64,000 nt of DNA, from contig NZ_QJJK01000002.1 of assembly GCF_003201475.1 (NCBI RefSeq), positions 558,001 through 622,000 of the forward strand, read 5' to 3'. The notes under the pieces were generated by a model. It made no database searches. It was not told the DNA's origin and was given only the letters and a program-made list of their open reading frames with translations. Position numbers and translations under genes: made by a program. Within the stretch, counting starts at the first letter, position 1. Every line of letters begins with the position of its first letter. This document shows, piece by piece, positions 1-64,000 of this stretch. The DNA comes from Chelatococcus asaccharovorans (GTDB lineage Bacteria > Pseudomonadota > Alphaproteobacteria > Rhizobiales > Beijerinckiaceae).

Positions 1-24
1 TATATGAGCGATTCTCCTCATATA
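1..24. repeat. Short inverted repeat downstream of repC
   Basis: TATATGAG (1-8) is repeated inverted as CTCATATA (17-24), just past the repC stop codon. It could form a small hairpin at the end of the rep transcript. No T-run follows on the minus strand within the window, so a terminator role is not shown. Confidence 0.35.
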
Positions 25-32
25 GTCTTCAA

Positions 33-1526
33 TCATACTATATTGGCGCATTCGGTATAATCGTCCTTTCTAAAGAAATTCTGATGCTTTGCACGAGTCT
101 CCGATTTGATGGGGTTGGACGGTGCAATGGGACTGTTCTGGCCTTTGATGAGTGCGGCCAGCATCGGCCCGACGGAAAACGCGCCGATTGTCGCTCTGGC
201 TGCAAGATTGCGCAGATAACCACCGGGATTGGCAATTACATCTGATCGCTCGAGTATGCAGGCGACGACGATCGCAGCGTCTATCTCTCCCATGGCGCTG
301 CGTGCGCTATCCCACGCACTTGGGCTTATGCCGAGGAAGGGGCGCACGAGGGCGACAGCGTCGAAGAGATCACCCCAGCTGGTGATATCATGCCGGCTAT
401 AGCGGCTCAGCTCCCGGCACAGCCCTTTGATGAAGCTGGGCGAATATCGTGTTTCAGCGGCGTGCCCGACGCGGAAGAGGGACATGCCGGTATCCAGGAG
501 CGTGCGCGATTGCGCGCTGGTTTTCCGGTCAAGCTGGCACGCGGCAGGAGGGGCTTTTGGCCGGTGAAATGCTTGTGATGGCAGGGGATCGGAATGCTGT
601 CGATGGTTGATGCTGCCGCGCGAAGGCATTTCCCGGCTGCATGTCGCGGAGACGGCGACCAGCGGGGGTGACGTATGGCATGGCTTCTTCTCGGATGCGG
701 TTTCAGATTCAGAATAGAAGTCTGATTCTGAATTCTGTTTGTGCCGCTCAAAATGGGACTCATTGGCGCTTAAGCATGCTGATTGTGCGTGCTCTTCCAG
801 GATGATAGCCAATTCGTGCGCTAAGGTGCCAAGTTCATCGGCCAGCGGCTTGAGGGTTTGGCTGGTCGCGGTGCGCGGGATCCGGGTGAGAATGCAGCGG
901 AAGAGCGCGTGAACGGCGTTCCAGTCGCAAGCGGGGGCTTGTGACGAAGGGAGTGGAATGCCCTGTTCCTGGCCATGTGCGATCATCTTCGCGATATCGC
1001 GGCGAGTGAGGGTGATGCGTTCACGCAGTTGCTTCGTGGCGCGGGCCTCGCCCCGAATTTCATCGGCCCAGGCTGCGAATTGCGGTGCGCGGACGACGAG
1101 CGGCGAGAGATCAAAGCCGTATGCGACTTCGATGCCACCGCGCGCGTCCTTGCGAGCGTAGCGTTTGCCGTTGGGGCTATCCCGCCGGGCGATCAGGCCG
1201 GCCTCGACCAGAACGGCGAGGTGTCGGCGGAGTGTCGCAGGTGCCATCCCGTGCGCGCGCAGCGAGAGCTGCTGGTTTGATGGAAAGACGACGAGATCAT
1301 TCCCCGTGAGCGCGGTCTCTGGGTGGAAACTCAGAAGGGCGTCGAGCACCGCCAGCGCCCGTTCCGACACGTGGAGCCGGGGGCGGGCGGCACAAATATC
1401 CCGAAAGACCGCCCATTTATGAACGGCGATATCCGGGTTTCGGCTCCGGGCGGTGGCTTGTCCATTGAGTTGGGCATAGGTCAGCGTTCGCCGCCCAAAG
1501 GGCGTCGTTGAAACATGCGTCGACAT
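33..1526 (-). CDS. repC: Replication initiator RepC of a repABC replicon
   Basis: RepC is the initiator of repABC plasmids and acts at an origin usually located inside its own gene. The 497-residue protein has the family N-terminus (roughly residues 10-130), with a winged-helix region carrying the family-typical stretch ATLRRHLAVLVEAGLIARRD. It is somewhat longer than the usual 400-440 residues; the extra length is in a low-complexity middle and C-terminal part. The ATG at 1526 is preceded on the minus strand by an AGGTGA-type ribosome binding site. It is the last gene of repA-repB-repC and is separated from repB by a 228-base region encoding an antisense RNA. Confidence 0.93.
   Translation of the reverse strand: MSTHVSTTPFGRRTLTYAQLNGQATARSRNPDIAVHKWAVFRDICAARPRLHVSERALAVLDALLSFHPETALTGNDLVVFPSNQQLSLRAHGMAPATLRRHLAVLVEAGLIARRDSPNGKRYARKDARGGIEVAYGFDLSPLVVRAPQFAAWADEIRGEARATKQLRERITLTRRDIAKMIAHGQEQGIPLPSSQAPACDWNAVHALFRCILTRIPRTATSQTLKPLADELGTLAHELAIILEEHAQSACLSANESHFERHKQNSESDFYSESETASEKKPCHTSPPLVAVSATCSREMPSRGSINHRQHSDPLPSQAFHRPKAPPAACQLDRKTSAQSRTLLDTGMSLFRVGHAAETRYSPSFIKGLCRELSRYSRHDITSWGDLFDAVALVRPFLGISPSAWDSARSAMGEIDAAIVVACILERSDVIANPGGYLRNLAARATIGAFSVGPMLAALIKGQNSPIAPSNPIKSETRAKHQNFFRKDDYTECANIV
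704..733. other. Candidate oriV dyad inside repC
   Basis: Near the middle of repC lies the most AT-rich stretch of the gene (about 700-735). It contains an imperfect dyad with arms ATTCAGAAT (707-715) and ATTCTGAAT (725-733), extendable to CAGATTCAGAAT on the left. In characterised repABC plasmids the origin lies in an AT-rich part of repC. Location and composition fit, but function is inferred. Confidence 0.4.
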
Positions 1527-1592
1527 TCTCTTTCACCTGTGAATAGGCAAAAGAAATTGGCGCACCGAAACGGTGTTGAGCCTCAACGGCTC

Positions 1593-1621
1593 TTGACGAT
1601 GATTCGGGGAAGTGCGATTCT
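1593..1621 (+). promoter_or_regulatory. Promoter of the counter-transcribed RNA
   Basis: A -35 box TTGACG (1593-1598) and a -10-like GATTCT (1616-1621) are separated by exactly 17 bases. They lie on the strand opposite to repABC in the repB-repC gap. The start site would be near 1628. Confidence 0.55.
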
Positions 1622-1627
1622 CACAGT

Positions 1628-1681
1628 CGCCAAACTAGGAGAAGGGCTTCCGGAATGTGTTTCGGGGGCCTTTTTCTTTTT
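1628..1681 (+). ncRNA. Antisense ctRNA (incA-type) controlling repC
   Basis: repABC plasmids encode a 50-60 nt antisense RNA between repB and repC that lowers RepC synthesis and determines incompatibility. Here the plus strand has a promoter at 1593-1621 and an intrinsic terminator ending at about 1681, giving a predicted RNA of about 54 nt. The RNA is fully complementary to the repBC leader upstream of the repC start. The 5' end is inferred from promoter spacing. Confidence 0.75.
1645..1681 (+). terminator. Intrinsic terminator of the ctRNA
   Basis: An 11-pair stem (GGCTTCCGGAA with TTTCGGGGGCC, allowing G-U pairs) closes a short TGTG-containing loop and is followed by TTTTTCTTTTT (1671-1681). 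This is a textbook rho-independent terminator on the plus strand. Confidence 0.8.
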
Positions 1682-1754
1682 GCCCGTTGTCTCGATCAGG
1701 GCCGAAGCGGCGGAACTGCCGGATTCTCCTTCATCGATCGAACGTCAAAATCTG

Positions 1755-2750
1755 TCAGTCAGCGCCTCCATCGTGGGTGTCTCGGAATTCGCGATAGAGA
1801 TCGTCCAGCCGATCGGAGACGAAGCTCGCAAAGTCTGGGACAATCTTCTCGTCAAAAACGAGGGCGGTGCGTCCGGGCTGGCGCTCGATGCGTCCGGCTT
1901 TTCTGCCAGTCGGTGTCGTCCATACCTGACGGTCGCGCGATGGCTTCGCTGTCTCCCCGGTCAAGCCTTTCAGAACCTGAACGAAGCGGGCGTCGCTCTG
2001 GGCGCTTTGAAAGACGGAGCTGGCGAAAAGCGGTTCCAGCGATTTTTGTGCCCTGCCCGCCTCGATCTTTTCGGCAAGCAAGGCCCAGCGTGCCCGCCCC
2101 GCTTTCGGCGCTGGGCCGATCCGCTGAATAAGCGTCTCGGGGACCTTGCGCGCAATGGCGATGTATCGGCTGAGGTCCGCCTTGTCCGTGCCGAGCGCGG
2201 CGATGATGGTCGCGCGGTCATACCCTGAATCTTCCAAGCGGCGCGCGAAAAGCGCCTTCTCGATAAAGGAAAGATCTTCCCGGTCGAGGTTCTCGCGACC
2301 CTGGGCGACGACGAGTTCGTCGTCGTTCAGCTTGCGTATGATGGCTTTGACCTGCCGCCCCAATTGGGCGGCTGCCCGCAGACGCCGGCGGCCATAGGCG
2401 ACCTGGAAGCGGCCGGTGATGCTCGGGTGGGGTCTGACGAGAATGGGGATCTGCTGTCCGAACTCGGCAATGCTGGCGACAAGCTGGTCAAAGCCTGGAT
2501 CGACATCCATCGGGAGCCGATCGGCGATGGGAGACCCGTCGATGCTCGTCGGGTCGATGGATACGACGGCCTCTCCTTCGGCGAGCTGCTGCTGCAGACG
2601 CGCCGCGGTTTTGGCGTTCTCAGCCATTTCCTGGAGGGACGAGCCCATGGCTGCGACCGCGCCGCTGCGCACGCGCTCAGGCTTGACCGGCGCGGCAGGG
2701 GCAGCCGGACGCTGCAGGAAGAGGGAGTTGATGGCGTCCTTGCGGCTCAT
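1755..2750 (-). CDS. repB: Partition protein RepB (ParB family)
   Basis: RepB binds parS sites and works with RepA to segregate the plasmid. The ParB N-terminal domain is clear (IAEFGQQIPILVRPHP, then the arginine patch YGRRRLRAAAQLG), followed by the helix-turn-helix region around DRATIIAALGTDKADLSRYI. I chose the ATG at 2750 (MSRKDAINSLFL), which matches the family's usual N-terminus; an in-frame ATG at 2765 would add five residues. The protein is 331 residues, normal for the family. The repA-repB gap upstream carries two parS palindromes. Confidence 0.93.
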   Translation of the reverse strand: MSRKDAINSLFLQRPAAPAAPVKPERVRSGAVAAMGSSLQEMAENAKTAARLQQQLAEGEAVVSIDPTSIDGSPIADRLPMDVDPGFDQLVASIAEFGQQIPILVRPHPSITGRFQVAYGRRRLRAAAQLGRQVKAIIRKLNDDELVVAQGRENLDREDLSFIEKALFARRLEDSGYDRATIIAALGTDKADLSRYIAIARKVPETLIQRIGPAPKAGRARWALLAEKIEAGRAQKSLEPLFASSVFQSAQSDARFVQVLKGLTGETAKPSRDRQVWTTPTGRKAGRIERQPGRTALVFDEKIVPDFASFVSDRLDDLYREFRDTHDGGAD

Positions 2751-2788
2751 GGCATTTCTCGGCAAGGGCTATGGACAGGACAGAGCGC

Positions 2789-2808
2789 GCGTTGGGAGCT
2801 CCCAACGC
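2789..2808. other. parS partition site 1
   Basis: A perfect 20-base palindrome whose core GTTGGGAGCTCCCAAC (2791-2806) matches the repABC parS pattern GTTNNNNGCNNNNAAC. It lies between repB and repA, a known parS position. Confidence 0.85.
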
Positions 2809-2868
2809 AAGAGGCAAAGCTAAGACAGCAGCTGTACGCGCCTCCATCCGGGACGTGGATAGGAGACG

Positions 2869-2898
2869 TGACGCTGTTGGGAGCTCCCAACAGCGTCA
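2869..2898. other. parS partition site 2
   Basis: A perfect 30-base palindrome centred between 2883 and 2884 contains the same 16-base parS core (2876-2891) as site 1, about 85 bases away. The longer dyad arms make it the stronger of the two candidate RepB nucleation sites. Confidence 0.85.
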
Positions 2899-2940
2899 GA
2901 GCGAAATGCCGTCCGGCGTGGGGAGGGTGATCAGAGGCTG

Positions 2941-4161
2941 TCATGTCCGTCCCCATGCGGCGCGGATAAGTCCCTCGATCTCCCGGTTGACGGCGTCGAG
3001 CGCCTCCATGGCGCGGTCGTAAGTCGAGCGCGTCAAATTCTCCCGGCCGATCTCGTAGAGTGTCTGCTTCGTCAGCCCGGCATCCGACACGGCCGCCGAC
3101 TTGACCATCGTATTGGTCAGGACATAGTCCCCGAACAGATTGCGAAGGAGCGCGGTGACCTTCGTCTGCGGCGCATCCTGCGGTTCGTAGCGTGTGAAGA
3201 GATAGCGGAGGAAGTCGTAACGCAATTCACCGCCGGCATCACGGACGACGCCGAGAAGGTCGCGCGTCATCAGCAGGAACTGGCTCATCGACGCGATGTC
3301 GAGCATCTGTGGATGCACCGTGACGATCATCGCGGTCGCCGCACATAGCCCGCTGAGCGTGAGAAACCCGAGTTGGGGAGGGCAGTCGATGACGACGATG
3401 TCGTAACGGTCAGCCACATCGTCGAAGGCCTGCGCTATGCGGGTGAAGAAAAGCCCCTCGCCTGTGCGGTTGGCGCTGGTCAGTGCCTTCGGCGTCGTGT
3501 GCTCGAACTCCATCAGTTCGAGATTTCCGGGTACGAGGTCCAGCCCGTCAAAATAGGTCGGACGGACAACCTCCGACAGGGGGCGCTTGGCGTCATCATA
3601 ACGAATGGCCGCATAGAGCGTTTCATTCGCCATGACCTCGGTTTCGGGCAGCAAGCCGAGCAATGCGGAGAGGCTGGCCTGCGGATCGAGATCGACCGCC
3701 AGGACACGATAACCCTGCAATGCAAGATACTGTGCGAGATGCGCCGACGTCGTCGTCTTGCCGGAGCCGCCCTTGAAATTCGTGACCGCGAGGACCTGGA
3801 GATGTTCTCCCGCGCGACGGTGCGGCACGAAATCGATGCTCTCGCGCCCGCGGGTGCTCACGGCAAGCAGGCGACGGATGTCGTTGATCTGGCCGAGCGT
3901 GTAAAGCCGGCGGCCGTTCGCGCCGACTTCAGGCTGAGGTCCTTCGCCGGCTAAATTAATTTTGCGCAGCGTCGAATCGGAGATGCCCATCAGGCGTGCC
4001 GCCTCGCCTGAGGTGAAACGACGTAGGGTTTTCCGCGATGTTGGAGGAAACAACGCGTCGCTCATCGCCTGCAGCTGTGAGCTGAGTAGCTCCGCCTGCT
4101 CGCCGATCGTGTCATCCACGGCTGGAAGGGCCTGCCGTGACGTCTGTGCTGCGCTGCTCAC
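2941..4161 (-). CDS. repA: Partition ATPase RepA (ParA family)
   Basis: RepA is the partition ATPase and usual autorepressor of the repABC operon. A helix-turn-helix region (about residues 50-90) precedes a deviant Walker A motif KGGSGKTT (130-137) and the switch region DLDPQASLS (from 157), as in ParA-type proteins. The length of 406 residues is normal. Translation appears to start at GTG 4161 (MSSAAQTSRQ), with GAGAG upstream. The gene is first in repA-repB-repC. Its promoter and a 15-base inverted repeat lie directly upstream. Confidence 0.95.
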   Translation of the reverse strand: MSSAAQTSRQALPAVDDTIGEQAELLSSQLQAMSDALFPPTSRKTLRRFTSGEAARLMGISDSTLRKINLAGEGPQPEVGANGRRLYTLGQINDIRRLLAVSTRGRESIDFVPHRRAGEHLQVLAVTNFKGGSGKTTTSAHLAQYLALQGYRVLAVDLDPQASLSALLGLLPETEVMANETLYAAIRYDDAKRPLSEVVRPTYFDGLDLVPGNLELMEFEHTTPKALTSANRTGEGLFFTRIAQAFDDVADRYDIVVIDCPPQLGFLTLSGLCAATAMIVTVHPQMLDIASMSQFLLMTRDLLGVVRDAGGELRYDFLRYLFTRYEPQDAPQTKVTALLRNLFGDYVLTNTMVKSAAVSDAGLTKQTLYEIGRENLTRSTYDRAMEALDAVNREIEGLIRAAWGRT

Positions 4162-4174
4162 GTTTTTAATCTCT

Positions 4175-4240
4175 CGTCACGGAAAAAGGGCCATGCCGGA
4201 CCTTTTTCCGTGACGATAGCGATGAACCGTCATATTGCAA
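4175..4240 (-). promoter_or_regulatory. repA promoter with autoregulatory operator
   Basis: On the minus strand, TTGCAA (4235-4240) and TATCGT (4213-4218) are 16 bases apart and form a plausible promoter. Overlapping and just downstream is a perfect 15-base inverted repeat, CGTCACGGAAAAAGG (4175-4189) and its complement (4201-4215), with an 11-base spacer. Its position across the start region fits repression by RepA or RepA-RepB. Confidence 0.65.
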
Positions 4241-4643
4241 CAAAGGAGTGGTTAACAGCCCTGGCGAGCCCGCGCGGCTATCACCCAAACACAAACTGAT
4301 CCTGTTCGATTCTTCTCATGAATTCAAGATCTTGGCACCATTCTGCGATTGCGCCGCGCGCGGCGACCCAGCGTGGCGTGCTTCGCTGTCAAGATCAGGA
4401 TAGCGCGCTGGACCTCGACGTCCCCGGGCCGATAGCGTCGAATCGCTGCAATCATTGAAGAATCAACGCCGGATTGCCCGGCCCCACCCGCGGTCGATGA
4501 TCCGTGTCGGGCTCGGTCCGGGAGAGGCGCCACGGCTATCGCCGGCGATGGTCCCGATCCGGGGAGGCCACGATGGCAAAGGCTGGCCGCGCAGGGGAGG
4601 GCATAGCGACGTTTCGACATTCCTGAGAAGCGGAGCGCAGACT
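4241..4643. other. Intergenic region without recognised genes
   Basis: About 400 bases separate the rep promoter from the promoter of the sugar-kinase operon. Short open frames on both strands resemble no family I know and lack convincing ribosome binding sites. I see no RNA gene or mobile-element end here. Confidence 0.5.
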
Positions 4644-4686
4644 ACTTGTAATAAATATTGACGACATGTTGCCGGCGCCGGTACAA
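4644..4686 (+). promoter_or_regulatory. Promoter/operator copy A of the kinase-aldolase operon
   Basis: TTGACG (4658-4663) and GTACAA (4681-4686) are 17 bases apart. The -35 box is embedded in a 28-base element (4644-4671) flanked by ACTTGT and ACATGT. The same element, identical at 24 of 28 positions, recurs at 6681-6708 around a second promoter. Paired half-sites are typical of a dimeric repressor; the GntR protein encoded at 10735-11547 is the obvious candidate. Confidence 0.55.
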
Positions 4687-4749
4687 GGCGCCTAACACGG
4701 ACGGCCCGATCTCTGCGAGCGGCCGTGAAATGTTGTGGGAAGAAGCGCG

Positions 4750-5658
4750 ATGGCCACAAAACGTATCGTCACTCTAGGAAATGCTTTTCTGGATACGATC
4801 GTCTATCTGCCGCGCCTTCCGACAGAGCCCTGTAAATTCCGGGCCAACAACGTCTTGCGCACCGGCGGTGGCATCGCTGCGACGGCCGCCTATGCGACGG
4901 CACGGCTTGGGGCCGATACCCAATACTGGGGACGTCTCGGACGGGATGCGGCAGGCGATGATATTCTCGCGCGCCTTGGCGTCGTGGGGGTCCGTACCGA
5001 CCATGTTCGCCGTATTGAAGGTGGCGTGAGCCCCATCGGCACCGTCCTCGTGTCACCGGACGGGGAGCGGATGGCCTTTGGCTTTATCGGCCGGGACCTT
5101 TCCGATGACGCCGGCTGGCTGCCCCTCGACGACCTTGCCGGCGTCGATGCCATTATGGCCGACTACAGTTGGTGGCAGGGGGCGGCCGCGGTGTTCCAGG
5201 AGGCGCGCGAACGCGGGATCACGACGGTCCTCGATGCCGATGTGGGCGACATGGACGCGGTCATGCAACTGCTTGCCCTGCCGGATCATATCGTCTTCTC
5301 GGCTGCCTGCCTGGAGCGGCTGTCCGGAAGCGGTGATATCGAACAGGGGCTTCGCCATGCGTCGCAGCTTTGCCGCGGCGTGGTCGCGGTGACGATTGGC
5401 GAGAAGGGTTTCTGGTGGTTCGATGGCGAACGCCCGCGTCACGTCCCGGCCTTTCCGGTGAAGGCCGTCGATACAAATGGGGCAGGGGACATTTTCCACG
5501 GCGCCTACGCGCTTGGCCTGGCCGAGGGGCTCGATGTTGAAGGCGCCGCACGGCTGGCCAGTGCCACCGCGGCGCTCAAATGCGCGCGCGGCAGCGGTTG
5601 GGAGAGCATTCCCGATCGTGCGGCGGTCGATGCCCTCTTGATGAAAGGTGTGCCATGA
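4750..5658 (+). CDS. PfkB-family sugar kinase, YihV-like
   Basis: This ribokinase/PfkB kinase (302 residues) should phosphorylate an imported sugar-like substrate in the cytoplasm. It has the glycine-rich substrate segment RTGGGIAATAA (about 37-47) and the catalytic anion-hole motif DTNGAGD (241-247, base D247). By recalled sequence it resembles E. coli YihV (sulfofructose kinase). Of the three YihV sulfonate contacts I recall (K27, N109, R138), only the lysine is kept (K29); the others align with G111 and S140. A sulfosugar substrate is therefore doubtful. The start at 4750 follows GGGAAGAAG. The stop overlaps the aldolase start (ATGA), so the two are coupled. Confidence 0.85.
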   Translation: MATKRIVTLGNAFLDTIVYLPRLPTEPCKFRANNVLRTGGGIAATAAYATARLGADTQYWGRLGRDAAGDDILARLGVVGVRTDHVRRIEGGVSPIGTVLVSPDGERMAFGFIGRDLSDDAGWLPLDDLAGVDAIMADYSWWQGAAAVFQEARERGITTVLDADVGDMDAVMQLLALPDHIVFSAACLERLSGSGDIEQGLRHASQLCRGVVAVTIGEKGFWWFDGERPRHVPAFPVKAVDTNGAGDIFHGAYALGLAEGLDVEGAARLASATAALKCARGSGWESIPDRAAVDALLMKGVP

Positions 5659-6698
5659 AGATCTCGCCCGGCAAGCTTTGGGGCCTCCGGCGCCTCGCCG
5701 ATGACAGCGGCCGCTTCAAGATGCTGGCGATGGACCAGACCGGTCCCATCGTCAATCCGATCAAGGACAAGCGCGGTCTCGATCACGCCCCCTATGCCGA
5801 TGTCGCAAGGGTGAAGGCCAGCCTCGCGCGCTACCTTGCGCCGCACGCCTCGGCGGTGCTGCTTGATCCTCCCTTTGGCTACGCCGCCGCGATCAATGAC
5901 ATTCCCGCGCGGACCGGCCTCGTCATCGGCAGCGAATGGGCGGTGTGGGAGGTGACCGAGACCGGCCGCAAGTCACGCAGCGTTCCCGGCTGGGATCCGG
6001 GCGTCATTCGCCGCATCGGCGGCGATGCGGTGAAGGTCAATCTGTGGTTCCGGTCCGATGTCAGCGCCGACGTCCGTGCCCATCAGATCGCTTATCTCGA
6101 GGGCGTGAAACGTGCCTGCGCGGCCCATGACATCGCCTTCGTTCTGGAGTTCCTCGTCTACCCCTTCCCGGGGGAAAGCGCTGAAGCCTTTGCCGACCGG
6201 CGCGTCGCGCTCGTTCTCGAGGCGCTTGCCGATAGCGACGTGATGGACCCTGCCGGGGTCGATCTCTACAAGCTTGAGCCGCCTGTCGCGGTTCACGACG
6301 TCCCCGATCCCGATGGACCCCAGGGCGCCGCGGTGCAGGCAACCTTCGACAGGCTGGCTCGCGGGATCAAGCGGCCATGGGTGCTGCTCAGCGGGGGCGC
6401 CAGCCCGGCCGATTTCATGCGCCTGCTCACCTATGCCTATCGCTCGGGCGCGAACGGGTATCTTGCCGGGCGTGCAATCTGGGCCGATGCTTTCCGGCAT
6501 TTTCCCGATATGAAGGCGATGGACGAAACCCTCGCCCAATCCGATGTCATGGAACGCCTCAATGCGCTGACGGATCGCCTGGCCACGCCTTGGGACAAGC
6601 ACGCATGCTGGGCGGATGGGGTAGAGATGAGCCCGCACGGTCGCGATTTCGTGGCGGCTTACGGCGGCGACCCGCTCTCGACATGTAATATTTATTGA
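5655..6698 (+). CDS. Class I aldolase of the LacD/YihT family
   Basis: This 347-residue protein belongs to the tagatose-1,6-bisphosphate / sulfofructose-phosphate aldolase family, which cleaves phosphorylated ketoses through a lysine Schiff base. The likely Schiff-base lysine is K206 in LYKLEPP, matching K205 of LacD; K127 in DAVKVNLWF is a second conserved lysine. It overlaps the kinase by four bases, which implies a kinase-then-aldolase pathway. The last six codons run into the second promoter element, and the TGA stop lies inside its -35 box. The true substrate is unknown. Confidence 0.85.
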   Translation: MKISPGKLWGLRRLADDSGRFKMLAMDQTGPIVNPIKDKRGLDHAPYADVARVKASLARYLAPHASAVLLDPPFGYAAAINDIPARTGLVIGSEWAVWEVTETGRKSRSVPGWDPGVIRRIGGDAVKVNLWFRSDVSADVRAHQIAYLEGVKRACAAHDIAFVLEFLVYPFPGESAEAFADRRVALVLEALADSDVMDPAGVDLYKLEPPVAVHDVPDPDGPQGAAVQATFDRLARGIKRPWVLLSGGASPADFMRLLTYAYRSGANGYLAGRAIWADAFRHFPDMKAMDETLAQSDVMERLNALTDRLATPWDKHACWADGVEMSPHGRDFVAAYGGDPLSTCNIY

Positions 6699-6723
6699 CG
6701 ACAAGTTGGCTGGACACCTAGAG
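6681..6723 (+). promoter_or_regulatory. Promoter/operator copy B before the transporter genes
   Basis: TTGACG (6695-6700) and a weak CTAGAG (6718-6723) are 17 bases apart, the same geometry as copy A at 4644-4686. The surrounding 28 bases (6681-6708) match copy A at 24 positions, with ACATGT and ACAAGT as flanking half-sites. The element begins inside the aldolase reading frame and should drive the importer and second-aldolase genes. Confidence 0.55.
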
Positions 6724-6778
6724 TGCCAGCCAAGATCAAGGAGCGGGCATCGCGGACCCGCATCCGGGAGGACGAGGA

Positions 6779-7450
6779 GTGGATTATCTCGATTTCAGCG
6801 GTGTCCTGGCCAGAGGCGATCTGCTCGCCAAGGGCCTGCTGCTGACTGCGCAGATTTCGCTGGCCTCCATGGTGATCGGTCTTGTCATCGGCGTGCTATC
6901 CGCCTGTTTGACGCTCAGCGGCAATCGGCTGCTGCGCATCGTGGTGCTGGCCTATATCGAGGCGATCCGCAACACGCCGTTCATCGTGCAGGTCTTCCTG
7001 ATCTATTTTGGTTTGCCGGCTCTCGGTCTGCGGCTCGATCCCATCACCGCGGCGATCACCGCGATGTCTGTCTATGGCGGGGCCTATATCAGCGAGATCG
7101 TGCGGGCCGGCATCGAGGGCATCAACACGGGACAGATCGAGGCGGCGAGGGCGTTGGGACTGTCCGGCTATCGCACGTTCCGGCATGTCGTTCTCAAGCC
7201 GGCGCTGGCGGCGGTTTTCCCCTCGCTCTCCGCCCAGTTCATTCTCCTGCTGCTGTCATCCAGCGTCGTCTCCGCGATCTCCGTGCCGGAGCTTACGGGC
7301 GTCGGCAACGACATCCAGGGCATGACCCTGCGCAACATGGAGATCTATCTCGTCATCGCCGTCATCTATGTGGCGCTCGTTGCTGTTCTGCGGGGCCTGA
7401 TGCTCGGTATCGAGCGATGGGCTTTCAGCTACAAGTTCATCGGTCGCTGA
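6779..7450 (+). CDS. ABC permease, polar-amino-acid (HisM/GlnP) type
   Basis: This 223-residue inner-membrane permease has several hydrophobic segments and the family coupling loop around ISEIVRAGIEGINTGQIEAA, which contacts the ATPase. It starts at GTG 6779 after a GAGGACGAGGAG ribosome binding site. It pairs with the second permease one base downstream, the binding protein at 8122 and the ATPase at 10045 to form one importer. The family takes up amino acids and related polar compounds such as opines, so an amino or zwitterionic sugar derivative is possible. Confidence 0.9.
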   Translation: MDYLDFSGVLARGDLLAKGLLLTAQISLASMVIGLVIGVLSACLTLSGNRLLRIVVLAYIEAIRNTPFIVQVFLIYFGLPALGLRLDPITAAITAMSVYGGAYISEIVRAGIEGINTGQIEAARALGLSGYRTFRHVVLKPALAAVFPSLSAQFILLLLSSSVVSAISVPELTGVGNDIQGMTLRNMEIYLVIAVIYVALVAVLRGLMLGIERWAFSYKFIGR

Positions 7451-7451
7451 G

Positions 7452-8105
7452 ATGTTTCAGCCTTACACCTGGAACCATGTGTTCTTCATGCTGGGCGGGC
7501 TCGGCACGACCATCTGGCTTGCCGCGATCGCGCTCGTCGGTGGCTCGATCGCCGGATCGATCCTTGCCCTCGTGCGGGTGGCGCATAATCCGCTCCTTCG
7601 CAACGCTGCGCGCCTCTACATCTTCGTGGTGCAGGGCACACCGCTCCTCGTCACCTTGTTCATCGCCTATTTCGGGGCACGCTGGATCGGCATCGATGTC
7701 GCGCCTGTCGTCGCGATCGCGGTGGCCTTCTCCTTCTACGCGGCGGCCTTTCTCGGCGAAATCTGGCGCGGTGCGATCGAATCTGTGCCGCATGGACAGC
7801 GTGAAGGGTCGCATGCGCTTGGCCTCAGCTATGCGGATGCGATGCGCTTCATCATCGTCCCGCAGGCCATCCGCATCGCGACACCGCCGACGGTCGGGTT
7901 CTTTGTCCAATTGATCAAGAACACCTCGCTGGCCTCTGTCGTCGGCATCGTCGAACTCACGCGTACGTCGCAGATCGTCAGCAATGCGACCTTTAAGCCG
8001 CTCGACGTCTATTTGACGGCGGCGACCTTCTACTTCGTCGTGTGTTTTCCGCTTACCCTTCTCAGCCGCTATCTCGAGCGGCGCCTTGGTACCCAAACAA
8101 AGTAA
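7452..8105 (+). CDS. ABC permease, polar-amino-acid type, second subunit
   Basis: This is a 217-residue permease with hydrophobic segments and the coupling loop LGEIWRGAIESVPHGQREGS (about residues 98-117). It starts one base after the stop of the first permease and should form the other half of the channel. The tail AERRLG-like end SRYLERRLG is typical of the HisQ/GlnP family. Its 3' end lies 16 bases before the binding-protein start, so the three genes are one transcription unit. Confidence 0.9.
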   Translation: MFQPYTWNHVFFMLGGLGTTIWLAAIALVGGSIAGSILALVRVAHNPLLRNAARLYIFVVQGTPLLVTLFIAYFGARWIGIDVAPVVAIAVAFSFYAAAFLGEIWRGAIESVPHGQREGSHALGLSYADAMRFIIVPQAIRIATPPTVGFFVQLIKNTSLASVVGIVELTRTSQIVSNATFKPLDVYLTAATFYFVVCFPLTLLSRYLERRLGTQTK

Positions 8106-8121
8106 TTCCAGGAGGAATGCA

Positions 8122-8946
8122 ATGGGCATGTCTGTGATTGGTGGTTATCTCAAAAAGGCGGCCGCTGTCGGTGCCGTCGCGGTGATGATGACGGGGTTCG
8201 CTGCAGGTGTGGCGCAGGCTGCGGACGCGACCGGCAAGGCCTTCGACGACATCATCAAGCGCGGCAAGCTGATCGTCGGCATCTCGCTGTCGACGCCGCC
8301 CTATGGCATGACCGATGCCAACCTGAAGCCGGCGGGCTTCGACGTGGCGATTGCCAAGCTGCTGGCGCGCGACCTCGGCGTCGAGCTCGAGATCGTCGAC
8401 CAGGTGTCGCAGGCGCGCATTCCCAACCTGACGAGCGGCAAGGTGGACATCCTCGTCTCGTCCTTCGGCATCACGGCCGAGCGTGCGAAGGCGGTGATGT
8501 ATTCCAACGCCATCTATGTCGACGAGCAGATGGTCATCGCCCCGGCGAAGTCCAACATCACCAAGCTCGAGGACCTCGTCGGCAAGCGGGTCGGTGTGAC
8601 GCGCTCGACGACGAACGACACGATCATCACCGAGAAGGCCGTCAAGGGCACCAATATCCAGCGCTTCGATGATGATGCCGCGACCAACCAGGCGCTCTTC
8701 TCCGGCCAGGTCGATGCCATCGTCTCCGGCGTCGCGGCCGCCAATGCCATCAACAAGCAGACGCAGGACTTCCAGCGCAAGTTCGCCGTGCGCCAGTCAC
8801 CCATGGGCATCGGCGTGCGCCGTGGCGAATTCGATCTGCTGCAGTGGCTCAATACCGAGGTGATGCTGCTCTGGAACGCGGGTGAGATCCAGGCCGCGCA
8901 GAAGGAATGGCTCGGTATCGTCAACGAGAACCTGCCGCGCTTCTGA
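8122..8946 (+). CDS. Periplasmic substrate-binding protein, family 3
   Basis: This 274-residue solute-binding protein has a Sec signal peptide ending at about VAQA, then the family-3 opening GKLIVGISLSTPPYGM and the phrase GFDVAIAKLLARDLG. It captures the substrate for the permeases at 6779-8105. I chose the ATG at 8122 because a strong CAGGAGGAA site precedes it; a frame opening further upstream overlaps the permease. Its stop is followed by a perfect 9-base hairpin before the aldolase gene. Confidence 0.9.
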   Translation: MGMSVIGGYLKKAAAVGAVAVMMTGFAAGVAQAADATGKAFDDIIKRGKLIVGISLSTPPYGMTDANLKPAGFDVAIAKLLARDLGVELEIVDQVSQARIPNLTSGKVDILVSSFGITAERAKAVMYSNAIYVDEQMVIAPAKSNITKLEDLVGKRVGVTRSTTNDTIITEKAVKGTNIQRFDDDAATNQALFSGQVDAIVSGVAAANAINKQTQDFQRKFAVRQSPMGIGVRRGEFDLLQWLNTEVMLLWNAGEIQAAQKEWLGIVNENLPRF

Positions 8947-8955
8947 TTGATTCCT

Positions 8956-8977
8956 GCGGCGGAGATGGCTCCGCCGC
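8956..8977 (+). other. Intercistronic hairpin after the binding-protein gene
   Basis: GCGGCGGAG (8956-8964) and CTCCGCCGC (8969-8977) form a perfect 9-base-pair stem with an ATGG loop. There is no T-run, so it is more likely an mRNA-stabilising or processing element than a terminator. Confidence 0.55.
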
Positions 8978-8999
8978 TCCTCTCGAAAGGTTTCTTCCC

Positions 9000-10022
9000 A
9001 TGTCCCGCATCACGCTCCGCCAATTGCTTGATCACGCCGCAGAGCATCACTACGGCGTACCTGCCTTCAGCGTGACCAATATGGAGCAGATGCTGGCCGT
9101 GATGGCGGCGGCCGATGCCGTCGACGCGCCCGTCATTCTGCAGGTCGGCACCAAGGCCCGCGCCTATGCCGGTGACATCATGATCGAGCATCTGTTCGAG
9201 GCGCTCATCAAGATGTACCCGCATGTGCCGCTCTGCATCCACCAGGATCACGGCAACAGCGAAGCGACCTGCGCGACGGCTTTGCAGCGCAAATTCACCT
9301 CCGTGATGATGGACGGCTCGCTGCAGGAGGACGGCAAGACAGCCTCCGATTTCGACTACAACGTCCGCGTCACCGCCTCGGTCTCGCGCTTCGCCCATTT
9401 CATGGGCGCTTCGGTGGAGGGTGAAATCGGTGTGCTCGGCAAGCTCGAGAATGGCCGCGACGAGCGGCTGCTGACGGATCCCGACCAGGCGGTCGCCTTC
9501 GTGAAGGCAACCAAGGTTGATGCGCTCGCCATCGCCATGGGCACCTCCCACGGTGCCTACAAGTTCTCGCGCAAGCCGGATGGCGAGGTGTTGGCCATGG
9601 ATCGTCTGGAGGAGATCCATCGCCGCCTGCCGGATACGCATCTCGTCATGCACGGGTCCTCATCGGTTCCGCAGGAATTGCAGGACATCATGAACAAATA
9701 CGGCGCGAATATCCCGCAGACCTGGGGCGTGCCGATCGAGGAGATCCAGCGCGGCATTCGCCACGGGGTGCGCAAGGTCAATATCGACACCGACAACCGC
9801 ATGGCGCTGATCGGCCAGATCCGCCGCGTTATGCAGGAGGATCCGGGCGAGTTCGACATTCGCAACATGATGAAGCCCGGCATGGATGCCATCAGCAAGC
9901 TGTGCCGCCAGCGGCTGGAGGAGTTCAATACGGCGGGGCAGGGATCGAAGATCAAGGTCGTTCCGATGGCCGATATGGCGCGCCGCTACGCGTCGGGCGC
10001 GCTGGACCCGAAGATCAACTAA
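9000..10022 (+). CDS. Class II fructose-bisphosphate aldolase, Calvin-cycle type
   Basis: This zinc-dependent aldolase (340 residues) closely follows the CbbA/Fba class II sequence from MSRITLRQLLDHAAEH onward. It has the catalytic and metal motif HQDHG (about residues 81-85), GTSHGAYKFSRKP and the zinc ligand in VMHGSS. Compared with CbbA proteins, the loop before LLTDPDQ is about 15 residues shorter. A second aldolase beside the LacD-type enzyme is unusual. It may cleave a different phosphorylated intermediate or recycle the triose products. It lies between the binding protein and ATPase genes of the importer. Confidence 0.9.
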   Translation: MSRITLRQLLDHAAEHHYGVPAFSVTNMEQMLAVMAAADAVDAPVILQVGTKARAYAGDIMIEHLFEALIKMYPHVPLCIHQDHGNSEATCATALQRKFTSVMMDGSLQEDGKTASDFDYNVRVTASVSRFAHFMGASVEGEIGVLGKLENGRDERLLTDPDQAVAFVKATKVDALAIAMGTSHGAYKFSRKPDGEVLAMDRLEEIHRRLPDTHLVMHGSSSVPQELQDIMNKYGANIPQTWGVPIEEIQRGIRHGVRKVNIDTDNRMALIGQIRRVMQEDPGEFDIRNMMKPGMDAISKLCRQRLEEFNTAGQGSKIKVVPMADMARRYASGALDPKIN

Positions 10023-10044
10023 CGGCGTATTCGCAGAGCATTGC

Positions 10045-10782
10045 ATGACCGAGATGATGATCGAGGCCGCCGGCCTCAACAAATACTTCTCCGATTTTCA
10101 CGTTTTGCGGAACATCGATCTGCAGGTGAAGAGCGGCGAACGGGTCGTGCTGTGCGGGCCATCCGGATCGGGGAAATCCACCCTGATCCGTTGCCTCAAC
10201 GGCCTTGAGCTCCACCAGGGCGGCAAGCTCGCGGTGTGCGGGATCGCCCTGACGAATACCCGCAGGTCGATCGATCTCGTGCGTCGCCGTACGGGCATGG
10301 TCTTTCAGAATTTCAACCTTTTCCCCCATATGACGGCCGTCGAGAACTGCATGATCGCGCCGATGCGCGTCAGGGGGCTGACGCGCGAGGAAGCGCGCGC
10401 GGTGGCCGAGACCTATCTCCGGCGCGTCCATGTCGAGGATCAGATCAACAAATATCCCGCGCAGCTCTCGGGCGGGCAGCAGCAGCGTGTCGCGATTGCC
10501 CGGGCGCTCGCGATGAGCCCGGACGTGATGTTGTTCGATGAGCCGACCTCGGCGCTTGATCCCGAGATGGTCGGCGAGGTGCTGGACACGATGACCGAGA
10601 TTGCCAGTGAGGGCACCACGATGATCTGCGTGACCCATGAAATGGGCTTTGCCCGGAAGATCGCGGATCGCGTCGTCTTCATGGATGCCGGAGCGATCGT
10701 CGAGACCGCACCGCCGGAAGAATTCTTCACACAGTCACGGACGCCGCGTGCGCGCGAGTTTCTCTCCTGGGTGATGCACTGA
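10045..10782 (+). CDS. ABC transporter ATPase, polar-amino-acid type (GlnQ-like)
   Basis: This 245-residue ATPase energises the importer encoded at 6779-8946. Walker A is GPSGSGKST (about residues 38-46), the signature is LSGGQQQR, and Walker B MLFDEPTSALDPE is followed by the switch histidine in CVTHEMGF. The start at 10045 is 22 bases after the aldolase stop. Its last 48 bases overlap the oppositely oriented 3' end of the GntR regulator gene. Confidence 0.92.
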   Translation: MTEMMIEAAGLNKYFSDFHVLRNIDLQVKSGERVVLCGPSGSGKSTLIRCLNGLELHQGGKLAVCGIALTNTRRSIDLVRRRTGMVFQNFNLFPHMTAVENCMIAPMRVRGLTREEARAVAETYLRRVHVEDQINKYPAQLSGGQQQRVAIARALAMSPDVMLFDEPTSALDPEMVGEVLDTMTEIASEGTTMICVTHEMGFARKIADRVVFMDAGAIVETAPPEEFFTQSRTPRAREFLSWVMH

Positions 10783-11547
10783 GCCGTCACCAGCCTCATC
10801 CAGCGGATGGTTGGGGGCATTGAACGGCTCCCGCTCCAGGTGATGCACGTCCGTCACGGCCGCGCGCGCCTGATAGAGATGGTGGCGCATATAGGCGGCG
10901 GCGCATTCGCCGTCCTGGGCGAGAACGGCATCAAAAACCTTGCCATGCTCTTCGACGACCCGATTGCGCCGGGCCGGGGAGCGCTCGCGGGCGAGTTCGA
11001 GGCCGATCGCCATGGTGCTGACGACGGGGCGGCGCAGATCGTTCAGCAGCGACGGAAAATAGTCGTTGCCGGTCGCCTCGGCGATGACCTCATGGAAGGC
11101 GATATCCTCTTCCGTCCCCAGATGGCCGCCCTGGATTGCCGCGCGCAGGGCCTCGATCGTGTCGCGCATGCGCTTGAGCTGGTGGTTCGTCCGCCGGCTG
11201 GCAGCAAGACGCGCGGCTTCCGCCTCCAGCACGATGCGCGGCTCGAAGGTTCTGAGGTAGCCGGAGAGCTCGGTGGCGCTGACGAGTTCCGGCAGGCGGC
11301 TGGATGGACGATGGGACACGAAGGTGCCGATCCCCCGGCGGGCCTGGACAAGCCCATCCGCCTGCAGACGCATCAAGGCCTCGCGGATCACCGGCCGCGA
11401 TACTTCGAAAGCCAAAGACAGCTCGGCTTCCGATGGCAGCTTGTCGCCCTCGCCATAATTGTCGGCGAGAATCTGTTCAAGAATCTGCCCGTAGATGATT
11501 TCGCCCAGGCGCTCCTTGCGCGCGGGCCGAATCGTGGAAGCTTTCAT
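10735..11547 (-). CDS. GntR-family regulator with FCD domain
   Basis: This 270-residue repressor has an N-terminal winged helix (LPSEAELSLAFEVSRPVIRE) and a C-terminal FadR-type ligand domain (FCD, from about residue 95). I chose the ATG at 11547 (MKASTIRP); the frame stays open further upstream without family similarity. It converges on the sugar-kinase/transport operon and overlaps its last gene by 48 bases. It is the only regulator in that island and so the likely ligand of the twin operators at 4644 and 6681. The effector is probably an acid or phosphosugar of the pathway. Confidence 0.88.
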   Translation of the reverse strand: MKASTIRPARKERLGEIIYGQILEQILADNYGEGDKLPSEAELSLAFEVSRPVIREALMRLQADGLVQARRGIGTFVSHRPSSRLPELVSATELSGYLRTFEPRIVLEAEAARLAASRRTNHQLKRMRDTIEALRAAIQGGHLGTEEDIAFHEVIAEATGNDYFPSLLNDLRRPVVSTMAIGLELARERSPARRNRVVEEHGKVFDAVLAQDGECAAAYMRHHLYQARAAVTDVHHLEREPFNAPNHPLDEAGDGSVHHPGEKLARTRRP

Positions 11548-11867
11548 AGCGAACAACGCGGCCAATCTGTTTAATCTGCTCCATGATACGATAACAGGCG
11601 CAGGAGGTCCAAGCGCTCGATGATGTTGCTTGACCCTGTCTGCGACCGATGCGGCCGCCTGATTTATCTGATGAAGACTGATCGTTGACGGGCTGGATGG
11701 GGCCTGCCCCGCCCAGGGATTGAAGGTCGGTCCGACGACCTCATTCCGCCTGCGCCTCTGCCAACCGTCAGTTGCGAGCGGTGCGAACCAAGATCCCGTC
11801 TTGGTCAAGGCGACGAAGCGTTCGGCCTTCTCATGGATTATTTATACGACGCTCGATCTCGAAGTTG
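11548..11867. other. Upstream region of the GntR gene, no recognised gene
   Basis: This 320-base stretch holds the GntR promoter region on the minus strand and leads into gene remnants on the plus strand. I saw no clear operator matching the twin elements and no coding similarity. Confidence 0.4.
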
Positions 11868-12138
11868 CCGCCCGGCAACATGGCGGTGATTGGCAGGAAC
11901 CTGATCGCCTTTGCAATGGGACAGGGCGACGACCGCGTCGTCATCGATCTGGCGAGCGCCAGCGCGACCATGGCCGATATCCGCAACGCCCGCGCCACGG
12001 GGGTTGAGTTGCCGGCCGGCAACGCCCTCGATCGTGCAGGACGCCCGACGACCGTGGCGGCTGATGTCGCGGCGCTCCTGCCGCGCGATGGCAATGTCGG
12101 CTCTCTGCTCGGGCTCATCGTGGAACTTTTAGCCGGGG
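11868..12138 (+). pseudogene. Internal fragment of an Ldh_2-type malate/lactate dehydrogenase
   Basis: About 90 residues read like the middle of the YiaK/Ldh_2 NAD-dependent dehydrogenase family: IGRNLIAFAMGQGDD, VVIDLASASATMADIR, ALDRAGRPTT, then VGSLLGLIVELLAG. The N-terminal half and the C-terminus are missing. There is no proper start, and the frame runs directly into the next remnant. I infer a decayed gene truncated at both ends. Confidence 0.65.
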
Positions 12139-12498
12139 TTGCCGGGCTGGCACGGCTCGGGGGCGGGGCACTGGCAGCGGCTCTGGCTGGAGCGCGAGCC
12201 GGACGCCGTGGTCGTCGAACAGGACGACTGGACGAACCCCGATCGGGACAGCTGGCTGACGCGTCTCGACGAGGCCTTGTCCGGCGTGGACGAGGCGATG
12301 CTGATCGCCCACAGTCTCGGGGGTGATCCTGGTCGCGCATCACGCGGCGACGCGACCCTATTCGCCGGTGCGCGCCGCGCTGCTGGTCGCCCCCGGTGAT
12401 GCGGATCTGCATGCGCCGACCAACCCGCCGATAACGAGCTTCGCACCCGTTCCGCGCACGCGCTTGCCCTATCCGTCCACGATGGTGGTGAGCCGCAC
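12136..12498 (+). pseudogene. Frameshifted RBBP9/YdeN-type serine hydrolase
   Basis: The first frame reads LPGWHGSGAGHWQRLW, VEQDDWTNPDRDSWLTRLDEA and the nucleophile elbow AHSLG, the hallmarks of RBBP9-like alpha/beta hydrolases. At a five-G run (12319-12323) the frame breaks. The family pattern continues in another frame as VILVAHHA, then ALLVAPGDAD and SFAPVPRTRLPYPS. The C-terminus with the catalytic histidine is lost near 12500. It is not expected to give an active enzyme. Confidence 0.75.
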
Positions 12499-12503
12499 GT
12501 CCC

Positions 12504-12701
12504 GATCAGCTTTTTGCCGTTGGCCTTGCCTTCTTCGATTCAACGGGGTTTCGCGAAGATGGCACGCCGTTTCCGCGGCAGGGACGCGCGACAGTGTCGT
12601 TCGTTCGTGCCAAGGTGGGTGACGCCTTCGTGGCCAACCACAGCCACATGTCGCTGATGCGCGGCACGCCCGCCTCGTCCCACGGAAACAGGGAAGCCTG
12701 A
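12504..12701 (+). pseudogene. C-terminal remnant of an NTF2/SnoaL-like (AtzH-type) protein
   Basis: The frame ending at TGA 12699-12701 reads FFDSTGFREDGTPFPRQGRA, then FVANHSHMSLMRG. This resembles the C-terminal half of small NTF2-like proteins that often neighbour amidase-type genes. No start or N-terminal half is visible; the upstream part has been replaced by the RBBP9 remnant. The stop overlaps the ATG of the next gene (TGATG), so the original intact gene was probably translationally coupled to it. The family assignment is from remembered patterns only. Confidence 0.45.
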
Positions 12702-14290
12702 TGGACTACGCCCTTCCATATCCCTCGCAACGCACGCCGGTCCTCGGCCGCAATGTCGTCGCCACGTCGCAGCCGCTGGCGGCACAGGCCGGCCTCCAGA
12801 TGCTGGCGCGCGGGGGCAATGCCGTCGACGCCGCCATCGCCGCGGCGATGGTGCTGACGGTCGTCGAGCCGACCGGTTGCGGCATCGGCAGCGATGCCTT
12901 CGCCATCCTGTGGGACGGCCAGGATTTGCACGGCCTCAACGCGTCCGGCCGGGCGCCGGCGGCCTGGACGCAGGAGCGCTTCGCGCATCTCAAGCAGATG
13001 CCGGAACAGGGCTGGGACAGTGTGACCGTGCCGGGCGCCGTCTCGGCCTGGATCGCGCTCTGGGAACGGTTTGGAAGCCTGCCGCTCGCGGATATCGCGG
13101 CGCCGGCCATCGGCTATGCGCGCGACGGCTTTCCGCTCAGCCCCATCATTGCCGTGCAATGGGGGCTGGGCGCGCGCCGGCTCGGCAAGGAGCCCGGCTT
13201 TGCGGAAGCCTTCATGCCCGGGGGCGGTGTCCCCAAGGCCGGAGAGATCGTGCGCCTGCCCGACCATGCGCGCACGCTTGAGGCCATTGTGGCGAGCAAG
13301 GGCGAGGACTTCTATCGCGGCGAGCTGGCCGGGCGCATGGTGGCGCATGGCGCGGCGCACGGCGGCGCGATGACCCTGGATGATCTCGCCGCCCACAAGG
13401 TCGACTGGGTCGGCACGGTGTCGCAGCGCTTCGGCGACGCGACGGTGCATGAAATCCCGCCGAACGGGCAGGGCATCGCGACGCTCATCGGGCTGGCGAT
13501 TCTTGACGTGCTCGGCATCGGCGACAAGCCGGTCGACGACATCGAGACGCTGCATCTGGCGATCGAGGCGACCAAATCCGCGCTCGTCGATATTGCCGCC
13601 CATGTCTCCGATATCGAGACGATGCGGGCGCGGCCCGCGGACCTGCTCGATCCGGCCTATATCGCCGCGCGGGCTAGCCTGATCGACCGGAATCGCGCCG
13701 GCGATCCCGGACATGGCACCCCGCGTCCCGGCGGCACGGTCTATCTCGCGACGGCCGATGCCGCCGGTCGCATGGTGTCGTTCATCCAGTCCAATTTTGC
13801 CGGCTTCGGTTCGGGCGTTGTCGTGCCCGGAACGGGGATCAGCCTGCAGAACCGCGGCAAGGGGTTCAGCCTCAAGCCGGATCATCCCAATGTGGTTGCA
13901 CCGCGCAAGCGTCCCTTCCACACCATCATCCCGGGCTTCGTCACCGATCACGGGGGCAACCCGCTGATGGCCTTCGGCGTGATGGGCGGCCCCATGCAGG
14001 CGCAGGGGCATCTGCAGATGGCGCTGCGTATCCTGCGCTATGGCCAGAACCCGCAAGCGGCGGCCGACGCGCCGCGCTGGCGCGTCATGCACGGGCGTTC
14101 GGTGTCCGTCGAAGCGAGCTTCGACCCCGCGCTCGTCGAGGGTCTGCGTCAGCGTGGTCACGAGGTCGTGGTCGAGACGCCGGATGCGGTCTTCGGCTTT
14201 GGCGGTGCACAGGCGATCCTGCGTAACGGGCCGTTGTCCTATGTCGCCGGCTCCGATCCGCGTAAGGACGGCCAGGCGGTCGCGTTCTAG
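12701..14290 (+). CDS. Gamma-glutamyltransferase-family Ntn hydrolase
   Basis: This 529-residue protein has the GGT fold signature (LARGGNAVDAAIAAAMVL near the N-terminus). GGTs self-cleave before a catalytic threonine and transfer or hydrolyse gamma-glutamyl groups, or in some branches cleave acyl amides. The usual TTH(F/Y)SVVD is here GGTVYLATAD, with the threonine at the homologous position (T346) but without the second Thr and the His, so specificity may differ. No signal peptide is visible, suggesting a cytoplasmic enzyme. It is read opposite to the hydantoinase/oxoprolinase operon downstream. Confidence 0.85.
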   Translation: MDYALPYPSQRTPVLGRNVVATSQPLAAQAGLQMLARGGNAVDAAIAAAMVLTVVEPTGCGIGSDAFAILWDGQDLHGLNASGRAPAAWTQERFAHLKQMPEQGWDSVTVPGAVSAWIALWERFGSLPLADIAAPAIGYARDGFPLSPIIAVQWGLGARRLGKEPGFAEAFMPGGGVPKAGEIVRLPDHARTLEAIVASKGEDFYRGELAGRMVAHGAAHGGAMTLDDLAAHKVDWVGTVSQRFGDATVHEIPPNGQGIATLIGLAILDVLGIGDKPVDDIETLHLAIEATKSALVDIAAHVSDIETMRARPADLLDPAYIAARASLIDRNRAGDPGHGTPRPGGTVYLATADAAGRMVSFIQSNFAGFGSGVVVPGTGISLQNRGKGFSLKPDHPNVVAPRKRPFHTIIPGFVTDHGGNPLMAFGVMGGPMQAQGHLQMALRILRYGQNPQAAADAPRWRVMHGRSVSVEASFDPALVEGLRQRGHEVVVETPDAVFGFGGAQAILRNGPLSYVAGSDPRKDGQAVAF

Positions 14291-14319
14291 AGCATGCTGA
14301 TTTTATCCGGAACCACCAT

Positions 14320-14361
14320 GTCATTTCCGGGCTCCTCGCTGATGCGAGGCCCCGGAATGAC
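14320..14361. repeat. Intergenic palindromic repeat, possible GGT terminator
   Basis: The arms GTCATTTCCGGGCTCCTCGC and GCGAGGCCCCGGAATGAC form an imperfect hairpin just after the GGT gene. The preceding sequence GCATGCTGATTT recurs almost unchanged at 45355-45366, ahead of a similar CGGAATGAC-type stretch. This suggests a dispersed repeat family. Confidence 0.5.
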
Positions 14362-14430
14362 GGCGGGATTCCATATCAACACCGCATCCTCTAGGTCTCC
14401 TCGCCTTGACCCCTCGTCATCGTCCGGGAC

Positions 14431-14598
14431 ATGCGTATGTCTGCTCCAGTCCTCACCGTCACGCCCGCGGATGGCCTGATCGACCTTCCGCGCCGGATCG
14501 TCGTCGCCGGGCTCAAGCCTGACGAACTCGTGTCCATCACCGCGCACACCCGGCGGCGCGGCGTGCTCGATTTCCTGGCATCCTGCGCGAAGGCCTGA
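14431..14598 (+). pseudogene. Remnant of a BAAT/acyl-CoA thioester hydrolase-type gene
   Basis: A 55-codon frame starts like the N-terminal domain of acyl-CoA thioester hydrolase / BAAT-family proteins: LTVTPADGLIDLPRRIVVAG then SITAHTRRRGVL. It then jumps to DFLASCAKA and a stop, which looks like the distant C-terminal end of the same family. The family is normally about 400 residues. A large internal deletion is the simplest explanation. Confidence 0.6.
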
Positions 14599-14632
14599 GC
14601 GGCGCCGGCGTTACGCGGTCGACCGCGACGGG

Positions 14633-15376
14633 TTAGGCGCGGTTCGGACCACCGATCCCGGACTGCGCCCGGTTCATGTAGATCATCGCGTAGCCTTCGC
14701 GGATGGCACGTGTGATCTCATCGAGGCGACCGTCGATATGGGCCTGCAGCATCGTCCGCGCGAGCGCGGGATTTCTGGCAGCGACCGCATCGAGGATTGC
14801 ACTGTGCTCGCTCTGCGTCTGCGTGCGGCGGCCGTGCTCCATGTTGACCCAGCGTATGAAGCGGATCCGCGCATTGATGGCCCGCAGGGTGTGCTGCATC
14901 TCGGCATTGCCCGAGAGCGCCGCCATCCGCTCGTGGAAGGCCTCATCGAGCGCAACGAGATCATTGACCGTCCGCGCCGGATCCTCCTTCCGGCTGACGG
15001 CGAGGAAGTCGCGGATCTCTTGCAGTTGCTCTTCGGTGGCGCGCTCCACGGCCAGTTCTGCCAACGCGATCTCGAGCTTTTGGCGCATCTCGTAGAGGTC
15101 GAACACCTCCTTGACGTCGAGGGACCGCCGAAAAAAGCCCTTGCCGGCCACAAAGACGAGAAAGCCGTCGGAAACGAGCCTGTTGAGGGCTTCCCGGAGA
15201 GGCGTGCGGCTTACGCCGAAACGGCGCGCAAGCTCGACCTCATTGACCCGGTCCCCCGGCAACAGCTCGAAGCGGATGGCGAGTTCCCTGAGCTGCGCAT
15301 AAACGCGCTCGACGATGCTCGTCTGGTCCTCATCGGCCATCGCGACCTCGCTCAATGGTCTGTTGTTCATCGCCAT
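14633..15376 (-). CDS. GntR-family regulator with FCD domain
   Basis: This 247-residue regulator has a winged helix (ELARRFGVSRTPLREALNRL, about residues 48-67) and a FadR-type FCD ligand domain, which usually binds a carboxylate effector through a metal site. It lies four bases downstream of the M24 peptidase gene, in the same direction. It is therefore probably the last gene of the importer-HyuA-HyuB-peptidase operon and its own regulator. An ATG at residue 13 (MADEDQTS) could be the true start. Confidence 0.88.
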   Translation of the reverse strand: MAMNNRPLSEVAMADEDQTSIVERVYAQLRELAIRFELLPGDRVNEVELARRFGVSRTPLREALNRLVSDGFLVFVAGKGFFRRSLDVKEVFDLYEMRQKLEIALAELAVERATEEQLQEIRDFLAVSRKEDPARTVNDLVALDEAFHERMAALSGNAEMQHTLRAINARIRFIRWVNMEHGRRTQTQSEHSAILDAVAARNPALARTMLQAHIDGRLDEITRAIREGYAMIYMNRAQSGIGGPNRA

Positions 15377-15380
15377 GGCA

Positions 15381-16604
15381 TCAAACGGTCGCCATCATGA
15401 AGTCGCGCGGCAAGCTCGTCAGCTTGTCATGCCCGGTCTCCGTGATGACGAAGCATTCCTCCACCTGAAAGCCTCCCAAACCCTTTACATAGAGCGGGGT
15501 CTCCAGGGCAATGACCATGCCGGGCTCCAGCACGCGTGTTTCGACGGGGGAAAGATAGGGCGCCTGTTCGCCGAGCCCCAACCCCATGGCGTGGCCGATG
15601 TGGCCGCGTGTGTACCAATCGAGCCCCGATTGGCGCACCGCATTCTGTCCCGCATGGAAGATGTCGCACATCGCGACGCCCGGGCGCATGAGGGTGATGG
15701 CGGCATCCATGCCGGCGCAGATCGCATCCATGATGCGGCGCATCTCGTCCGTGGGTGGCGCGAAGAGCAAGGTCCGCCCGGTGTCGGAACCGTATCCCTG
15801 GATCGAGACGCCGCAGTCGAAGAAAACGGCCTCATTCCCGGTGATGCGCGGCCCGGCGGCGATCGTCGGCGAAATGTCGGCGCCGATGGAGGCGGTCACG
15901 CGCGTCCCCATGAAGCCGAGATCCGGAAACGCCGCGGCGCGCCGGGCGCAGGCGCTATCGTAGATCATCTTCAGACCGGTGGTATCGAGCCCGCCGAGCG
16001 GCGTCGCCACCACCGTGCGCAGGCCGTCCTCGGCGAAGGTCGTCGCCTCCCTGATGCAATCGATCTCGAAGGGCGATTTGATCGCGCGCAGATCGGTGAA
16101 CACGCTGGAACATTCGACGAAGGTCGCGTTCGGCAGTTTGGCTTGCAACATGGCAAATGCCGCCGCCGACACGAGGTTCATCTCGATGCCGATGCGCCCG
16201 CTAGCCAGTCCCCGCTCGATGGCGGCATCGGCCAGCGTCGCCATATTGCGGGCAAGATCGAAACGCGGGCTCGGTTTGGGCTCACGTGCCGCGGTGCCGG
16301 CGCGGATGTCTGCGATGTCACCGATTTCGAGCCAGAGCGGGAACGACCGGATATCGGGGATGGCGCTGTTGGCGCGCGCCGCATCCTCCACCCAGCTTGC
16401 GACGATGATCATGCTGGTCCGCGCGGGATCCGCGGGGATCAGCGCGAGCGATGCGCCGGGATTGTCGAAATAGTTCTGGAAGCTCGTGACATAGTGGAAA
16501 TTGGCGCCGCCCCAGGCAATGACCGCGTCGAGCCGGGCTGCCTCCATCAAGCTGCGGAACCGTGCCATGTCGCAGGGTCTGGACTGGGGCTGTGCGTTCA
16601 TCAC
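15381..16604 (-). CDS. M24-family metallopeptidase (Xaa-Pro dipeptidase-like)
   Basis: This 407-residue pita-bread-fold protein has the complete metal-ligand set: Asp in FFDCG, Asp in GSDTGRT, His in GHIGHAMGLG, Glu in IALETP and Glu in FQVEECF. M24 enzymes cleave N-terminal residues or proline bonds, and creatinase is a metal-free relative. The retained ligands argue for peptidase rather than creatinase activity. It overlaps hyuB by four bases (ATGA). With HyuA/HyuB and a GntR regulator it probably processes a cyclic amide or modified dipeptide. Confidence 0.87.
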   Translation of the reverse strand: MMNAQPQSRPCDMARFRSLMEAARLDAVIAWGGANFHYVTSFQNYFDNPGASLALIPADPARTSMIIVASWVEDAARANSAIPDIRSFPLWLEIGDIADIRAGTAAREPKPSPRFDLARNMATLADAAIERGLASGRIGIEMNLVSAAAFAMLQAKLPNATFVECSSVFTDLRAIKSPFEIDCIREATTFAEDGLRTVVATPLGGLDTTGLKMIYDSACARRAAAFPDLGFMGTRVTASIGADISPTIAAGPRITGNEAVFFDCGVSIQGYGSDTGRTLLFAPPTDEMRRIMDAICAGMDAAITLMRPGVAMCDIFHAGQNAVRQSGLDWYTRGHIGHAMGLGLGEQAPYLSPVETRVLEPGMVIALETPLYVKGLGGFQVEECFVITETGHDKLTSLPRDFMMATV

Positions 16605-18568
16605 TGGATTGCCTCATGCGTCATGTCTGCGATCATGGCATCGATCTCCGCGCGGCCGCAGATCTCGCCGGCGCGCAGGCTGGCCTGGATGCGGGCTTCA
16701 AGGGGGGCACGCACCGCATCCCGCACAGCGGAGGGCAGGGCGAGAAGCGCCATGATCAGGTCATGCTGCACCGTCTCCGGCCACTGGCGCTCGAAGTCCG
16801 CCCGGGCGTCGCCCTTATTGGTGCCGGACGTGGGCCGATGCGCGCTGCGCAGAGCCCCGGTCGCGGCCGCGTCGACGACATTGCCGTCGATCGCCACGCC
16901 GTAGCCCGACCGGGCGGCGTCCGCGCTGATATGGGCGTCCAGCACATCGTCAAGGACATGCTGGGGGTCGCGCAGGAAGGGATCGCCATAGCCGCCGCCG
17001 GTGGGCGAGACGAATTCCACGACGTCGTTGCGCCCGAGCTCCACCAGATCGATCTGGCCGAGCGGTTTTGCCTCCCCGCCGGGGTTGAGCGTCACGCGCG
17101 TGTTGGCACCGGGCGCCCCGCCGAGCGCCCCCCACGCATTGAAGCGAAAACGTTCCAGGCCCCGGGCCGTCAGGACGGTGCCGGCCTGGAGGTTGCGCAT
17201 GCGGAAGCGGATGCCCGCGCCGCCGCGCCGTTGGCCGGGCGCGGCGCTGTCGGTCGCATAGCCGTATTCCTCGACCAGAACCGGCATTTCCGCCTCCAGC
17301 ACTTCGTTGGGCACATTGCGCAGCCAACCGCCGGTGAAGCTCGTCCCGTCGATACCATCCTGGACCGGCCGGCCGCCGGAGCCGCCCGACAGCGGCTGGG
17401 CGACCGTGATGCGCCGCTGGCCGGTGCCCGGATCGACGTTGGAGACGAGGATGATTGCGATCGCCCCCGCGCTGTTGGCGGGCGTCACCGCGGGAAGCGC
17501 CTGGCCGAGGCAGGCCATGATGCAGTCCATGACCCGGATGAAGGTCGCCGCGCGCACGCCATAGGCCCGGCCGGGATCCGGATTGACGATGGTGCCGCGC
17601 GGCAGCACCATCGAGAGCGGCCGCGTGAGGCCCGAGTTGTAGGGGATTTCCGGATCGAGCGTGCGGAAGTAGTTCAGGATGGCGAGGCTCAGCATGTAGT
17701 GACCGGGCTGGCCATAGGTCGGCAGGTTGAAGGCCGCTTTCACCTGGATGTCGGATCCCGTGAAGTCGAGCGCGATTTCGTCACCGCGGACCTCCATGGT
17801 GAGCGCGATGCGGATGGGCCGGGCGTTGCCGTCGCCGATCTCCATATAGTCGGACGCACTGTAGCGGCCGTCCGGAATGCTGGCGATGATCTTGCGGGCG
17901 CGCGCTTCCGCGCTGGCCAGCAAGTCCTCGATGCCATGACGCACCGCATCACGGCCATAGCGCTTCGCGAGTTCCTTGACGCGACGGTCGGCCGTCGCCA
18001 GCGAGGCGAGTTCCGCTTTGATGTCGCCCCAGTTCTGGTCGGGAATCCGGCAATTGGTCAGGATGAGCTTGACGATATCGTCGTTGATGCGGCCGGCGCG
18101 CACGAGCTTCAGGGGAGGAATACGCAATCCCTCCTGCCAGACATCGGTTGCGACCGGCGTGATGGAGCCGGGCACGCGCCCGCCGACATCCGAGGAATGG
18201 ATGAAGTTGAAGGCGAAGGCGATGATTTCGCCATCGACGAAGATCGGCCGCCAGACCCATATGTCGGGCAGATGGGTGGACAGCCCCCGGGTGGTGTCGG
18301 GGTCATTGGCGATGCACACATCGCCGTCCTCGTAGTCGTCGAAGGCGCCGATCGCCTCCCAGCCGGGCAGGCCGACCATCAGGCTCACCGAGGTCTCGGT
18401 CGGTGCGGCAAGAACCTCGCCGGACGGCGCGACGAGACAGGCCCCGAAGTCGGATGTCTCCTTCACGAAGACGGTGAAGCCGGTGCGCAGCGTCACCGAC
18501 GCCATTTCCTCGACGATCGCCTGGAAGCGGTTGCGGAAGATCTCGAGTTGGACCGGGCTCGTTTTCAT
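16601..18568 (-). CDS. hyuB: Hydantoinase B / oxoprolinase beta-type subunit
   Basis: This 655-residue protein is of the HyuB family, the partner of HyuA in ATP-dependent N-methylhydantoinase, 5-oxoprolinase and acetone-carboxylase-type complexes. It shows the N-terminal EIFRNRFQAIVEEMASVTLR and the conserved FNFIHSSDVGGR and GGGYGDPFLR segments. It overlaps HyuA upstream and the peptidase downstream by four bases each. The pair hydrolyses a cyclic amide such as a hydantoin or 5-oxoproline; the exact ring cannot be read from sequence. Confidence 0.9.
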   Translation of the reverse strand: MKTSPVQLEIFRNRFQAIVEEMASVTLRTGFTVFVKETSDFGACLVAPSGEVLAAPTETSVSLMVGLPGWEAIGAFDDYEDGDVCIANDPDTTRGLSTHLPDIWVWRPIFVDGEIIAFAFNFIHSSDVGGRVPGSITPVATDVWQEGLRIPPLKLVRAGRINDDIVKLILTNCRIPDQNWGDIKAELASLATADRRVKELAKRYGRDAVRHGIEDLLASAEARARKIIASIPDGRYSASDYMEIGDGNARPIRIALTMEVRGDEIALDFTGSDIQVKAAFNLPTYGQPGHYMLSLAILNYFRTLDPEIPYNSGLTRPLSMVLPRGTIVNPDPGRAYGVRAATFIRVMDCIMACLGQALPAVTPANSAGAIAIILVSNVDPGTGQRRITVAQPLSGGSGGRPVQDGIDGTSFTGGWLRNVPNEVLEAEMPVLVEEYGYATDSAAPGQRRGGAGIRFRMRNLQAGTVLTARGLERFRFNAWGALGGAPGANTRVTLNPGGEAKPLGQIDLVELGRNDVVEFVSPTGGGYGDPFLRDPQHVLDDVLDAHISADAARSGYGVAIDGNVVDAAATGALRSAHRPTSGTNKGDARADFERQWPETVQHDLIMALLALPSAVRDAVRAPLEARIQASLRAGEICGRAEIDAMIADMTHEAIQ

Positions 18569-20634
18569 GCCTCGTCTCCCGGAGCGCGCAGCCGCCCGAT
18601 CAGATTGCCGAATGCATCGATCTCCGCAGTGAAATCGCCCGGCAGGTAGATCGTTGTGTCCGGCGCCTCGATGACCGCGGGGCCGTCGATGCGATGTCCG
18701 GCGGCCAATGTCGCCCGGTCGTAGAAGGCCGCCTGAACCGTTATCCCGTTCTCGATGATCGGCAGATGCCGGACAGCCTCGGGCGATGACCCCGGCGCCG
18801 CGTGACGGGTGAGCGCGGGCTGGGGCACCTTCGGCGTGATGCCGAGAACGGTGACGCGGACGTTCGTGATCTCGATCGCCCCGGCAGGATCCGAAAAGCC
18901 GTAGATCCGCTCATAGGCGGCGTGGAACGCCTCAATCAGGGCCGGCAGTCCGGACGGATCGAATGCGTCACTGTCCAGCGGGACCGTCAGGTCGAAGGAC
19001 TGGCCGTGATAGCGCATATCGGCCGACAGGCGGATACGCTTCTCAAGGACCGCGATCGGCTGGTTTGCCAGCCACTGCGACGCCTCGACGACGAGTTCGT
19101 CATAGCCGGCAACAAGGGCCTGGGCGTTGGGATGACCCGCCGGCATCGTGCGGATGAAATCCTGGCGGAGGTCGGCGGCGAGGCTGCCCTGGGCACAGAG
19201 GGTTCCCGGAGACGCAGGCACCACAACCGCTTCCACGCCGATTTCGCGCGCCAGCAGGAAGGCGTGCTGCGGCCCCGCACCGCCATAGGCGAGCAGGCGG
19301 AAGTCGCGGGGATCGAGCCCCTTGCGCGCCATCAGCGGCATGAACTGGGCGAACATGTTGGCGGTCGTCACGTCCAGGATGCTCTGCGCGACTTCGGCCG
19401 TCGTCAGGCCGAGCGGTCCGGCAAGGGTGGCGAGCGCCGTCTCCGCGCGCTGGTGATCGAGCGTCAGGCCGCCGCCGAGCACCCGGCCGGGCGAATAGAG
19501 GCCCATCCGCACATAGGCGTCGGTCACGGTCGGCTTGTCGCCGCCATGGCCGTAGGACGCCGGCCCCGGCATCGCACCGGCGCTCTGCGGCCCGACCTTG
19601 AGGATGCCGGCGCTGTCGAGCCATGCGATGGAGCCGCCGCCGGCGCCGATCGAGGAAATGTCGACCGCCGGCATGATGAGGGGAAAGTCGCCGATATGGC
19701 TCTCGGTGGAATAGAGCATATCGCCGTCGATGATCGCGACATCGACGCTCGTGCCGCCCATGTCGAAGCCGATCAGCTTGCGGTTGCCGCTGGCGAGGCC
19801 GGTCATCAGAGCGCCCATGGCGCCCGAGGCCGGCCCCGACAGGAGCGTCTCGACCGGCGACCGGGCCGCCGAGGCGGCCGCCATGATGCCGCCGTTCGAC
19901 TTCGTCGTCAGCACCGTCGCCTTCAGCCCGACCTCCGCCATGTCGTCGTGCAGGCGGTCGAAATAGCGGCGCATGCGGTGGCCGATGAAGGCATTGATGG
20001 CGGTCACGAGGCCGCGCTCGTATTCGCGCTGCTGGGGCCAGACCTCGTGGGAGGCGCAGACATAAAGCTCTGGCAGTTCGCGGCGCAGATGGTCGGCCAG
20101 CAGCTTCTCGTGCACGGGGTTGCGATAGGCATGCATCAAGACGATCGCGACGGATGTGACGCCCTCGGCCATGAGACCGCGCGCCGCGTCGGTCGCGGCG
20201 TCGAGGTCGAGCGGGGTGAGTATCGTGCCGTCGACGCGCAGCCGCTCATCGATCTCGCGCACATGCCGGCGTGCGACGAGCGGCTTGATCCGCTCGACAT
20301 AGTAATTCGTCGGATCGGGGAGGCGCAGGCGCCCGATTTCGAGGAGATCCCGGAAGCCGCGCGTGACGAGAAGACCGGTTGTGGCGCCGTTGCGCTGCAG
20401 CAGCGTGTTCAGACCAAGCGTCGTGCCGTGGACGAAGTAGTCGATCTCGTGGGGCGCAATGCCGTGCTCTTGGCTGAGGATATTGATACCGTTGAGCACC
20501 GCCCGCGCCGGATCTGCGGGAACGGAGGGCGTCTTGAACGTCAGGAGCCGCCCGCTGTCCTCCTCGACGACGGCGAGATCGGTGAAGGTGCCGCCGATAT
20601 CGACACCGAGGCGGTAGCGCGGACGATGGGTCAT
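18565..20634 (-). CDS. hyuA: Hydantoinase A / oxoprolinase alpha-type subunit
   Basis: This 689-residue HyuA protein carries the ATPase phosphate loop YRLGVDIGGTFTDLAVVEE at the N-terminus, FVHGTTLGLNTLLQRNGA and, further on, GFDMGGTSVDVA. It couples ATP to ring opening together with HyuB. The start overlaps the permease stop by four bases, so enzyme production is tied to the spermidine-type importer encoded upstream. Its length agrees with the family norm. Confidence 0.92.
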   Translation of the reverse strand: MTHRPRYRLGVDIGGTFTDLAVVEEDSGRLLTFKTPSVPADPARAVLNGINILSQEHGIAPHEIDYFVHGTTLGLNTLLQRNGATTGLLVTRGFRDLLEIGRLRLPDPTNYYVERIKPLVARRHVREIDERLRVDGTILTPLDLDAATDAARGLMAEGVTSVAIVLMHAYRNPVHEKLLADHLRRELPELYVCASHEVWPQQREYERGLVTAINAFIGHRMRRYFDRLHDDMAEVGLKATVLTTKSNGGIMAAASAARSPVETLLSGPASGAMGALMTGLASGNRKLIGFDMGGTSVDVAIIDGDMLYSTESHIGDFPLIMPAVDISSIGAGGGSIAWLDSAGILKVGPQSAGAMPGPASYGHGGDKPTVTDAYVRMGLYSPGRVLGGGLTLDHQRAETALATLAGPLGLTTAEVAQSILDVTTANMFAQFMPLMARKGLDPRDFRLLAYGGAGPQHAFLLAREIGVEAVVVPASPGTLCAQGSLAADLRQDFIRTMPAGHPNAQALVAGYDELVVEASQWLANQPIAVLEKRIRLSADMRYHGQSFDLTVPLDSDAFDPSGLPALIEAFHAAYERIYGFSDPAGAIEITNVRVTVLGITPKVPQPALTRHAAPGSSPEAVRHLPIIENGITVQAAFYDRATLAAGHRIDGPAVIEAPDTTIYLPGDFTAEIDAFGNLIGRLRAPGDEA

Positions 20635-21464
20635 TGTTTGCCTGAGGTCATCATGCGAAGCAGCTCATTGCCCTTGACCGCGAAGGGAACGGCAAGAGCG
20701 ATGAAGAACGTGAAGGCGATCAGGAGGGTCGAGAGCGCCGCGATCGTCGGGTCCTGGTATTGCTCGAGGAAGTGGTACATCTCCACCGGCAGGGTGTTCA
20801 CGGCGGGCCGGACCACGAAGAGCGTCGTCTCCACCTCATCGAACGACGTGATGAAGGCGAAGATGCCGGAGACAAGCAGTGCCCCCTTGATCTGCGGCAG
20901 AACCGCGAGCCTGAAGGCGGCGATCGGGGAGGCGCCGAGATCGCGTGCGGCCTCCTCGACGATCGGGTCCACCTCGCCGAAGCTCACGGTGAGGATGGCG
21001 ACCACGAAGGGCAGCATCAGCACGCAATGGGCGAGAATGACGCCGGTGAACGTGCCGTAGAGCCTGAGGCCCGTCGCCGTGCCCAGGGCGACGAAGAGGA
21101 CAAACATCGCAAAGCCGATGGCCACGCGGGGCACGATCAGCGGTGCAAAGAGAATCGCCTTAAGGCCCGTCACGCCGCGGAGCCTGATCCGCGCGAGCGC
21201 ATAGGCGATGGGCGTGCCGAGGACGAGGACGATTGCCGTCGAGATCACGCCGATGATCAGTGAGTTGACGGTGCCGCGCTGGAACGCCGGATTGGCGAGC
21301 ACCTTCCTGTACCAGTCCAGCGTGAAGCCATGCGGAGGCCAGGCGTTGAAGGCGCTCGCGTTGAACGAGTTCACCACGACGATCAGGATGGGCGCGAGCA
21401 TGAAGGCGAGGGTGGCCGCGAGAAAGATGTGCAAGGCCCAGCGTTTGATGGCGGATTCCTGCAT
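20631..21464 (-). CDS. ABC permease, PotC type
   Basis: This membrane permease of the spermidine/putrescine family has the inner-membrane coupling loop ARDLGASPIAAFRLAVLPQI. I placed the start at ATG 21464 (MQESAIKRW), four bases after the PotB-type gene; an ATG at 21488 would add eight residues and overlap that gene. The C-terminal stop overlaps the hyuA start (ATGA). It works with the genes at 21469-24605. PotC-type importers outside true polyamine systems carry many small cationic or neutral solutes. Confidence 0.9.
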   Translation of the reverse strand: MQESAIKRWALHIFLAATLAFMLAPILIVVVNSFNASAFNAWPPHGFTLDWYRKVLANPAFQRGTVNSLIIGVISTAIVLVLGTPIAYALARIRLRGVTGLKAILFAPLIVPRVAIGFAMFVLFVALGTATGLRLYGTFTGVILAHCVLMLPFVVAILTVSFGEVDPIVEEAARDLGASPIAAFRLAVLPQIKGALLVSGIFAFITSFDEVETTLFVVRPAVNTLPVEMYHFLEQYQDPTIAALSTLLIAFTFFIALAVPFAVKGNELLRMMTSGKQ

Positions 21465-21468
21465 CGGT

Positions 21469-22347
21469 CTAGTCCTGTCGCGCGGCATGGGTGGCGCGGT
21501 TGACGCGTTCCAGGACGAACAGCACCGCGAGCGCGGTTGTCAGCAGCACGATCGCCTGGACCGCCGCCATGCCCCATTCGATCAATCCGATGTTGTCATA
21601 GAGCATGCGGGACAAAGTCAGCACACGCCCCCCGCCGAGCAGGCTCGGCGTCACGAAAGCACTGATCGACAAGGCGAAGATGATCTCTGCCGCGACGATG
21701 ACGCCCGGCAATGTCAAGGGCAGCGTCACCTGCCGGAAGACCGTCCAGCCGGATGCGCCGAGATCGAGCGCGGCTTCCCGGTAGACCGGCGGCACTTGGG
21801 TCATGATGTTGAGAATGGGCAGCACCGCATAGGGCAAGAGCACATGCACCAGGGCGATGATGACGCCCGTCTCGTTGAACACCATGCGATAGGGACCAAG
21901 GCCGAAAAGGCCAAAGGTCTGGTTGACGAACCCGGTATCCGACAAGAGCAGCAGCCAGCCGTAGGAACGTGAGATCACGCTGACGAGGAGGGGCGAGAAC
22001 AGTGCCACATAGGCGACGACGAGATAGAAGCGATTGCGCACGCGCAGGAGGGCGGCGGCCGTCGGATAGGCGATGAGAATGGTGATGACCGTGGACAGTG
22101 CGGCGAGCTGGACACTGCTCCAGATGACACGCCAGTTGAAGGGGTCGCCCAGGAATTGCGACCAGACCGACAGGCCCAATCCCGCCCCGGTGGTATCGCG
22201 CAGGTTCAGCGAATAGGCCCCCAGCAACGCCATCGCCGCCACGAAGGGAAGCACGACGCAGATGAAGCCCGGGCCGAGCAGCAGCCCGAGCCGCGCGCCG
22301 CGCGACAGCCTGCGTCCGCTGGCGGGAGCCGCCGCGACGGCGCTCAT
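21469..22347 (-). CDS. ABC permease, PotB type
   Basis: This 292-residue permease is the channel partner of the PotC-type protein. The coupling loop reads ALDLGASGWTVFRQVTLPLT and several hydrophobic spans are evident. The start overlaps the stop of the ATPase gene by four bases. It contains the conserved RSYGWLLLL segment seen in this permease family. Confidence 0.9.
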   Translation of the reverse strand: MSAVAAAPASGRRLSRGARLGLLLGPGFICVVLPFVAAMALLGAYSLNLRDTTGAGLGLSVWSQFLGDPFNWRVIWSSVQLAALSTVITILIAYPTAAALLRVRNRFYLVVAYVALFSPLLVSVISRSYGWLLLLSDTGFVNQTFGLFGLGPYRMVFNETGVIIALVHVLLPYAVLPILNIMTQVPPVYREAALDLGASGWTVFRQVTLPLTLPGVIVAAEIIFALSISAFVTPSLLGGGRVLTLSRMLYDNIGLIEWGMAAVQAIVLLTTALAVLFVLERVNRATHAARQD

Positions 22348-23426
22348 TCGACGTCCTCCGCGACCGTCGTGCTGCGGATCGACACGGCGGCATCCTTGCC
22401 CCAGCCGAGCCTGACCGCCGTTCCCTCGGCGAGCGGCGGGGTATCGGCGAGCGCCTGGACGAACAGGATCCGGCCATCGGCGATCCGCATGCGGTAGAGC
22501 ACCGTCGCGCCGAGGAACTCGACCTCTGCGACGGTGGCATCGATACCATTGGCCATCGGCGTCTTCGGCGCGATCACGATGCGCTCGGGCCGCAGCGAAA
22601 GGACCGTGCGGCCGTTGTCCGCGGGGGCGTCCGCGTCGTCGAGGACGACCGACAGAGCCCCATCTGTGACGCGGGCCTCGCCGCCGGCGAAGGTGGCCTC
22701 GCCCGCGATCAGGTTCGTGCGCCCGATGAAGCTCGCGACGAAGCTCGTCGCCGAATGAAGGTACATGTCGGCCGGCGAGCCGATCTGCTCGACGCGACCC
22801 TCGTTCATCACCGCCAGCCGGTCCGACAGCGTGAGCGCCTCGGCCTGGTTATGCGTGACATAGATGAAGGTGGTGCCTGTCGACCGCTGGATCCTCTTCA
22901 ACTCGCGCTGCAGCCGGAGCTGCAGCTTGAGATCGAGCGCGCCAAGCGGTTCGTCGAGAAGCAGCACCGCCGGGGCGTTGACCAGCGCCCGCGCGATGGC
23001 GACGCGCTGCTGCTGCCCGCCCGACAATTCCGTGACACGGCGGCGCTCGAACCCCGCGAGGCTGACCACATCCAGCATGTCATCGACCCGCCGCGCAATC
23101 TCCGGGCGCGGCAGGCCCTTGAGCTTCAGCCCGAAAGCGATGTTGTCGAATACGTCGAGATGCGGAAACAGCGCCAGTTTCTGGAACACGAGATTCGTCG
23201 GCCGCCGGTTGATCGGCACATCATTCATGCGTTCGCCGCGAATGAGGAGGTCACCCGAGGTGGGGGTTTCCAGCCCGGCGATCATGCGCAGCGTCGTCGT
23301 CTTGCCGCAGCCCGAAGGACCAAGCAGCGAAAAGAATTCGCCCTGATTGACGGACAGGTCGATGGATTTGACGACCCGCTCGGAGCCGAAGACTTTCTCG
23401 ACCGCCTTCAGCACAACATCGGCCAT
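22344..23426 (-). CDS. ABC ATPase, PotA type
   Basis: This 360-residue ATPase has Walker A GPSGCGKTT, signature LSGGQQQR and Walker B LLLDEPLGALD, followed by a C-terminal TOBE regulatory domain (from about residue 250) typical of PotA/UgpC proteins. The start at 23426 (MADVVLKAVEKVF) fits the family; the frame is open upstream without similarity. It follows the binding-protein gene after a 75-base gap with a hairpin. Confidence 0.92.
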   Translation of the reverse strand: MADVVLKAVEKVFGSERVVKSIDLSVNQGEFFSLLGPSGCGKTTTLRMIAGLETPTSGDLLIRGERMNDVPINRRPTNLVFQKLALFPHLDVFDNIAFGLKLKGLPRPEIARRVDDMLDVVSLAGFERRRVTELSGGQQQRVAIARALVNAPAVLLLDEPLGALDLKLQLRLQRELKRIQRSTGTTFIYVTHNQAEALTLSDRLAVMNEGRVEQIGSPADMYLHSATSFVASFIGRTNLIAGEATFAGGEARVTDGALSVVLDDADAPADNGRTVLSLRPERIVIAPKTPMANGIDATVAEVEFLGATVLYRMRIADGRILFVQALADTPPLAEGTAVRLGWGKDAAVSIRSTTVAEDVE

Positions 23427-23460
23427 TGGTTGTTCCTGACCCTTCACCGGGATAAGGGAA

Positions 23461-23485
23461 TGCCGCCGCGGGAAACGCAGCGGCA
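23461..23485 (-). other. Intercistronic hairpin after the binding-protein gene
   Basis: TGCCGC and GCGGCA arms (23461-23466, 23480-23485) with an inner GCG/CGC pairing, one mismatch and a GGAAA loop make a 9-pair stem. It is placed between the binding-protein and ATPase genes, like the hairpins at 8956, 53371 and 61563. Confidence 0.4.
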
Positions 23486-23501
23486 CCCGTGTCGCGCTGC
23501 G

Positions 23502-24605
23502 TTACATGTTCGCCTTCACGCGCTTGTTCCACATATCCGCCCATTTCGGGCCGTTCGCGGCGATCTTGGCGTAGTCGAGCTGAATGGCGGATGCGATCGC
23601 CTTCGGCTGGATGGTGGGATCCGCAGCGACGCTGTCGGGCAGCTTGACGTTATCCATGAGGGGGATGACGTCCGCCGTCAGGCAGTAGTCGAGCACGTTC
23701 TCGGGCGACAGCGAGATATTGATGAGGTCGCGGCAGACGGGGAGCTGCGTCTCGCTTGTGCCGTTCACGAGCTGGAAGCCTTCCGGGAACGCCACTTGTC
23801 CCTCGCGCGGCATCGCATATCCGATGGGCGCGCCCGCCTTGGCCCAGGGCAAGGCGACGCCCCGGAAATGCGGTGCCAGGACCACCTCTCCCGACACCAG
23901 CAGCTGCTGCATTTGGGCGTTCGATGTCACCATGGAATGGAACTGGCCCGCGCGCGCGGCCTTCTCGTACAGGGCGATGGCGGGCTCGATGTTATCCTCG
24001 CTGCCGCCATGGAGTTTCGCGATGACGACAAGCCCGTTGCCCGGCCAGAAGCCGTCAAACAGCGCAATCTTGCCCTTGAGCGCCGGATCGAACAGGGCGT
24101 CCCAGCTATCCGGGACCGACTGGCCGAAGTATTTCGTGTTGTAGACGAGCCCGCCGGCATCCATGCAGAAGAACGCGCCGAGATCCCCCTTCTGCCGGAA
24201 TTGCGGCAGAATGTGAGCCACGTTCGGCACGGTTGCCGGGTCGATCGGCAGCCACATGTCGACAAGCCGGCCGCGCTCGGAGGCATCGAGATTGAAGAAG
24301 CCCAGGTTGAGGAGCGGCGCCTTGGGGTCGATGTCGCGCGAAGCGGCGAGCTTGGGATAGGTCGCCCCGTTCGTTCCGGCAATGATGTCGATGGTGACGC
24401 CCGGATGCGCCTTCACATACTCGGCCGCGATACGACGGGGAACCGGCTCCTGCGCGCCTGTCCAGATGAACTGGGTGACCTTCGTCGCCGCCTGGGCCGA
24501 ACTCCTGCCCGGCAGGAGGCTCGATAAGCCGGCACCGGCGGCGCCTGCCAGCATCGCGCGGCGGCTGATTGCTGAACGGGCGCCGGATTTGTCTATGGCT
24601 GTCAT
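23502..24605 (-). CDS. Spermidine/putrescine-type substrate-binding protein
   Basis: This 367-residue periplasmic protein has a twin-arginine-like signal (SRRAMLAGAAGAGLSSLLPG, then AQA). It carries the family phrases DPALKGKIALFDG and VYNTKYFGQSVPDSWDALF. It supplies the PotABC-type importer at 20631-23426 and is the first gene of the hydantoinase/peptidase operon. The family often carries compounds other than polyamines when linked to catabolic enzymes, so a hydantoin-like or oxoproline-like substrate is inferred. Confidence 0.9.
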   Translation of the reverse strand: MTAIDKSGARSAISRRAMLAGAAGAGLSSLLPGRSSAQAATKVTQFIWTGAQEPVPRRIAAEYVKAHPGVTIDIIAGTNGATYPKLAASRDIDPKAPLLNLGFFNLDASERGRLVDMWLPIDPATVPNVAHILPQFRQKGDLGAFFCMDAGGLVYNTKYFGQSVPDSWDALFDPALKGKIALFDGFWPGNGLVVIAKLHGGSEDNIEPAIALYEKAARAGQFHSMVTSNAQMQQLLVSGEVVLAPHFRGVALPWAKAGAPIGYAMPREGQVAFPEGFQLVNGTSETQLPVCRDLINISLSPENVLDYCLTADVIPLMDNVKLPDSVAADPTIQPKAIASAIQLDYAKIAANGPKWADMWNKRVKANM

Positions 24606-24699
24606 TATTATGTCCTTTCACGGGTTGCCGGCGTTGCCGCCGGTCTTGTCAAAGGCGGCTGTTCCCTGCGCGCCCCTCTGGAACGTCTTGACGGCGTGT

Positions 24700-24846
24700 A
24701 GAGCCCGGCGGCGTGTCGGGACATGGGAGATGTCGTGATCGAGCCCGCAAAGCGCGTCTGGGGAGGACGCGTGTCTCCGCTCGGCCTGAAATGAGGGTGA
24801 CCTTACAAGCCTTCAGCATCTCCACGACGGTGTCCGCGCCGTTCAT
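24700..24846 (-). pseudogene. N-terminal remnant of a thiamine-diphosphate enzyme (IlvB-like)
   Basis: Reading from ATG 24846 gives MNGADTVVEMLKACKVT, a typical N-terminus of acetolactate-synthase-like ThDP enzymes. After that the family pattern is broken: SGDT and DALCGLDHDISHV appear in other frames. The remaining 500 or so residues are absent. This is a dead 5' fragment with more than one frameshift. Confidence 0.55.
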
Positions 24847-24903
24847 GCGCTTATCACCTGACAGACCGCTACTCCTCACCCGCGTTCAACTCTGTATGCG
24901 CAT

Positions 24904-24925
24904 CATTATACAGCTCGGAATAATG
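24904..24925. promoter_or_regulatory. Inverted repeat upstream of the ThDP-enzyme remnant
   Basis: CATTAT (24904-24909) and ATAATG (24920-24925) flank a short core in an AT-rich patch about 60 bases upstream of the remnant's start. It could be a leftover operator of the decayed gene. Confidence 0.3.
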
Positions 24926-25245
24926 GTCAATATCGCACCGTGTCGAATTTGCGCGCGGCCCAACGACGGGGCTTGCGCGCCGGTCAACTGATGGTGCGCA
25001 GGTCGCGTCACGGTGATCAGGAAGATGTCGCTCCAGCGCCATGACCCGCGGCACGGGTTGGGCATGACGGCACCTACCGGCAAGGCGAGGTTGGCTGGCT
25101 GGTGTATGCCTCAGGCGGCACTGCGCAATACGCCTGGATCACGACAGATCAGCTGGGGCGGAGAATCGGAATGAGCGTAAGGGGGCCAGGGCACGGCCGC
25201 GTGGTCTGGTGTCCGCGGCCCCGTGCCCCGCCTCTTTAGCCGGCT
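24926..25245. other. Intergenic region with a GC-rich hairpin at the end of the ubiX operon
   Basis: These 320 bases hold no gene I recognise. Near the ubiX stop, GGGCACGGCCGCG (25189-25201) pairs with CGCGGCCCCGTGCCC (25214-25228), leaving a 2-base bulge. The hairpin is strong but no T-run follows on the minus strand, so it is a weak terminator candidate or an mRNA 3' end stabiliser. Confidence 0.45.
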
Positions 25246-25869
25246 CTAGATGTGGTCAGCATCAGGGCCTCGTGGATCGCGCGGCTCGCCCCAGCGGCGA
25301 ACGGTGCCGGTGTCGATGTCGAAGAGATCGAGCGCCCGGCCGACGCTATGGGCGACCATCTCGTCGAGATCCCGGGGCTTCGCGTAGAAGGCGGGTACAG
25401 GCGGCATGACGATGGCGCCCATCTCAGTCACCTGGGTCATGCTGCGCAGATGCCCGAGATGCAGCGGCGTCTCGCGAACCATGAGGACGAGGCGCCGTCG
25501 TTCCTTGAGGACGACGTCGGCGGCACGGCTCAACAGCCCCGCGGTCACGCCGCTGGCGATTTCCGACAGGCTGCGGATCGAGCACGGCGCGACCAGCATA
25601 CCCATCGTCCGGAACGACCCGGAGGATATCGGCGCGCCGATATCTTCCGCCTTGTAGACGACACCCGCCAGGGCATGAACCTCAGCCACTTTCAGCGACA
25701 TTTCATGGGCGAGCGTGATCTGCGCCGAGCGGGTCATCACGAGATGCGTCTCGATGCCAAGCCGGCGCAGGATTTCGAGCGCCCGCACGCCGTAGACGAT
25801 GCCGGAGGCGCCGCTGATGCCGACGATCAGCCGGCGCGGACCCTCACCGTCGTGCGTTGCGCGTGTCAT
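25246..25869 (-). CDS. ubiX: UbiX/Pad1-type flavin prenyltransferase
   Basis: UbiX prenylates FMN to make prFMN, the cofactor of UbiD decarboxylases. The 207-residue protein shows the FMN loop VGISGASGIVYGVRALEIL, the segment VAPCSIRSLSEIASGVT, LKERRRLVLMVRETPLHLGH and the terminal PPVPAFYAKP, all diagnostic. I placed the start at ATG 25869, seven bases after the binding-protein stop. It closes the operon headed by a UbiD gene (31304-32647), so it likely makes cofactor for that enzyme. A housekeeping ubiquinone role is less likely. Confidence 0.93.
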   Translation of the reverse strand: MTRATHDGEGPRRLIVGISGASGIVYGVRALEILRRLGIETHLVMTRSAQITLAHEMSLKVAEVHALAGVVYKAEDIGAPISSGSFRTMGMLVAPCSIRSLSEIASGVTAGLLSRAADVVLKERRRLVLMVRETPLHLGHLRSMTQVTEMGAIVMPPVPAFYAKPRDLDEMVAHSVGRALDLFDIDTGTVRRWGEPRDPRGPDADHI

Positions 25870-25876
25870 TGTCGTC

Positions 25877-26875
25877 TCACATCTTCGGCAGGAAGTCGTT
25901 GGTGTAGAAGACCGAGACGTCGTCAACGGTCTTCGTCAGACCGCCGTAGTCCTTCATCAGGGTCTGCGCCTCTTCCCAACGCTGCTTGCTGGAATAGCCG
26001 ATCCCGTGCGTCTTGGTGTCCGGGGTCTCCAGCAGGGGCGCGGTCGCCTTGAGCTTGGCGACCTCGACTTCGGCCTTCAGCGAAGGCGCGCGCTTGATGA
26101 GCGCGGCGACGGCTTCCTCGGGATGCTCGATGGCGTAGCGATAGGCGCGGATGCTGGCCTTGACGAAGCCGGCGACCACCTTCGGCGAGGAGGCGATCGT
26201 GTCCTTATGCGCGGCGATGCCGTCGCCCATCGTGTCGATGCCGAATTCCGAATAGGCGAAGCACTGGACCTCGTTATTCGTCGTCGCCGCCAGCCCGATA
26301 TAGGAATCGTTCGTGAAGCCGGTGATGGCCTGCGCGCGTTTTGCCAGGAAGGTCTGGGTGCGGGTGCCGCCATCGGACGCGACGATCTGCACGGCATTGC
26401 GCTGCACGTTGTTCTTGGCGAGGAGCGCATAGAGCATCGTGGTGGTCGTGTCGCCCTGCAGCGTCGCCACCACCTTGCCGACGAGATCGGACGGCTTGGT
26501 GATGTTCTGGTCCTTCCAGCTGATCAGCGCGTTGGGGCTCACCTGGTAGATCTGGGCGACCGTGCGCACCGGCATGCCCTGGGCCGCGCCCAGCATGAGG
26601 GACGGCGGATCGACGATGGTGAAGGTGTCCTGCCCGCTTGCCACGAGCTGCATGGAGGAGGTGACGCCCTTGCCTTCCAGGACCTCCACATCGAGCCCTT
26701 CCTCGCGGTAGAAGCCCTTGTCCACGCCGAGGAGATAAGGGGAGCGATGGCCGTTGTAGTTGAAGGCCAGCCGGACGGTCGCCTTGGTGAGGCCTTGAGC
26801 GCGGGCGAAGCCGCCTGTCAACCCGAAGGTGCCGGCAGCAACGGTGCCGGCCATGAATGAACGCCTGGAAAACAT
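25877..26875 (-). CDS. NMT1/TauA-type substrate-binding protein
   Basis: This 332-residue binding protein is of the nitrate/sulfonate/thiamine-precursor type. It has a twin-arginine-like N-terminus MFSRRSFMAGTVAAGTFGL, then VRLAFNYNGHRSPYLLGVDKG and the family segment VLEGKGVTSSMQLVASGQDTF broken over two motifs. It delivers substrate to the permease at 27669 and ATPase at 26893. Members bind sulfonates, aromatic acids, pyrimidines and similar compounds. Here the ligand is presumably the acid acted on by the UbiD enzyme. Confidence 0.9.
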   Translation of the reverse strand: MFSRRSFMAGTVAAGTFGLTGGFARAQGLTKATVRLAFNYNGHRSPYLLGVDKGFYREEGLDVEVLEGKGVTSSMQLVASGQDTFTIVDPPSLMLGAAQGMPVRTVAQIYQVSPNALISWKDQNITKPSDLVGKVVATLQGDTTTTMLYALLAKNNVQRNAVQIVASDGGTRTQTFLAKRAQAITGFTNDSYIGLAATTNNEVQCFAYSEFGIDTMGDGIAAHKDTIASSPKVVAGFVKASIRAYRYAIEHPEEAVAALIKRAPSLKAEVEVAKLKATAPLLETPDTKTHGIGYSSKQRWEEAQTLMKDYGGLTKTVDDVSVFYTNDFLPKM

Positions 26876-26892
26876 GTGGTCTTACCCCTCTG

Positions 26893-27672
26893 TCAGTATT
26901 TCTTGAGAACGCCGTGACGCTCGAAGAGATGGCGCACATGCGCCACGATCTCGACGAAACGTCGCGATTCCATGGTCTCGGGCCTGCGTGGAAAGGGCAG
27001 GTCGACCTCGACAATCTCCGCGATCCGTCCGGGACGCGGGGTCATCACCAGAACGCGCTGCGCGAGCAGGATCGCCTCCTGGATATCGTGCGTGACGAAC
27101 ATCACGCTCTTGCGCTCCCTCAGCCAGAGCTGGTGGAGCTCCATCACCATCTGCTCGCGCGTCAGGGCATCGAGCGCGCCGAAGGGCTCGTCCATGAGAA
27201 GGAGCGGCGGGTTGTGGATGAGCGCCCGGCAGATGGACACGCGCTGGCGCATGCCGCCCGATAGCTCATACGGGTATTTGTCCTCGAAGCCGGCGAGGCC
27301 GACGAGTGCCAGCAGATCGCGCGCCTTCTGCTCGTAAGCTTTCAGATCAAGCCCGCGGATCTGCGGCTGGATCATGACGTTGTCGAGAACCCGCCGCCAG
27401 TCGAGCAGCACGTCTGTCTGGAAGACGATGCCGATATCGGTCACGGGGCGATCGATGCGCCGTCCCGCTTGCTCGACCGTTCCGGAGGTCGGGAACTCGA
27501 GGCCCGAGGCAAGCGACAGCAGCGTGCTCTTGCCGCAGCCACTCGGCCCGAGAATGGAGAGGAACTCACCCTCGGCGATGCGAAAATCGATGCCGTCCAG
27601 CGCCTGCACCGGCCCGCTTGCCGTGCGGTAGATCTTGCCGACCTCGGTCAGCGCGAGTGCCGCCGCGGTCAT
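26893..27672 (-). CDS. ABC ATPase, TauB/SsuB type
   Basis: This 259-residue ATPase has Walker A GPSGCGKST, signature LSGGMRQR and Walker B LLMDEPFGALDALT, followed by FVTHDIQEAILLAQRV, which is characteristic of the TauB/SsuB/NrtD group. The start overlaps the permease stop by four bases. It energises uptake through the neighbouring permease. Confidence 0.93.
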   Translation of the reverse strand: MTAAALALTEVGKIYRTASGPVQALDGIDFRIAEGEFLSILGPSGCGKSTLLSLASGLEFPTSGTVEQAGRRIDRPVTDIGIVFQTDVLLDWRRVLDNVMIQPQIRGLDLKAYEQKARDLLALVGLAGFEDKYPYELSGGMRQRVSICRALIHNPPLLLMDEPFGALDALTREQMVMELHQLWLRERKSVMFVTHDIQEAILLAQRVLVMTPRPGRIAEIVEVDLPFPRRPETMESRRFVEIVAHVRHLFERHGVLKKY

Positions 27673-28451
27673 GGGCTGCCTCCATGCTTCAGGCGCTGCG
27701 ACACATGCCAGGGCAGCGCCCAGCGCTCGACGCGATCGACCAGTGCGAACAGGGCGACGCCCATGAGGCTCAGCACCACGAGCACGGTGAAGGACAAGGT
27801 GACGTCAAGCGCCCCGTTGGCGACGATCAGCTGGTAGCCGAGGCCACGGTCGGCCGCGACGAACTCGCCGACGATGGCCCCGACGATGGCAAGCGTGCTC
27901 GCCACTTTGACGCCGGCGAAGATATGCGGCAACGCCGCCGGGACCTGGAAATTCACGAAGGTCTGCCAGCGCGAGGCGCCCATGGAACGGGCCAACCAGC
28001 TCACTTCCTTCGGGGCGGAGCGAAAGCCGACCAGGGAATCGACGACGATCGGGAAGAAGCAGATCAGGAAGGCGATGAGCACCTTCGGCATCAGGCCGAA
28101 GCCGAACCACACGACGAGCAGCGGCGCGATGGCGACCTTCGGGATGGTCTGCGAGGCGACCAGCACGGGATAGAGCATCCGCTCAAAAATCCGGATCTGC
28201 GCGAGGAGCGCTGCGAGCGGAATGCTCACGACGATCGCGAGGACGAAGCCGATGACGACCTCGAGTGTGGTGGCAGCGAAATGGTAGAGAAGCTGGTCCC
28301 AATCGGTGAAAAGACGCTGTGCGATTGCTGAGGGCGGGGGGAGGAGATAGGCCGGCACGCCCCCAATCCTGACGCCTGTTTCCCAGACGATGAGGATGAG
28401 AAGGCCAACGATCGGGCCATCAAGCGAGGTGGGAATACGGAATCGGTCCAT
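27669..28451 (-). CDS. ABC permease, TauC/SsuC type
   Basis: This 260-residue permease shows the family N-terminal segment with PAYLLPPPSAIAQRL and the coupling loop SWLARSMGASRWQTFVNFQV. About six hydrophobic spans are visible. It starts 12 bases after the aminotransferase stop in the ubiD operon. It belongs with the ATPase at 26893 and the binding protein at 25877. Confidence 0.92.
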   Translation of the reverse strand: MDRFRIPTSLDGPIVGLLILIVWETGVRIGGVPAYLLPPPSAIAQRLFTDWDQLLYHFAATTLEVVIGFVLAIVVSIPLAALLAQIRIFERMLYPVLVASQTIPKVAIAPLLVVWFGFGLMPKVLIAFLICFFPIVVDSLVGFRSAPKEVSWLARSMGASRWQTFVNFQVPAALPHIFAGVKVASTLAIVGAIVGEFVAADRGLGYQLIVANGALDVTLSFTVLVVLSLMGVALFALVDRVERWALPWHVSQRLKHGGSP

Positions 28452-28463
28452 GGTGACTCCCCC

Positions 28464-29564
28464 TTAAGCGATGGTCCGGATGGCGGCGACGAGCCGTTCG
28501 TTGTCCGCCCGCCCGCGCAACGACACCCTGAGGGCGCGATGATTTTCGAGGCCGCGGAATGAGGTCGCGTCCGCAACGACGAGGCCCTGGGACGCGAGGG
28601 CTTCCGCCGCCGCCGCGGGTGCGTGATGTGCGAGGTCCATCAGGATCATATTGGCGTTGCTGCCGCGGATGGAGATCCCCGGCGTCGCCTCCATGGCTGT
28701 GATGAAGAAATCCTTCTCGGCGGTGAAGGTTTGCTTGCAGCTTGCGAGAAATGCCTCGTCCGCCAGAGCCGCCACAGCGGCTTCGACGGAAGGCGCCGCG
28801 ATGTTGAAAGGCGGACGTCCCACCTCGGCCACGGCAACGAGATGAGGGTCGGCCACCGCATAGCCGATGCGCAGTCCCGCCAGGCCGAAATATTTGGAAA
28901 AGGTCCGGAGCACCACGACGTTGGAGAGCCGCTTGGGCAGGGCCATAGCGCCATCCTCGGCCGGATTGATCAAGGCCTCGTCGACCACGAAGATCGTATC
29001 CGCGTGGCGTGTCGCGAGATCGGCAGTCGCCTCGATCGCAAAGCGCTCGCCGGTCGGGTTGTTCGGCGAGCAGATGAAGGCGAGCGCGACGTTCTCGCGG
29101 GCGAGTGCGGCATCGAAGGCCGCGAGGTCCGTCTTTTCGGGCGACGGGCTTTCGACGGCGACGACGCGGCAGCCGCGCAGATTGGCCTCGAGCTCGTAGC
29201 GCGGGAAGGTCGGCACGTGGACAAGGACGGTACAGCCCTCGGTGGTCCAGGCATGGATGACGAGCTTGATGACGTCGTCAAGCCCGGCGCCGAAGAAGAG
29301 CCAATCTTCGGGAACATCATGGCGCAGCGCCACCGCCTGGCGGAGCCGGGCAAACCTAAGGTCCGGATAGAGATTACTGGTCGCAAGCGCGGCCTGTGCG
29401 GCCGCAATGGCGGCCGGCGGCGGCCCGAAGGGATTGACGTTCAGCGAGAAGTCCAGGATGGCGGCAGGGTCGAGACCATGCTTGGCGGCGATTGTCGCCA
29501 CCGATGTCTCGGCCTCGTAGAGCCTGACCGAGGCAAATTCGGCATTGCGCGGATTGAGTGTCAC
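28464..29564 (-). CDS. PLP-dependent aminotransferase, HisC/CobD-like
   Basis: This 366-residue class I/II aminotransferase-fold enzyme has ILDFSLNVNPFGPP near residue 36, typical of histidinol-phosphate aminotransferase and CobD-type decarboxylases. It also has ICSPNNPTG (164-172), the PLP-binding DEA (195-197) and the Schiff-base lysine K224 in TFSKYFGLAGLRIGY. The start is GTG 29564, forming a GTGA overlap with the preceding gene; open frame continues upstream but inside that gene. It could transaminate or decarboxylate an amino acid in this pathway; a cobalamin role is unlikely without other cob genes. Confidence 0.87.
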   Translation of the reverse strand: MTLNPRNAEFASVRLYEAETSVATIAAKHGLDPAAILDFSLNVNPFGPPPAAIAAAQAALATSNLYPDLRFARLRQAVALRHDVPEDWLFFGAGLDDVIKLVIHAWTTEGCTVLVHVPTFPRYELEANLRGCRVVAVESPSPEKTDLAAFDAALARENVALAFICSPNNPTGERFAIEATADLATRHADTIFVVDEALINPAEDGAMALPKRLSNVVVLRTFSKYFGLAGLRIGYAVADPHLVAVAEVGRPPFNIAAPSVEAAVAALADEAFLASCKQTFTAEKDFFITAMEATPGISIRGSNANMILMDLAHHAPAAAAEALASQGLVVADATSFRGLENHRALRVSLRGRADNERLVAAIRTIA

Positions 29565-30283
29565 GCCATGAGCCTCCCATAGCCCTGGAGCTTCGGCGTG
29601 ACGCCCAACGCGCGAAAGATCGCCCAGAGCGTGACCTGATTGCTGGTCAGCACGGGCTTGCCGAGCTCCGCCTCCAAGGCGCCGGCCACTTCGAGAGCCC
29701 GGAAATCCGTGCAGCTCACGAAGATCGCCTCGCTGTCCGGCGTATCCGTCGCGCGTACCAGTGCGGCCACCTCCGCGGGGGGCACCTCGCGGATCGCCTT
29801 GCCGGACAGGCCGAGCCCCCGCACTGCGGTGACGGTGAAGCCGCGGCCTGCGAGAAAGCGGCTTTCCGCTTCGTTGATCACGTCGAGATAGGGCGTGGCC
29901 AGCGCGAGGCGGCGCAAACCAAGGGCCGCACATGCCTCGACGATCGCCCGTGATGTCGCGACCACCGGGCAGCCGGTGATGGCGCCGATGGCCTCGATCT
30001 GCCGTGAAAGCCCCGCCTCACCGTCGATGAAGCTGCCGCTTGTGCAGGCGAAGGCGACGACCTCCGGAGAAACGGACGCGATCAGCGTGGCGGCTGCGGC
30101 GACGCCTTCATTCATCGCGCGCAAGCCCTCGGGGGTGGTCTCGCGCAGCATCACGCGGGTGGCGTGGAAGGTCAGGCCCGGCGGGGCGATCGCGGCACAG
30201 TCGGGCTCGATGACGGCGTTGACGGAGGGGATGATGAGCCCCACCCGGCGCGCGCTGTCAGGCCTCGGGAAGGCGGTGTTCAT
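29561..30283 (-). CDS. Asp/Glu-racemase superfamily protein, maleate-isomerase-like
   Basis: This 240-residue protein has two catalytic-type cysteines at the expected places: C80 in ACTSGS and C191 in SCTDFRA. The two-cysteine arrangement and the N-terminal VGLIIPSVNAVIEPD match the maleate cis-trans isomerase / arylmalonate decarboxylase branch of the superfamily. Such enzymes isomerise maleate to fumarate, racemise acidic amino acids or decarboxylate malonates. It overlaps both neighbours by four bases in the ubiD operon. Confidence 0.83.
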   Translation of the reverse strand: MNTAFPRPDSARRVGLIIPSVNAVIEPDCAAIAPPGLTFHATRVMLRETTPEGLRAMNEGVAAAATLIASVSPEVVAFACTSGSFIDGEAGLSRQIEAIGAITGCPVVATSRAIVEACAALGLRRLALATPYLDVINEAESRFLAGRGFTVTAVRGLGLSGKAIREVPPAEVAALVRATDTPDSEAIFVSCTDFRALEVAGALEAELGKPVLTSNQVTLWAIFRALGVTPKLQGYGRLMA

Positions 30284-31317
30284 TTCAGCTTCTGCCAGGA
30301 TGTCTGATAGCCCGCGATGTTGCCGCTCTCCCGCTGGCTGAGCACGACGAGGGAGCGCAGCAGGTCCACCATCGCGGCATTGGTGCGCGCGTCGGTGCCG
30401 TCCACATAAAGGCGCAACTGGCCGCCGACCGGATCGATCGCGCCGGCGCGCACGCAGGCTTCGATCAGCCGCACCTCCTCGGCGCCGTCATGGAAGGCGG
30501 CGTCGTTGCCCGTCAGTGCCGCGAGACAGGCGGCGATGCCGTAGGCGCCCCAGTTGGAAATATTGGCGATGACCGCGACATCCGCCGGCTGCACCGCCGC
30601 GATGGTCGCGCCGAGCGGCACCTCGCGGCGCACCTCCTCCGCGACGACGCCCATGCCGAGCTCGTTGCCGAGATCGCCCACGCCGATCGTTGGGATGCCG
30701 CGCTTGCGCGCCTCGGCGAAAAGGATGTCGGTCTTGGCCGTGAAGGACGAAATCTCGAAGCCGCCGCCGCCGTGATACGCGCCGTCGCTGCCGGCGCCCG
30801 GCCGCTCCACGGCGACCAGAGCTTTCGGCTGCAGGCGGTCGAGAAGGGCGATCGCGGCAACCTCGGCGTCTGCCGGGTCGACTGGAAAGCCCACCAGCGC
30901 GCAGCGATTGCGCGCGGAATGGATCTCGTCGAGCGAGGCCGGAATGAGCCCTGTCGTGGAGAAGCAGGCCTCCATGCAGGGCACGACGGAGTCTTCCGAC
31001 ACGCCGACCGGGATCGCGCCGAGGCCGACGGCAAGCGCCTTGGCGATGACGGCGGCGCCGATCGGCCCGTCGGTCTCCGGCCGGCCATAGCCGCGCATGA
31101 TGAAGCCCGAGAGAATGAGCACCGTGTCGCCTTCACCGACATTGTCGGCGAGCAGCCGGCTCGCGGCGAGCGTCAATGGCTGGCCGCCTGCCTTCTCGCG
31201 CGCCGCAGCGTAGAGCTTGAGCAGCGGGATGTCCTTGAGGATCGTCCAGTTCGACATCGGTGCCGTGACGAGGTGGTCGAGCGCCTCGCCGATCCGTTCG
31301 ATACTAATGCCCGACAT
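30280..31317 (-). CDS. DUF4392 (D-glutamate cyclase C-terminal-type) protein
   Basis: This 345-residue protein consists of the DUF4392 domain, known from mammalian D-glutamate cyclase, which converts D-glutamate to 5-oxo-D-proline. It shows ILSGFIMRGYGRPETDGPIG (about residues 66-85), VAVERPGAGSDGAYHG and GVGDLGNELGMG. Its bacterial roles are mostly unassigned. I chose ATG 31317 (MSGISIERIG), overlapping the UbiD stop by 14 bases; the frame continues upstream only as antisense-like noise within ubiD. Its place between UbiD and an isomerase suggests action on an acidic amino acid or lactam. Confidence 0.85.
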   Translation of the reverse strand: MSGISIERIGEALDHLVTAPMSNWTILKDIPLLKLYAAAREKAGGQPLTLAASRLLADNVGEGDTVLILSGFIMRGYGRPETDGPIGAAVIAKALAVGLGAIPVGVSEDSVVPCMEACFSTTGLIPASLDEIHSARNRCALVGFPVDPADAEVAAIALLDRLQPKALVAVERPGAGSDGAYHGGGGFEISSFTAKTDILFAEARKRGIPTIGVGDLGNELGMGVVAEEVRREVPLGATIAAVQPADVAVIANISNWGAYGIAACLAALTGNDAAFHDGAEEVRLIEACVRAGAIDPVGGQLRLYVDGTDARTNAAMVDLLRSLVVLSQRESGNIAGYQTSWQKLK

Positions 31318-32647
31318 CGATGTAATCCTCCAGGCGGACGCTTTCCTCACCGGGGAAACGCCTGCGTTCGAACAATCCCTTGAGATGGACCGGCACGGTC
31401 GCGTCGATGCCGACCTTGCCGCGGTGGACGTCACGCACATCCTCGCGCGTGTAGCTCGGAATGCGTGGCACCGTATAGATCCCGGTCTCCGGCGTGCAGC
31501 GGGTCTGGATGGCCCAAAGCACGTCGGCGGCATTGAAGGGATCGACGTCCTCGTCGACGACAACGACCACCTTCGTCCAGGAATAGCCGCCGATGGCCGC
31601 CAGCAACGCGTTCTTTGGCTGGTCCTCGTTCTGCTTCTCGATGGCGATGACGCAGCCGAAGACATAGCCCGGTGTCGCGATATCCTTGATCTTCGGCACG
31701 AAGGCCGAGACCTTCTTGTAAATCTCGGTCTGGATCGGCACGCCGACCAGGTTGAGATCCTCGGTGCCGCCGGCGAGGATGGCGTGATAGACCGCGTCGC
31801 GCCGGCGGGTGATGGCCTTCACCTTGAAAACGTGGTTCTTCATCACCGGCACATAGCCGTCGGTGAATTCGCCGAACGGTCCTTCATCTTCGCGCGTGCC
31901 GCAGATGACCTCGCCCTCGATGACGATTTCCGCATCGGCCGGCACATCGACGGGGATGGTCTTGCAGCGCGTGACACGCAGCGGCTTGCCCTGCCAGGCG
32001 CCGGCGACCTCGAGCTCGTCCACCTCGTAGGGCACCTTGGATGCCGCCGAGAACATGAGGCCGGGAGGGGCGCCGATGACGATGGCGCAGGGAAGGTTCT
32101 GGCCCTTGGCTTCCGCCTCGGCGTGATAGCGGCCGAGATGTTGCGGCGGCATCATGCGCACGCGCAGCTTGTCGTCGCCGACAAGCTGGCAGCGGTTCCA
32201 CGACGCGTTGTACACGCCGGTCTCGGGATGGGGGGCGATGAGCACGCCGGCCGTGATATAGGCGCCGGCGTCATGTTCGGCATAGACGATCTGCGGCAGG
32301 TCGCGCGCGACGTCGATCTCCGCGCCGATCTTGACGATCTCCTGCACAGGAGCATCCGTGACCCGATCGACCGGCAAACGGCGGTTTTCCTGCGCGACAA
32401 GAGTGCGCAGCAGGTTGCCTTCCTCGAGGCCCAGCGCGGCGGCCACGGCGCTGCGGAAGCCGAAGACATTGGTGGCGACGGGGATTTCGCTGCCTTTAAC
32501 ATTCTTGAACAGAAGCGCCTTGTTGTCGCCCTTCTGCATGTGCCGCATCACCGCCGTCAGTTCGTGCCGGGGATCGACGATGCGTGACACCGTGGCGACA
32601 TCGCCCTTCTGATCCATCCAGTCGAGCAACTGGCGAAACGTTTCCAT
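31304..32647 (-). CDS. ubiD: UbiD-family prFMN-dependent decarboxylase
   Basis: This 447-residue UbiD-family enzyme reversibly (de)carboxylates unsaturated or aromatic acids using prFMN. The active-site set is complete: NASWNR (147-152) gives the catalytic Arg R152, and EGPFGE (255-260) gives the two glutamates, matching the E-R-E triad of Fdc1. I used ATG 32647 (METFRQLL); ATG 32656 would add three residues. It is the first gene of an operon ending with ubiX and is read divergently from an IclR regulator. Co-location with an importer and an aminotransferase argues for catabolism of an external acid. Confidence 0.92.
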   Translation of the reverse strand: METFRQLLDWMDQKGDVATVSRIVDPRHELTAVMRHMQKGDNKALLFKNVKGSEIPVATNVFGFRSAVAAALGLEEGNLLRTLVAQENRRLPVDRVTDAPVQEIVKIGAEIDVARDLPQIVYAEHDAGAYITAGVLIAPHPETGVYNASWNRCQLVGDDKLRVRMMPPQHLGRYHAEAEAKGQNLPCAIVIGAPPGLMFSAASKVPYEVDELEVAGAWQGKPLRVTRCKTIPVDVPADAEIVIEGEVICGTREDEGPFGEFTDGYVPVMKNHVFKVKAITRRRDAVYHAILAGGTEDLNLVGVPIQTEIYKKVSAFVPKIKDIATPGYVFGCVIAIEKQNEDQPKNALLAAIGGYSWTKVVVVVDEDVDPFNAADVLWAIQTRCTPETGIYTVPRIPSYTREDVRDVHRGKVGIDATVPVHLKGLFERRRFPGEESVRLEDYIDVGH

Positions 32648-32708
32648 CGCTTGCATGCCACCGTACCGATTGATTGACCGCGCTTCGCGGATTATTATGT
32701 GTTGGCTA

Positions 32709-32740
32709 TTGCGCAACGTCGTTGCGCAGAACTATAGTTC
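32709..32740. promoter_or_regulatory. Operators and promoter in the ubiD-iclR divergent region
   Basis: TGCGCAAC (32710-32717) and GTTGCGCA (32721-32728) form a perfect 8-base inverted repeat with a 3-base spacer. A perfect 12-base palindrome GAACTATAGTTC (32729-32740) follows immediately. On the plus strand TTGCGC (32709-32714) and TATAGT (32733-32738), 18 bases apart, could be the iclR promoter, so the operator would cover it. An AT-rich ATAATAAT about 20 bases away on the minus side could be the -10 of ubiD. Confidence 0.6.
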
Positions 32741-32779
32741 CACGCCGCGTCCGATTCAGTCAAGGTTTGGCAAGCGACC

Positions 32780-33631
32780 ATGAGCGTAAAAAATAAGCAG
32801 CCTTCCGCTCAAAGAACGGCCAAGCGTGAGCCGACCGTCCACGCCGTGCGCCATGCCGTGGAATTGCTGCGTTGCATCGCGCAGGCACAGCCGGAAATCA
32901 GCATTTCAGAGGCGGCGCGGCGTGTGGGTCTCCACAAGAGCTCCGTCTCGCGGCTGATCGCCACGCTCGTGGCCGAGCATCTCGTGGAGCGCAATCCGCA
33001 AACCGATGGCGTGCGGCTGAGCTTCGGGCTCGTGGCCCTGGCCGCGCCCCTTCTGTCCGGCACGGGCCTCCCGCAAGTCGCGCGTAGCCGGATCACCGCG
33101 CTCGCCGAGCGTTCCGGTGAGACGGTGAATCTCAGTGTCTGGGATGGCGCGCAGGCGATCAGCGTTTTCCAGGCCCTCGGCACCAACGCGATCACCCACT
33201 ATGCAGCGCCTGGGCAAAGTAACCCGGCCCATTGCACGGCTTCCGGCAAGTTGCTGCTGGCCTTTGCCTCACCGGGGGAGATCGAGCACATTCTGGCGGA
33301 GCCGCTCACACGTTATACGGAGAACACCTGTACCGATCCGGCTGTCCTGGCGCGCGAGCTGCCGCAGATACGCAGCGTGGGGAGAGCCGTGAACCGGGGG
33401 GAATTCGCGATCGACGTGGGCGCCGTCGCTGCAATCGTGCGGGACATGGATGGCCGGGCCAGGGCTGCGGTGACCGTGACCTTGCCAATGTATCGCTTTT
33501 CGCCCGAGCGGGAGGCGGATCTGCTCGCCATGGTCGAGGCGACGGCATCCGAGATTTCCGCGCAGCTGGGCTATCAGCGCGGATCCCCTGTCGACGCTTT
33601 TGCAGCTGGATTTCTTCCGGCCGGGCTCTGA
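32780..33631 (+). CDS. IclR-family transcriptional regulator
   Basis: This 283-residue regulator has an N-terminal winged helix (ISISEAARRVGLHKSSVSRL, about residues 40-60) and a C-terminal IclR effector domain including HYAAPGQSNPAHCTASGKLL. IclR proteins commonly control divergent catabolic operons for aromatic or short acids. It is transcribed away from ubiD with the operator at 32709-32740 between them, so it most probably controls the ubiD-ubiX operon and itself. Confidence 0.92.
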   Translation: MSVKNKQPSAQRTAKREPTVHAVRHAVELLRCIAQAQPEISISEAARRVGLHKSSVSRLIATLVAEHLVERNPQTDGVRLSFGLVALAAPLLSGTGLPQVARSRITALAERSGETVNLSVWDGAQAISVFQALGTNAITHYAAPGQSNPAHCTASGKLLLAFASPGEIEHILAEPLTRYTENTCTDPAVLARELPQIRSVGRAVNRGEFAIDVGAVAAIVRDMDGRARAAVTVTLPMYRFSPEREADLLAMVEATASEISAQLGYQRGSPVDAFAAGFLPAGL

Positions 33632-33944
33632 TCCGTGCCGAGATGCCCGGCTCTCGGGAAGCGAATGCGACAGCTAGATCCAGCCTCACATCGCAGGCGG
33701 CGCGCTGCAATTCGGCGGTTTATTGTACACGGCGTGATCCAGATCCGAGATCTGTGCGCCTGTGAACGCAGCGTCACTGGATAGGTTGCAGGTTTCGCCC
33801 GCGATGTTCGAGCGTCGCCGTCTGCCGCTTTCCGTGGATCGTCGGTCCGCGCGGCACGATCCAATCCGGGCAAACTTATAGCTATTGTGATGGTGTTCGA
33901 TATTTTTTATTGTCATTCAAATTTCCAATGCACGGAGTGCAGGT
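33632..33944. other. Intergenic region without recognised features
   Basis: These 313 bases contain short open frames on both strands but no family resemblance or good ribosome binding site. The last 60 bases are AT-rich and probably hold the promoter of the hydrolase gene that follows. Confidence 0.45.
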
Positions 33945-34490
33945 ATGCCGCTGCTCGATCGCGATCGATGCCGACTTTTGGTGGTCGACATCCAGGAGAA
34001 GCTTCTTCCCGCCATGGACGCGCAGGAGAGTTTCGTCCGGAATGCCGCGATCGTCCTGCAAGCGGCACGCACGCTTGGTGTTCCGAGCCTCATCAGCGAG
34101 CAGTATCCGCAAGGGCTGGGATCGACGATCGCGCCGATCACGAGCCTCGCACCGGATGTCCCGAGGTTGTCGAAAACGACGTTCTCCTGCGCTCTCGAGC
34201 CCCGAATGCGGGAATGGTTCGATCTGAACGCGAGCGGACAGATCGTCCTCATCGGCCTCGAGGCGCATGTCTGCGTTCTGCAGACCGCGATGGACCTTCA
34301 GCGGGATGGTTTCGAGGTTTTCGTCGTTGCCGATGCCGTTTCGTCACGCAGGGCGACCAGCGTACAGACGGCCCTCTCGCGCCTCGCGGCCGCATCCGTT
34401 TCAATCGTCACGACGGAGATGGTTGTCTTTGAATGGATGCGCACGGCGGCTTCTCCTCATTTCAAGGCACTCAGCAAGCTCATCCGCTGA
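33945..34490 (+). CDS. Isochorismatase-family cysteine hydrolase
   Basis: This 181-residue hydrolase has the complete catalytic triad of the family: D15 (VVDIQEKLLP), K77 (RLSKTTFS) and C110 (EAHVCVLQTA). The region SEQYPQGLGSTI is characteristic of the YcaC-like subgroup. These enzymes hydrolyse amides such as ureidoacrylates, nicotinamide or N-carbamoyl compounds. It precedes an XRE-cupin regulator in the same direction and faces a PotABCD-type operon with a second isochorismatase-family gene. Confidence 0.9.
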   Translation: MPLLDRDRCRLLVVDIQEKLLPAMDAQESFVRNAAIVLQAARTLGVPSLISEQYPQGLGSTIAPITSLAPDVPRLSKTTFSCALEPRMREWFDLNASGQIVLIGLEAHVCVLQTAMDLQRDGFEVFVVADAVSSRRATSVQTALSRLAAASVSIVTTEMVVFEWMRTAASPHFKALSKLIR

Positions 34491-34622
34491 TTCGAAGGGA
34501 AAGCCCGCGTCGGCGAAGCCGGCATTGCCGGACCGATTTCGGCAATTTCTTGCAGGGCACGCCGGCTCAGCAGACCGCGTGCCTCGGACGCCGGAATCGT
34601 GTAGTCTTCACTCGGATTTAAA

Positions 34623-35258
34623 GTGGGGAAACCGTTGGCCCGTATTCGACGCAAAGACCCGGGAAGTGCGACGACCGCCGCAAGCGAGGCGGCCGCGCAG
34701 CTCCTACCCCAAATCGGGGACCGAATCCGCACCATCCGCACGACCAGGCGGATGACCCTGCAGATGCTCAGCGACCAGACGAGCCTCACGCCGTCGATGT
34801 TGAGCCTGGTTGAACGCGGCCGAACGATCCCGTCGATAGGGTCACTGATTGCTATCAGTCACGCGCTTGGCGTCAGCGTCGGCGACCTGATTTCCGATGG
34901 CAAATGGGTGACAAATGATGTCGTTGTGCGATCCCGTGATGTTGTTGCCGTCGAGACGTCGCAGCGGCTCCTGCGACGCGTGCTCCGTGACGATGCCCTC
35001 AACGGTGCATTGATCTCCACGACCCACTACAGACCCAATACAAGCAGTTCACCTGTTCTGCGGGCGCATGCCGGCTATGAGCACGGCTTCATCTTGAGCG
35101 GTAGTCTTACCGTCGAGCTGGATGGGACCGCCTATATACTGGGTGAGGGCGATCTGATCTCCTACGATTCCAACCGGCCGCATCGCATATGGAACCACAC
35201 GAAGAAGGAAGCGACGGCCTTGTGGATCAATTTTGGCGACGCCGGCACGTCCCTATGA
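34623..35258 (+). CDS. XRE-cupin transcriptional regulator
   Basis: This 211-residue protein has an N-terminal Cro/C1-type helix-turn-helix (MTLQMLSDQTSLTPSMLSLV, about residues 44-63) and a C-terminal cupin sensor domain (HAGYEHGFILSGSLTVELDG, then GEGDLISYDSNRPHRIWN). The start is GTG 34623. Such regulators often control adjacent transport/catabolic operons such as polyamine-type importers. It converges with the PotA-type gene at 35343, which makes it a likely regulator of the 35343-40468 operon. Confidence 0.88.
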   Translation: MGKPLARIRRKDPGSATTAASEAAAQLLPQIGDRIRTIRTTRRMTLQMLSDQTSLTPSMLSLVERGRTIPSIGSLIAISHALGVSVGDLISDGKWVTNDVVVRSRDVVAVETSQRLLRRVLRDDALNGALISTTHYRPNTSSSPVLRAHAGYEHGFILSGSLTVELDGTAYILGEGDLISYDSNRPHRIWNHTKKEATALWINFGDAGTSL

Positions 35259-35265
35259 ACGGGTG

Positions 35266-35346
35266 GTAACGCAGTTCGTCGTCCTGGAGAGGCGTATGTC
35301 GCCAGCCGCCCGCTGTGTGGGGAGATGAGGGGATGAGCTGCGTTAC
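35266..35346. repeat. Inverted repeat between convergent genes
   Basis: GTAACGCAG (35266-35274) recurs inverted as CTGCGTTAC (35338-35346), the second arm overlapping the last codons of the PotA-type gene. The 63-base separation is long for a terminator. No T-run follows. Confidence 0.3.
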
Positions 35347-36410
35347 GCCCGGAAGAGATGGATGTCCTCCGGGCTCCAGTGCGCCCGGACATTGCTGCCG
35401 ACCGCGAGGCTCGCCTCCGGGCTCTGCTGCTGAAGGGCGATGATGGATCCCCCATCCGGGAGGTCTACGACATAGCGGGATGCATTTCCGTGATAGGTGA
35501 TCTGCCGAATATGTCCTTCGAGGAAACACATATCCGCCGCCGATAGATGCCCGATCATGACTTTCTCGGGCCGTATCGCCAGCTTTACTGCCTCGCCCGG
35601 CGCGATTGTGTCCTTTACGCTCGTGGAGAACACAGCCGATCCCACCCGGACCTTGGCCGAGCTCGAATCTGAATCGACGACTTCGCCCGGCAGGAAGTTG
35701 GTCATGCCCATGAAATCGGCCACGAACTCCGTTCGCGGCGCGCGATAGATCTCTGCCGGGGTACCGAATTGTTCGACGCGCCCCTTGTTCATGACGGCGA
35801 TGGAATCGCTGAGCATCAGCGCTTCTTCCTGGTCGTGGGTCACGAAGAGCGCGGTGATGCCCAACTGGCGGGTGAGTGCGTGCAACTCGACCTGCATCGC
35901 CTCGCGGAGTTTGCGATCCAAAGCGCCGAAGGGCTCGTCCAGAATGAGGATGCTTGGCGTCACGGCGAGCGCCCGCGCGAGGGCCACACGCTGCTGTTGT
36001 CCGCCGGACATCTGCGCCGGATAGCGATCCGCGAGATGGTCGAGCCGGACGATCTGGAGCATCCGTCGAACCTGGTTCTCGATGTCCGCCTGCGGCATCT
36101 TCTTCATGCGCAGGCCGAAGGCGACGTTATCGGTGACCGTCATGTGCGGGAACAGCGCCAGGCTCTGGAAAACCATGCCGATGTTGCGCTTGGCCGCGCT
36201 TACCGCGGTGACGTTGCGACCATCGAACTCGACCGCGCCTTCATCAGGCTGCAGGAGACCCGCGACGATGCGCAGCGTGCTGCTCTTGCCGCAGCCGCTC
36301 GGACCCAGGAGCGTGACGAACTGGCCCGACTCGATTGTCAGTGAGACATGATCAACGGCGAGGAAGCTGCCGTAGCGCGCGACGATGTTCTTGAGTGCGA
36401 CCTGCGCCAT
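35343..36410 (-). CDS. ABC ATPase, PotA type (second system)
   Basis: This 355-residue ATPase has Walker A GPSGCGKSS, signature MSGGQQQR and Walker B LILDEPFGALDRKL, with a C-terminal TOBE domain (from about residue 255). The start at 36410 (MAQVALKNIVARYGS) lies one base after the preceding permease stop. It belongs to the importer encoded by 36412-40468 and is the last gene of that operon. Confidence 0.92.
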   Translation of the reverse strand: MAQVALKNIVARYGSFLAVDHVSLTIESGQFVTLLGPSGCGKSSTLRIVAGLLQPDEGAVEFDGRNVTAVSAAKRNIGMVFQSLALFPHMTVTDNVAFGLRMKKMPQADIENQVRRMLQIVRLDHLADRYPAQMSGGQQQRVALARALAVTPSILILDEPFGALDRKLREAMQVELHALTRQLGITALFVTHDQEEALMLSDSIAVMNKGRVEQFGTPAEIYRAPRTEFVADFMGMTNFLPGEVVDSDSSSAKVRVGSAVFSTSVKDTIAPGEAVKLAIRPEKVMIGHLSAADMCFLEGHIRQITYHGNASRYVVDLPDGGSIIALQQQSPEASLAVGSNVRAHWSPEDIHLFRA

Positions 36411-36411
36411 A

Positions 36412-37209
36412 TCAGTGTCCTGCAAAAAGCCGTTTGAGGCCGAACATGCGTTCGAGCACAAGGGTGATCACAAAGGTCATCGCAATCATGAGCGAGGAAA
36501 TCGCGGCGACCGACGGATCAAAACTGTATTGCAGATACGACATCACCGAGATCGGGAGCGTCGTCGTCCGCGCATCGACCAGGAAGAGCGAGACATTGAC
36601 GTCATCGAAGGACAGAATGAAACCGAAGATCATTCCCGCCACGATGCCCGGCCGCACCAGCGGCAGGATGATTTCGAACAATGTCTGGCGATAGCTGGCA
36701 CCGAGGGTTTCGGCCGCTTCCTTGAGCGACGGATTGATCTGCGCAAGGCTCGCGAGCGTCGTCCGGATGACATAGGGCAGCACGATCAGCACATGCCCTA
36801 TCAGAAGCTTGACGGGGGCAGCCCGCATCTCCACGGCTGAGAGGGCCACGAGCAGGGAAATGCCCGTCACGAGCCCCGGCACGATGATCGGGGCGATGAA
36901 GAGGGCCTCGAGCGCGGGCTTGAACCGCGAGGAACTGCTCCAAAGTCCGAGCGCCGCCATCACACCGATCGGTGTGGCGATGAGGGTCGCTCCCAGGGCA
37001 ACCCAGGCACTGACGAAGGCGCCGTTGACGAAATTGCTGTTGCGCAACGCCTCGCCATACCAGCGCAGCGACCAGGCAGAAGGCGGGAAGCTCTGCACCG
37101 GCTCGTAGTTGAACGATACGATGACGACACAGACGAGCGGAGCCAAGAGAAAGATGTAGAGCGCCCAGACGACGATGCGGAAGCTATAGCCTTGCACGAT
37201 GTCGGTCAT
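36412..37209 (-). CDS. ABC permease, PotC type (second system)
   Basis: This 265-residue permease has the coupling loop AETLGASYRQTLFEIILPLV and the family motif PVQSFPPSAWSLRWYGEALR. The start at ATG 37209 overlaps the stop of the PotB-type gene (ATGA); an ATG at 37224 would lengthen it by five residues. It pairs with the permease at 37206-38126. Confidence 0.9.
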   Translation of the reverse strand: MTDIVQGYSFRIVVWALYIFLLAPLVCVVIVSFNYEPVQSFPPSAWSLRWYGEALRNSNFVNGAFVSAWVALGATLIATPIGVMAALGLWSSSSRFKPALEALFIAPIIVPGLVTGISLLVALSAVEMRAAPVKLLIGHVLIVLPYVIRTTLASLAQINPSLKEAAETLGASYRQTLFEIILPLVRPGIVAGMIFGFILSFDDVNVSLFLVDARTTTLPISVMSYLQYSFDPSVAAISSLMIAMTFVITLVLERMFGLKRLFAGH

Positions 37210-38126
37210 TGCCGCACCATCCACTTGCGCGTTCGCCGCGCGAATTCAAAAAGGATCACGGCCACGAGAACGAGCGATACCGCCAGCAGGATCGCGACCA
37301 GCGTAGCGCCGAACTGCCAGTTAAAGGTGACGACGAACTGCTGATAGATCAGCGTCGTGATCATGCCGGAATCGGGCCCGCCCATGAGGGCCGGCGTGAT
37401 ATAGGATGACATCGACAGGCTGAAGACGATGGTGATGCCGCTGACAAGGCCGGGTGCCGCCAGCGGCAGGACCACCTCGGTCGCCGTGGTGAACCGGCTG
37501 GCGCCCAGCGTGTTGGCAGCCTGCGGGACATTCGGGTCGATCCGGTCGAGAGCCGTGAGAATGGGTAAGACCATCAACGGCAGGAAGACGTGCAGGAGCC
37601 CGACGATGACGGCGCCGTCGGTGAACATGAGGCGTAGCGGTTCATTGATCACGCCGAGCGACATCAAGGTGGAATTGATCAGCCCGTTGTCGCCGAGGAC
37701 GATCATCCAGCCGAAGGTTCGCGTGACGATACTCACCAGGAGCGGCGAGATCACCACGATGACGATCACGCCGCGCAGATGCTGCGGCGCCCGCCAGATG
37801 GCCATCGCCAGGATGGCCCCGAATACCGTGCAGAGCGTCGTCGTCATGGCGGCGATGTAGACGGTCTTGCCGAGGACCCGCATGTAGAAGGGCGACCAGA
37901 GGAAGCGGGTATAGTTGGCGAGCGTGAAATTGCTGCTGAGCTCGATGACGCCGGGCTGTGACCGGTTCAGGCTGAGCAAGAGTACATTGGCAAGAGGGAT
38001 AAGCAGAGCAGCCGCAATGACGATACAGGCGGGCAGTACGAGGAATGTAGACTTGTCCACATGCCGGACGCGCCGCGTCGAGGCGGGTGTATTCGAGAGT
38101 GGCTTGATAGCCAGAACGGATGACAT
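37206..38126 (-). CDS. ABC permease, PotB type (second system)
   Basis: This 306-residue permease has several membrane spans, the segment VTRTFGWMIVLGDNG and the coupling loop NTLGASRFTTATEVVLPLAA. I placed the start at ATG 38126 (MSSVLAIKP), 29 bases after the hydrolase stop; the frame is open further upstream but overlaps that gene. It is translationally coupled to the PotC-type permease. Confidence 0.9.
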   Translation of the reverse strand: MSSVLAIKPLSNTPASTRRVRHVDKSTFLVLPACIVIAAALLIPLANVLLLSLNRSQPGVIELSSNFTLANYTRFLWSPFYMRVLGKTVYIAAMTTTLCTVFGAILAMAIWRAPQHLRGVIVIVVISPLLVSIVTRTFGWMIVLGDNGLINSTLMSLGVINEPLRLMFTDGAVIVGLLHVFLPLMVLPILTALDRIDPNVPQAANTLGASRFTTATEVVLPLAAPGLVSGITIVFSLSMSSYITPALMGGPDSGMITTLIYQQFVVTFNWQFGATLVAILLAVSLVLVAVILFEFARRTRKWMVRQ

Positions 38127-38155
38127 GACTTCGGTAATCCTCGGGACTGCCGCGC

Positions 38156-39355
38156 TCACGCCGGCGAAAGGACAGTGCCCTTTGCGAATTCGCTTTGAGC
38201 CCACTGCGCCATGATGACGTCTGAAGGTCGGACCAGACCGAAATAAAGCCCGAGAGACTCGAGGGTTGCGCGGTGGAGATCAGCGAGGTGGTCCTTGACC
38301 GCGACACAATCCTCCGCCACGACCAGATGAAAGCCGCGCATCACCGCCTCGCGCGCCGTCGTCTCCACGCAACAATTGGTCGTCACACCGGCGACGATCA
38401 GGCTGGAGATGCCGCGCGCGCGCAGAAGCCGATCAAGTCCCGTGTCGGCGAAGGCGCCGAAACGATGTTTGGCAATCACGGCTTCATCGGCCTGGGGCTC
38501 CATGCCATCGACGAATTCGGCTCCCCAACTTCCGGACAGGCAGACCTCGACCGCGGTATTCGCGAAGCGGTCCACCTGTGAAAGGTCGGCTGCGGATGCT
38601 GTCCAGACCGCAGGTTCCCGGCCGCCGGGCGTCGGAAAACGGTAGGGGGACCCGATCGACCTGAAAGCTTCCCCGTATTCCGCGCGGACGTGAACAATGC
38701 AGAGGCCGGCCTTGCGGGCCGCCGCAAGCAGGTCGCGGGTGCGCTCGACGGCGGCCTTGATCATCGTCATCGGCTGGCCGCTGCGCCCGGTCGCCCCTGC
38801 ATCGGCGCAGAAATCGTTCTGGAAATCGATCAGGACGAGAGCCGCGTGACGAGGCGACACCCGCGCGGCCAGATCCGGCAGGACGGTGGGCGGCCGGTCG
38901 CTGAGGTCGCGCGCTTGATCGATGCGGTCGTCAAACGGCCCGGTCCGCCATTCGATCGCGTAGCCCTGCAGGCCGGCGAAGGTGTCGAGGGTCCGGCGAA
39001 ACTCCGGGTTCCAGCTGCCGGTGAAGAGCAGGCGGGATACCCCATGCGTTCGCAAGAGCAGATCGACGCAAGACACCAGATAAACGCCGGCCGCATCACC
39101 ATGGATGACAAATCGGCGGGCGTCCATATCCGGAACCACGCGGCAGCCGTTGGGCTGGCCTGGTGCGGCTGGACCGCACCAGGGCCCGTCGGGCGCAGCG
39201 ACCTCATGGAGGTCCAGGATGAGCCAGCCGCGTTCTCCCGCAGCCTGGCGCCAGCCGTCCTGTCGCCAGCCGTCCTGGAGCGAGGCATCTTGAGCCGATC
39301 CGCACAGGATGAAAACGGCTGTGTCTGCTGCAGGAGGAAAGATGGAACGCGTCAT
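38156..39355 (-). CDS. Two-domain isochorismatase-family hydrolase with a degenerate N-domain
   Basis: The C-terminal 230 residues form a complete isochorismatase-type amidohydrolase with D177 (LIDFQNDF), K296 (IAKHRFGAF) and C329 (TTNCCVETT). The N-terminal 165 residues look like a degenerate copy: LLLRTHGVSRLLFTGSWNPE aligns with LLRARGISSLIVAGVTTNCC but has Glu where the catalytic Cys should be. A small tandem duplication (QDGWRQDGWRQ, residues 27-37) sits near the start. It is encoded between the binding protein and permeases of a PotABCD-type importer, so it probably hydrolyses an imported amide or ureide. Confidence 0.82.
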   Translation of the reverse strand: MTRSIFPPAADTAVFILCGSAQDASLQDGWRQDGWRQAAGERGWLILDLHEVAAPDGPWCGPAAPGQPNGCRVVPDMDARRFVIHGDAAGVYLVSCVDLLLRTHGVSRLLFTGSWNPEFRRTLDTFAGLQGYAIEWRTGPFDDRIDQARDLSDRPPTVLPDLAARVSPRHAALVLIDFQNDFCADAGATGRSGQPMTMIKAAVERTRDLLAAARKAGLCIVHVRAEYGEAFRSIGSPYRFPTPGGREPAVWTASAADLSQVDRFANTAVEVCLSGSWGAEFVDGMEPQADEAVIAKHRFGAFADTGLDRLLRARGISSLIVAGVTTNCCVETTAREAVMRGFHLVVAEDCVAVKDHLADLHRATLESLGLYFGLVRPSDVIMAQWAQSEFAKGTVLSPA

Positions 39356-39409
39356 TGATGGGTCAACTCATACGCTGGTTGAATCTCATTTCAAAAACGC
39401 GCCCTCTTG

Positions 39410-40468
39410 TCAAAAGGCGACCTCCTGATTCCAGCGGTCGGCAAGCTCCGACATCTGGGGAATGATCTTGGCCCAGCTGAACAGCTGGAGATGCTCACGC
39501 GAGGGCACGCGCTGCCGGGTCCGTTCGTTGACGACCGCATTGATATTCGTCGGTGCGGCCACGACGCCGTTGCAGAAGTTCTCTTGCACATCCTTGCCGA
39601 GCGCGAAATTGATGAATTTCTTGCATGCGTCGGCGTTCTTGGAGTTCTTCGCAATGTGGTAAGATACTGCACCCGCCATTGCGCCTTCGGACGGATAGAT
39701 GAACTTGACCGGCTTGCCGGCATCGATCAATCCATAGGCCGGAATATTTGTCGTCATGCCGCAAACCCAGGCCTCGCCACTGCCGAGCAGGTTAGCGATA
39801 TCGACACCGCTTTTGAAGAACTGTTTGATATTGGGCTTGAGACGCTTCAGCGCGGCAAAGGCAGGCTCCATATTGTCTTCACTTCCGCCGTTGAGGCGCG
39901 CGGCGACGACGAGCAGCTCCCATGAACCCCACTGGCCGATCTCCGGGACGGTCACCTTGCCCTTATAGGCGGGATTCCACAGGTCCTGCCAGGACTTGGG
40001 CGGCGTCGGCACGAGGTCTTCGCGATAGGCGATGCCGTATCCGACATAATCGAGGCCAATGCCGGCCTTGTCGTACTGGTCATACCATTCGGGTGCGATC
40101 TGGGAAATATTCGGGATATCAGCGACGGTCAACGGCATCCCGAGGCCTTCCATCGTCGCCTTGATACTATCGGGATAGGGCAGAAGAAGAAGATCAATTT
40201 CCGGAGATCTGCGATTGACGATGGAATTTGTCAGCCATTCACTCGACAATCCTGTCTTGGTCAAAACCTTGATGCCGGTTTCTTTCTCGAACGGGTCGAT
40301 GATGTGCTTACGGTATTCGCGCTCATAGACGCCGCCAAACACCGTCGACACAAATTCCTTTGACTGGGCCTGCGCGGGCGCGCCGAAGCCTATCGTGAGG
40401 CCGGCGGCTCCCGCTGCGCCGAGAAAGCTGCGACGGTTCATGGTGCTTGAGAACTGTTCGTTGCCCAT
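39410..40468 (-). CDS. Spermidine/putrescine-type substrate-binding protein (second system)
   Basis: This 352-residue periplasmic protein has a twin-arginine-like signal (NRRSFLGAAGAAGLTIGFG, ending AQAQ). It has the family features STVFGGVYEREYRKHIIDPF and SWQDLWNPAYKGKVTVPE. It is first in the operon with the two-domain hydrolase, two permeases and an ATPase. An alternative start at residue 10 (MNRRSF) would still include the signal. The ligand is unknown; polyamine uptake is not assured. Confidence 0.9.
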   Translation of the reverse strand: MGNEQFSSTMNRRSFLGAAGAAGLTIGFGAPAQAQSKEFVSTVFGGVYEREYRKHIIDPFEKETGIKVLTKTGLSSEWLTNSIVNRRSPEIDLLLLPYPDSIKATMEGLGMPLTVADIPNISQIAPEWYDQYDKAGIGLDYVGYGIAYREDLVPTPPKSWQDLWNPAYKGKVTVPEIGQWGSWELLVVAARLNGGSEDNMEPAFAALKRLKPNIKQFFKSGVDIANLLGSGEAWVCGMTTNIPAYGLIDAGKPVKFIYPSEGAMAGAVSYHIAKNSKNADACKKFINFALGKDVQENFCNGVVAAPTNINAVVNERTRQRVPSREHLQLFSWAKIIPQMSELADRWNQEVAF

Positions 40469-40813
40469 TATGATTTCCCCTCATGTCCGTCTGGTCGGAC
40501 GTTCTGCGAGTTATCCCGCTGGAATTATGAAACTCGCATGAGTGGGCTCAGCCTAGCCGCATATTTAATAATGTTCAACATATCCGCTTCAAAAAATTAT
40601 TCAGCGGTCGCGCCGCCGATCCGCTGGCCTCCAGAGAATCATTAAAAAACAACGTATTAACGGCTAGGGCGAGAGGCTCTTTGGCCGGCGGATGGTTGTT
40701 AATAGGAATAAAAAATCTTGATCTGCGCTTTGGTCCAGCGTTATCAAGGTCCCATCGTCCTGGCGCTCGCCGACCCTATCGTGGACCGACCGCCTTTCGG
40801 GAGTTGAGCCCGC
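40469..40813. promoter_or_regulatory. Divergent promoter region, AT-rich
   Basis: This 345-base gap separates the minus-strand importer operon from the plus-strand acyl-CoA operon. On the minus strand TTGAAC (40573-40578) and TAGGCT (40550-40555), 17 bases apart, are a weak promoter candidate for the binding-protein gene. The centre (40555-40730) is much more AT-rich than its surroundings. I recognise no gene or riboswitch. Confidence 0.4.
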
Positions 40814-41629
40814 ATGTCCGACACACGACCCATCTATTATGAGCGAAAGGACGGCATTGGCTATGTCGTCCTCAACAGGCCCGACAAGCTAAACGCAATT
40901 TCCGAGCCAATGAAGGCCATGCTGGTCGAGGCCTTCGCCGAAGCCGATCGTGACAAGGAGACATGCGTCACAGTGCTGCGCGGCGAGGGGCGCAGCTTCT
41001 GTGCCGGACACGATATTTCCGGCGATGACGAAGACAATCACGAGGAAAACGCCATCAATTGGCATGAGCACCTCGCCGGCAGCGTCAGGTCCGAGATGGC
41101 GCCGTTCGAGGCGGCCAAGCCGGTGATCGCTTCGGTTCAGGGGCATGCGCTCGGCGGTGGCTGCCAACTTGCCATGTTCTGCGATCTGGTGATCGCGGCC
41201 GACACGGCCAAGTTTGGCGAGCCGGAAGTGAGGCTGGGCTATGCGGGTCCGGCCTTCATCATGCCGTGGATCGCCGGCTTCAGGCGCGCCCGCGAATTCA
41301 TCTATTTCGGCGATCATATCACCGCCGAGGTTGCTCACGCGTATGGCATTGTGAACAAGGTCGTTCCGGCCGACACCCTGTCCGCGGCGACGCACGCTTA
41401 TGCGAAACGGCTGTCGCTCGTCGGCCCCGAGGTCCTGATGCGCACGAAACTGGCCCTGAAACGCGGGCTCGAGGCCGCCGGCTTCCGTAACGCCATCAAT
41501 GCCGGTCACGACATCGTGGCGGCTCTCTATGCCACGGAAACGCAGGTCGGCCGCGAATTCAACAGCATGGTCGAGCGCGACGGCTTCAAGGCCGCGCTCG
41601 GCTGGCGTTCCAACCAGTTTAAGACGTGA
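40814..41629 (+). CDS. Enoyl-CoA hydratase/isomerase (crotonase) family protein
   Basis: This 271-residue crotonase-fold protein has the oxyanion-hole segments CAGHDISG and ALGGGCQLAMFCDL. Relative to classical enoyl-CoA hydratases the first catalytic Glu (E144) is Gln (Q118), while the second is kept (E138 in GEPEVRLG). Hydration may therefore not be its reaction; isomerase, hydrolase or lyase activity is possible. It is the first gene of an operon with an NDP-forming acyl-CoA synthetase, a thioesterase and a dehydrogenase. Confidence 0.88.
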   Translation: MSDTRPIYYERKDGIGYVVLNRPDKLNAISEPMKAMLVEAFAEADRDKETCVTVLRGEGRSFCAGHDISGDDEDNHEENAINWHEHLAGSVRSEMAPFEAAKPVIASVQGHALGGGCQLAMFCDLVIAADTAKFGEPEVRLGYAGPAFIMPWIAGFRRAREFIYFGDHITAEVAHAYGIVNKVVPADTLSAATHAYAKRLSLVGPEVLMRTKLALKRGLEAAGFRNAINAGHDIVAALYATETQVGREFNSMVERDGFKAALGWRSNQFKT

Positions 41630-41651
41630 TCGCCTGTCGCCCGGAGCTCCC

Positions 41652-43775
41652 ATGACAATCGATGCCTTGCTGAATGCCCGGTCGATTGCGATCGTCGGCG
41701 CCTCTGAACGACCGTCTGCTGGACGCAATATCATCGTTTCGCTGCAGCGCATGGGATTTCCGGGAGCGATCTATCCGATCAATCCCAAGCGCGACGTGAT
41801 CCTTGGATATCAGGCGTTTCCGCGCCTGACGGACGTACCAGGCCATATCGATACGGTGGCCTTCTGCCTCGGGAACGCGCATTTGCCGACGGCCTTTCAG
41901 GACGCTGCCGAGAAAGGTGTCGGCGCGGCGGCGATCTATGCCGGAGGGTTCTCGGAATCGAGCGATCCCGAGGCCCAGAAGCTTGGCGCGTTCATCACGG
42001 GATTGAGCAACGAGGCGGGCATCGCACTCTGCGGCCCCAATTGCATGGGCGCGCTGAGCCCCTCGACTCGCACCTCCACCTACCTGCATGAGGTGCTCGA
42101 CCCAGCCGGGGTGAATGGGAATGTGGGCCTGATTTCCCAGAGCGGGGCGATCTGCATCGCCTTGGCCTCGGATTGCCGCCGCTTCGGTTTCAGCCACATC
42201 GTCTCGTCCGGCAATGAGGCGGTCCTGACGACCTGCGATTTCATGGACTACATGATCGCCGACCCTGAGACGCGCACCATCGCCCTGTTCCTGGAGTCCG
42301 TGCGCGATCCGGACCGCTTCGTTGCGCTCCTCGATCGTGCGGCCGATGCCGGCAAGCCTGTCGTCGCCCTGAAGGTGGGCAAAAGCGCACGCGCCAAGCA
42401 TTCCATCACGACGCATACGGGCGGCCTCGCCGGCGAATCGCGGGTCTTCAGTGCCGTGCTCGCTGCCCATCGCGCGATCGAGGTGGAGACGCTCGGGGCG
42501 ATGACAGAGGTGCTGGCGGCGGTGCAGGGCGGGCGCTACCCCGCGGGCTCGCGGCTTGCGGTCATGACCGGCTCCGGCGGGCAGGCGGAACTCGTGCTCG
42601 ATATCGCCGAGCAAGCGGGCTTCGACCTTCCTGCACTGGCTCCCACCGAGCGCGAAGAGGTCGAATCTGTCGTCGGCCGCATAACGGGCGATGGAAATCC
42701 GCTCGACGCCTGGGGTTCGGGCGACCCCAACACGAATTATCCCCACGCGCTCCGTGTGCTTGGCCGATCCCCGCATTACGACGCGGTCGCGCTTCTCTGC
42801 GACGGCATGGATGGGCACCCGCTCGACGAACCCGCCGAGGATCTCGTCTATGCGCATATGGTTGCCGATGCGGCGCGCGCGAGCGACAAGCCCTTTTTTC
42901 TGTTGTCTACCCGTGCCGGCGTTTTTCGGCGGGACCAGGAGGCGATCATGCGGGCGGCCGGGGCCGGCGGCGTGCTGAGCGGCATCGTCGAAGGACTGGG
43001 GGCTGTCAGGAAGCTGGCGCACTGGGCGCGTCCGCCCTTGCCGGAGCGCCATGTCAGCTTGAAGGCGACAGCAATCGCGACTGACCGCGCCACGATCAAC
43101 GAGCGGGATGCCAAAGTGCTGCTCGCCGAAGCCGGCGTCTCGGTGACCCGGGAATGCCTGGCGCGCTCGTTGGACGAGGCGACGGCGGCCTTCGCCAAAT
43201 TTGGCGGCGCCGTGGTGCTGAAGGTTGCATCCGACGACATTGCTCATAAGTCCGAATACGGTCTCGTCGCGCTGAACATCCGGGACGAGGCGGAGCTTCG
43301 TGCCGCATGGGCCCGTCTCGAAGACCGTTTGAAGGCCGTGCCGGGCCAGCCTGTCGTTCAAGGCATGCTCATGCAGGAAATGGTGCCCGGCGGCGTCGAG
43401 GTGTTTGCGGGCGTGAACCGGGATCCCGAGTTCGGACTGGTCCTCGCCTTCGGCCTGGGCGGGACGCTCGTCGAGGTCCTGCGCGATATCTCCTTGAGGC
43501 CGCTGCCGCTGCGGCAGGGCGATGCCGAGGCCATGATTGCGGAAACATCCGTGGCGGCTCAGGTTCTCAATGGTGTGCGCGGCGCGCCGCCTGCCGATAT
43601 CGAGGCGCTGGCGGCGAATATCTATGCCCTTGCCGATTTTGCATGGGCCAACCGGGACAGCATCGACGAAATTGATGTGAACCCGATCAAGGTGTTGGAG
43701 CGCGGCCGGGGATGCGTGGCGGTCGATGCGCTGATCATTCCGCGCCGTTCCACGTCAACGCAGCCAGCCCATTGA
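41652..43775 (+). CDS. NDP-forming acyl-CoA synthetase (fused alpha-beta)
   Basis: This 707-residue protein fuses a CoA-binding/ligase half (SIAIVGASERPSAGRN at the N-terminus, VGLISQSGAICIAL) and a C-terminal ATP-grasp half (VVLKVASDDIAHKSEYG, then DEIDVNPIKVL). The phosphohistidine is expected in THTGGLAGE. It converts a free acid, CoA and NTP to acyl-CoA. The start ATG 41652 has GGAG just upstream; open frame further upstream overlaps the crotonase. It presumably activates or recycles the operon's acid substrate. Confidence 0.9.
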   Translation: MTIDALLNARSIAIVGASERPSAGRNIIVSLQRMGFPGAIYPINPKRDVILGYQAFPRLTDVPGHIDTVAFCLGNAHLPTAFQDAAEKGVGAAAIYAGGFSESSDPEAQKLGAFITGLSNEAGIALCGPNCMGALSPSTRTSTYLHEVLDPAGVNGNVGLISQSGAICIALASDCRRFGFSHIVSSGNEAVLTTCDFMDYMIADPETRTIALFLESVRDPDRFVALLDRAADAGKPVVALKVGKSARAKHSITTHTGGLAGESRVFSAVLAAHRAIEVETLGAMTEVLAAVQGGRYPAGSRLAVMTGSGGQAELVLDIAEQAGFDLPALAPTEREEVESVVGRITGDGNPLDAWGSGDPNTNYPHALRVLGRSPHYDAVALLCDGMDGHPLDEPAEDLVYAHMVADAARASDKPFFLLSTRAGVFRRDQEAIMRAAGAGGVLSGIVEGLGAVRKLAHWARPPLPERHVSLKATAIATDRATINERDAKVLLAEAGVSVTRECLARSLDEATAAFAKFGGAVVLKVASDDIAHKSEYGLVALNIRDEAELRAAWARLEDRLKAVPGQPVVQGMLMQEMVPGGVEVFAGVNRDPEFGLVLAFGLGGTLVEVLRDISLRPLPLRQGDAEAMIAETSVAAQVLNGVRGAPPADIEALAANIYALADFAWANRDSIDEIDVNPIKVLERGRGCVAVDALIIPRRSTSTQPAH

Positions 43776-43800
43776 TACGCGATCTTCGAAGGAATTCTCC

Positions 43801-44205
43801 ATGAGCGAGCATAAGTCCACGTTTGTCGTTACGCCGGAGATGAGCGCCGAGCAGCATGGCAATCCCGGTTTCCCGGTGCTGGCGACGCCCGCGCTCCTCG
43901 GCTTGTTCGAGAAGGCGGCTATCGCTGCCATGGCGGATCGTCTGGCGGCCGGCGAAGGCTCGGTCGGGACTGGCGCATCGCTGCAGCATCTGGCAGCAAC
44001 GCCGCTCGGCGAGCGCGTGACGATCATCGCGCGGATCACCGGAGTCGAGGGCAAGCGGGTGAGTTTCGCGCTCGATGCCCATGATGAGCATGAAAAGATC
44101 GGGACATGCAGTCACGACAGATTCATCGTAGATATTGCTCGCTTTGGTGACCGTCTCGCCAAGAAGACTGCAAATAAAGCCTCAGATTCGCCCGCACAGT
44201 CATGA
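43801..44205 (+). CDS. FlK-like hot-dog thioesterase
   Basis: This 134-residue hot-dog protein carries the catalytic triad of fluoroacetyl-CoA thioesterase FlK at identical spacing: T29, E37 and H63, compared with T42, E50 and H76 in FlK. Surrounding motifs LATPALLGLFEKAA and LQHLAATPLGERV also match. It hydrolyses small acyl-CoA thioesters, which could remove toxic or dead-end acyl-CoAs made by the neighbouring synthetase. Fluoroacetate specificity cannot be concluded. Confidence 0.85.
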   Translation: MSEHKSTFVVTPEMSAEQHGNPGFPVLATPALLGLFEKAAIAAMADRLAAGEGSVGTGASLQHLAATPLGERVTIIARITGVEGKRVSFALDAHDEHEKIGTCSHDRFIVDIARFGDRLAKKTANKASDSPAQS

Positions 44206-45206
44206 AGGCGGCGCTGCTGACCAGCATCGCGCGCGATAGCATCGCGGCTTCTCTCGCGCCCTTCGGCGACGTGCGGCTGGTTGCCGACGTGCAGGATCTT
44301 CACCAGGCGATCGACGGCGCGGACGCTCTGGTGATGAGCAATCCGGGTCTTTATACGGCGGAATTTGCCGATGAGCTGTGCCGTCATGGCGGCGCGCTCA
44401 AGTGGATCCAGTTCCTCTCCGCCGGTTACGACGGGGCTCGGCTTCACGGCATCCCGGCGGGAACCGTGCTCACTAATGCGGGCGAGTGCTGGTCGCCGAC
44501 CGTTGCCGAACACGCCGTGATGCTGCTCTTGGCCCTAGTGCGGCGGCTGACGGATTGCCACCAGGCCCAGGATGAACGGCGCTGGGATGCGGGTATACGT
44601 CCGCGCCTCAGCTCGTTGGAAGGCAAGACCGTCACCGTCCTTGGCTTTGGCAGCATCGGGCGGGACATCGCGACACGTCTGCGCCCGTTCGGCGCGCATG
44701 TCGTTGGCGTCACCCGCAGCGGCAAGCCGGCGGAGGCCGGCCCGGCGCCTGATCGCATGGCCGCGGTTGGCGAGTTGGACCGGCTTCTGCCTGAAAGTGA
44801 CGCGCTGATCGTGACGCTGCCGCTTTCCCAAGAGACGCGGCATATCATCGACGCGGATAGGCTTGCCCGTCTGCCCGCCCATGCCGTGCTGGTCAACGTC
44901 TCGCGCGGCGGAACGGTGGATGGGGTGGCGCTCGCGGAGGCTCTCAAGGCAGGTCGATTGGGGGGCGCCGCCCTCGATGTCACGGAGCCGGAGCCACTGC
45001 CCGCGACCGATCCGCTCTGGACGACACCCAACACCATCATCACCCCGCATATCGCGGGCTTTGGCAGCGGCGCCCTCGATGGGCGTCTGGCCGCGCTTGT
45101 CGCCGAAAACGCCAGCCGCTTCGCCGCCGGGCGCGCGCTTCTCCATCGCGTCGATGTGCCGGTCCGGCCGGCCACGGCTGGCGGCCAGCACCGCGATCCG
45201 GCTTGA
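44202..45206 (+). CDS. D-isomer-specific 2-hydroxyacid dehydrogenase
   Basis: This 334-residue NAD(P)-dependent dehydrogenase has the nucleotide-binding GFGSIGRDIATRL and the catalytic Arg in NVSRGGTVDG, Glu in DVTEPEPLP and His in TPHIAGFGSG. It interconverts a 2-keto acid and a D-2-hydroxyacid. The start overlaps the thioesterase stop by four bases. It ends the first acyl-CoA operon. Confidence 0.9.
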   Translation: MKAALLTSIARDSIAASLAPFGDVRLVADVQDLHQAIDGADALVMSNPGLYTAEFADELCRHGGALKWIQFLSAGYDGARLHGIPAGTVLTNAGECWSPTVAEHAVMLLLALVRRLTDCHQAQDERRWDAGIRPRLSSLEGKTVTVLGFGSIGRDIATRLRPFGAHVVGVTRSGKPAEAGPAPDRMAAVGELDRLLPESDALIVTLPLSQETRHIIDADRLARLPAHAVLVNVSRGGTVDGVALAEALKAGRLGGAALDVTEPEPLPATDPLWTTPNTIITPHIAGFGSGALDGRLAALVAENASRFAAGRALLHRVDVPVRPATAGGQHRDPA

Positions 45207-45581
45207 CGGGATAGTCGGTACCGCCCAGGCCGGCGTCGCGTCGGGCTGCCGGCCCCTGGTGAGGCGATCGCAGCCACTCCCTCCAAGACAACGCTGTTCG
45301 ACGCGAACCGGCGCAGGCTACCGTGAGCCTGACCGCGTCGCGCACCGGCTGGACCATGCTGATTTGATAGGGAAAATCCGCCGCCGTCCCGGGCTTGGGC
45401 TTTGCGGCCCGCCTCTGGAATGACGAGGGTGGATGTCACGTCGCTGAAAAGGTCCGGATTCGCGACGCGTCCCGATGGGAAAACGCAAGCGGTTGCCTCA
45501 GAAGGCGCGTAAAGGCTAAAGAAACGTGAGGCACTCTCGAGCCTATCACGTCATGCGGGGTGAAGATTCGGTGGTACGGCG
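45207..45581. other. Intergenic region with a dispersed-repeat copy
   Basis: This 375-base gap before the TetR gene has no recognised gene. From about 45352 to 45425 it contains ACCATGCTGATTT followed by a GC-rich palindromic stretch ending CTGGAATGACGAGGG, which resembles the repeat after the GGT gene at 14290-14361. The remainder probably contains the TetR promoter. Confidence 0.45.
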
Positions 45582-46334
45582 GTGGTGGCTGAGGGATATG
45601 CAGTGATTGACGAGCAGGTGGAGCTGACGCGCATCGGCGACTTCTCGATGAATGGTCTCTGCTCGGCCATCCTCGAACAGCATCAGAGCACAATCCGCAC
45701 GCGCAAGCCGCATGTCGCGGTGGCGAAACTCGCCAAGATCGTCGACACCATTCTCAAACTTTCGAACAAGCAAGGTTTCCACGCCACATCGTTGCGCGAG
45801 ATCTCCATCGTCTCGGGCGTCAGTATGGGGGGATTATATTCCTATTTTGACAGCAAGGATACGCTGTTGATGATGATCCTGGGGCAGGTGTCGACCTCGG
45901 TCACGGCCGTGCTCGAAAGCGCCCCGGCCTCGGTCGCGGGCGATCCGGCCGCCCATCTGCGCTGGCTCATCAAGGCTCATGTGACTTTGACCGAAACCAT
46001 GCTGCCATGGTTTGTCTTCTCGTTCATGGAGGCCAAGTCCTTTCCGCCGGTCGGGCGAAAAATGGCTGTCAAAAGTGAGGAATGGACCGAACGGGTTTTT
46101 TCCGATGTTCTGAGCCGGGGCGTCGATGCGGGTGTGTTCGCGATCGACCGACCGGAATTCACCGCCTCGCTGATCAAGCCAATGTTGCAAGACTGGTATG
46201 TGAAGCGGTCGAAATGGCGGCGACGGAGCATTTCTGCGCCGGAATACTCTGAAATGGTCTGCGCGTTCATCGAGGCGGCCATTGGCGTGAGACCTGGCAG
46301 CCGCGCGGAGGAGACCCCGCGGCCGCAGGCTTAG
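45582..46334 (+). CDS. TetR-family transcriptional regulator
   Basis: This regulator of up to 250 residues has a helix-turn-helix TSLREISIVSGVSMGGLYSY (about residues 69-88) followed by FDSKDTLLMMIL, and a larger ligand-binding C-terminal domain. The GTG at 45582 gives the longest form; ATG 45648 (MNGLCSAIL) is a reasonable alternative. It lies between two acyl-CoA gene groups. Similar half-site sequences at 46644 and 49890 suggest it controls the downstream acyl-CoA dehydrogenase/kinase/SDR genes. Confidence 0.87.
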   Translation: MVAEGYAVIDEQVELTRIGDFSMNGLCSAILEQHQSTIRTRKPHVAVAKLAKIVDTILKLSNKQGFHATSLREISIVSGVSMGGLYSYFDSKDTLLMMILGQVSTSVTAVLESAPASVAGDPAAHLRWLIKAHVTLTETMLPWFVFSFMEAKSFPPVGRKMAVKSEEWTERVFSDVLSRGVDAGVFAIDRPEFTASLIKPMLQDWYVKRSKWRRRSISAPEYSEMVCAFIEAAIGVRPGSRAEETPRPQA

Positions 46335-46383
46335 GTCAGGTTCTGTAAACCCCGGCTCACCGGCGGTACTTTAGGTCTTCGTT

Positions 46384-46430
46384 TCTGCGCATGGTCTTCA
46401 CGTGAACCGGTTGCCGCTTCGCGCGCACAA
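46384..46430. repeat. Dispersed rhizobial-type intergenic repeat, copy 1
   Basis: The stretch with GTGAACCGG, TTGCCGCTTCGCGCG closely resembles copy 2 at 47431-47484. Such CGAACCGGTNTCCGCTTCGC-type elements are common between genes of Hyphomicrobiales. Confidence 0.5.
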
Positions 46431-46460
46431 GCCGCCCGTGCCGCCCGTGCCGCCCGTGCC
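46431..46460. repeat. Nine-base tandem repeat
   Basis: GCCGCCCGT occurs three times in tandem, followed by a partial GCC. It is non-coding here and adjoins the dispersed repeat. Confidence 0.6.
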
Positions 46461-46643
46461 GATCCGCTGTTCGCGGCTGGCCCTGCCAGAAAATTAGCAA
46501 GCCGAATCACCAGCTTGAAGGATGGCATAGAATTCCCTTCACACTGCATCTGCGCTGAGTTGGGCCCCTTGCCGACGCTGTCCGATCCCTTTCTCCAGAC
46601 GCTTGCGCGGGAAGGCGCTTGCAAAGTTTCGCGCTTCAGATAT

Positions 46644-46661
46644 AAAGCGAGCACTCGCTCG
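46644..46661 (+). promoter_or_regulatory. Candidate TetR operator upstream of the SDR gene
   Basis: AAAGCGAGCACTCGCTCG is a near-palindrome 16 bases ahead of the SDR start. A similar AAAGCGAGCG-type palindrome occurs at 49890-49912 before the second SDR group. The shared half-site suggests one regulator, probably the TetR protein at 45582-46334. Confidence 0.55.
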
Positions 46662-46676
46662 AAAAATGGCAAGAAC

Positions 46677-47423
46677 ATGAAACTGAGGGGAATGAGTGCG
46701 CTGGTGACCGGCGCGTCGTCGGGTCTGGGGCGGCATTTCGCGCTGCTCCTGGCCGCCTGCGGGGCAGAGGTCATCGTGGCGGCACGGCGCCGGGAGGCAC
46801 TGGATGGCTTGTGCGCGGAAATTGCGGCCGCGGGTGGCTCCGCCTCGGCCCTGCCGCTCGACGTGACGGATGCTGAAGCGGTCGAACTGGCGATCGCCGG
46901 GCTGCCGCAACCGCCTGAGATCCTGGTCAATGCCGCGGGGATCAGCCCTGCCAAGCCGGCGCTGGCGCTCTCCTGCGCGGATTGGGACAGCACGCAGAAC
47001 ACCAACTTGCGCGGCGCCTTTCTTGTCTCGCGCGCCGTTGCAGAACGGCTCGTTGCTGCGGGGCGGGGCGGCGCAATCGTCAATGTCGCCTCGATCCTCG
47101 GCCACCGTGTCGCGGGGAACCTCGCCGCCTATGCCGCGAGCAAGGCCGGACTTGTGCGCCTGACCGAGGTGCTGGCGGTGGAGTGGGCCCGTCATGGAAT
47201 CCGCGTCAATGCTCTATGCCCCGGCTATATCGAAACAGATCTCAATCGCGACTTCTTCCGGAGCGAGGCCGGTCAAGCGCTGATCAAGCGCATCCCGCAG
47301 AGGCGATTGGGGCGCCCGGAGGAATTGGACGGTGCGCTGCTGCTGCTGGTGTCGGCCGCCGGCAGCTTCATGACCGGGACATCTCTAGTCGTCGATGGGG
47401 GACATCTCGTCTCGCCGCTCTAA
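46677..47423 (+). CDS. Short-chain dehydrogenase/reductase
   Basis: This 248-residue SDR has the NAD(P) motif TGASSGLG (about residues 10-17), NAAG, the catalytic Ser in NVASILG and the YAASK Tyr-Lys pair. The C-terminal VDGGHLVSPL is typical. It should oxidise or reduce a hydroxyacyl or keto intermediate. The start ATG 46677 directly follows the candidate TetR operator. It is followed by a repeat and an acyl-CoA dehydrogenase gene. Confidence 0.9.
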   Translation: MKLRGMSALVTGASSGLGRHFALLLAACGAEVIVAARRREALDGLCAEIAAAGGSASALPLDVTDAEAVELAIAGLPQPPEILVNAAGISPAKPALALSCADWDSTQNTNLRGAFLVSRAVAERLVAAGRGGAIVNVASILGHRVAGNLAAYAASKAGLVRLTEVLAVEWARHGIRVNALCPGYIETDLNRDFFRSEAGQALIKRIPQRRLGRPEELDGALLLLVSAAGSFMTGTSLVVDGGHLVSPL

Positions 47424-47430
47424 GTTATTG

Positions 47431-47484
47431 TTTTCACGCATTTTCGCCACGCGAACCGGTGTCCGCTTCGCGCGAAGATGCTCT
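47431..47484. repeat. Dispersed rhizobial-type intergenic repeat, copy 2
   Basis: TTTTCACGCATTTTCGCCAC is followed by GCGAACCGGTGTCCGCTTCG and CGCGAAGATGCTCT. This is the fuller version of the element at 46384-46430 and separates the SDR and acyl-CoA dehydrogenase genes. Confidence 0.55.
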
Positions 47485-47509
47485 CGGACCGCATTCTCAG
47501 GGAAGCGCA

Positions 47510-48718
47510 ATGGACTACAGGATTTCCCGGCAGATCGACCGCTACCGCGCCCGCATCTCTCGTTTTGTGGAGACGCATCTGCTGCCGCTGGAAGGCAACC
47601 CGGCAAACTACGACACGCACGAAAACATCCGGTTCGACCTTGCCGAAGAACTGCGGGCGAAGGCACGCGCCGAGGGATTATGGTGCCTGCAACTGCGGTC
47701 CGAGAACGGCGGCCAGGGCCTCGGGCGGGTTGGTATGGCAGTGTGTTACGAGGCCATGAACCGCTCGATCTTCGGGCCGGTGGTCTTCAACGCGGCCGCT
47801 CCGGATGATGGCAATATGATGCTGCTGGAGGCCGTCGGCACGCCGGAACAGCGCACCCGCTGGCTGGAGCCGATCGCGTCCGGCCGGGTACGCTCATCCT
47901 TCGCGATGACCGAGCCGATGCCGGGGGGAGGTTCCGACCCCTCGATGATCCGGACGACGGCGCAACGCCGGGGCAACACCTATGTGATCACAGGCCGCAA
48001 GTGGTTCATCACAGGGGCCGATGGGGCGCAGCATTTCATCGTGGTGGCACGGACGTCGGACGATCCGCGGCGCGGACTCACGGCTTTCCTGTTTGATCGC
48101 AACGATCCCGGCTGGCGCGTGGAGCGGCGCATTCCGATCATGGGCCCCGAGGAACACGGCGGCCACTGCGAGCTTGTGTTCGAGGGCCTGGAAGTCCCGG
48201 CCGAAAACATGTTGCTCAGCGAGGGCGACGGGCTGAAAGTCACCCAGATCCGGCTGGGAACAGCGCGGCTGACCCATTGCATGCGCTGGCTGGGGCTTGC
48301 CAAGCGCTGTCTGGAAATCGCGGGCAGCTATGCCGCCGAACGATCGGCTTTTGGCGCGCGGCTCGCGGACCGCGAGTCGATCCAGATGCTGCTCGGCCGC
48401 TTGGCAATGGACATCGAGATCGGTCGGCTCCTGGTGATGAAAGCCGCCTGGGCGCTGGACCAGGGCTCTTTCGCGCGCAAGGAGACCTCAATGGCCAAAA
48501 TTCATGTCGCCAATCTACTGCACAACGCGGCCGATGGGGCGATTCAGGTGAATGGCGCGCGGGGCTATTCCAAGGATACCGTGGCCGAATGGATCTATCG
48601 CTACGCCCGTCAGGCACGGCTGGTTGACGGCGCGGACGAGGTTCACATGATGGTGCTGAACAAGCTCTTGAATGCCGAGGGGCCCGACTTCTGGTCGTGG
48701 CCGGTCGCGGAATCATAA
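47510..48718 (+). CDS. Acyl-CoA dehydrogenase, ACAD10/11-like
   Basis: This 402-residue flavoprotein has the FAD/substrate segments SFAMTEP and KWFITGADGAQHFIVVART and the terminal RQARLVDGADEVHMM. The GADEVH ending is characteristic of the ACAD10/11-like branch rather than of short/medium-chain enzymes with YEGT. It introduces a double bond or handles a phosphorylated acyl-CoA. The next gene encodes an APH-like kinase; in ACAD10/11 proteins these two domains are fused, which supports a joint role. The start ATG 47510 follows CAGGGAAG. Confidence 0.88.
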   Translation: MDYRISRQIDRYRARISRFVETHLLPLEGNPANYDTHENIRFDLAEELRAKARAEGLWCLQLRSENGGQGLGRVGMAVCYEAMNRSIFGPVVFNAAAPDDGNMMLLEAVGTPEQRTRWLEPIASGRVRSSFAMTEPMPGGGSDPSMIRTTAQRRGNTYVITGRKWFITGADGAQHFIVVARTSDDPRRGLTAFLFDRNDPGWRVERRIPIMGPEEHGGHCELVFEGLEVPAENMLLSEGDGLKVTQIRLGTARLTHCMRWLGLAKRCLEIAGSYAAERSAFGARLADRESIQMLLGRLAMDIEIGRLLVMKAAWALDQGSFARKETSMAKIHVANLLHNAADGAIQVNGARGYSKDTVAEWIYRYARQARLVDGADEVHMMVLNKLLNAEGPDFWSWPVAES

Positions 48719-48725
48719 ACATCCG

Positions 48726-48798
48726 AGTGGTTCTCTGCTTCCAACATTTGCTGTCGGGGCCGATACACATGGGATGCAAATGTTGGAAGCGAACCACT
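48726..48798. repeat. Long inverted repeat between the dehydrogenase and kinase genes
   Basis: AGTGGTTC, then three extra bases, then GCTTCCAACATTTGC (48726-48751) is matched by the inverted GCAAATGTTGGAAGCGAACC and ACT (48776-48798). The arms are about 23 bases with a 24-base loop region. It could be a strong hairpin, a MITE-like element or an attenuator within the operon. Confidence 0.6.
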
Positions 48799-48847
48799 AG
48801 CCTGCCGCTCCTAGCCGCGAACGGCACCGCAATGCGGGTGACAGACA

Positions 48848-49870
48848 ATGGCTGATCAGACTGTGGCGAGCAGCTTCGCCCTGGACAGGCTGCGTGACCA
48901 TCTCGACGCGGAATTCGGCGTGGCGCCGCTGCATCTGGAAAGGGTTGGCGGCGGCCAGTCCAATCCGACCTATTTCGTCGATCACGGCAACCGGCGCATG
49001 GTGCTGCGCAAGAAGCCGGAAGGCGTGCTCCTGCCCGGCGCCCATGCCATCGATCGGGAGTTCAGGGTGCTGCAGGCGCTGCGGCTGACGTCGGTGCCCG
49101 TCCCCGAGACGATCCTGTTCTGCGCGGACGATACGGTCATCGGGACGCCCTTCTACCTGATGGAGCGGATCGAGGGGCGCGCGTTCCACGACTGCGCCCT
49201 GGCGGCGGCTGCGCCGGCGGAGCGGCGGCCGATGTATTTTGCCGCAGCCGAGGCGCTGGCGGCGCTGCATGCCGTGCGCCCGGACGCCGTGAACCTGGGC
49301 GATTTCGGCAAGGCCGGTGATTATTTCCGGCGGCAGTTGGCCCGTTGGTCCCGGCAATATGCCGAGTCGCCCAGCACGCGGATTGCCGAGCTCGATGCGC
49401 TCATCCTGTGGTTGGAAGAGGCGATGCCGCCCGATGATGGCGCGCTGTCGATCGCTCATGGCGACTATCGCCTCGGCAACCTGCTGTTCCATCCCGTCGA
49501 ACCGCGGGTGGTGGCCATTCTCGACTGGGAACTGTCGACGCTGGGCCATCCGATGGCCGATCTCGGGTTTGCCTGCATGCCCTGGCATACGGCGCCGGAC
49601 GAATACGGCGGCATTCTGGGACGTGACCGGCCCGAGCTTGGCCTGCCCGAACAGGAGGAATTCGTCGAACGCTATCGCGCCGTCGCCGGGGCAGGCCCCG
49701 CGTTGGCTCCTTTCCACGTTGCCTTCGCGCTGTTCCGTTTCGCAGTCATATTCATCGGGATTGCCGACCGGGCGCGCGCCGGCAACGCCGCGTCAGAGGA
49801 TGCGGCGCGGGTGGGGCCGCTCTCGCGCCAGTTCGCGCGCCGCGGGCTCGCCGCCGCTGGGGTGGCCTGA
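48848..49870 (+). CDS. APH-family kinase, ACAD10/11 N-domain-like
   Basis: This 340-residue aminoglycoside-phosphotransferase-fold kinase has the catalytic loop [14 protein letters not shown] and the metal-binding [12 protein letters not shown]. The N-terminal [11 protein letters not shown] forms the nucleotide loop. Rather than antibiotic resistance, this branch is related to the kinase half of ACAD10/11 and to LvaA, which phosphorylate 4-hydroxyacyl-CoAs. It directly follows the acyl-CoA dehydrogenase gene. I infer 4-hydroxyacid breakdown by phosphorylation; antibiotic modification is unlikely. Confidence 0.83.
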
Positions 49871-49889
49871 CGCGCGCCAGCTCAATAAT

Positions 49890-49912
49890 AAAGCGAGCGT
49901 TCGTTCGCTTTT
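49890..49912 (+). promoter_or_regulatory. Candidate TetR operator upstream of the SDR pair
   Basis: AAAGCGAGCGTTCGTTCGCT followed by TTT is a near-perfect palindrome (AAAGCGA with TCGCTTT). It resembles the site at 46644-46661 and lies about 70 bases ahead of the SDR gene at 49981. Confidence 0.6.
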
Positions 49913-49980
49913 ATGATTGACCTCTGCAGTTTGCCGGTGAAGAATGCCGGTCAACATAATAAGGAAAGGGAGGGCATGAC

Positions 49981-50826
49981 TTGAGCGAGAGACGGGTGGT
50001 TGCCATTACCGGCGGGACCAGCGGCATCGGGCTTGCCATCGCCCGGCGGCATGTGGCCCAAGGGGACCGTGTGGTGATCGGCAGCATCGATGCCGACACG
50101 ACGTCGATCGAAGCGTTGGGCCTTCTCCCTGCGCTGAGCCGATTGATGCGGACCGACGTCGCGCAGGAGAGCGACGTGGCCGCGCTGGTGGCCGCGGCGG
50201 TCGAGAGCTTCGGCCGGCTCGACGTCATGGTGAACAACGCCGGCATCGGCGACGGCAGCCGCAGCGTCGTCGATTTCGACGCTGAGCGCCTGTTGCGCAC
50301 CAACGGCGTGCTGTTCAACGGGGTGGTGTTCGGCATCAAGCATGCCGCGCGGGCAATGCTGCCACAAGGCTCGGGTTCGATCATCAATATCGCCAGCATC
50401 GCCGGCATCTCGACCCATATCAATTCAGGCCACCTCTACAGCGCCGCCAAGGCCGCCGTGGTTCACCTGACCAAGACATCGGCGCTGGAGCTCGGGCGTC
50501 ATGGCGTGCGGGTCAACTGCATCTGTCCGGGCTATATCGCCACGCCGCTGTTCGGTCGCGGAATGGGATTGGCAGGCGCAGAATTGAGTGCGTCGGTGGA
50601 GGCGGCCAGCGCCGCCTTCGTCGATCTGCAGCCGCTGAAACGCGCCGGGCGGCCGGAGGATATCGCCGCCGCCGCCGCCTGGCTGTCTTCGCCGGATGCG
50701 AGCTTCGTCACGGGACATGCACTGGTGGTCGACGGCGGCGCCAGTGTCGGCGGGGATTGGGACCCGGCGAATGGGCGCGGCCGGGTGGTGCGGCAGGCCC
50801 TGGAAACACGCAAGGCGACGGCCTGA
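49981..50826 (+). CDS. Short-chain dehydrogenase/reductase
   Basis: This 281-residue SDR has TGGTSGIG at the N-terminus, NNAGIGDG, the catalytic Ser in NIASIAG and YSAAK. It begins with TTG 49981 behind a GGAAAGGGAGGG stretch; the nearby ATG at 49976 runs into an immediate stop. The C-terminus extends about 20 residues past the usual VDGG end. It likely shares a transcript with the next SDR. Confidence 0.87.
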   Translation: MSERRVVAITGGTSGIGLAIARRHVAQGDRVVIGSIDADTTSIEALGLLPALSRLMRTDVAQESDVAALVAAAVESFGRLDVMVNNAGIGDGSRSVVDFDAERLLRTNGVLFNGVVFGIKHAARAMLPQGSGSIINIASIAGISTHINSGHLYSAAKAAVVHLTKTSALELGRHGVRVNCICPGYIATPLFGRGMGLAGAELSASVEAASAAFVDLQPLKRAGRPEDIAAAAAWLSSPDASFVTGHALVVDGGASVGGDWDPANGRGRVVRQALETRKATA

Positions 50827-50857
50827 ATCTGAGATCTGCGCACATGAGGGGGCGCCA

Positions 50858-51598
50858 GTGACAGTCGGTCTGATTACGGGGGCAGGTGCGGGGATCGGGC
50901 GCGCGATAGCGCTGCGTCTCGCCGCGAACGGCATGGACCTGGCCCTTGTCGATATCGATGCGGACGCCGCCGCCGAGACGGCTGACCAGGTCAGGGCGGC
51001 GGGACGGCGTGCGCTGCCGATTGGCGCGGACGTCTCGCGCGCCGAGGAGGTGGACAGAGCCGTCGCGCGGGCCGAGGGCGAATTGGGACCTGTCGAGGCT
51101 TTCGTTGCCAATGCCGGGATCGAAGGTGTGGTCGGGCCAATCTGGGATTATTCCGACGACGTCTTCGAGAAGGTGTGGTCGGTCAATACGCGCGGTGTCT
51201 TCCTCGGGATAAAATACGTGAGCCAGCGGATGATCACCCGCGGCGGCGGGGCGATAGTAGTGATGGCTTCGACTTCGGCAATCCGCGGACGCGAGGCGAA
51301 CGCCGGATACGTGAGTTCAAAACACGCGGCGCTCGGGTTGGCCCGTGTCGCCGCCCTCGATCTGGCGCCGTATAATATCCGGGTGAATGCGGTGCTGCCG
51401 GGTCCGATCGAGACGCGGATGATCCGTTCGCTCTTCGCCCAGCATGAACAGCGCGGCCGCACGTCGACGCCGAAAAGCGCCCGCAAGCTCGGGCAGCCTG
51501 AGGATGTCGCGGGTGTGGTGGCTTTTCTCCTGTCCGACGAGGCGCGGCATGTGAACGGCGCCTCCTGGGTCATCGACGGCGGCAACACCATCGACTGA
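50858..51598 (+). CDS. Short-chain dehydrogenase/reductase
   Basis: This 246-residue SDR has TGAGAGIGRAIALRLAANG, NAGIEG, the catalytic Ser in VMASTSAIRG and YVSSK, ending VIDGGNTID. The start is GTG 50858 after GAGGGGG; the frame is open upstream but overlaps the preceding SDR gene. Together with the SDR at 49981 it may carry out sequential oxidoreductions in the acyl-CoA pathway under the operator at 49890. Confidence 0.88.
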   Translation: MTVGLITGAGAGIGRAIALRLAANGMDLALVDIDADAAAETADQVRAAGRRALPIGADVSRAEEVDRAVARAEGELGPVEAFVANAGIEGVVGPIWDYSDDVFEKVWSVNTRGVFLGIKYVSQRMITRGGGAIVVMASTSAIRGREANAGYVSSKHAALGLARVAALDLAPYNIRVNAVLPGPIETRMIRSLFAQHEQRGRTSTPKSARKLGQPEDVAGVVAFLLSDEARHVNGASWVIDGGNTID

Positions 51599-51797
51599 GT
51601 GTGGATCTTATCGGGCCAGATCGACCAATTTTCGACGACGGGGAAGGCTAATCGCAAGTTTCTCAGGAGAATAATACTCGCGCAAGACAGAAAAACCAAG
51701 CGAGTGCCCAGATCAAGGGCAAGTCCGAGGGGCTTCGGACAGATTGAATACAATGCACGGCCGCTCAGGCCGGCGCGGTTGGAAACGGGAGGAAACG

Positions 51798-53366
51798 ATG
51801 AACAATACGGCGTTAAAGCCACTACGAAGTGTCGGCCGCAGATTGCTGGCGGTGTCCGCCATGGCCGGGCTGATGGGCGCAACCCTGGCCTTGCCGGGCA
51901 AGGCCGATACGCCGGAGAGGGGCGGGACCTTAGGCCTTTCGGTGCAGTTGACGACCGCGAGCCTTGATCCTCTCTATGGCAACGCTGCGGGCGCCGACCG
52001 CACGTTTCTGAACCTCTATGCCGAACAGCTCGTCTTCCAGAATGGGAAATACGATTTCGAGCCGGGGCTCGCCGAGAGCTGGGAATTCCAGAACGATGGC
52101 AAGTCCCTACTGTTCCGTCTGCGCCAGGGCGTTAAATTCCAGGACGGCACGCCGTTCAATGCCGCGGCGGTCAAGTTCAACTTCGAACGGCTTATGAATC
52201 CGTCGATCGAGCACCGGAAGCGCGCCTCGGCCGAACTCTTCGAGTCGGTCGATATCATCGACGACTATACCGTTCGCGTGAACTTCAAGGTGCGCAGCGC
52301 CCTCTCGCTGGTGCGTATCGCCAGCGCCGAAGGCTCGATCTGCTCGCCGAAGGCGATTGCTGAACTGGGCGAGGATTTCGGCCGCCGCCCGGTCTGCACC
52401 GGACCGTTCAAGATGACGTCGTGGTCAGGCAATCAGTTCATCGCAAAGCGGAACCCGGACTACTGGCAGAAGGGGACCGACGGGAAGCCGCTGCCCTATC
52501 TCGACGAAGTCCAGATTACGGTCCAGCCAAATTCTGCCGTGCGCCTGGTCGAGCTGCGGTCCGGGAATGTTCAGTTCATCGATTACCTCCTGCCCAAAGA
52601 TTTTGATCAGATCACCAAGAACGCGGACTTGGCGCTGCTCGATACGGGCAAAGGCATGCTTGAATACATCGCCTTCAACGTGTCGAAGCCACCGTTCAAC
52701 AACCGGGACCTGCGTGAGGCCGCGTCGCTGGCGATCAACAGGGAAGCGCTGGTCAAAGTCGTGGCGCCGACCGTCGGAAGCGTCTTGAGATATGTCGAGT
52801 CGCCCGAGGAGATGTGGGTCTATGATCCCTCCGTCGTTGGCCACTCCTACAATCTCGAGCGCGCGCGCGAAGCCTTCCGGAAGTCAGGCTTCAACGGTGA
52901 GGTCTCGCTGATGGTGATCCAGCGTGATCCGGACATCCAGATTGCGCAGCTCGTCCAGGGCATGTTTGCCTCCATTGGCCTGAAAATGAAGATCGAGGTG
53001 GTCGAGCGCCAAGGGTTTCTCGACAAGATGAACTCCTTGCGGCATGATTTTCTGATCGCGCGGATGGAGCACAACGTCGATCCTGACAATCTCTACTCGC
53101 AGTTCTTCGACAAGAGCGGCGTATTCAACGTCACGGGTGTCGACAGGACTGAAACGACGAGGCTGGTGCAGCAGGCGAGGGGCGAGTTGGACCGTGAGAT
53201 ACGTCGCAGCCTCTATCGGCAGGTCACAGATAGCGTTCTTAAGGACTATATCTATAGTTGGCTGATCCGCATTCCCTATCAGGCTGCCGTGTCGAAGCGG
53301 TTGCAGAACATCAGTCTCGACGCCAATAAGTCGCTGACCTACGATAAACTCTGGCTCAAAAAATGA
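51798..53366 (+). CDS. Dipeptide/oligopeptide-type substrate-binding protein
   Basis: This 522-residue family-5 binding protein has a signal peptide (VGRRLLAVSAMAGLMGATLA, cleavage near GKA), then GGTLGLSVQLTTASLDPLYG and PGLAESWEFQNDGKSLLFRL. It feeds the Dpp-type importer at 53438-57424. The start at ATG 51798 has GGGAGGAAAC upstream. Members bind peptides, opines, nickel chelates or glycosides, so the ligand is not set by sequence. A hairpin separates it from the ATPase gene. Confidence 0.9.
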   Translation: MNNTALKPLRSVGRRLLAVSAMAGLMGATLALPGKADTPERGGTLGLSVQLTTASLDPLYGNAAGADRTFLNLYAEQLVFQNGKYDFEPGLAESWEFQNDGKSLLFRLRQGVKFQDGTPFNAAAVKFNFERLMNPSIEHRKRASAELFESVDIIDDYTVRVNFKVRSALSLVRIASAEGSICSPKAIAELGEDFGRRPVCTGPFKMTSWSGNQFIAKRNPDYWQKGTDGKPLPYLDEVQITVQPNSAVRLVELRSGNVQFIDYLLPKDFDQITKNADLALLDTGKGMLEYIAFNVSKPPFNNRDLREAASLAINREALVKVVAPTVGSVLRYVESPEEMWVYDPSVVGHSYNLERAREAFRKSGFNGEVSLMVIQRDPDIQIAQLVQGMFASIGLKMKIEVVERQGFLDKMNSLRHDFLIARMEHNVDPDNLYSQFFDKSGVFNVTGVDRTETTRLVQQARGELDREIRRSLYRQVTDSVLKDYIYSWLIRIPYQAAVSKRLQNISLDANKSLTYDKLWLKK

Positions 53367-53370
53367 TTGC

Positions 53371-53409
53371 GGGAGGTCGCGTGGGACGATCAATTCGTCC
53401 CCGCGCCTC
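53371..53409 (+). other. Intercistronic hairpin after the binding-protein gene
   Basis: GGGACGA (53383-53389) and TCGTCCC (53395-53401) form a perfect inner stem, extended by GCG pairing and GAGG/CCTC. It lies directly after the binding-protein stop with no T-run, like the elements at 8956, 23461 and 61563. Confidence 0.55.
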
Positions 53410-53437
53410 TTGAATCGACAACGGGCGGCACCTGTCT

Positions 53438-54541
53438 ATGCAGACCGAAATTTCCACCGGGGTGATGGTGCCTGGCGCGACGCACCATGCGGATACGCGA
53501 AGTCTTGACGACACCATCCTGAGACTTGAAAAGCTGAGCGTCCACCTCGGTGCGGGCGATCACGCGCGGACAGTGGTCGACGAGGTTTCGCTGACCATTC
53601 GCGCCGGCGAATGCACCGCGCTGGTCGGCGAATCCGGGTCCGGAAAGTCGCTGACGAGCCTCGCGATCATGCGCCTCTTACCGTCCAGCATGCATGTATC
53701 CGGAAGCATAGTTCTGCGTCGCCAGTCCGGCGCGCAGGTCAATGTCTCGTCTTTGCCGCGATCGGAACTCACGTCCATTCGCGGCCTGGAGATCGGGATG
53801 ATCTTTCAGGAGCCGATGACAAGCCTGAATCCGCTGCTCACCGTGGGTGAGCAGATTTCCGAGATGTTCATGGTGCATCGCGGAGAAAGTCGCCAGGTGG
53901 CGAAGAATCATGCCGAAGAGATGCTGGTTCGCGTCGGCATTCCGGAAGCTCGGGCGAGGCTCGCGGCCATGCCGCATGAACTATCCGGGGGCATGCGCCA
54001 GCGGGTGATGATCGCCATCGCGATCGCCTGCGACCCGCGCATCGTCATCGCCGACGAGCCCACGACGGCGCTCGATGTGACCATCCAGGCGCAGATCCTC
54101 GAAACGCTGCGTGGGCTCCAGGAGCGATCCCGCGGCATGCTGTTCGTAAGCCATGATCTCGGCGTGATCGCCGAGGTCGCCGATCGGGTGCATGTGATGT
54201 ATGCGGGCCAGGTGGTCGAGTCCGGCAGCGTCGGCGCCATCCTGCTCCGTGCACGCCATCCCTACACCATGGGTCTGGTGGCCTCGGTGCCACGCATCGA
54301 CAGACCACAGCCGCGCGGCGCGGCGCTCTATTCGATCCCCGGGCGGGTCCCGGAACTCGCGAGGATGCCAGCCGGTTGCCGCTTTCATCCCCGCTGCGCC
54401 CACGCCCGTGCCGGTCTGTGCGACAGGGTGGTGCCGCAGATCGAGGTGACCGAGGACGGCGGCGAGGTGCGTTGCCTGCGCTGGCGGGAAATTGCTCCCA
54501 CTGACACCCTGTCGGCGAGCCAAAGAGGATCGGCCCTATGA
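53438..54541 (+). CDS. ABC ATPase, DppD/OppD type
   Basis: This 367-residue ATPase has Walker A GESGSGKS, signature LSGGMRQR and Walker [14 protein letters not shown]. The C-terminal oligopeptide-transporter extension contains the cysteine-rich segment [13 protein letters not shown], which carries an Fe-S cluster in some relatives. The stop overlaps the DppF-type start by four bases. It forms a heterodimer with the next ATPase. Confidence 0.92.
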
Positions 54542-55560
54542 CGCTGGTCGAGGTGCGGGAGTTGCATAAGCAATTCGTGTTGAGGAAGGGACTGTTCGGC
54601 AAGGTCTCGCGCGTCAATGCCGTCAGCGACGTGAGTCTCAATGTGGTGCAGGGCGAGGTCTTGGCGCTGGTCGGGGAATCAGGGTCTGGCAAGAGCACAC
54701 TCGGGCGGCTTGTGGCGCGGCTCGATACGCCGACGGCCGGCGAAATTCTGTACAACGGGGCCAATGTTGCGAGCCTGAACGCGCGGCAGCTCTTCGCTTT
54801 CCGGCGTCATGTGCAGATGATCTTCCAGGACCCTTATGCCTCGCTCAATCCGCATATGCGGGTCCGCGACATGCTGGCCGAGCCGCTGCAGATCCACGGG
54901 CTGGCACGGGGCCGCAACGCAATTGGCGCGCGGATCGAACAACTCATGGGAGCCGTCGGCCTCTCGTCCACGCTGGCCAGCCGCTTCCCCCATGAATTCT
55001 CAGGCGGTCAGCGGCAGCGGTTGAGTATCGCGCGCGCCCTGGCCGTGGAACCCGAATTCATCGTCGCTGACGAAGCCGTGTCGGCGCTGGATGTGTCCAC
55101 CCAGGCGCAGGTGGTCAACCTCCTCAGCGACCTCAAGCGCAAACTGCGGCTCACGGTGCTCTTCATCAGCCACAATCTCGCCATCGTCCAGAACGTCGCG
55201 GACAGGGTGGCGGTGTTGTATCTCGGGCGGATCCTCGAGGTAGCACCGACCGAGGACCTGTTCGCGCAAGCCCGGCATCCCTATACCCAGGCGCTGCTCG
55301 GCGCCATTCCTGTCCCGGATCCGACCGCGCGGCGCAAGCGCATCGTGCTCAAAGGGGAAATTCCAAGCCCGATGCGCCCCCCGTCGGGATGCGTGTTCCG
55401 CACACGATGCCCGCACGCGCTCGCGGACTGCGCGCGCATTGTGCCGCCGTTGCGCCCCGTGGGCGCGGGCCGCCTGGCTGCCTGCATTCGCGACGATCTG
55501 ATGTCCGGCTCCGCGCCTCAGGCCATCGCGTCGACAACCTCCTCCCGAGCCATCCCATGA
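54538..55560 (+). CDS. ABC ATPase, DppF/OppF type
   Basis: This 340-residue ATPase has Walker [10 protein letters not shown], signature FSGGQRQR and Walker B IVADEAVSALDVS, plus the C-terminal PPSGCVFRTRCPHA extension. It is coupled to the DppD-type gene upstream and to the DppB-type permease downstream (ATGA overlaps at both ends). Confidence 0.92.
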   Translation: MTLVEVRELHKQFVLRKGLFGKVSRVNAVSDVSLNVVQGEVLALVGESGSGKSTLGRLVARLDTPTAGEILYNGANVASLNARQLFAFRRHVQMIFQDPYASLNPHMRVRDMLAEPLQIHGLARGRNAIGARIEQLMGAVGLSSTLASRFPHEFSGGQRQRLSIARALAVEPEFIVADEAVSALDVSTQAQVVNLLSDLKRKLRLTVLFISHNLAIVQNVADRVAVLYLGRILEVAPTEDLFAQARHPYTQALLGAIPVPDPTARRKRIVLKGEIPSPMRPPSGCVFRTRCPHALADCARIVPPLRPVGAGRLAACIRDDLMSGSAPQAIASTTSSRAIP

Positions 55561-56498
55561 TCCGCTACATCGCCTCCCGTCTTATGCAGATGCTGCCGGT
55601 GCTGTTCCTGGTCAGCGTTGCCGTGTTCTCGATGACGTTGCTCCTGCCCGGTGATCCGACACTATCGATGCTGGGTGAGAACGCTTCCCTGGCGGACAGG
55701 GTGGCCCTGCGCGAGCGGCTGGGTCTCGATCTGCCCTTGCCGGTCCAGTATCTCAGATGGGCGCAGAACGTGGTGGAGGGCGACTTCGGCCGTTCCCTGC
55801 GCAACGGCGAGCCGGTCAGCGAGATGCTCTTGCAGAGGGTGCCTGCGACGACGCAACTCGCGATCATGGCAATCATCCTCGCGATCCTGATCGGCGTTCC
55901 CTGCGGCATCATTGCCGCCCTCAACCGGAACTCGTTCGGCGATGTGGCCGCCACGTCGGTTGGCATGTTCGCCATGGCCATGCCCAGCTTCTGGCTCGCC
56001 ATGCTTCTCGTCATGATGTTCTCGATCCATCTGCGCTGGCTGCCACCTTCCGGCTATGTGCCGTTCCTCCGCGATCCTATGGACAGCCTGCGGCTGATGC
56101 TGTTGCCCGCCGTTACGCTGGGCACCATCCTCGCCGGCCTCATCCTGCGGCAGACGAGAACCTCGATGCTATCTGTCCTCTCGGCCGATTATGTGCGGAC
56201 CGCGCGCGCGAAGGGCATGAGTGAGCGGCGCACGATCCTGCGCCATGCGCTCCGCAACGCGCTGATCCCGATCGTGACGGTCGTCGGGTTACAGATGGGC
56301 GCGCTGCTCGGGGGAGCGGCGATCACGGAGTCCATCTTCTCGATCCCCGGGCTCGGGCAGATGGTCGTGGACGGGATTTTCAACCGCGACTTCCCGGCCG
56401 TGCAGGGCGCTATTCTGGTTATCGTCACCTCTATTCTTTTCCTCAATCTCGTAATCGACATCGCCTATTCATGGATCGACAAGAGGGTTTTGCGATGA
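55557..56498 (+). CDS. ABC permease, DppB type
   Basis: This 313-residue permease starts with MIRYIASRLMQMLPVLFLVS, typical of DppB proteins, and contains the coupling loop YVRTARAKGMSERRTILRHA. The start at ATG 55557 overlaps the upstream ATPase stop; longer frames overlap coding sequence. Unusually, the ATPase genes precede the permease genes in this operon. Confidence 0.92.
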   Translation: MIRYIASRLMQMLPVLFLVSVAVFSMTLLLPGDPTLSMLGENASLADRVALRERLGLDLPLPVQYLRWAQNVVEGDFGRSLRNGEPVSEMLLQRVPATTQLAIMAIILAILIGVPCGIIAALNRNSFGDVAATSVGMFAMAMPSFWLAMLLVMMFSIHLRWLPPSGYVPFLRDPMDSLRLMLLPAVTLGTILAGLILRQTRTSMLSVLSADYVRTARAKGMSERRTILRHALRNALIPIVTVVGLQMGALLGGAAITESIFSIPGLGQMVVDGIFNRDFPAVQGAILVIVTSILFLNLVIDIAYSWIDKRVLR

Positions 56499-57424
56499 CC
56501 GGGGGACAATCTCAGTCTGCTGGTATCGTCGTGGACGACACAGCTATCCGTGTTGGAGGCGATACGCGCATGGAAACACTGGGCTCGGCTCCGCGATGGC
56601 GTCTGGCGCTGACGGCCTTGCTCCATCATCGACTGGGCGCCTTCGGGCTCTGCGTATGTGCACTCGTCGTCTTCACGGCGCTCCTTGCGCCCTGGATCGC
56701 GCCCTATGATCCGAGCGTGAGCGACTACGAGGCGATCCTGTCTCCGCCATCCCTGACGCATTGGCTCGGCACGGACGATCTTGGCCGCGATATCCTGTCG
56801 CGCATCGTCTGGGGCACGCAGGTTTCGCTTCAGGTCAGCCTCATCGCCGTCTCCGGCGCCATCGTCCTCGGCAGCGTCGTGGGTATGATCTCAGGCTATG
56901 CCGGCGGGTGGATCGATGACGCGATCATGCGCGTGATCGACGCGATGCTCGCCTTTCCGACCCTGATCCTCGCGCTCGGCATCGTGGCTGTCCTGGGGCC
57001 GACGCTTGTCAACGCCATGATCGCGATCACGATCGTCAATATCCCGAACTTCGCCCGGCTGGTGCGGGCGCAGGTGCTTTCGATCCGGCACATGGACTTC
57101 GTGTCAGCCGCCCGCGGGCTTGGCGCCAGCCGGGTCCGGATCATGTTCCGCCATATCTGGCCGAGTGTGATCGGCAATGTGCTGGTTTACGGGTCACTCA
57201 CCGCCTCGACCGCGCTGATCACGGAATCCTCGCTGTCCTTTCTTGGCCTCGGGGCGCAGCCGCCGACGCCCAGTTGGGGATCGATGCTGTCATCCGGCAT
57301 GCAGTATTGGGATGCTTGGTGGATGAGCGTCTTCCCCGGTGTCGCGCTGTTTAGCGTGGTTCTTGCGCTCAACTTTGTCGGCGATGGCCTGCGCGACGTT
57401 CTCGACGCACGAATTACGGAATAG
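56495..57424 (+). CDS. ABC permease, DppC type
   Basis: This 309-residue permease has the DppC hallmark GTDDLGRDILSRIVWGTQVS and the coupling loop FVSAARGLGASRVRIMFRHI. The ATG at 56495 overlaps the DppB-type stop; an ATG at 56471 would add eight residues. It completes the importer and is followed by two enzyme-type genes after a 180-base gap. Confidence 0.92.
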   Translation: MTGGQSQSAGIVVDDTAIRVGGDTRMETLGSAPRWRLALTALLHHRLGAFGLCVCALVVFTALLAPWIAPYDPSVSDYEAILSPPSLTHWLGTDDLGRDILSRIVWGTQVSLQVSLIAVSGAIVLGSVVGMISGYAGGWIDDAIMRVIDAMLAFPTLILALGIVAVLGPTLVNAMIAITIVNIPNFARLVRAQVLSIRHMDFVSAARGLGASRVRIMFRHIWPSVIGNVLVYGSLTASTALITESSLSFLGLGAQPPTPSWGSMLSSGMQYWDAWWMSVFPGVALFSVVLALNFVGDGLRDVLDARITE

Positions 57425-57522
57425 AGCATGCGCGCGGGATAGTTGAGGCCGGCCTTTCGAGAACAGGACGCGCTATGAGGAATGACCGCTTTGTCGATCG
57501 AAGCGAGCGCGCTCTCGCGTAA

Positions 57523-57552
57523 GAACAATGCGAACACACGGAGACATTGTTC
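57523..57552 (+). promoter_or_regulatory. Inverted repeat upstream of the alpha-beta-barrel gene
   Basis: GAACAATG (57523-57530) and CATTGTTC (57545-57552) are perfect 8-base arms separated by 14 bases, ending 52 bases before the start codon at 57604. It could be an operator or a leader hairpin. No T-run follows. Confidence 0.45.
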
Positions 57553-57603
57553 CTGATCAGGTTCAATGGAATCGAAACCAATATGGTTCATGGGAGGAAC
57601 GAA

Positions 57604-58296
57604 ATGGCACTTGCCGGTGATGGAATTCTTGGTCTTTGGTTCGACATAGCCCCGGAACAACTGGACGACTTCTACGAATGGCACAACCGGGAGCACATGC
57701 CCGAACGTCTCGGCAATGCGGGCTTTCGCTCCGGCCGCCGCTTCGTCGCGGTCCGTGCGCCGAAGCAGTTCTTTGTCCTGTATGAGACGAAGAGCCCCGA
57801 TACGATCTCCGGTCCCGAATATATGAACAATGTCCGCTTCAACAGCGCCTGGTCGCAGCGGCAGTCTCTGCTCAACAACAACCGCGCCATCTTCCGCGTG
57901 CTTTTCTCCCTCGGCAGCGGACAGGGCGGATCGATCCTCTCCTTGCGCTACCGGGTCAAAGAGGGGCGCGAAGAGGAGCAACGCCGCCTGCTCGCGCACA
58001 GCCTCTTGCCGAAGCTTGTTGACGAGCCCGGTATCGCGAGCTGCCATCTCGCGCGCATCGACGCGCGGGCTATGCATGCCTCGGTCAATCAGGGCATTCA
58101 GTTCAAGGTCAATCCGGGGCAGGAGATCGGTCCCGAATGGCTGATCCTCATCGAGGGCAGCCGCGATGCGAACACGCTCGACAAAGTGGCACGCGCGCTG
58201 CTCACGGACGAGGCGCTCGCGTCGGCCGGAGCCGATGGGCCCATCCAGTCAGGCCTGTATGATCTCGAGTACGGCCTCTTCCGCATCGCCGCGTGA
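57604..58296 (+). CDS. Protein of two ferredoxin-like (dimeric alpha-beta barrel) halves, function unknown
   Basis: This 230-residue protein looks like a duplicated dimeric alpha-beta-barrel fold: LWFDIAPEQLDDFYEWHNRE in the first half and LRYRVKEGREEEQRRLLAHS in the second. The EWHNREHMPERL segment recalls EthD- and monooxygenase-like small enzymes that act on reactive quinones or organic acids. The ATG at 57604 follows GGGAGGAAC. It is followed by a quinone-oxidoreductase gene, with which it may share a pathway. I do not recognise a specific function. Confidence 0.75.
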   Translation: MALAGDGILGLWFDIAPEQLDDFYEWHNREHMPERLGNAGFRSGRRFVAVRAPKQFFVLYETKSPDTISGPEYMNNVRFNSAWSQRQSLLNNNRAIFRVLFSLGSGQGGSILSLRYRVKEGREEEQRRLLAHSLLPKLVDEPGIASCHLARIDARAMHASVNQGIQFKVNPGQEIGPEWLILIEGSRDANTLDKVARALLTDEALASAGADGPIQSGLYDLEYGLFRIAA

Positions 58297-58346
58297 TGGC
58301 CGCACCAAGCCGCGCGTTCGGCGGGCGGCGAAACGCTGGAGACCCC

Positions 58347-59348
58347 ATGATCGACCTTCCGCCGGATATGCTGGCCGTCGCCATCGCGCGTCCGGGCCCA
58401 CCCGAGGTGCTGGCGCCGGTGACGCGCCGACGCCCATCTCCCGGCGCGGGCGAGGTTCTCATCCGCGTGCACGCCGCTGGCGTCAACCGCCCCGATGTCC
58501 TGCAACGCATGGGGCATTACCCCCCACCGCCCGACGCCTCCGACCTTCCCGGGCTGGAGGTGGCTGGTGAGGTCGTCGCCTGTGGGCCGGGCGTGGAATG
58601 GCCTCTGGCCGGCGAGAAGGTCTGTGCGCTCGTGAACGGAGGCGGCTACGCCACCTATGCGCTCGCCCCCGCGCCGCAGTGTCTTCCGATCCCAAGCGGG
58701 CTGAGCATGGTCGAGGCGGCGGCGTTGCCCGAGACCTTTCTCACTGTCTGGGCCAATGTCTTCGCGCGCTGCGGCCTCAAGCCCGGTGAGATTTTTCTCG
58801 TCCATGGCGGGGCCAGCGGTATCGGAACGACGGCCATCCAGGTCTGCGCGGCGCTCGGCGCGCGCGTCTTTGCAACGGCCGGCTCGGCCGAGAAATGCGA
58901 CGCCTGTGTCAGGCTGGGTGCCGAGCATGCGGTGAACTATCGGCAGGCGGATTTCGTCGAGGAGATCCGCCAGAAAACCGGCGGGGCGGGGGTCGATGTC
59001 ATTCTCGACATGGTCGGCGGTGACTATACCGCGCGCAATCTTCGCCTTCTGCGCCAGAAGGGCCGTATCGCGCAGATCTACTTCCTGCGCGGCAGCGTGG
59101 TAACGATCGACCTTGCCGATATCATGACCAAACAACTGGTCCTGACGGGCGGCACGTTGCGGCCGCGTACCACCGCGGAGAAGGGTGCGCTGGCGCTGGC
59201 ACTGCGAGGCCGGGTGTGGCCGCTGATCGAAAGCGGCGCGGTGCGGCCGGTGATCCATGCTGCACTGCCGCTCGCTGAGGCCGCTGCCGCGCACCGGTTG
59301 ATGGAGGCGGATGCCCATATCGGCAAGATCGTCCTGCGCGCCGTCTAA
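58347..59348 (+). CDS. NAD(P)H:quinone oxidoreductase (zeta-crystallin type)
   Basis: This 333-residue MDR-superfamily oxidoreductase has PGLEVAGEV, the cofactor-binding VHGGASGIGTTAIQ and ATAGSAEKCDACVRLGAEHA. It lacks zinc-ligand cysteines, so it belongs to the zinc-free quinone reductase/PIG3 group. I chose ATG 58347 (MIDLPPDML), preceded by CTGGAGAC; a GTG at 58293 overlapping the previous stop is possible. It probably reduces a quinone or enone in the Dpp-linked pathway. Confidence 0.88.
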   Translation: MIDLPPDMLAVAIARPGPPEVLAPVTRRRPSPGAGEVLIRVHAAGVNRPDVLQRMGHYPPPPDASDLPGLEVAGEVVACGPGVEWPLAGEKVCALVNGGGYATYALAPAPQCLPIPSGLSMVEAAALPETFLTVWANVFARCGLKPGEIFLVHGGASGIGTTAIQVCAALGARVFATAGSAEKCDACVRLGAEHAVNYRQADFVEEIRQKTGGAGVDVILDMVGGDYTARNLRLLRQKGRIAQIYFLRGSVVTIDLADIMTKQLVLTGGTLRPRTTAEKGALALALRGRVWPLIESGAVRPVIHAALPLAEAAAAHRLMEADAHIGKIVLRAV

Positions 59349-59404
59349 AGCACTTCCGGGCGGAGACTGTCCTCCAAAAAAGCGGGCTTGCCCCAAGGCG
59401 GCGA

Positions 59405-60199
59405 TCAGCGCGGTCGGTGGAACGCCGCAAAGCGGGACAGGAAGCTGCGGAGGCGCTCGTTGGGCTGGTCGTCGAAGACGGTCGCCGGTGGCGCGTCGAT
59501 CACGATGCGCCCCTGATCGGTGAAGACGACGCGGTCGGCAACCTCCCGTGCGAAGGCCATCTCATGGGTGACCAGGATCATGGTCCGCCCTTCGGCCGCG
59601 AGTTCCTGGACGACCGCCAGCACCTCGCCGACGAGCTCCGGATCGAGCGCGGACGTGATCTCGTCGAGGAGCAGCACTTTCGGCTCCATTGCGACGGCAC
59701 GGGTGATACCGACCCGCTGCTGCTGGCCGCCGGAGAGCTGGGACGGCAAGGCGTCGAACTTTGCGGCGAGGCCGACCCGCGTGAGCCATTTCTCGGCGAT
59801 CTGGCGCGCCTCGCCCTTGCTCTTGCCGCGCGACTTCACCAATCCGAGCATGACATTCTGCGCCGCCGTCAGGTGGGGGAACAGATTGAATTGCTGAAAC
59901 ACCATCGCCGCTTCGACGCGGATGCGGGCAAGCTCGCGGTCGCTACGCCGTCGCCGGCCGTCGGCGGTGTCCTTGTAGCCCACCTCGACCCCGTCAATCC
60001 GAACCGAGCCCCCGTCGTACTCCTCGAGGAAATTGATACAGCGCAGGAGCGTCGTCTTCCCGCTGCCGGATGGACCGATGATCGCGACGACCTCACCCTT
60101 GCCGACAGCGAGGTCGATGCCCTTCAGCACTTGGTGGGATCCGAAAGACTTGGTGATGCCGGCAATTCGGATCACAGGCTCGGCCGGGGCCGCGGTCAT
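59405..60199 (-). CDS. ABC ATPase, polar-amino-acid type (GlnQ-like)
   Basis: This 264-residue ATPase has Walker [10 protein letters not shown], signature LSGGQQQR and Walker [14 protein letters not shown]. The usual Pro after Asp-Glu in DEPTSALD is Ile here (DEITSALD), a variation seen in the family. It is the last gene of the importer operon 59405-62477. Confidence 0.92.
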
Positions 60200-60215
60200 G
60201 GTGGTCCTTCCGCTC

Positions 60216-60851
60216 TTAGATGAAGCGTTTCTCGAGCCGCCGACTGAGGGCCGAGAGCGGGAAGTTGATGGCGAAGTACATCAGGGCGCCGATGCCATAG
60301 AGCGGCAGCGCGATATGGGTGCGCCCGATCACCTGCTGAAGCGACAGCATCAGGTCGACGACGCCGAGAAGTGAGACGAGCGACGAGCCCTTCACGGTAT
60401 CCACGACACTGTTGACGAATGGTGGCAGGAAACGCCGCACCGCCTGGGGGGCGAGGACGTGGACGAAGCGGTCGGGGAGGGTCAAGCCGATGGATTTTGC
60501 CGCCTCCATCTGGTCCACCGGGATGGATTGGAAGGCGCCGCGGGCGATCTCGATGATCTGCGCCGTCTTGAAGGCGGTCAGCGCCACGACTGCAGCGGGG
60601 AGGCTCGGCAGATTCACCGCGATCACGGGCAGGCCGTAATAGACGAAATAGAGCAGCACCAAGATCGGCACACCGCGTACGAAATCCGCGTAGAGCCGGA
60701 TCGGCAGGCGGGCCCAGAGCGGTCCGAAGACCAGCATGCAACCCAGTGGAATACCGATTGCCAGCGACAGCACGACCACGCTCACAGAGACCAGCAAGGT
60801 GGTCAGCAGGCCGTCCAGCAGGAAAGGAAGTGTCTGGAAAAACAGCGCCAT
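60216..60851 (-). CDS. ABC permease, polar-amino-acid type
   Basis: This 211-residue permease has the coupling loop IEIARGAFQSIPVDQMEAAK and the membrane segment VRGVPILVLLYFVYYGLP. I placed the start at ATG 60851 (MALFFQTLPF), five bases after the first permease stop; the longer frame is antisense-like noise over that gene. It pairs with the permease at 60857-61522. Confidence 0.9.
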   Translation of the reverse strand: MALFFQTLPFLLDGLLTTLLVSVSVVVLSLAIGIPLGCMLVFGPLWARLPIRLYADFVRGVPILVLLYFVYYGLPVIAVNLPSLPAAVVALTAFKTAQIIEIARGAFQSIPVDQMEAAKSIGLTLPDRFVHVLAPQAVRRFLPPFVNSVVDTVKGSSLVSLLGVVDLMLSLQQVIGRTHIALPLYGIGALMYFAINFPLSALSRRLEKRFI

Positions 60852-60856
60852 GCCGC

Positions 60857-61522
60857 TCACCGCGCAATGGCATAGCGACGCTCCGCCAGCCGCAGCAGCA
60901 GCAGCATCGCGTAGCTCGTGAGGAGGTAGATCGGCGTGGCGATGAGATAGACCTCGACCGTACGAAAGGTCTGCGTCTCGATCCAGCGCATGCTGTAGGC
61001 GAGTTCGGGGACGGCGATCGCAGATGCGATCGAGGTGTCCTTGAACAGGGCGACATAGGTGTTCGAGAGCGAGGGCAGCGCGATGCGCAGGGCGGTCGGG
61101 AGGCGCACATGCACGAGCACGCCCAGAGGCGTCAGGCCGATCGCCTTGCCAGCCTCGATCAGCCCCTTGGGAACGGCCTCGAGGCCGGCGCGCAGGATCT
61201 CGACCAGATAGGCCCCCGCATAGATTGCCAACGTCGCGACGAAAGACGTCGTCGCGTCGTATTGCAGGTCGATCGCGCTCGGCACGCCATAGAAGACGAG
61301 ATAGACGAGCAACAGGAGCGGTACGTTGCGGACGAACTCGACATAGGCCCGGATCAGCGGCTTCAGCCAGCGCGGACCGTCGAGCTCCGCGAGCGCAAGC
61401 ACGAGGCCGATCGCCATGCCGATGGCGACTGTCGCCGCCGCCAGCTCCAGGCTCAGCAACAATCCGTCGAAGAGCTTGCCGGCATAGCGCCAGACGATGG
61501 CGAAGTTGAAGTGATAGTTCAT
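60857..61522 (-). CDS. ABC permease, polar-amino-acid type
   Basis: This 221-residue permease starts at MNYHFNFAIVWRYAGKLFDG and has the coupling loop LVEILRAGLEAVPKGLIEAG. An ATG one codon earlier (61525) is equally possible. It follows the binding-protein gene after an 80-base gap with a strong hairpin. Confidence 0.9.
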   Translation of the reverse strand: MNYHFNFAIVWRYAGKLFDGLLLSLELAAATVAIGMAIGLVLALAELDGPRWLKPLIRAYVEFVRNVPLLLLVYLVFYGVPSAIDLQYDATTSFVATLAIYAGAYLVEILRAGLEAVPKGLIEAGKAIGLTPLGVLVHVRLPTALRIALPSLSNTYVALFKDTSIASAIAVPELAYSMRWIETQTFRTVEVYLIATPIYLLTSYAMLLLLRLAERRYAIAR

Positions 61523-61562
61523 CATGATGCGCGCCTGCCGGCTTGTCGCGCGTACGGGACCG

Positions 61563-61582
61563 CGAGCGGCCGTGCTCGGCCG
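61563..61582 (-). other. Intercistronic hairpin after the binding-protein gene
   Basis: AGCGGCCG (61563-61570) and CGGCCGCT (61575-61582) form a perfect 8-base-pair stem with a 4-base loop between the binding-protein and permease genes. There is no T-run, so a role in differential mRNA stability is more likely than termination. Confidence 0.55.
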
Positions 61583-61604
61583 CTTCCACACGGCGGCGAG
61601 GTTC

Positions 61605-62477
61605 TCAGAACTTCGGGAGTCCCGGCGCGCGTGCCGGCGGCGCGATGCCGAAATAGTCGCGGATCGCGCTATCGTAGATCTCGTTCTGGTGGCCGTGGAT
61701 TGCGACGTCGAACGTCGTGTTGACGAAGCGGACCCAATCCGGGTCTCCCTGCTTCATGCCCGCGCCATAGAGCATCGAGTTCCAGGACTTGCCGGCGTCG
61801 GCATATTTGTCGGGATGACGCTTGGACAACCACCAGACGGTCGACAGGTCGACGGCGGCCGCATCCGCGCGCTTGGAGTCGAGCGCGAGGATGACGTTGG
61901 CTTGGCTGTCGAGCTGCATGACATTCGCCTGCGGCAGGACCTTCCTGACCGAGGCCTCGGCGTCGACGTTCTGCAGGATCGAGACGCGGGCCGAAGAACC
62001 GGCCGCGAGCAGCGCATCGAACGTCTTCTTGTCGCTGTCCGGGCGTGTCAGGAGCGCGATGCCTTCGACATAGTAGGGCCGCGAGAATGCAATGAGCTGG
62101 GCGCGGGCCGGTGACATGGTCATGAACTGGATGACGATATCGACCTTCCCCGTATTGATGTTGGGAATGCGCTGGGCGGCGTCCTGCCGGACGAACTCCA
62201 CCTTCTTGTCGTCATCGAACAAGCCCTTCGCGAGAATGCGCCCCATGGCGATATCCATTCCCGCGAGCTGGCCATTGTCGTCTTCGAAATGCCACGGGGC
62301 GTTCGTCGAGCCGGTGCCGACGATCAGCTTGCCCCGATCGAGCACTGTTCGCAGCAGGCTATTCGGAGCGGCCTGGGCCGCAGCGGTTCTGGCCGAAGCC
62401 GCGGTCGCGGCGAGCGCTAGTCCGCCGACCAACCCGCTTTTGAAGAGGTTTCGCCGGCTTCCAACGATATCATGCAT
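61605..62477 (-). CDS. Substrate-binding protein, family 3 (polar amino acid)
   Basis: This 290-residue periplasmic protein has a twin-arginine-like signal (SRRNLFKSGLVGGLALAATA, ending AAAQA), then GKLIVGTGSTNAPWHFEDDN and GMDIAMGRILAKGLF. The start at ATG 62477 is preceded by GAGGGGATAATC; the open frame upstream is non-coding AT-rich DNA. It supplies the importer 59405-61522. Linkage to Rrf2 and cysE hints at a sulfur amino acid such as cystine, but this is only inferred. Confidence 0.9.
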   Translation of the reverse strand: MHDIVGSRRNLFKSGLVGGLALAATAASARTAAAQAAPNSLLRTVLDRGKLIVGTGSTNAPWHFEDDNGQLAGMDIAMGRILAKGLFDDDKKVEFVRQDAAQRIPNINTGKVDIVIQFMTMSPARAQLIAFSRPYYVEGIALLTRPDSDKKTFDALLAAGSSARVSILQNVDAEASVRKVLPQANVMQLDSQANVILALDSKRADAAAVDLSTVWWLSKRHPDKYADAGKSWNSMLYGAGMKQGDPDWVRFVNTTFDVAIHGHQNEIYDSAIRDYFGIAPPARAPGLPKF

Positions 62478-62779
62478 GATTATCCCCTCGGCGCGAGTGG
62501 CAATTGTTATGATAAATATGCCTAAATATAAGTTGTCCCCCGCCAATTTAGAGTATATTTGCGACTGAATTCGGCTGTCAAGCGAACTGCCGCGCGCATC
62601 GCGGATGCGCTGCGTGGCCGTCGGACGCTCCCTCAAGGCGCCGGGCCTTGTGATGCCACGGTGCGGCCCGCTCCGGCGTTCGGAGCGATGGCTTCGTCGG
62701 CTTTACCGACCCCGCATCGAGATCAGCCGCGCGCCGGGGCATTTCGAGTGAAGGGGAAGCCGGTTCGCGCGAGAGTACT
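62478..62779. other. Intergenic region with the importer promoter
   Basis: The first 90 bases are AT-rich and must hold the promoter of the binding-protein operon on the minus strand, but no single promoter stands out. The rest, up to the Rrf2 stop, is GC-rich and shows no gene. GAGTATATTT (62551-62560) and GAGTACTCTAG (62770-62780) share a GAGTA core and could be related regulator sites. Confidence 0.35.
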
Positions 62780-63226
62780 CTAGATGTGATATACGAAGGA
62801 TGCCATTCTATCATCAGTCAGCTCACGCATGTCGGCGAGCGTACGGTTGTCCAGGACTTTTGCGATGGCTTCGCGGACTTCGAGCATGACGAGGCGGACT
62901 TCGCAGCCGGCTTCGTTGCAGTCATCGCATCGGCGATAGGCGGTGCGGCTGGCGCATTGGATAGGCGCGAGTGGACCATCAAGCGCCCGAATGACGTCGC
63001 CGACAATGATCTCTTCGGCAGGGCGGGCGAGCATATATCCGCCTCCTTTCCCCTTCCGGCTGTTGAGATAGCGGGCGTTGCGAAGCTCGGCGAGGATTGC
63101 GTCGAGAAATTTCTTCGGGATGTTGTTGGCCTCCGCGATATCGGCGACCTGGACTGACTCGCCAGGCTTCAAGCTCGCGAGAAATACGACCGCCTTCAGA
63201 CCATATTTTCCTTTCTTGGTCAGCAT
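62780..63226 (-). CDS. Rrf2-family regulator with four cysteines
   Basis: This 148-residue Rrf2 regulator has the winged helix (SVQVADIAEANNIPKKFLDA, about residues 24-43), the wing NSRKGKGGGYMLARP, and cysteines C91, C100, C103 and C108. The four-cysteine cluster suggests an Fe-S or redox/metal-sensing form, although some family members such as CymR sense cysteine synthesis instead. It is downstream of cysE, transcribed in the same direction, so a sulfur-metabolism role is plausible. Confidence 0.88.
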   Translation of the reverse strand: MLTKKGKYGLKAVVFLASLKPGESVQVADIAEANNIPKKFLDAILAELRNARYLNSRKGKGGGYMLARPAEEIIVGDVIRALDGPLAPIQCASRTAYRRCDDCNEAGCEVRLVMLEVREAIAKVLDNRTLADMRELTDDRMASFVYHI

Positions 63227-63280
63227 GCGCGAACCTCTCGCTGCCTCGAGCCAGTCTTGATGGAGACCGAACAGGTGTTC

Positions 63281-63298
63281 GCGGGGACATTACCCCGC
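63281..63298 (-). other. Hairpin between cysE and the Rrf2 gene
   Basis: GCGGGG (63281-63286) and CCCCGC (63293-63298) enclose a 6-base loop in the 108-base gap between the two genes. It could attenuate read-through into the regulator gene. No T-run follows on the minus strand. Confidence 0.4.
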
Positions 63299-63334
63299 AA
63301 GGGCGCTGCCTTATACCGCGTGCCCATGAGATCG

Positions 63335-64000
63335 CTACAATCCGACGTCATAGAACATCTGGTCCATACTCTTGGCCGGCTCGATCATACGATTGACCGT
63401 ACCAACCTTGACTGCAGGCACGCCGGCGACCGTCGTAAAGGGCGGGACCGAATGCAGCACAACCGATCCCGCGCCGACCATCGCGCCATGGCCAATCTCA
63501 ATGTGCCCGAGCAGCGTGGCGCCGGCTCCGATCAGGACGCCCGAGCGAATCTTGGGATGCCTATCACCGCCTTGACTGCCGGTGCCGCCCAGTGTGACCC
63601 CCTGCAGAATCGATACATCGTCCTCGATCTCGCTCGTCTCCCCAATCACGATACCCGTTGCGTGATCGAAAAAGATCCCACGGCCGATCTTCACCGCCGG
63701 ATGGATATCGACCTGCAGCGCCTCGGAGGCCGCACTTTGTACAGCCAGCGAGAGATCCCTGCGCCGCTCGCTCCAGAGCCAGTGAGACAACCGGTGGGCC
63801 TGGAGCGCATGAAACCCCTTAAAATGCAGCAGGGGTTCAAGGTATCGCGTGGTGGCTGGGTCCCGATCGAGAACCGCTGCCAGATCGGCCCTTATGGCCT
63901 GCCGCATGCCTCGATCGGCACGAAGAGCCTGTAGGAAGACCGCCTCGATCAAGTCGGGCAGCAGAAAGTCATGCGCGATGCGACTGGCCACGCGCGCCGC
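63335..64000 (-). CDS. cysE: Serine O-acetyltransferase CysE (5' end outside window)
   Basis: CysE transfers acetyl from acetyl-CoA to serine, the first step of cysteine synthesis. The visible part contains the N-terminal helical domain (DPATTRYLEPLLHFKGFHAL, HRLSHWLW) and the hexapeptide beta-helix with IHPAVKIGRGIFFDHATGIV and ILQGVTLGGTG. It ends with a tail that includes MIEPAKSMDQMFYDVGL. The reading frame stays open to the window edge (AARVASRIAHDF), so the real start lies beyond 64000; a GTG at 63991 is unlikely. Confidence 0.93.
   Translation of the reverse strand, partial: AARVASRIAHDFLLPDLIEAVFLQALRADRGMRQAIRADLAAVLDRDPATTRYLEPLLHFKGFHALQAHRLSHWLWSERRRDLSLAVQSAASEALQVDIHPAVKIGRGIFFDHATGIVIGETSEIEDDVSILQGVTLGGTGSQGGDRHPKIRSGVLIGAGATLLGHIEIGHGAMVGAGSVVLHSVPPFTTVAGVPAVKVGTVNRMIEPAKSMDQMFYDVGL

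What the first reader, a model, noticed from the sequence alone, without database searches (positions are those of the whole stretch)
25246..33631. Undescribed operon: UbiD/UbiX with DUF4392, maleate-isomerase-like, aminotransferase and TauABC-type importer
Seen: eight co-directional genes with overlaps of 4-14 bases or gaps of at most 17 bases, plus a divergent IclR gene. UbiD has the complete R152/E255/E260 triad, and a dedicated ubiX is present. Known: UbiD enzymes decarboxylate unsaturated or aromatic acids; DUF4392 is the D-glutamate cyclase domain; the two-cysteine protein fits maleate isomerase or racemase. Inference: an imported unsaturated or N-containing acid is decarboxylated, then converted through an amino acid or lactam intermediate. 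I cannot name a published pathway with this gene set.
Basis: partly seen in the sequence, partly recalled or inferred. Interest (0 to 1): 0.82.

Follow-up and report, generated by a model that had tools for sequence, protein, structure and literature searches.

The report
Undescribed mobile UbiD/UbiX nutrient-breakdown operon
A set of nine bacterial genes that travel together appears to import and break down a still unknown acid, probably a nitrogen-ring compound and perhaps one related to histidine, using a rare flavin cofactor made on the spot; no description of this gene set was found.

Summary
Eight co-directional genes (ubiD, DUF4392, two-cysteine racemase/isomerase, HisC-like PLP enzyme, permease, ATPase, binding protein, ubiX) and a divergent iclR lie at 25246-33631. 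The nine genes keep this order at 13 of 14 places examined, the 14th being cut by its contig end: several alphaproteobacterial lineages, one betaproteobacterial MAG and a conjugative plasmid. A three-half-site operator lies between iclR and ubiD; 12 of 13 genomes or records hold exactly one copy, the 13th none.

The UbiD keeps its catalytic triad. It lacks the carboxylate-binding pair recalled for its nearest solved relative (HmfF) and has an asparagine where, by eye, pyrrole- and indole-carboxylate decarboxylases have one. In two lineages histidine-degradation genes directly follow ubiX, one an extra histidine ammonia-lyase. A sister UbiD cluster with a HutC-type regulator lies beside it in one congener.

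Best reading: a self-contained, mobile catabolic operon for an imported carboxylated azole-type compound, decarboxylated by a prFMN enzyme, racemised and transaminated, possibly feeding histidine breakdown. The substrate is not shown, and at most loci hut genes are not adjacent.

The parts
31304..32656 (-). ubiD: prFMN-dependent decarboxylase, TIGR00148 subfamily; start ATG 32656 or, more likely, 32647
   Evidence: Pfam UbiD 204 bits; TIGR00148 338 bits over cut-off 245; triad invariant in 13 aligned sequences; nearest solved chain 6h6v
30280..31317 (-). DUF4392 (GLUCM-like_C) protein with six conserved acidic metal ligands (E81, D83, E171, D215, E219, D306)
   Evidence: Pfam PF14336 248 bits; aligned to TON_0340-type chains, ligands named in PMC5132392; all six invariant in 14 of 14
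29561..30283 (-). Asp/Glu racemase superfamily protein (AMDase/EutA/maleate isomerase side) with two catalytic-type cysteines C80 and C191
   Evidence: Pfam Amdase 139 bits; EutA and AMDase models below their equivalog cut-offs; both cysteines invariant in 14 of 14; two Cys mark racemases rather than AMDases (PMC4996985, passages)
28464..29564 (-). fold-type I PLP enzyme, between HisC and CobD, GTG start
   Evidence: Aminotran_1_2 156 bits; HisC 241.6 (cut-off 276.55) and CobD 226 (cut-off 290.55), both below cut-off; lysine K224 of the RTFSK motif invariant in 14 of 14
27669..28451 (-). ABC permease, TauC/SsuC type
   Evidence: BPD_transp_1 96.6 bits; NCBIfam importer models all below cut-off
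26893..27672 (-). ABC ATPase, TauB/SsuB type
   Evidence: ABC_tran 110 bits; PRK11248 230.6 bits, below its equivalog cut-off of 357
25877..26875 (-). periplasmic binding protein, NMT1/THI5 family
   Evidence: NMT1 170 bits; nearest solved chains 4nmy and 3ix1
25246..25869 (-). ubiX: flavin prenyltransferase
   Evidence: PRK06029 260 bits over cut-off 188; TIGR00421 231 over 109
32780..33631 (+). divergent IclR-family regulator
   Evidence: IclR_C 134 bits and HTH_IclR 52 bits; conserved divergent next to ubiD
32701..32724 (-). operator: inverted repeat CAAC-N3-GTTG plus a third CAAC half-site; likely IclR site (inference)
   Evidence: aligned intergenic regions of 13 loci; one exact copy in the window; one copy in each of 12 of 13 genomes or records at up to 1 mismatch

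Best explanation
A self-contained, horizontally moving catabolic operon under its own IclR-type repressor. SHOWN by sequence: gene set, order, conservation, intact catalytic residues, a single conserved operator. INFERRED: the ABC importer takes up a small N-heteroaromatic (azole-type) compound that carries a ring or conjugated carboxylate and an amino-acid or 2-oxo-acid side chain; UbiX makes prFMN; UbiD removes the carboxylate, with N302 holding the ring nitrogen; the two-cysteine enzyme racemises or isomerises an intermediate; the HisC/CobD-like PLP enzyme transaminates (or decarboxylates) it; the metal-dependent DUF4392 protein does a hydrolytic or cyclising step. Where hut genes follow, the product would enter histidine breakdown as histidine or urocanate. 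My guess at the exact substrate, a ring-carboxylated histidine-like acid, is much weaker (about 0.15).
For: Nine-gene synteny at 13 of 14 places, the 14th cut. Operator once per genome in 12 of 13. Own UbiX and intact triad. N302 of UbiD is invariant and lines up, by eye, with N318 of HudA, which holds the azole nitrogen (PMC7976604, passages; HudA sequence), and with an Asn of the indole-3-carboxylate decarboxylase AnInD; HmfF has Leu there and its H296/R304 are D300/I308 here (the role of H296/R304 in HmfF is recalled, and the passages I looked up do not name them). In L028 hutU starts 64 bases after ubiX and hutH follows, with hutI and hutF beyond iclR; HutF, HutI and HutU are at or over equivalog cut-offs, HutH was judged by Pfam. 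In L026 a second hutH (724 bits, cut-off 539) starts 182 bases after ubiX although that genome's main hut cluster has its own. The plasmid with the operon carries a hut cluster about 21 kb away round the circle. Sister UbiD cluster B has HutC over cut-off in 3 of 3 tested and lies beside the operon in G015.
Against: No substrate is shown. No hut gene was found by the operon in the window, its three congeners, three Afifella-type genomes, L022, L024 or L025; hutU is on another contig in the window genome and 145 to 177 kb away in G432 and G325. The operator does not recur upstream of hut genes, so co-regulation would need read-through. Urocanase is common anyway: 76 of 149 genomes of the order. 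HutC naming rests on a profile, not on a ligand. The PLP enzyme is below the HisC cut-off. The N302/N318 match is by eye, with no structures compared, and the nearest solved relative by sequence acts on a furan acid.
Confidence: 0.4

Rival explanations
1. One reading: an unsaturated aliphatic or lactam-type amino acid (5-oxoproline or hydantoin like) is imported; UbiD decarboxylates it and DUF4392 plus the racemase work on a glutamate-like lactam.
For: DUF4392 is a domain of the mammalian D-glutamate cyclase (PMC5339696); the two nearest non-operon racemase relatives in the plasmid collection both sit by hydantoinase/oxoprolinase genes; in the window a hydantoinase A/B pair lies downstream.
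Against: By sequence the UbiD is nearest to the (hetero)aromatic HmfF and AnInD enzymes; no hydantoinase pair was seen (by eye) in the ORF lists around the operon in the six other loci and three congeners listed; for DUF4392 alone I saw only a weak phosphatase activity.
Confidence: 0.25
2. The UbiD is a furan, pyrone or benzenoid (di)carboxylate decarboxylase, and the hut links are accidents of catabolic islands.
For: Nearest solved chain is 6h6v (280 bits), which PMC8988006 names as HmfF; in L022 a UbiD that keeps the HmfF His and Arg lies next door (by eye).
Against: H296/R304 of HmfF are D300/I308 here and D300 is not conserved; N302 is invariant; racemase and PLP enzymes make little sense for a furan acid (inference).
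Confidence: 0.15
3. Not catabolic: the operon makes or detoxifies a small molecule.
For: UbiD/UbiX pairs also occur in biosynthetic clusters (NCBIfam has BagN/FevL models); low frequency and plasmid carriage.
Against: An ABC importer with binding protein and an IclR regulator belong to the same unit; no exporter, ligase or carrier protein is among the nine genes; hut genes are neighbours at two loci.
Confidence: 0.1

Closest known systems
HmfF and AnInD, UbiD decarboxylases of furandicarboxylate and indole-3-carboxylate (PMC8988006 groups the two)
   Same: Length, triad; nearest solved chains 6h6v and 7p9q
   Different: HmfF H296/R304 replaced; shares the Asn with AnInD; I know of no described member that sits with DUF4392, racemase and HisC-like genes
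HudA/PA0254 pyrrole-2-carboxylate decarboxylase (PMC7976604)
   Same: Asn at the azole-nitrogen position (by eye)
   Different: Distant (106 bits) and longer; setting of its gene not examined
Cluster B: HutC-UbiD-UbiX-racemase-FAD/2Fe2S dehydrogenase with ALDH and Pot-type ABC (P. denitrificans, S. meliloti, the window's genus)
   Same: UbiD, UbiX, a racemase-family protein and an amino-acid-oxidising type of enzyme; adjacent to the operon in G015
   Different: UbiD 36-39% identical in the global alignment; dehydrogenase in place of the PLP enzyme; no DUF4392; I did not find it described either, but made no search aimed at it except
Histidine utilisation (hut) pathway
   Same: HutF, HutI, HutU, HutH flank the operon in L028; extra HutH in L026
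   Different: No hut enzyme belongs to the operon itself; not adjacent in most hosts
EutA / AMDase / maleate isomerase family
   Same: Sequence family; C191 equivalent to Cys188 of AMDase
   Different: Has the second Cys that AMDases lack; below EutA and AMDase cut-offs

Membership tests
UbiD family decarboxylase | UbiD N, core and C domains over Pfam cut-offs | tested here: met
   PF20695, PF01977, PF20696 all over cut-off
UbiD family decarboxylase | R-E-E catalytic network | tested here: met
   R155/E258/E263 invariant in 13 aligned sequences
UbiD family decarboxylase | prFMN binding and decarboxylation | not testable with these tools
   needs enzyme assay; a ubiX is in the operon
HmfF (FDCA decarboxylase) | His296/Arg304 pair for the second carboxylate (role recalled) | tested here: not met
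   D300/I308 at those places
Azole-carboxylate UbiD (HudA, AnInD) | Asn facing the ring nitrogen (shown for HudA in PMC7976604) | tested here: inconclusive
   N302 invariant and aligned by eye; no structure compared
DUF4392 / GLUCM-like_C | six acidic metal ligands of TON_0340 | tested here: met
   E81, D83, E171, D215, E219, D306
D-glutamate cyclase (mouse type) | DUF1445 domain together with DUF4392 | tested here: not met
   only the DUF4392 domain is found
D-glutamate cyclase (mouse type) | D-Glu to 5-oxo-D-Pro activity | not testable with these tools
   needs enzyme assay
Arylmalonate decarboxylase | single Cys188 with Gly74 | tested here: not met
   C80 and C191; score below cut-off
Two-Cys racemase/isomerase of the Asp/Glu superfamily | two catalytic Cys | tested here: met
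   C80 and C191 invariant, 14 of 14; activity not testable
Histidinol-phosphate aminotransferase (HisC) | equivalog score | tested here: not met
   241.6 bits against 276.55
Taurine/sulfonate importer TauABC | equivalog scores of SBP, ATPase, permease | tested here: not met
   all below cut-off; it is of that ABC type, ligand unknown
hut pathway accessory operon | conserved linkage to hut genes | tested here: inconclusive
   adjacent at L028 and L026, same plasmid in L018, not adjacent at the other loci read

The most novel reading that the evidence does not exclude
The operon is a new catabolic pathway in which a prFMN-dependent UbiD strips a carboxylate from an imidazole-type amino acid (or its 2-oxo acid), and two-cysteine racemase, PLP and DUF4392 enzymes turn the product into histidine or urocanate for the hut pathway. 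It would be, as far as I know, the first UbiD route into histidine catabolism and would give DUF4392 a physiological job in bacteria.
Probability: 0.22. Interest if true: 0.8.

Novelty: new variant of a known kind. Interest (0 to 1): 0.58.

Why it matters
Only a handful of UbiD enzymes are characterised in detail (abstract of PMC8988006), and the bacterial role of DUF4392 is open. A rare, mobile, nine-gene unit with its own importer, cofactor synthase, regulator and one operator per genome is an easy system in which to find both. It may also link prFMN chemistry to amino-acid (possibly histidine) breakdown; the two searches that paired UbiD with urocanate or with histidine degradation listed no such report.

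Tried and rejected
FDCA/furan decarboxylase: rejected as first choice because the recalled HmfF carboxylate pair is absent. Mouse-type D-glutamate cyclase: the DUF1445 partner domain is absent. AMDase: two cysteines. Riboswitch or other RNA: none at gathering cut-offs in 24500-34000. Downstream hydantoinase/Pot-ABC cluster as part of the system: not seen, by eye, near the operon in the ORF lists of relatives. Obligatory partnership with cluster B: B-type UbiD (90% identity or more to the G015 copy) in 6 of 12 genomes only. Operator shared with hut genes: not found. Published pathway: paper searches showed none in their listings; two searches returned no paper; one search listed 20 of 93 papers and one search listed 10 of 17, so these lists were not seen whole. 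I saw passages only of PMC5132392, PMC5339696, PMC8988006, PMC7976604, PMC8379154 and PMC4996985; no paper was read whole. More betaproteobacterial copies: 1 of 300 genomes, the known one. The promoter/terminator scan gave counts not far above its shuffles (3 against a mean of 1.3; 8 against 4.8) and is not used. Structure prediction and fold search were not run: they would not fix the substrate.
Full report
OBSERVATION. The window carries, on the minus strand from 32656 down to 25246, ubiD, a DUF4392 gene, an Asp/Glu-racemase-superfamily gene, a PLP enzyme gene, an ABC permease, ATPase and binding protein, and ubiX; a divergent iclR lies at 32780-33631. The triad R152/E255/E260 is right if translation starts at ATG 32647. 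Five UbiD genes exist in this genome; of these only this one lies by a DUF4392 gene (the other DUF4392 match, C10:55724, is about 170 kb from the nearest UbiD).

CONSERVATION. The 14th, L027, is cut by its contig end after the PLP gene. Outside the genus, identities to the window are 79-89% for UbiD, 72-86% for DUF4392, 56-74% for the racemase and 58-78% for the PLP enzyme. The operon is rare. With the DUF4392 protein as query, copies of the operon type (72% identity or more) were seen in 4 of 298 genomes of the family, 4 of 397 of the order, 1 of 385 of the class and 1 of 300 of the order of L028 (E limit 1e-60); the window genome or the L028 genome itself is counted in each. The other matches listed were at most 40% identical. 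The UbiD tree puts the betaproteobacterial copy with the window's genus and L022 (support 83/95, under the tool's threshold), and the Bosea and Rhizobium MAG copies are nearly the same. The plasmid copy lies between transposase genes on a plasmid typed as conjugative and is 3.7 and 4.8 points lower in G+C than its two flanks; the L028 copy, at 72.0%, matches its flanks (73.8 and 72.2%), which speaks against contamination. Horizontal movement is likely (inference).

CONTROL. Aligned iclR-ubiD intergenic regions of 13 loci show one conserved block: CAAC-N3-GTTG followed nine bases later by a third CAAC; in L028 the first half-site is degenerate. In the window it lies at 32701-32724. Searched over 13 genomes or records at up to one mismatch, 12 hold exactly one copy, all without mismatch, and G1060 (L028) none; the reversed control pattern gave 2 hits in all. 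At three mismatches the window alone would be expected to hold 0.86 by chance, so the strength lies in position and conservation, not in one sequence. This is probably the IclR site (inference), and at this stringency the regulon is one operon. No Rfam family matched 24500-34000.

ENZYMES. UbiD: nearest solved chain 6h6v (280 bits), then 7p9q AnInD (200 bits). PMC8988006 names 6h6v as HmfF and groups AnInD with HmfF (passages). HmfF's H296/R304, which I recall as the second-carboxylate pair (no call shows that role), are D300/I308 here, and D300 is not conserved. N302 is invariant and, by eye, lines up with an Asn of AnInD and with N318 of HudA, which is within hydrogen-bonding distance of the imidazole nitrogen in the HudA complex (PMC7976604, passages). 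HudA converts a little imidazole-4-carboxylate (1.3%, same paper). DUF4392: all six metal ligands of TON_0340 are kept; activities I saw for the family are a weak Mn phosphatase (PMC5132392) and, in the mouse DUF1445-DUF4392 protein, D-glutamate cyclase (PMC5339696). The racemase-family protein has both cysteines, so it is of racemase/isomerase rather than AMDase type. The PLP enzyme scores highest with HisC and next with CobD, under both cut-offs. The binding protein is NMT1/THI5-like, nearest to 4nmy and to a pyrimidine-binding protein 3ix1; the ligand cannot be read from this.

HUT LINK. In L028, hutI and hutF lie beyond iclR, and hutU starts 64 bases after the ubiX stop, followed by hutH; HutF (525 bits, cut-off 525; second model 488.5 over 413), HutI (462 over 298) and HutU (944 over 375) reach equivalog cut-offs, HutH was judged by Pfam, 616 bits. 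In L026 a histidine ammonia-lyase (724 bits over 539) starts 182 bases after the ubiX stop, while that genome's main hut cluster on another contig has its own hutH, 56-57% identical. The plasmid with the operon carries hutU, G, H, I, F and D about 21 kb away round the circle, among many other catabolic genes. Against this: in the window genome hutU is on another contig, in G432 and G325 it is 145 to 177 kb away, and no HutF, I, U or H match was found in the fetched stretches around the operon of the window, its congeners, the Afifella-type genomes, L022, L024 or L025. Of 14 operon-bearing genomes or records searched, 13 have a urocanase; G402 and G1056 look like one genome, so that is 11 of 12 distinct genomes plus the plasmid; the MAG of L027 has none, and L024 could not be searched. 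But 76 of 149 genomes of the order have one too, so presence alone is weak. Adjacency in two separate lineages is the real evidence.

SISTER CLUSTER. Another UbiD group (36-39% identical to this one in the global alignment; 77-95% among its close members) sits in Paracoccus, Sinorhizobium and the window's genus with UbiX, a racemase-family protein of another kind, a three-part FAD/2Fe2S dehydrogenase, an aldehyde dehydrogenase and, in Paracoccus and (by eye) G015, a TPP enzyme; a short form with importer, UbiD and UbiX is on another plasmid of P. aestuariivivens. Its regulator passes the HutC equivalog cut-off in 3 of 3 tested (268, 262 and 258 bits against 220). In G015 it lies directly beside the operon; in L026 and L027 a short form does. 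At 90% identity it is absent from 6 of 12 operon-bearing genomes, so it is a companion, not a part. No hut enzyme genes are listed within 9 kb of it in the two plasmids read.

MECHANISM AND VERDICT. Import, prFMN decarboxylation of an azole-type acid, racemisation or isomerisation, PLP step, DUF4392 step; the order after UbiD is a guess. I put 0.4 on this general reading and about 0.15 on a ring-carboxylated histidine-like substrate. The rivals are a lactam/5-oxoproline route, a furan or benzenoid acid, and a non-catabolic role. As a system it is a new variant of the known UbiD/UbiX catabolic operon. Nothing was found in print for it in the searches named, which cover open-licence PMC papers only and of which I saw listings.

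Noticed in passing
L018:9090-9608; L026:1495-1872; L064:1971-2339 (G015); L061:3599-3955; L066:11199-11555; L091:4839-5375; L092:14420-14986; L093:15468-15953: A small protein of unknown function, TIGR02444, recurs near UbiD/UbiX clusters (B type, and the plasmid copy of the operon). It could be a UbiD/prFMN helper, as LpdD or PhdC are in other systems (known to me here from titles and abstract starts only). The one search for its names listed two papers, neither with UbiD in its title or abstract start.
   Followed up: partly
window:33-4161: RepC, RepB and a ParA-type (repA) gene in a row: the window starts at a repABC replication region, so the operon is on a secondary replicon, about 21 kb from repA.
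   Followed up: partly
window:12701-24605: Gamma-glutamyltransferase, M24 peptidase, hydantoinase/oxoprolinase B and A and a binding protein with Pot-type ABC genes lie beyond ubiX (ATPase and permeases by eye). The hydantoinase pair was not seen near the operon in the congeners, but a like gamma-glutamyltransferase gene lies about 1.4 kb beyond ubiX in G015 (by eye).
   Followed up: partly
L019, L020, L067: Other DUF4392 genes: in L020 and L067 two lie near each other with an oxidoreductase, an aldehyde dehydrogenase and amino-acid ABC genes (in L020 with a gene annotated selenocysteine synthase between them); in L019 one lies by a threonine/serine dehydratase. This suggests amino-acid substrates for the family.
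   Followed up: no
L022:6232-7701: A second UbiD that keeps the HmfF His and Arg (by eye) lies beyond iclR, with a molybdenum hydroxylase gene further on: perhaps a furan-acid cluster.
   Followed up: no
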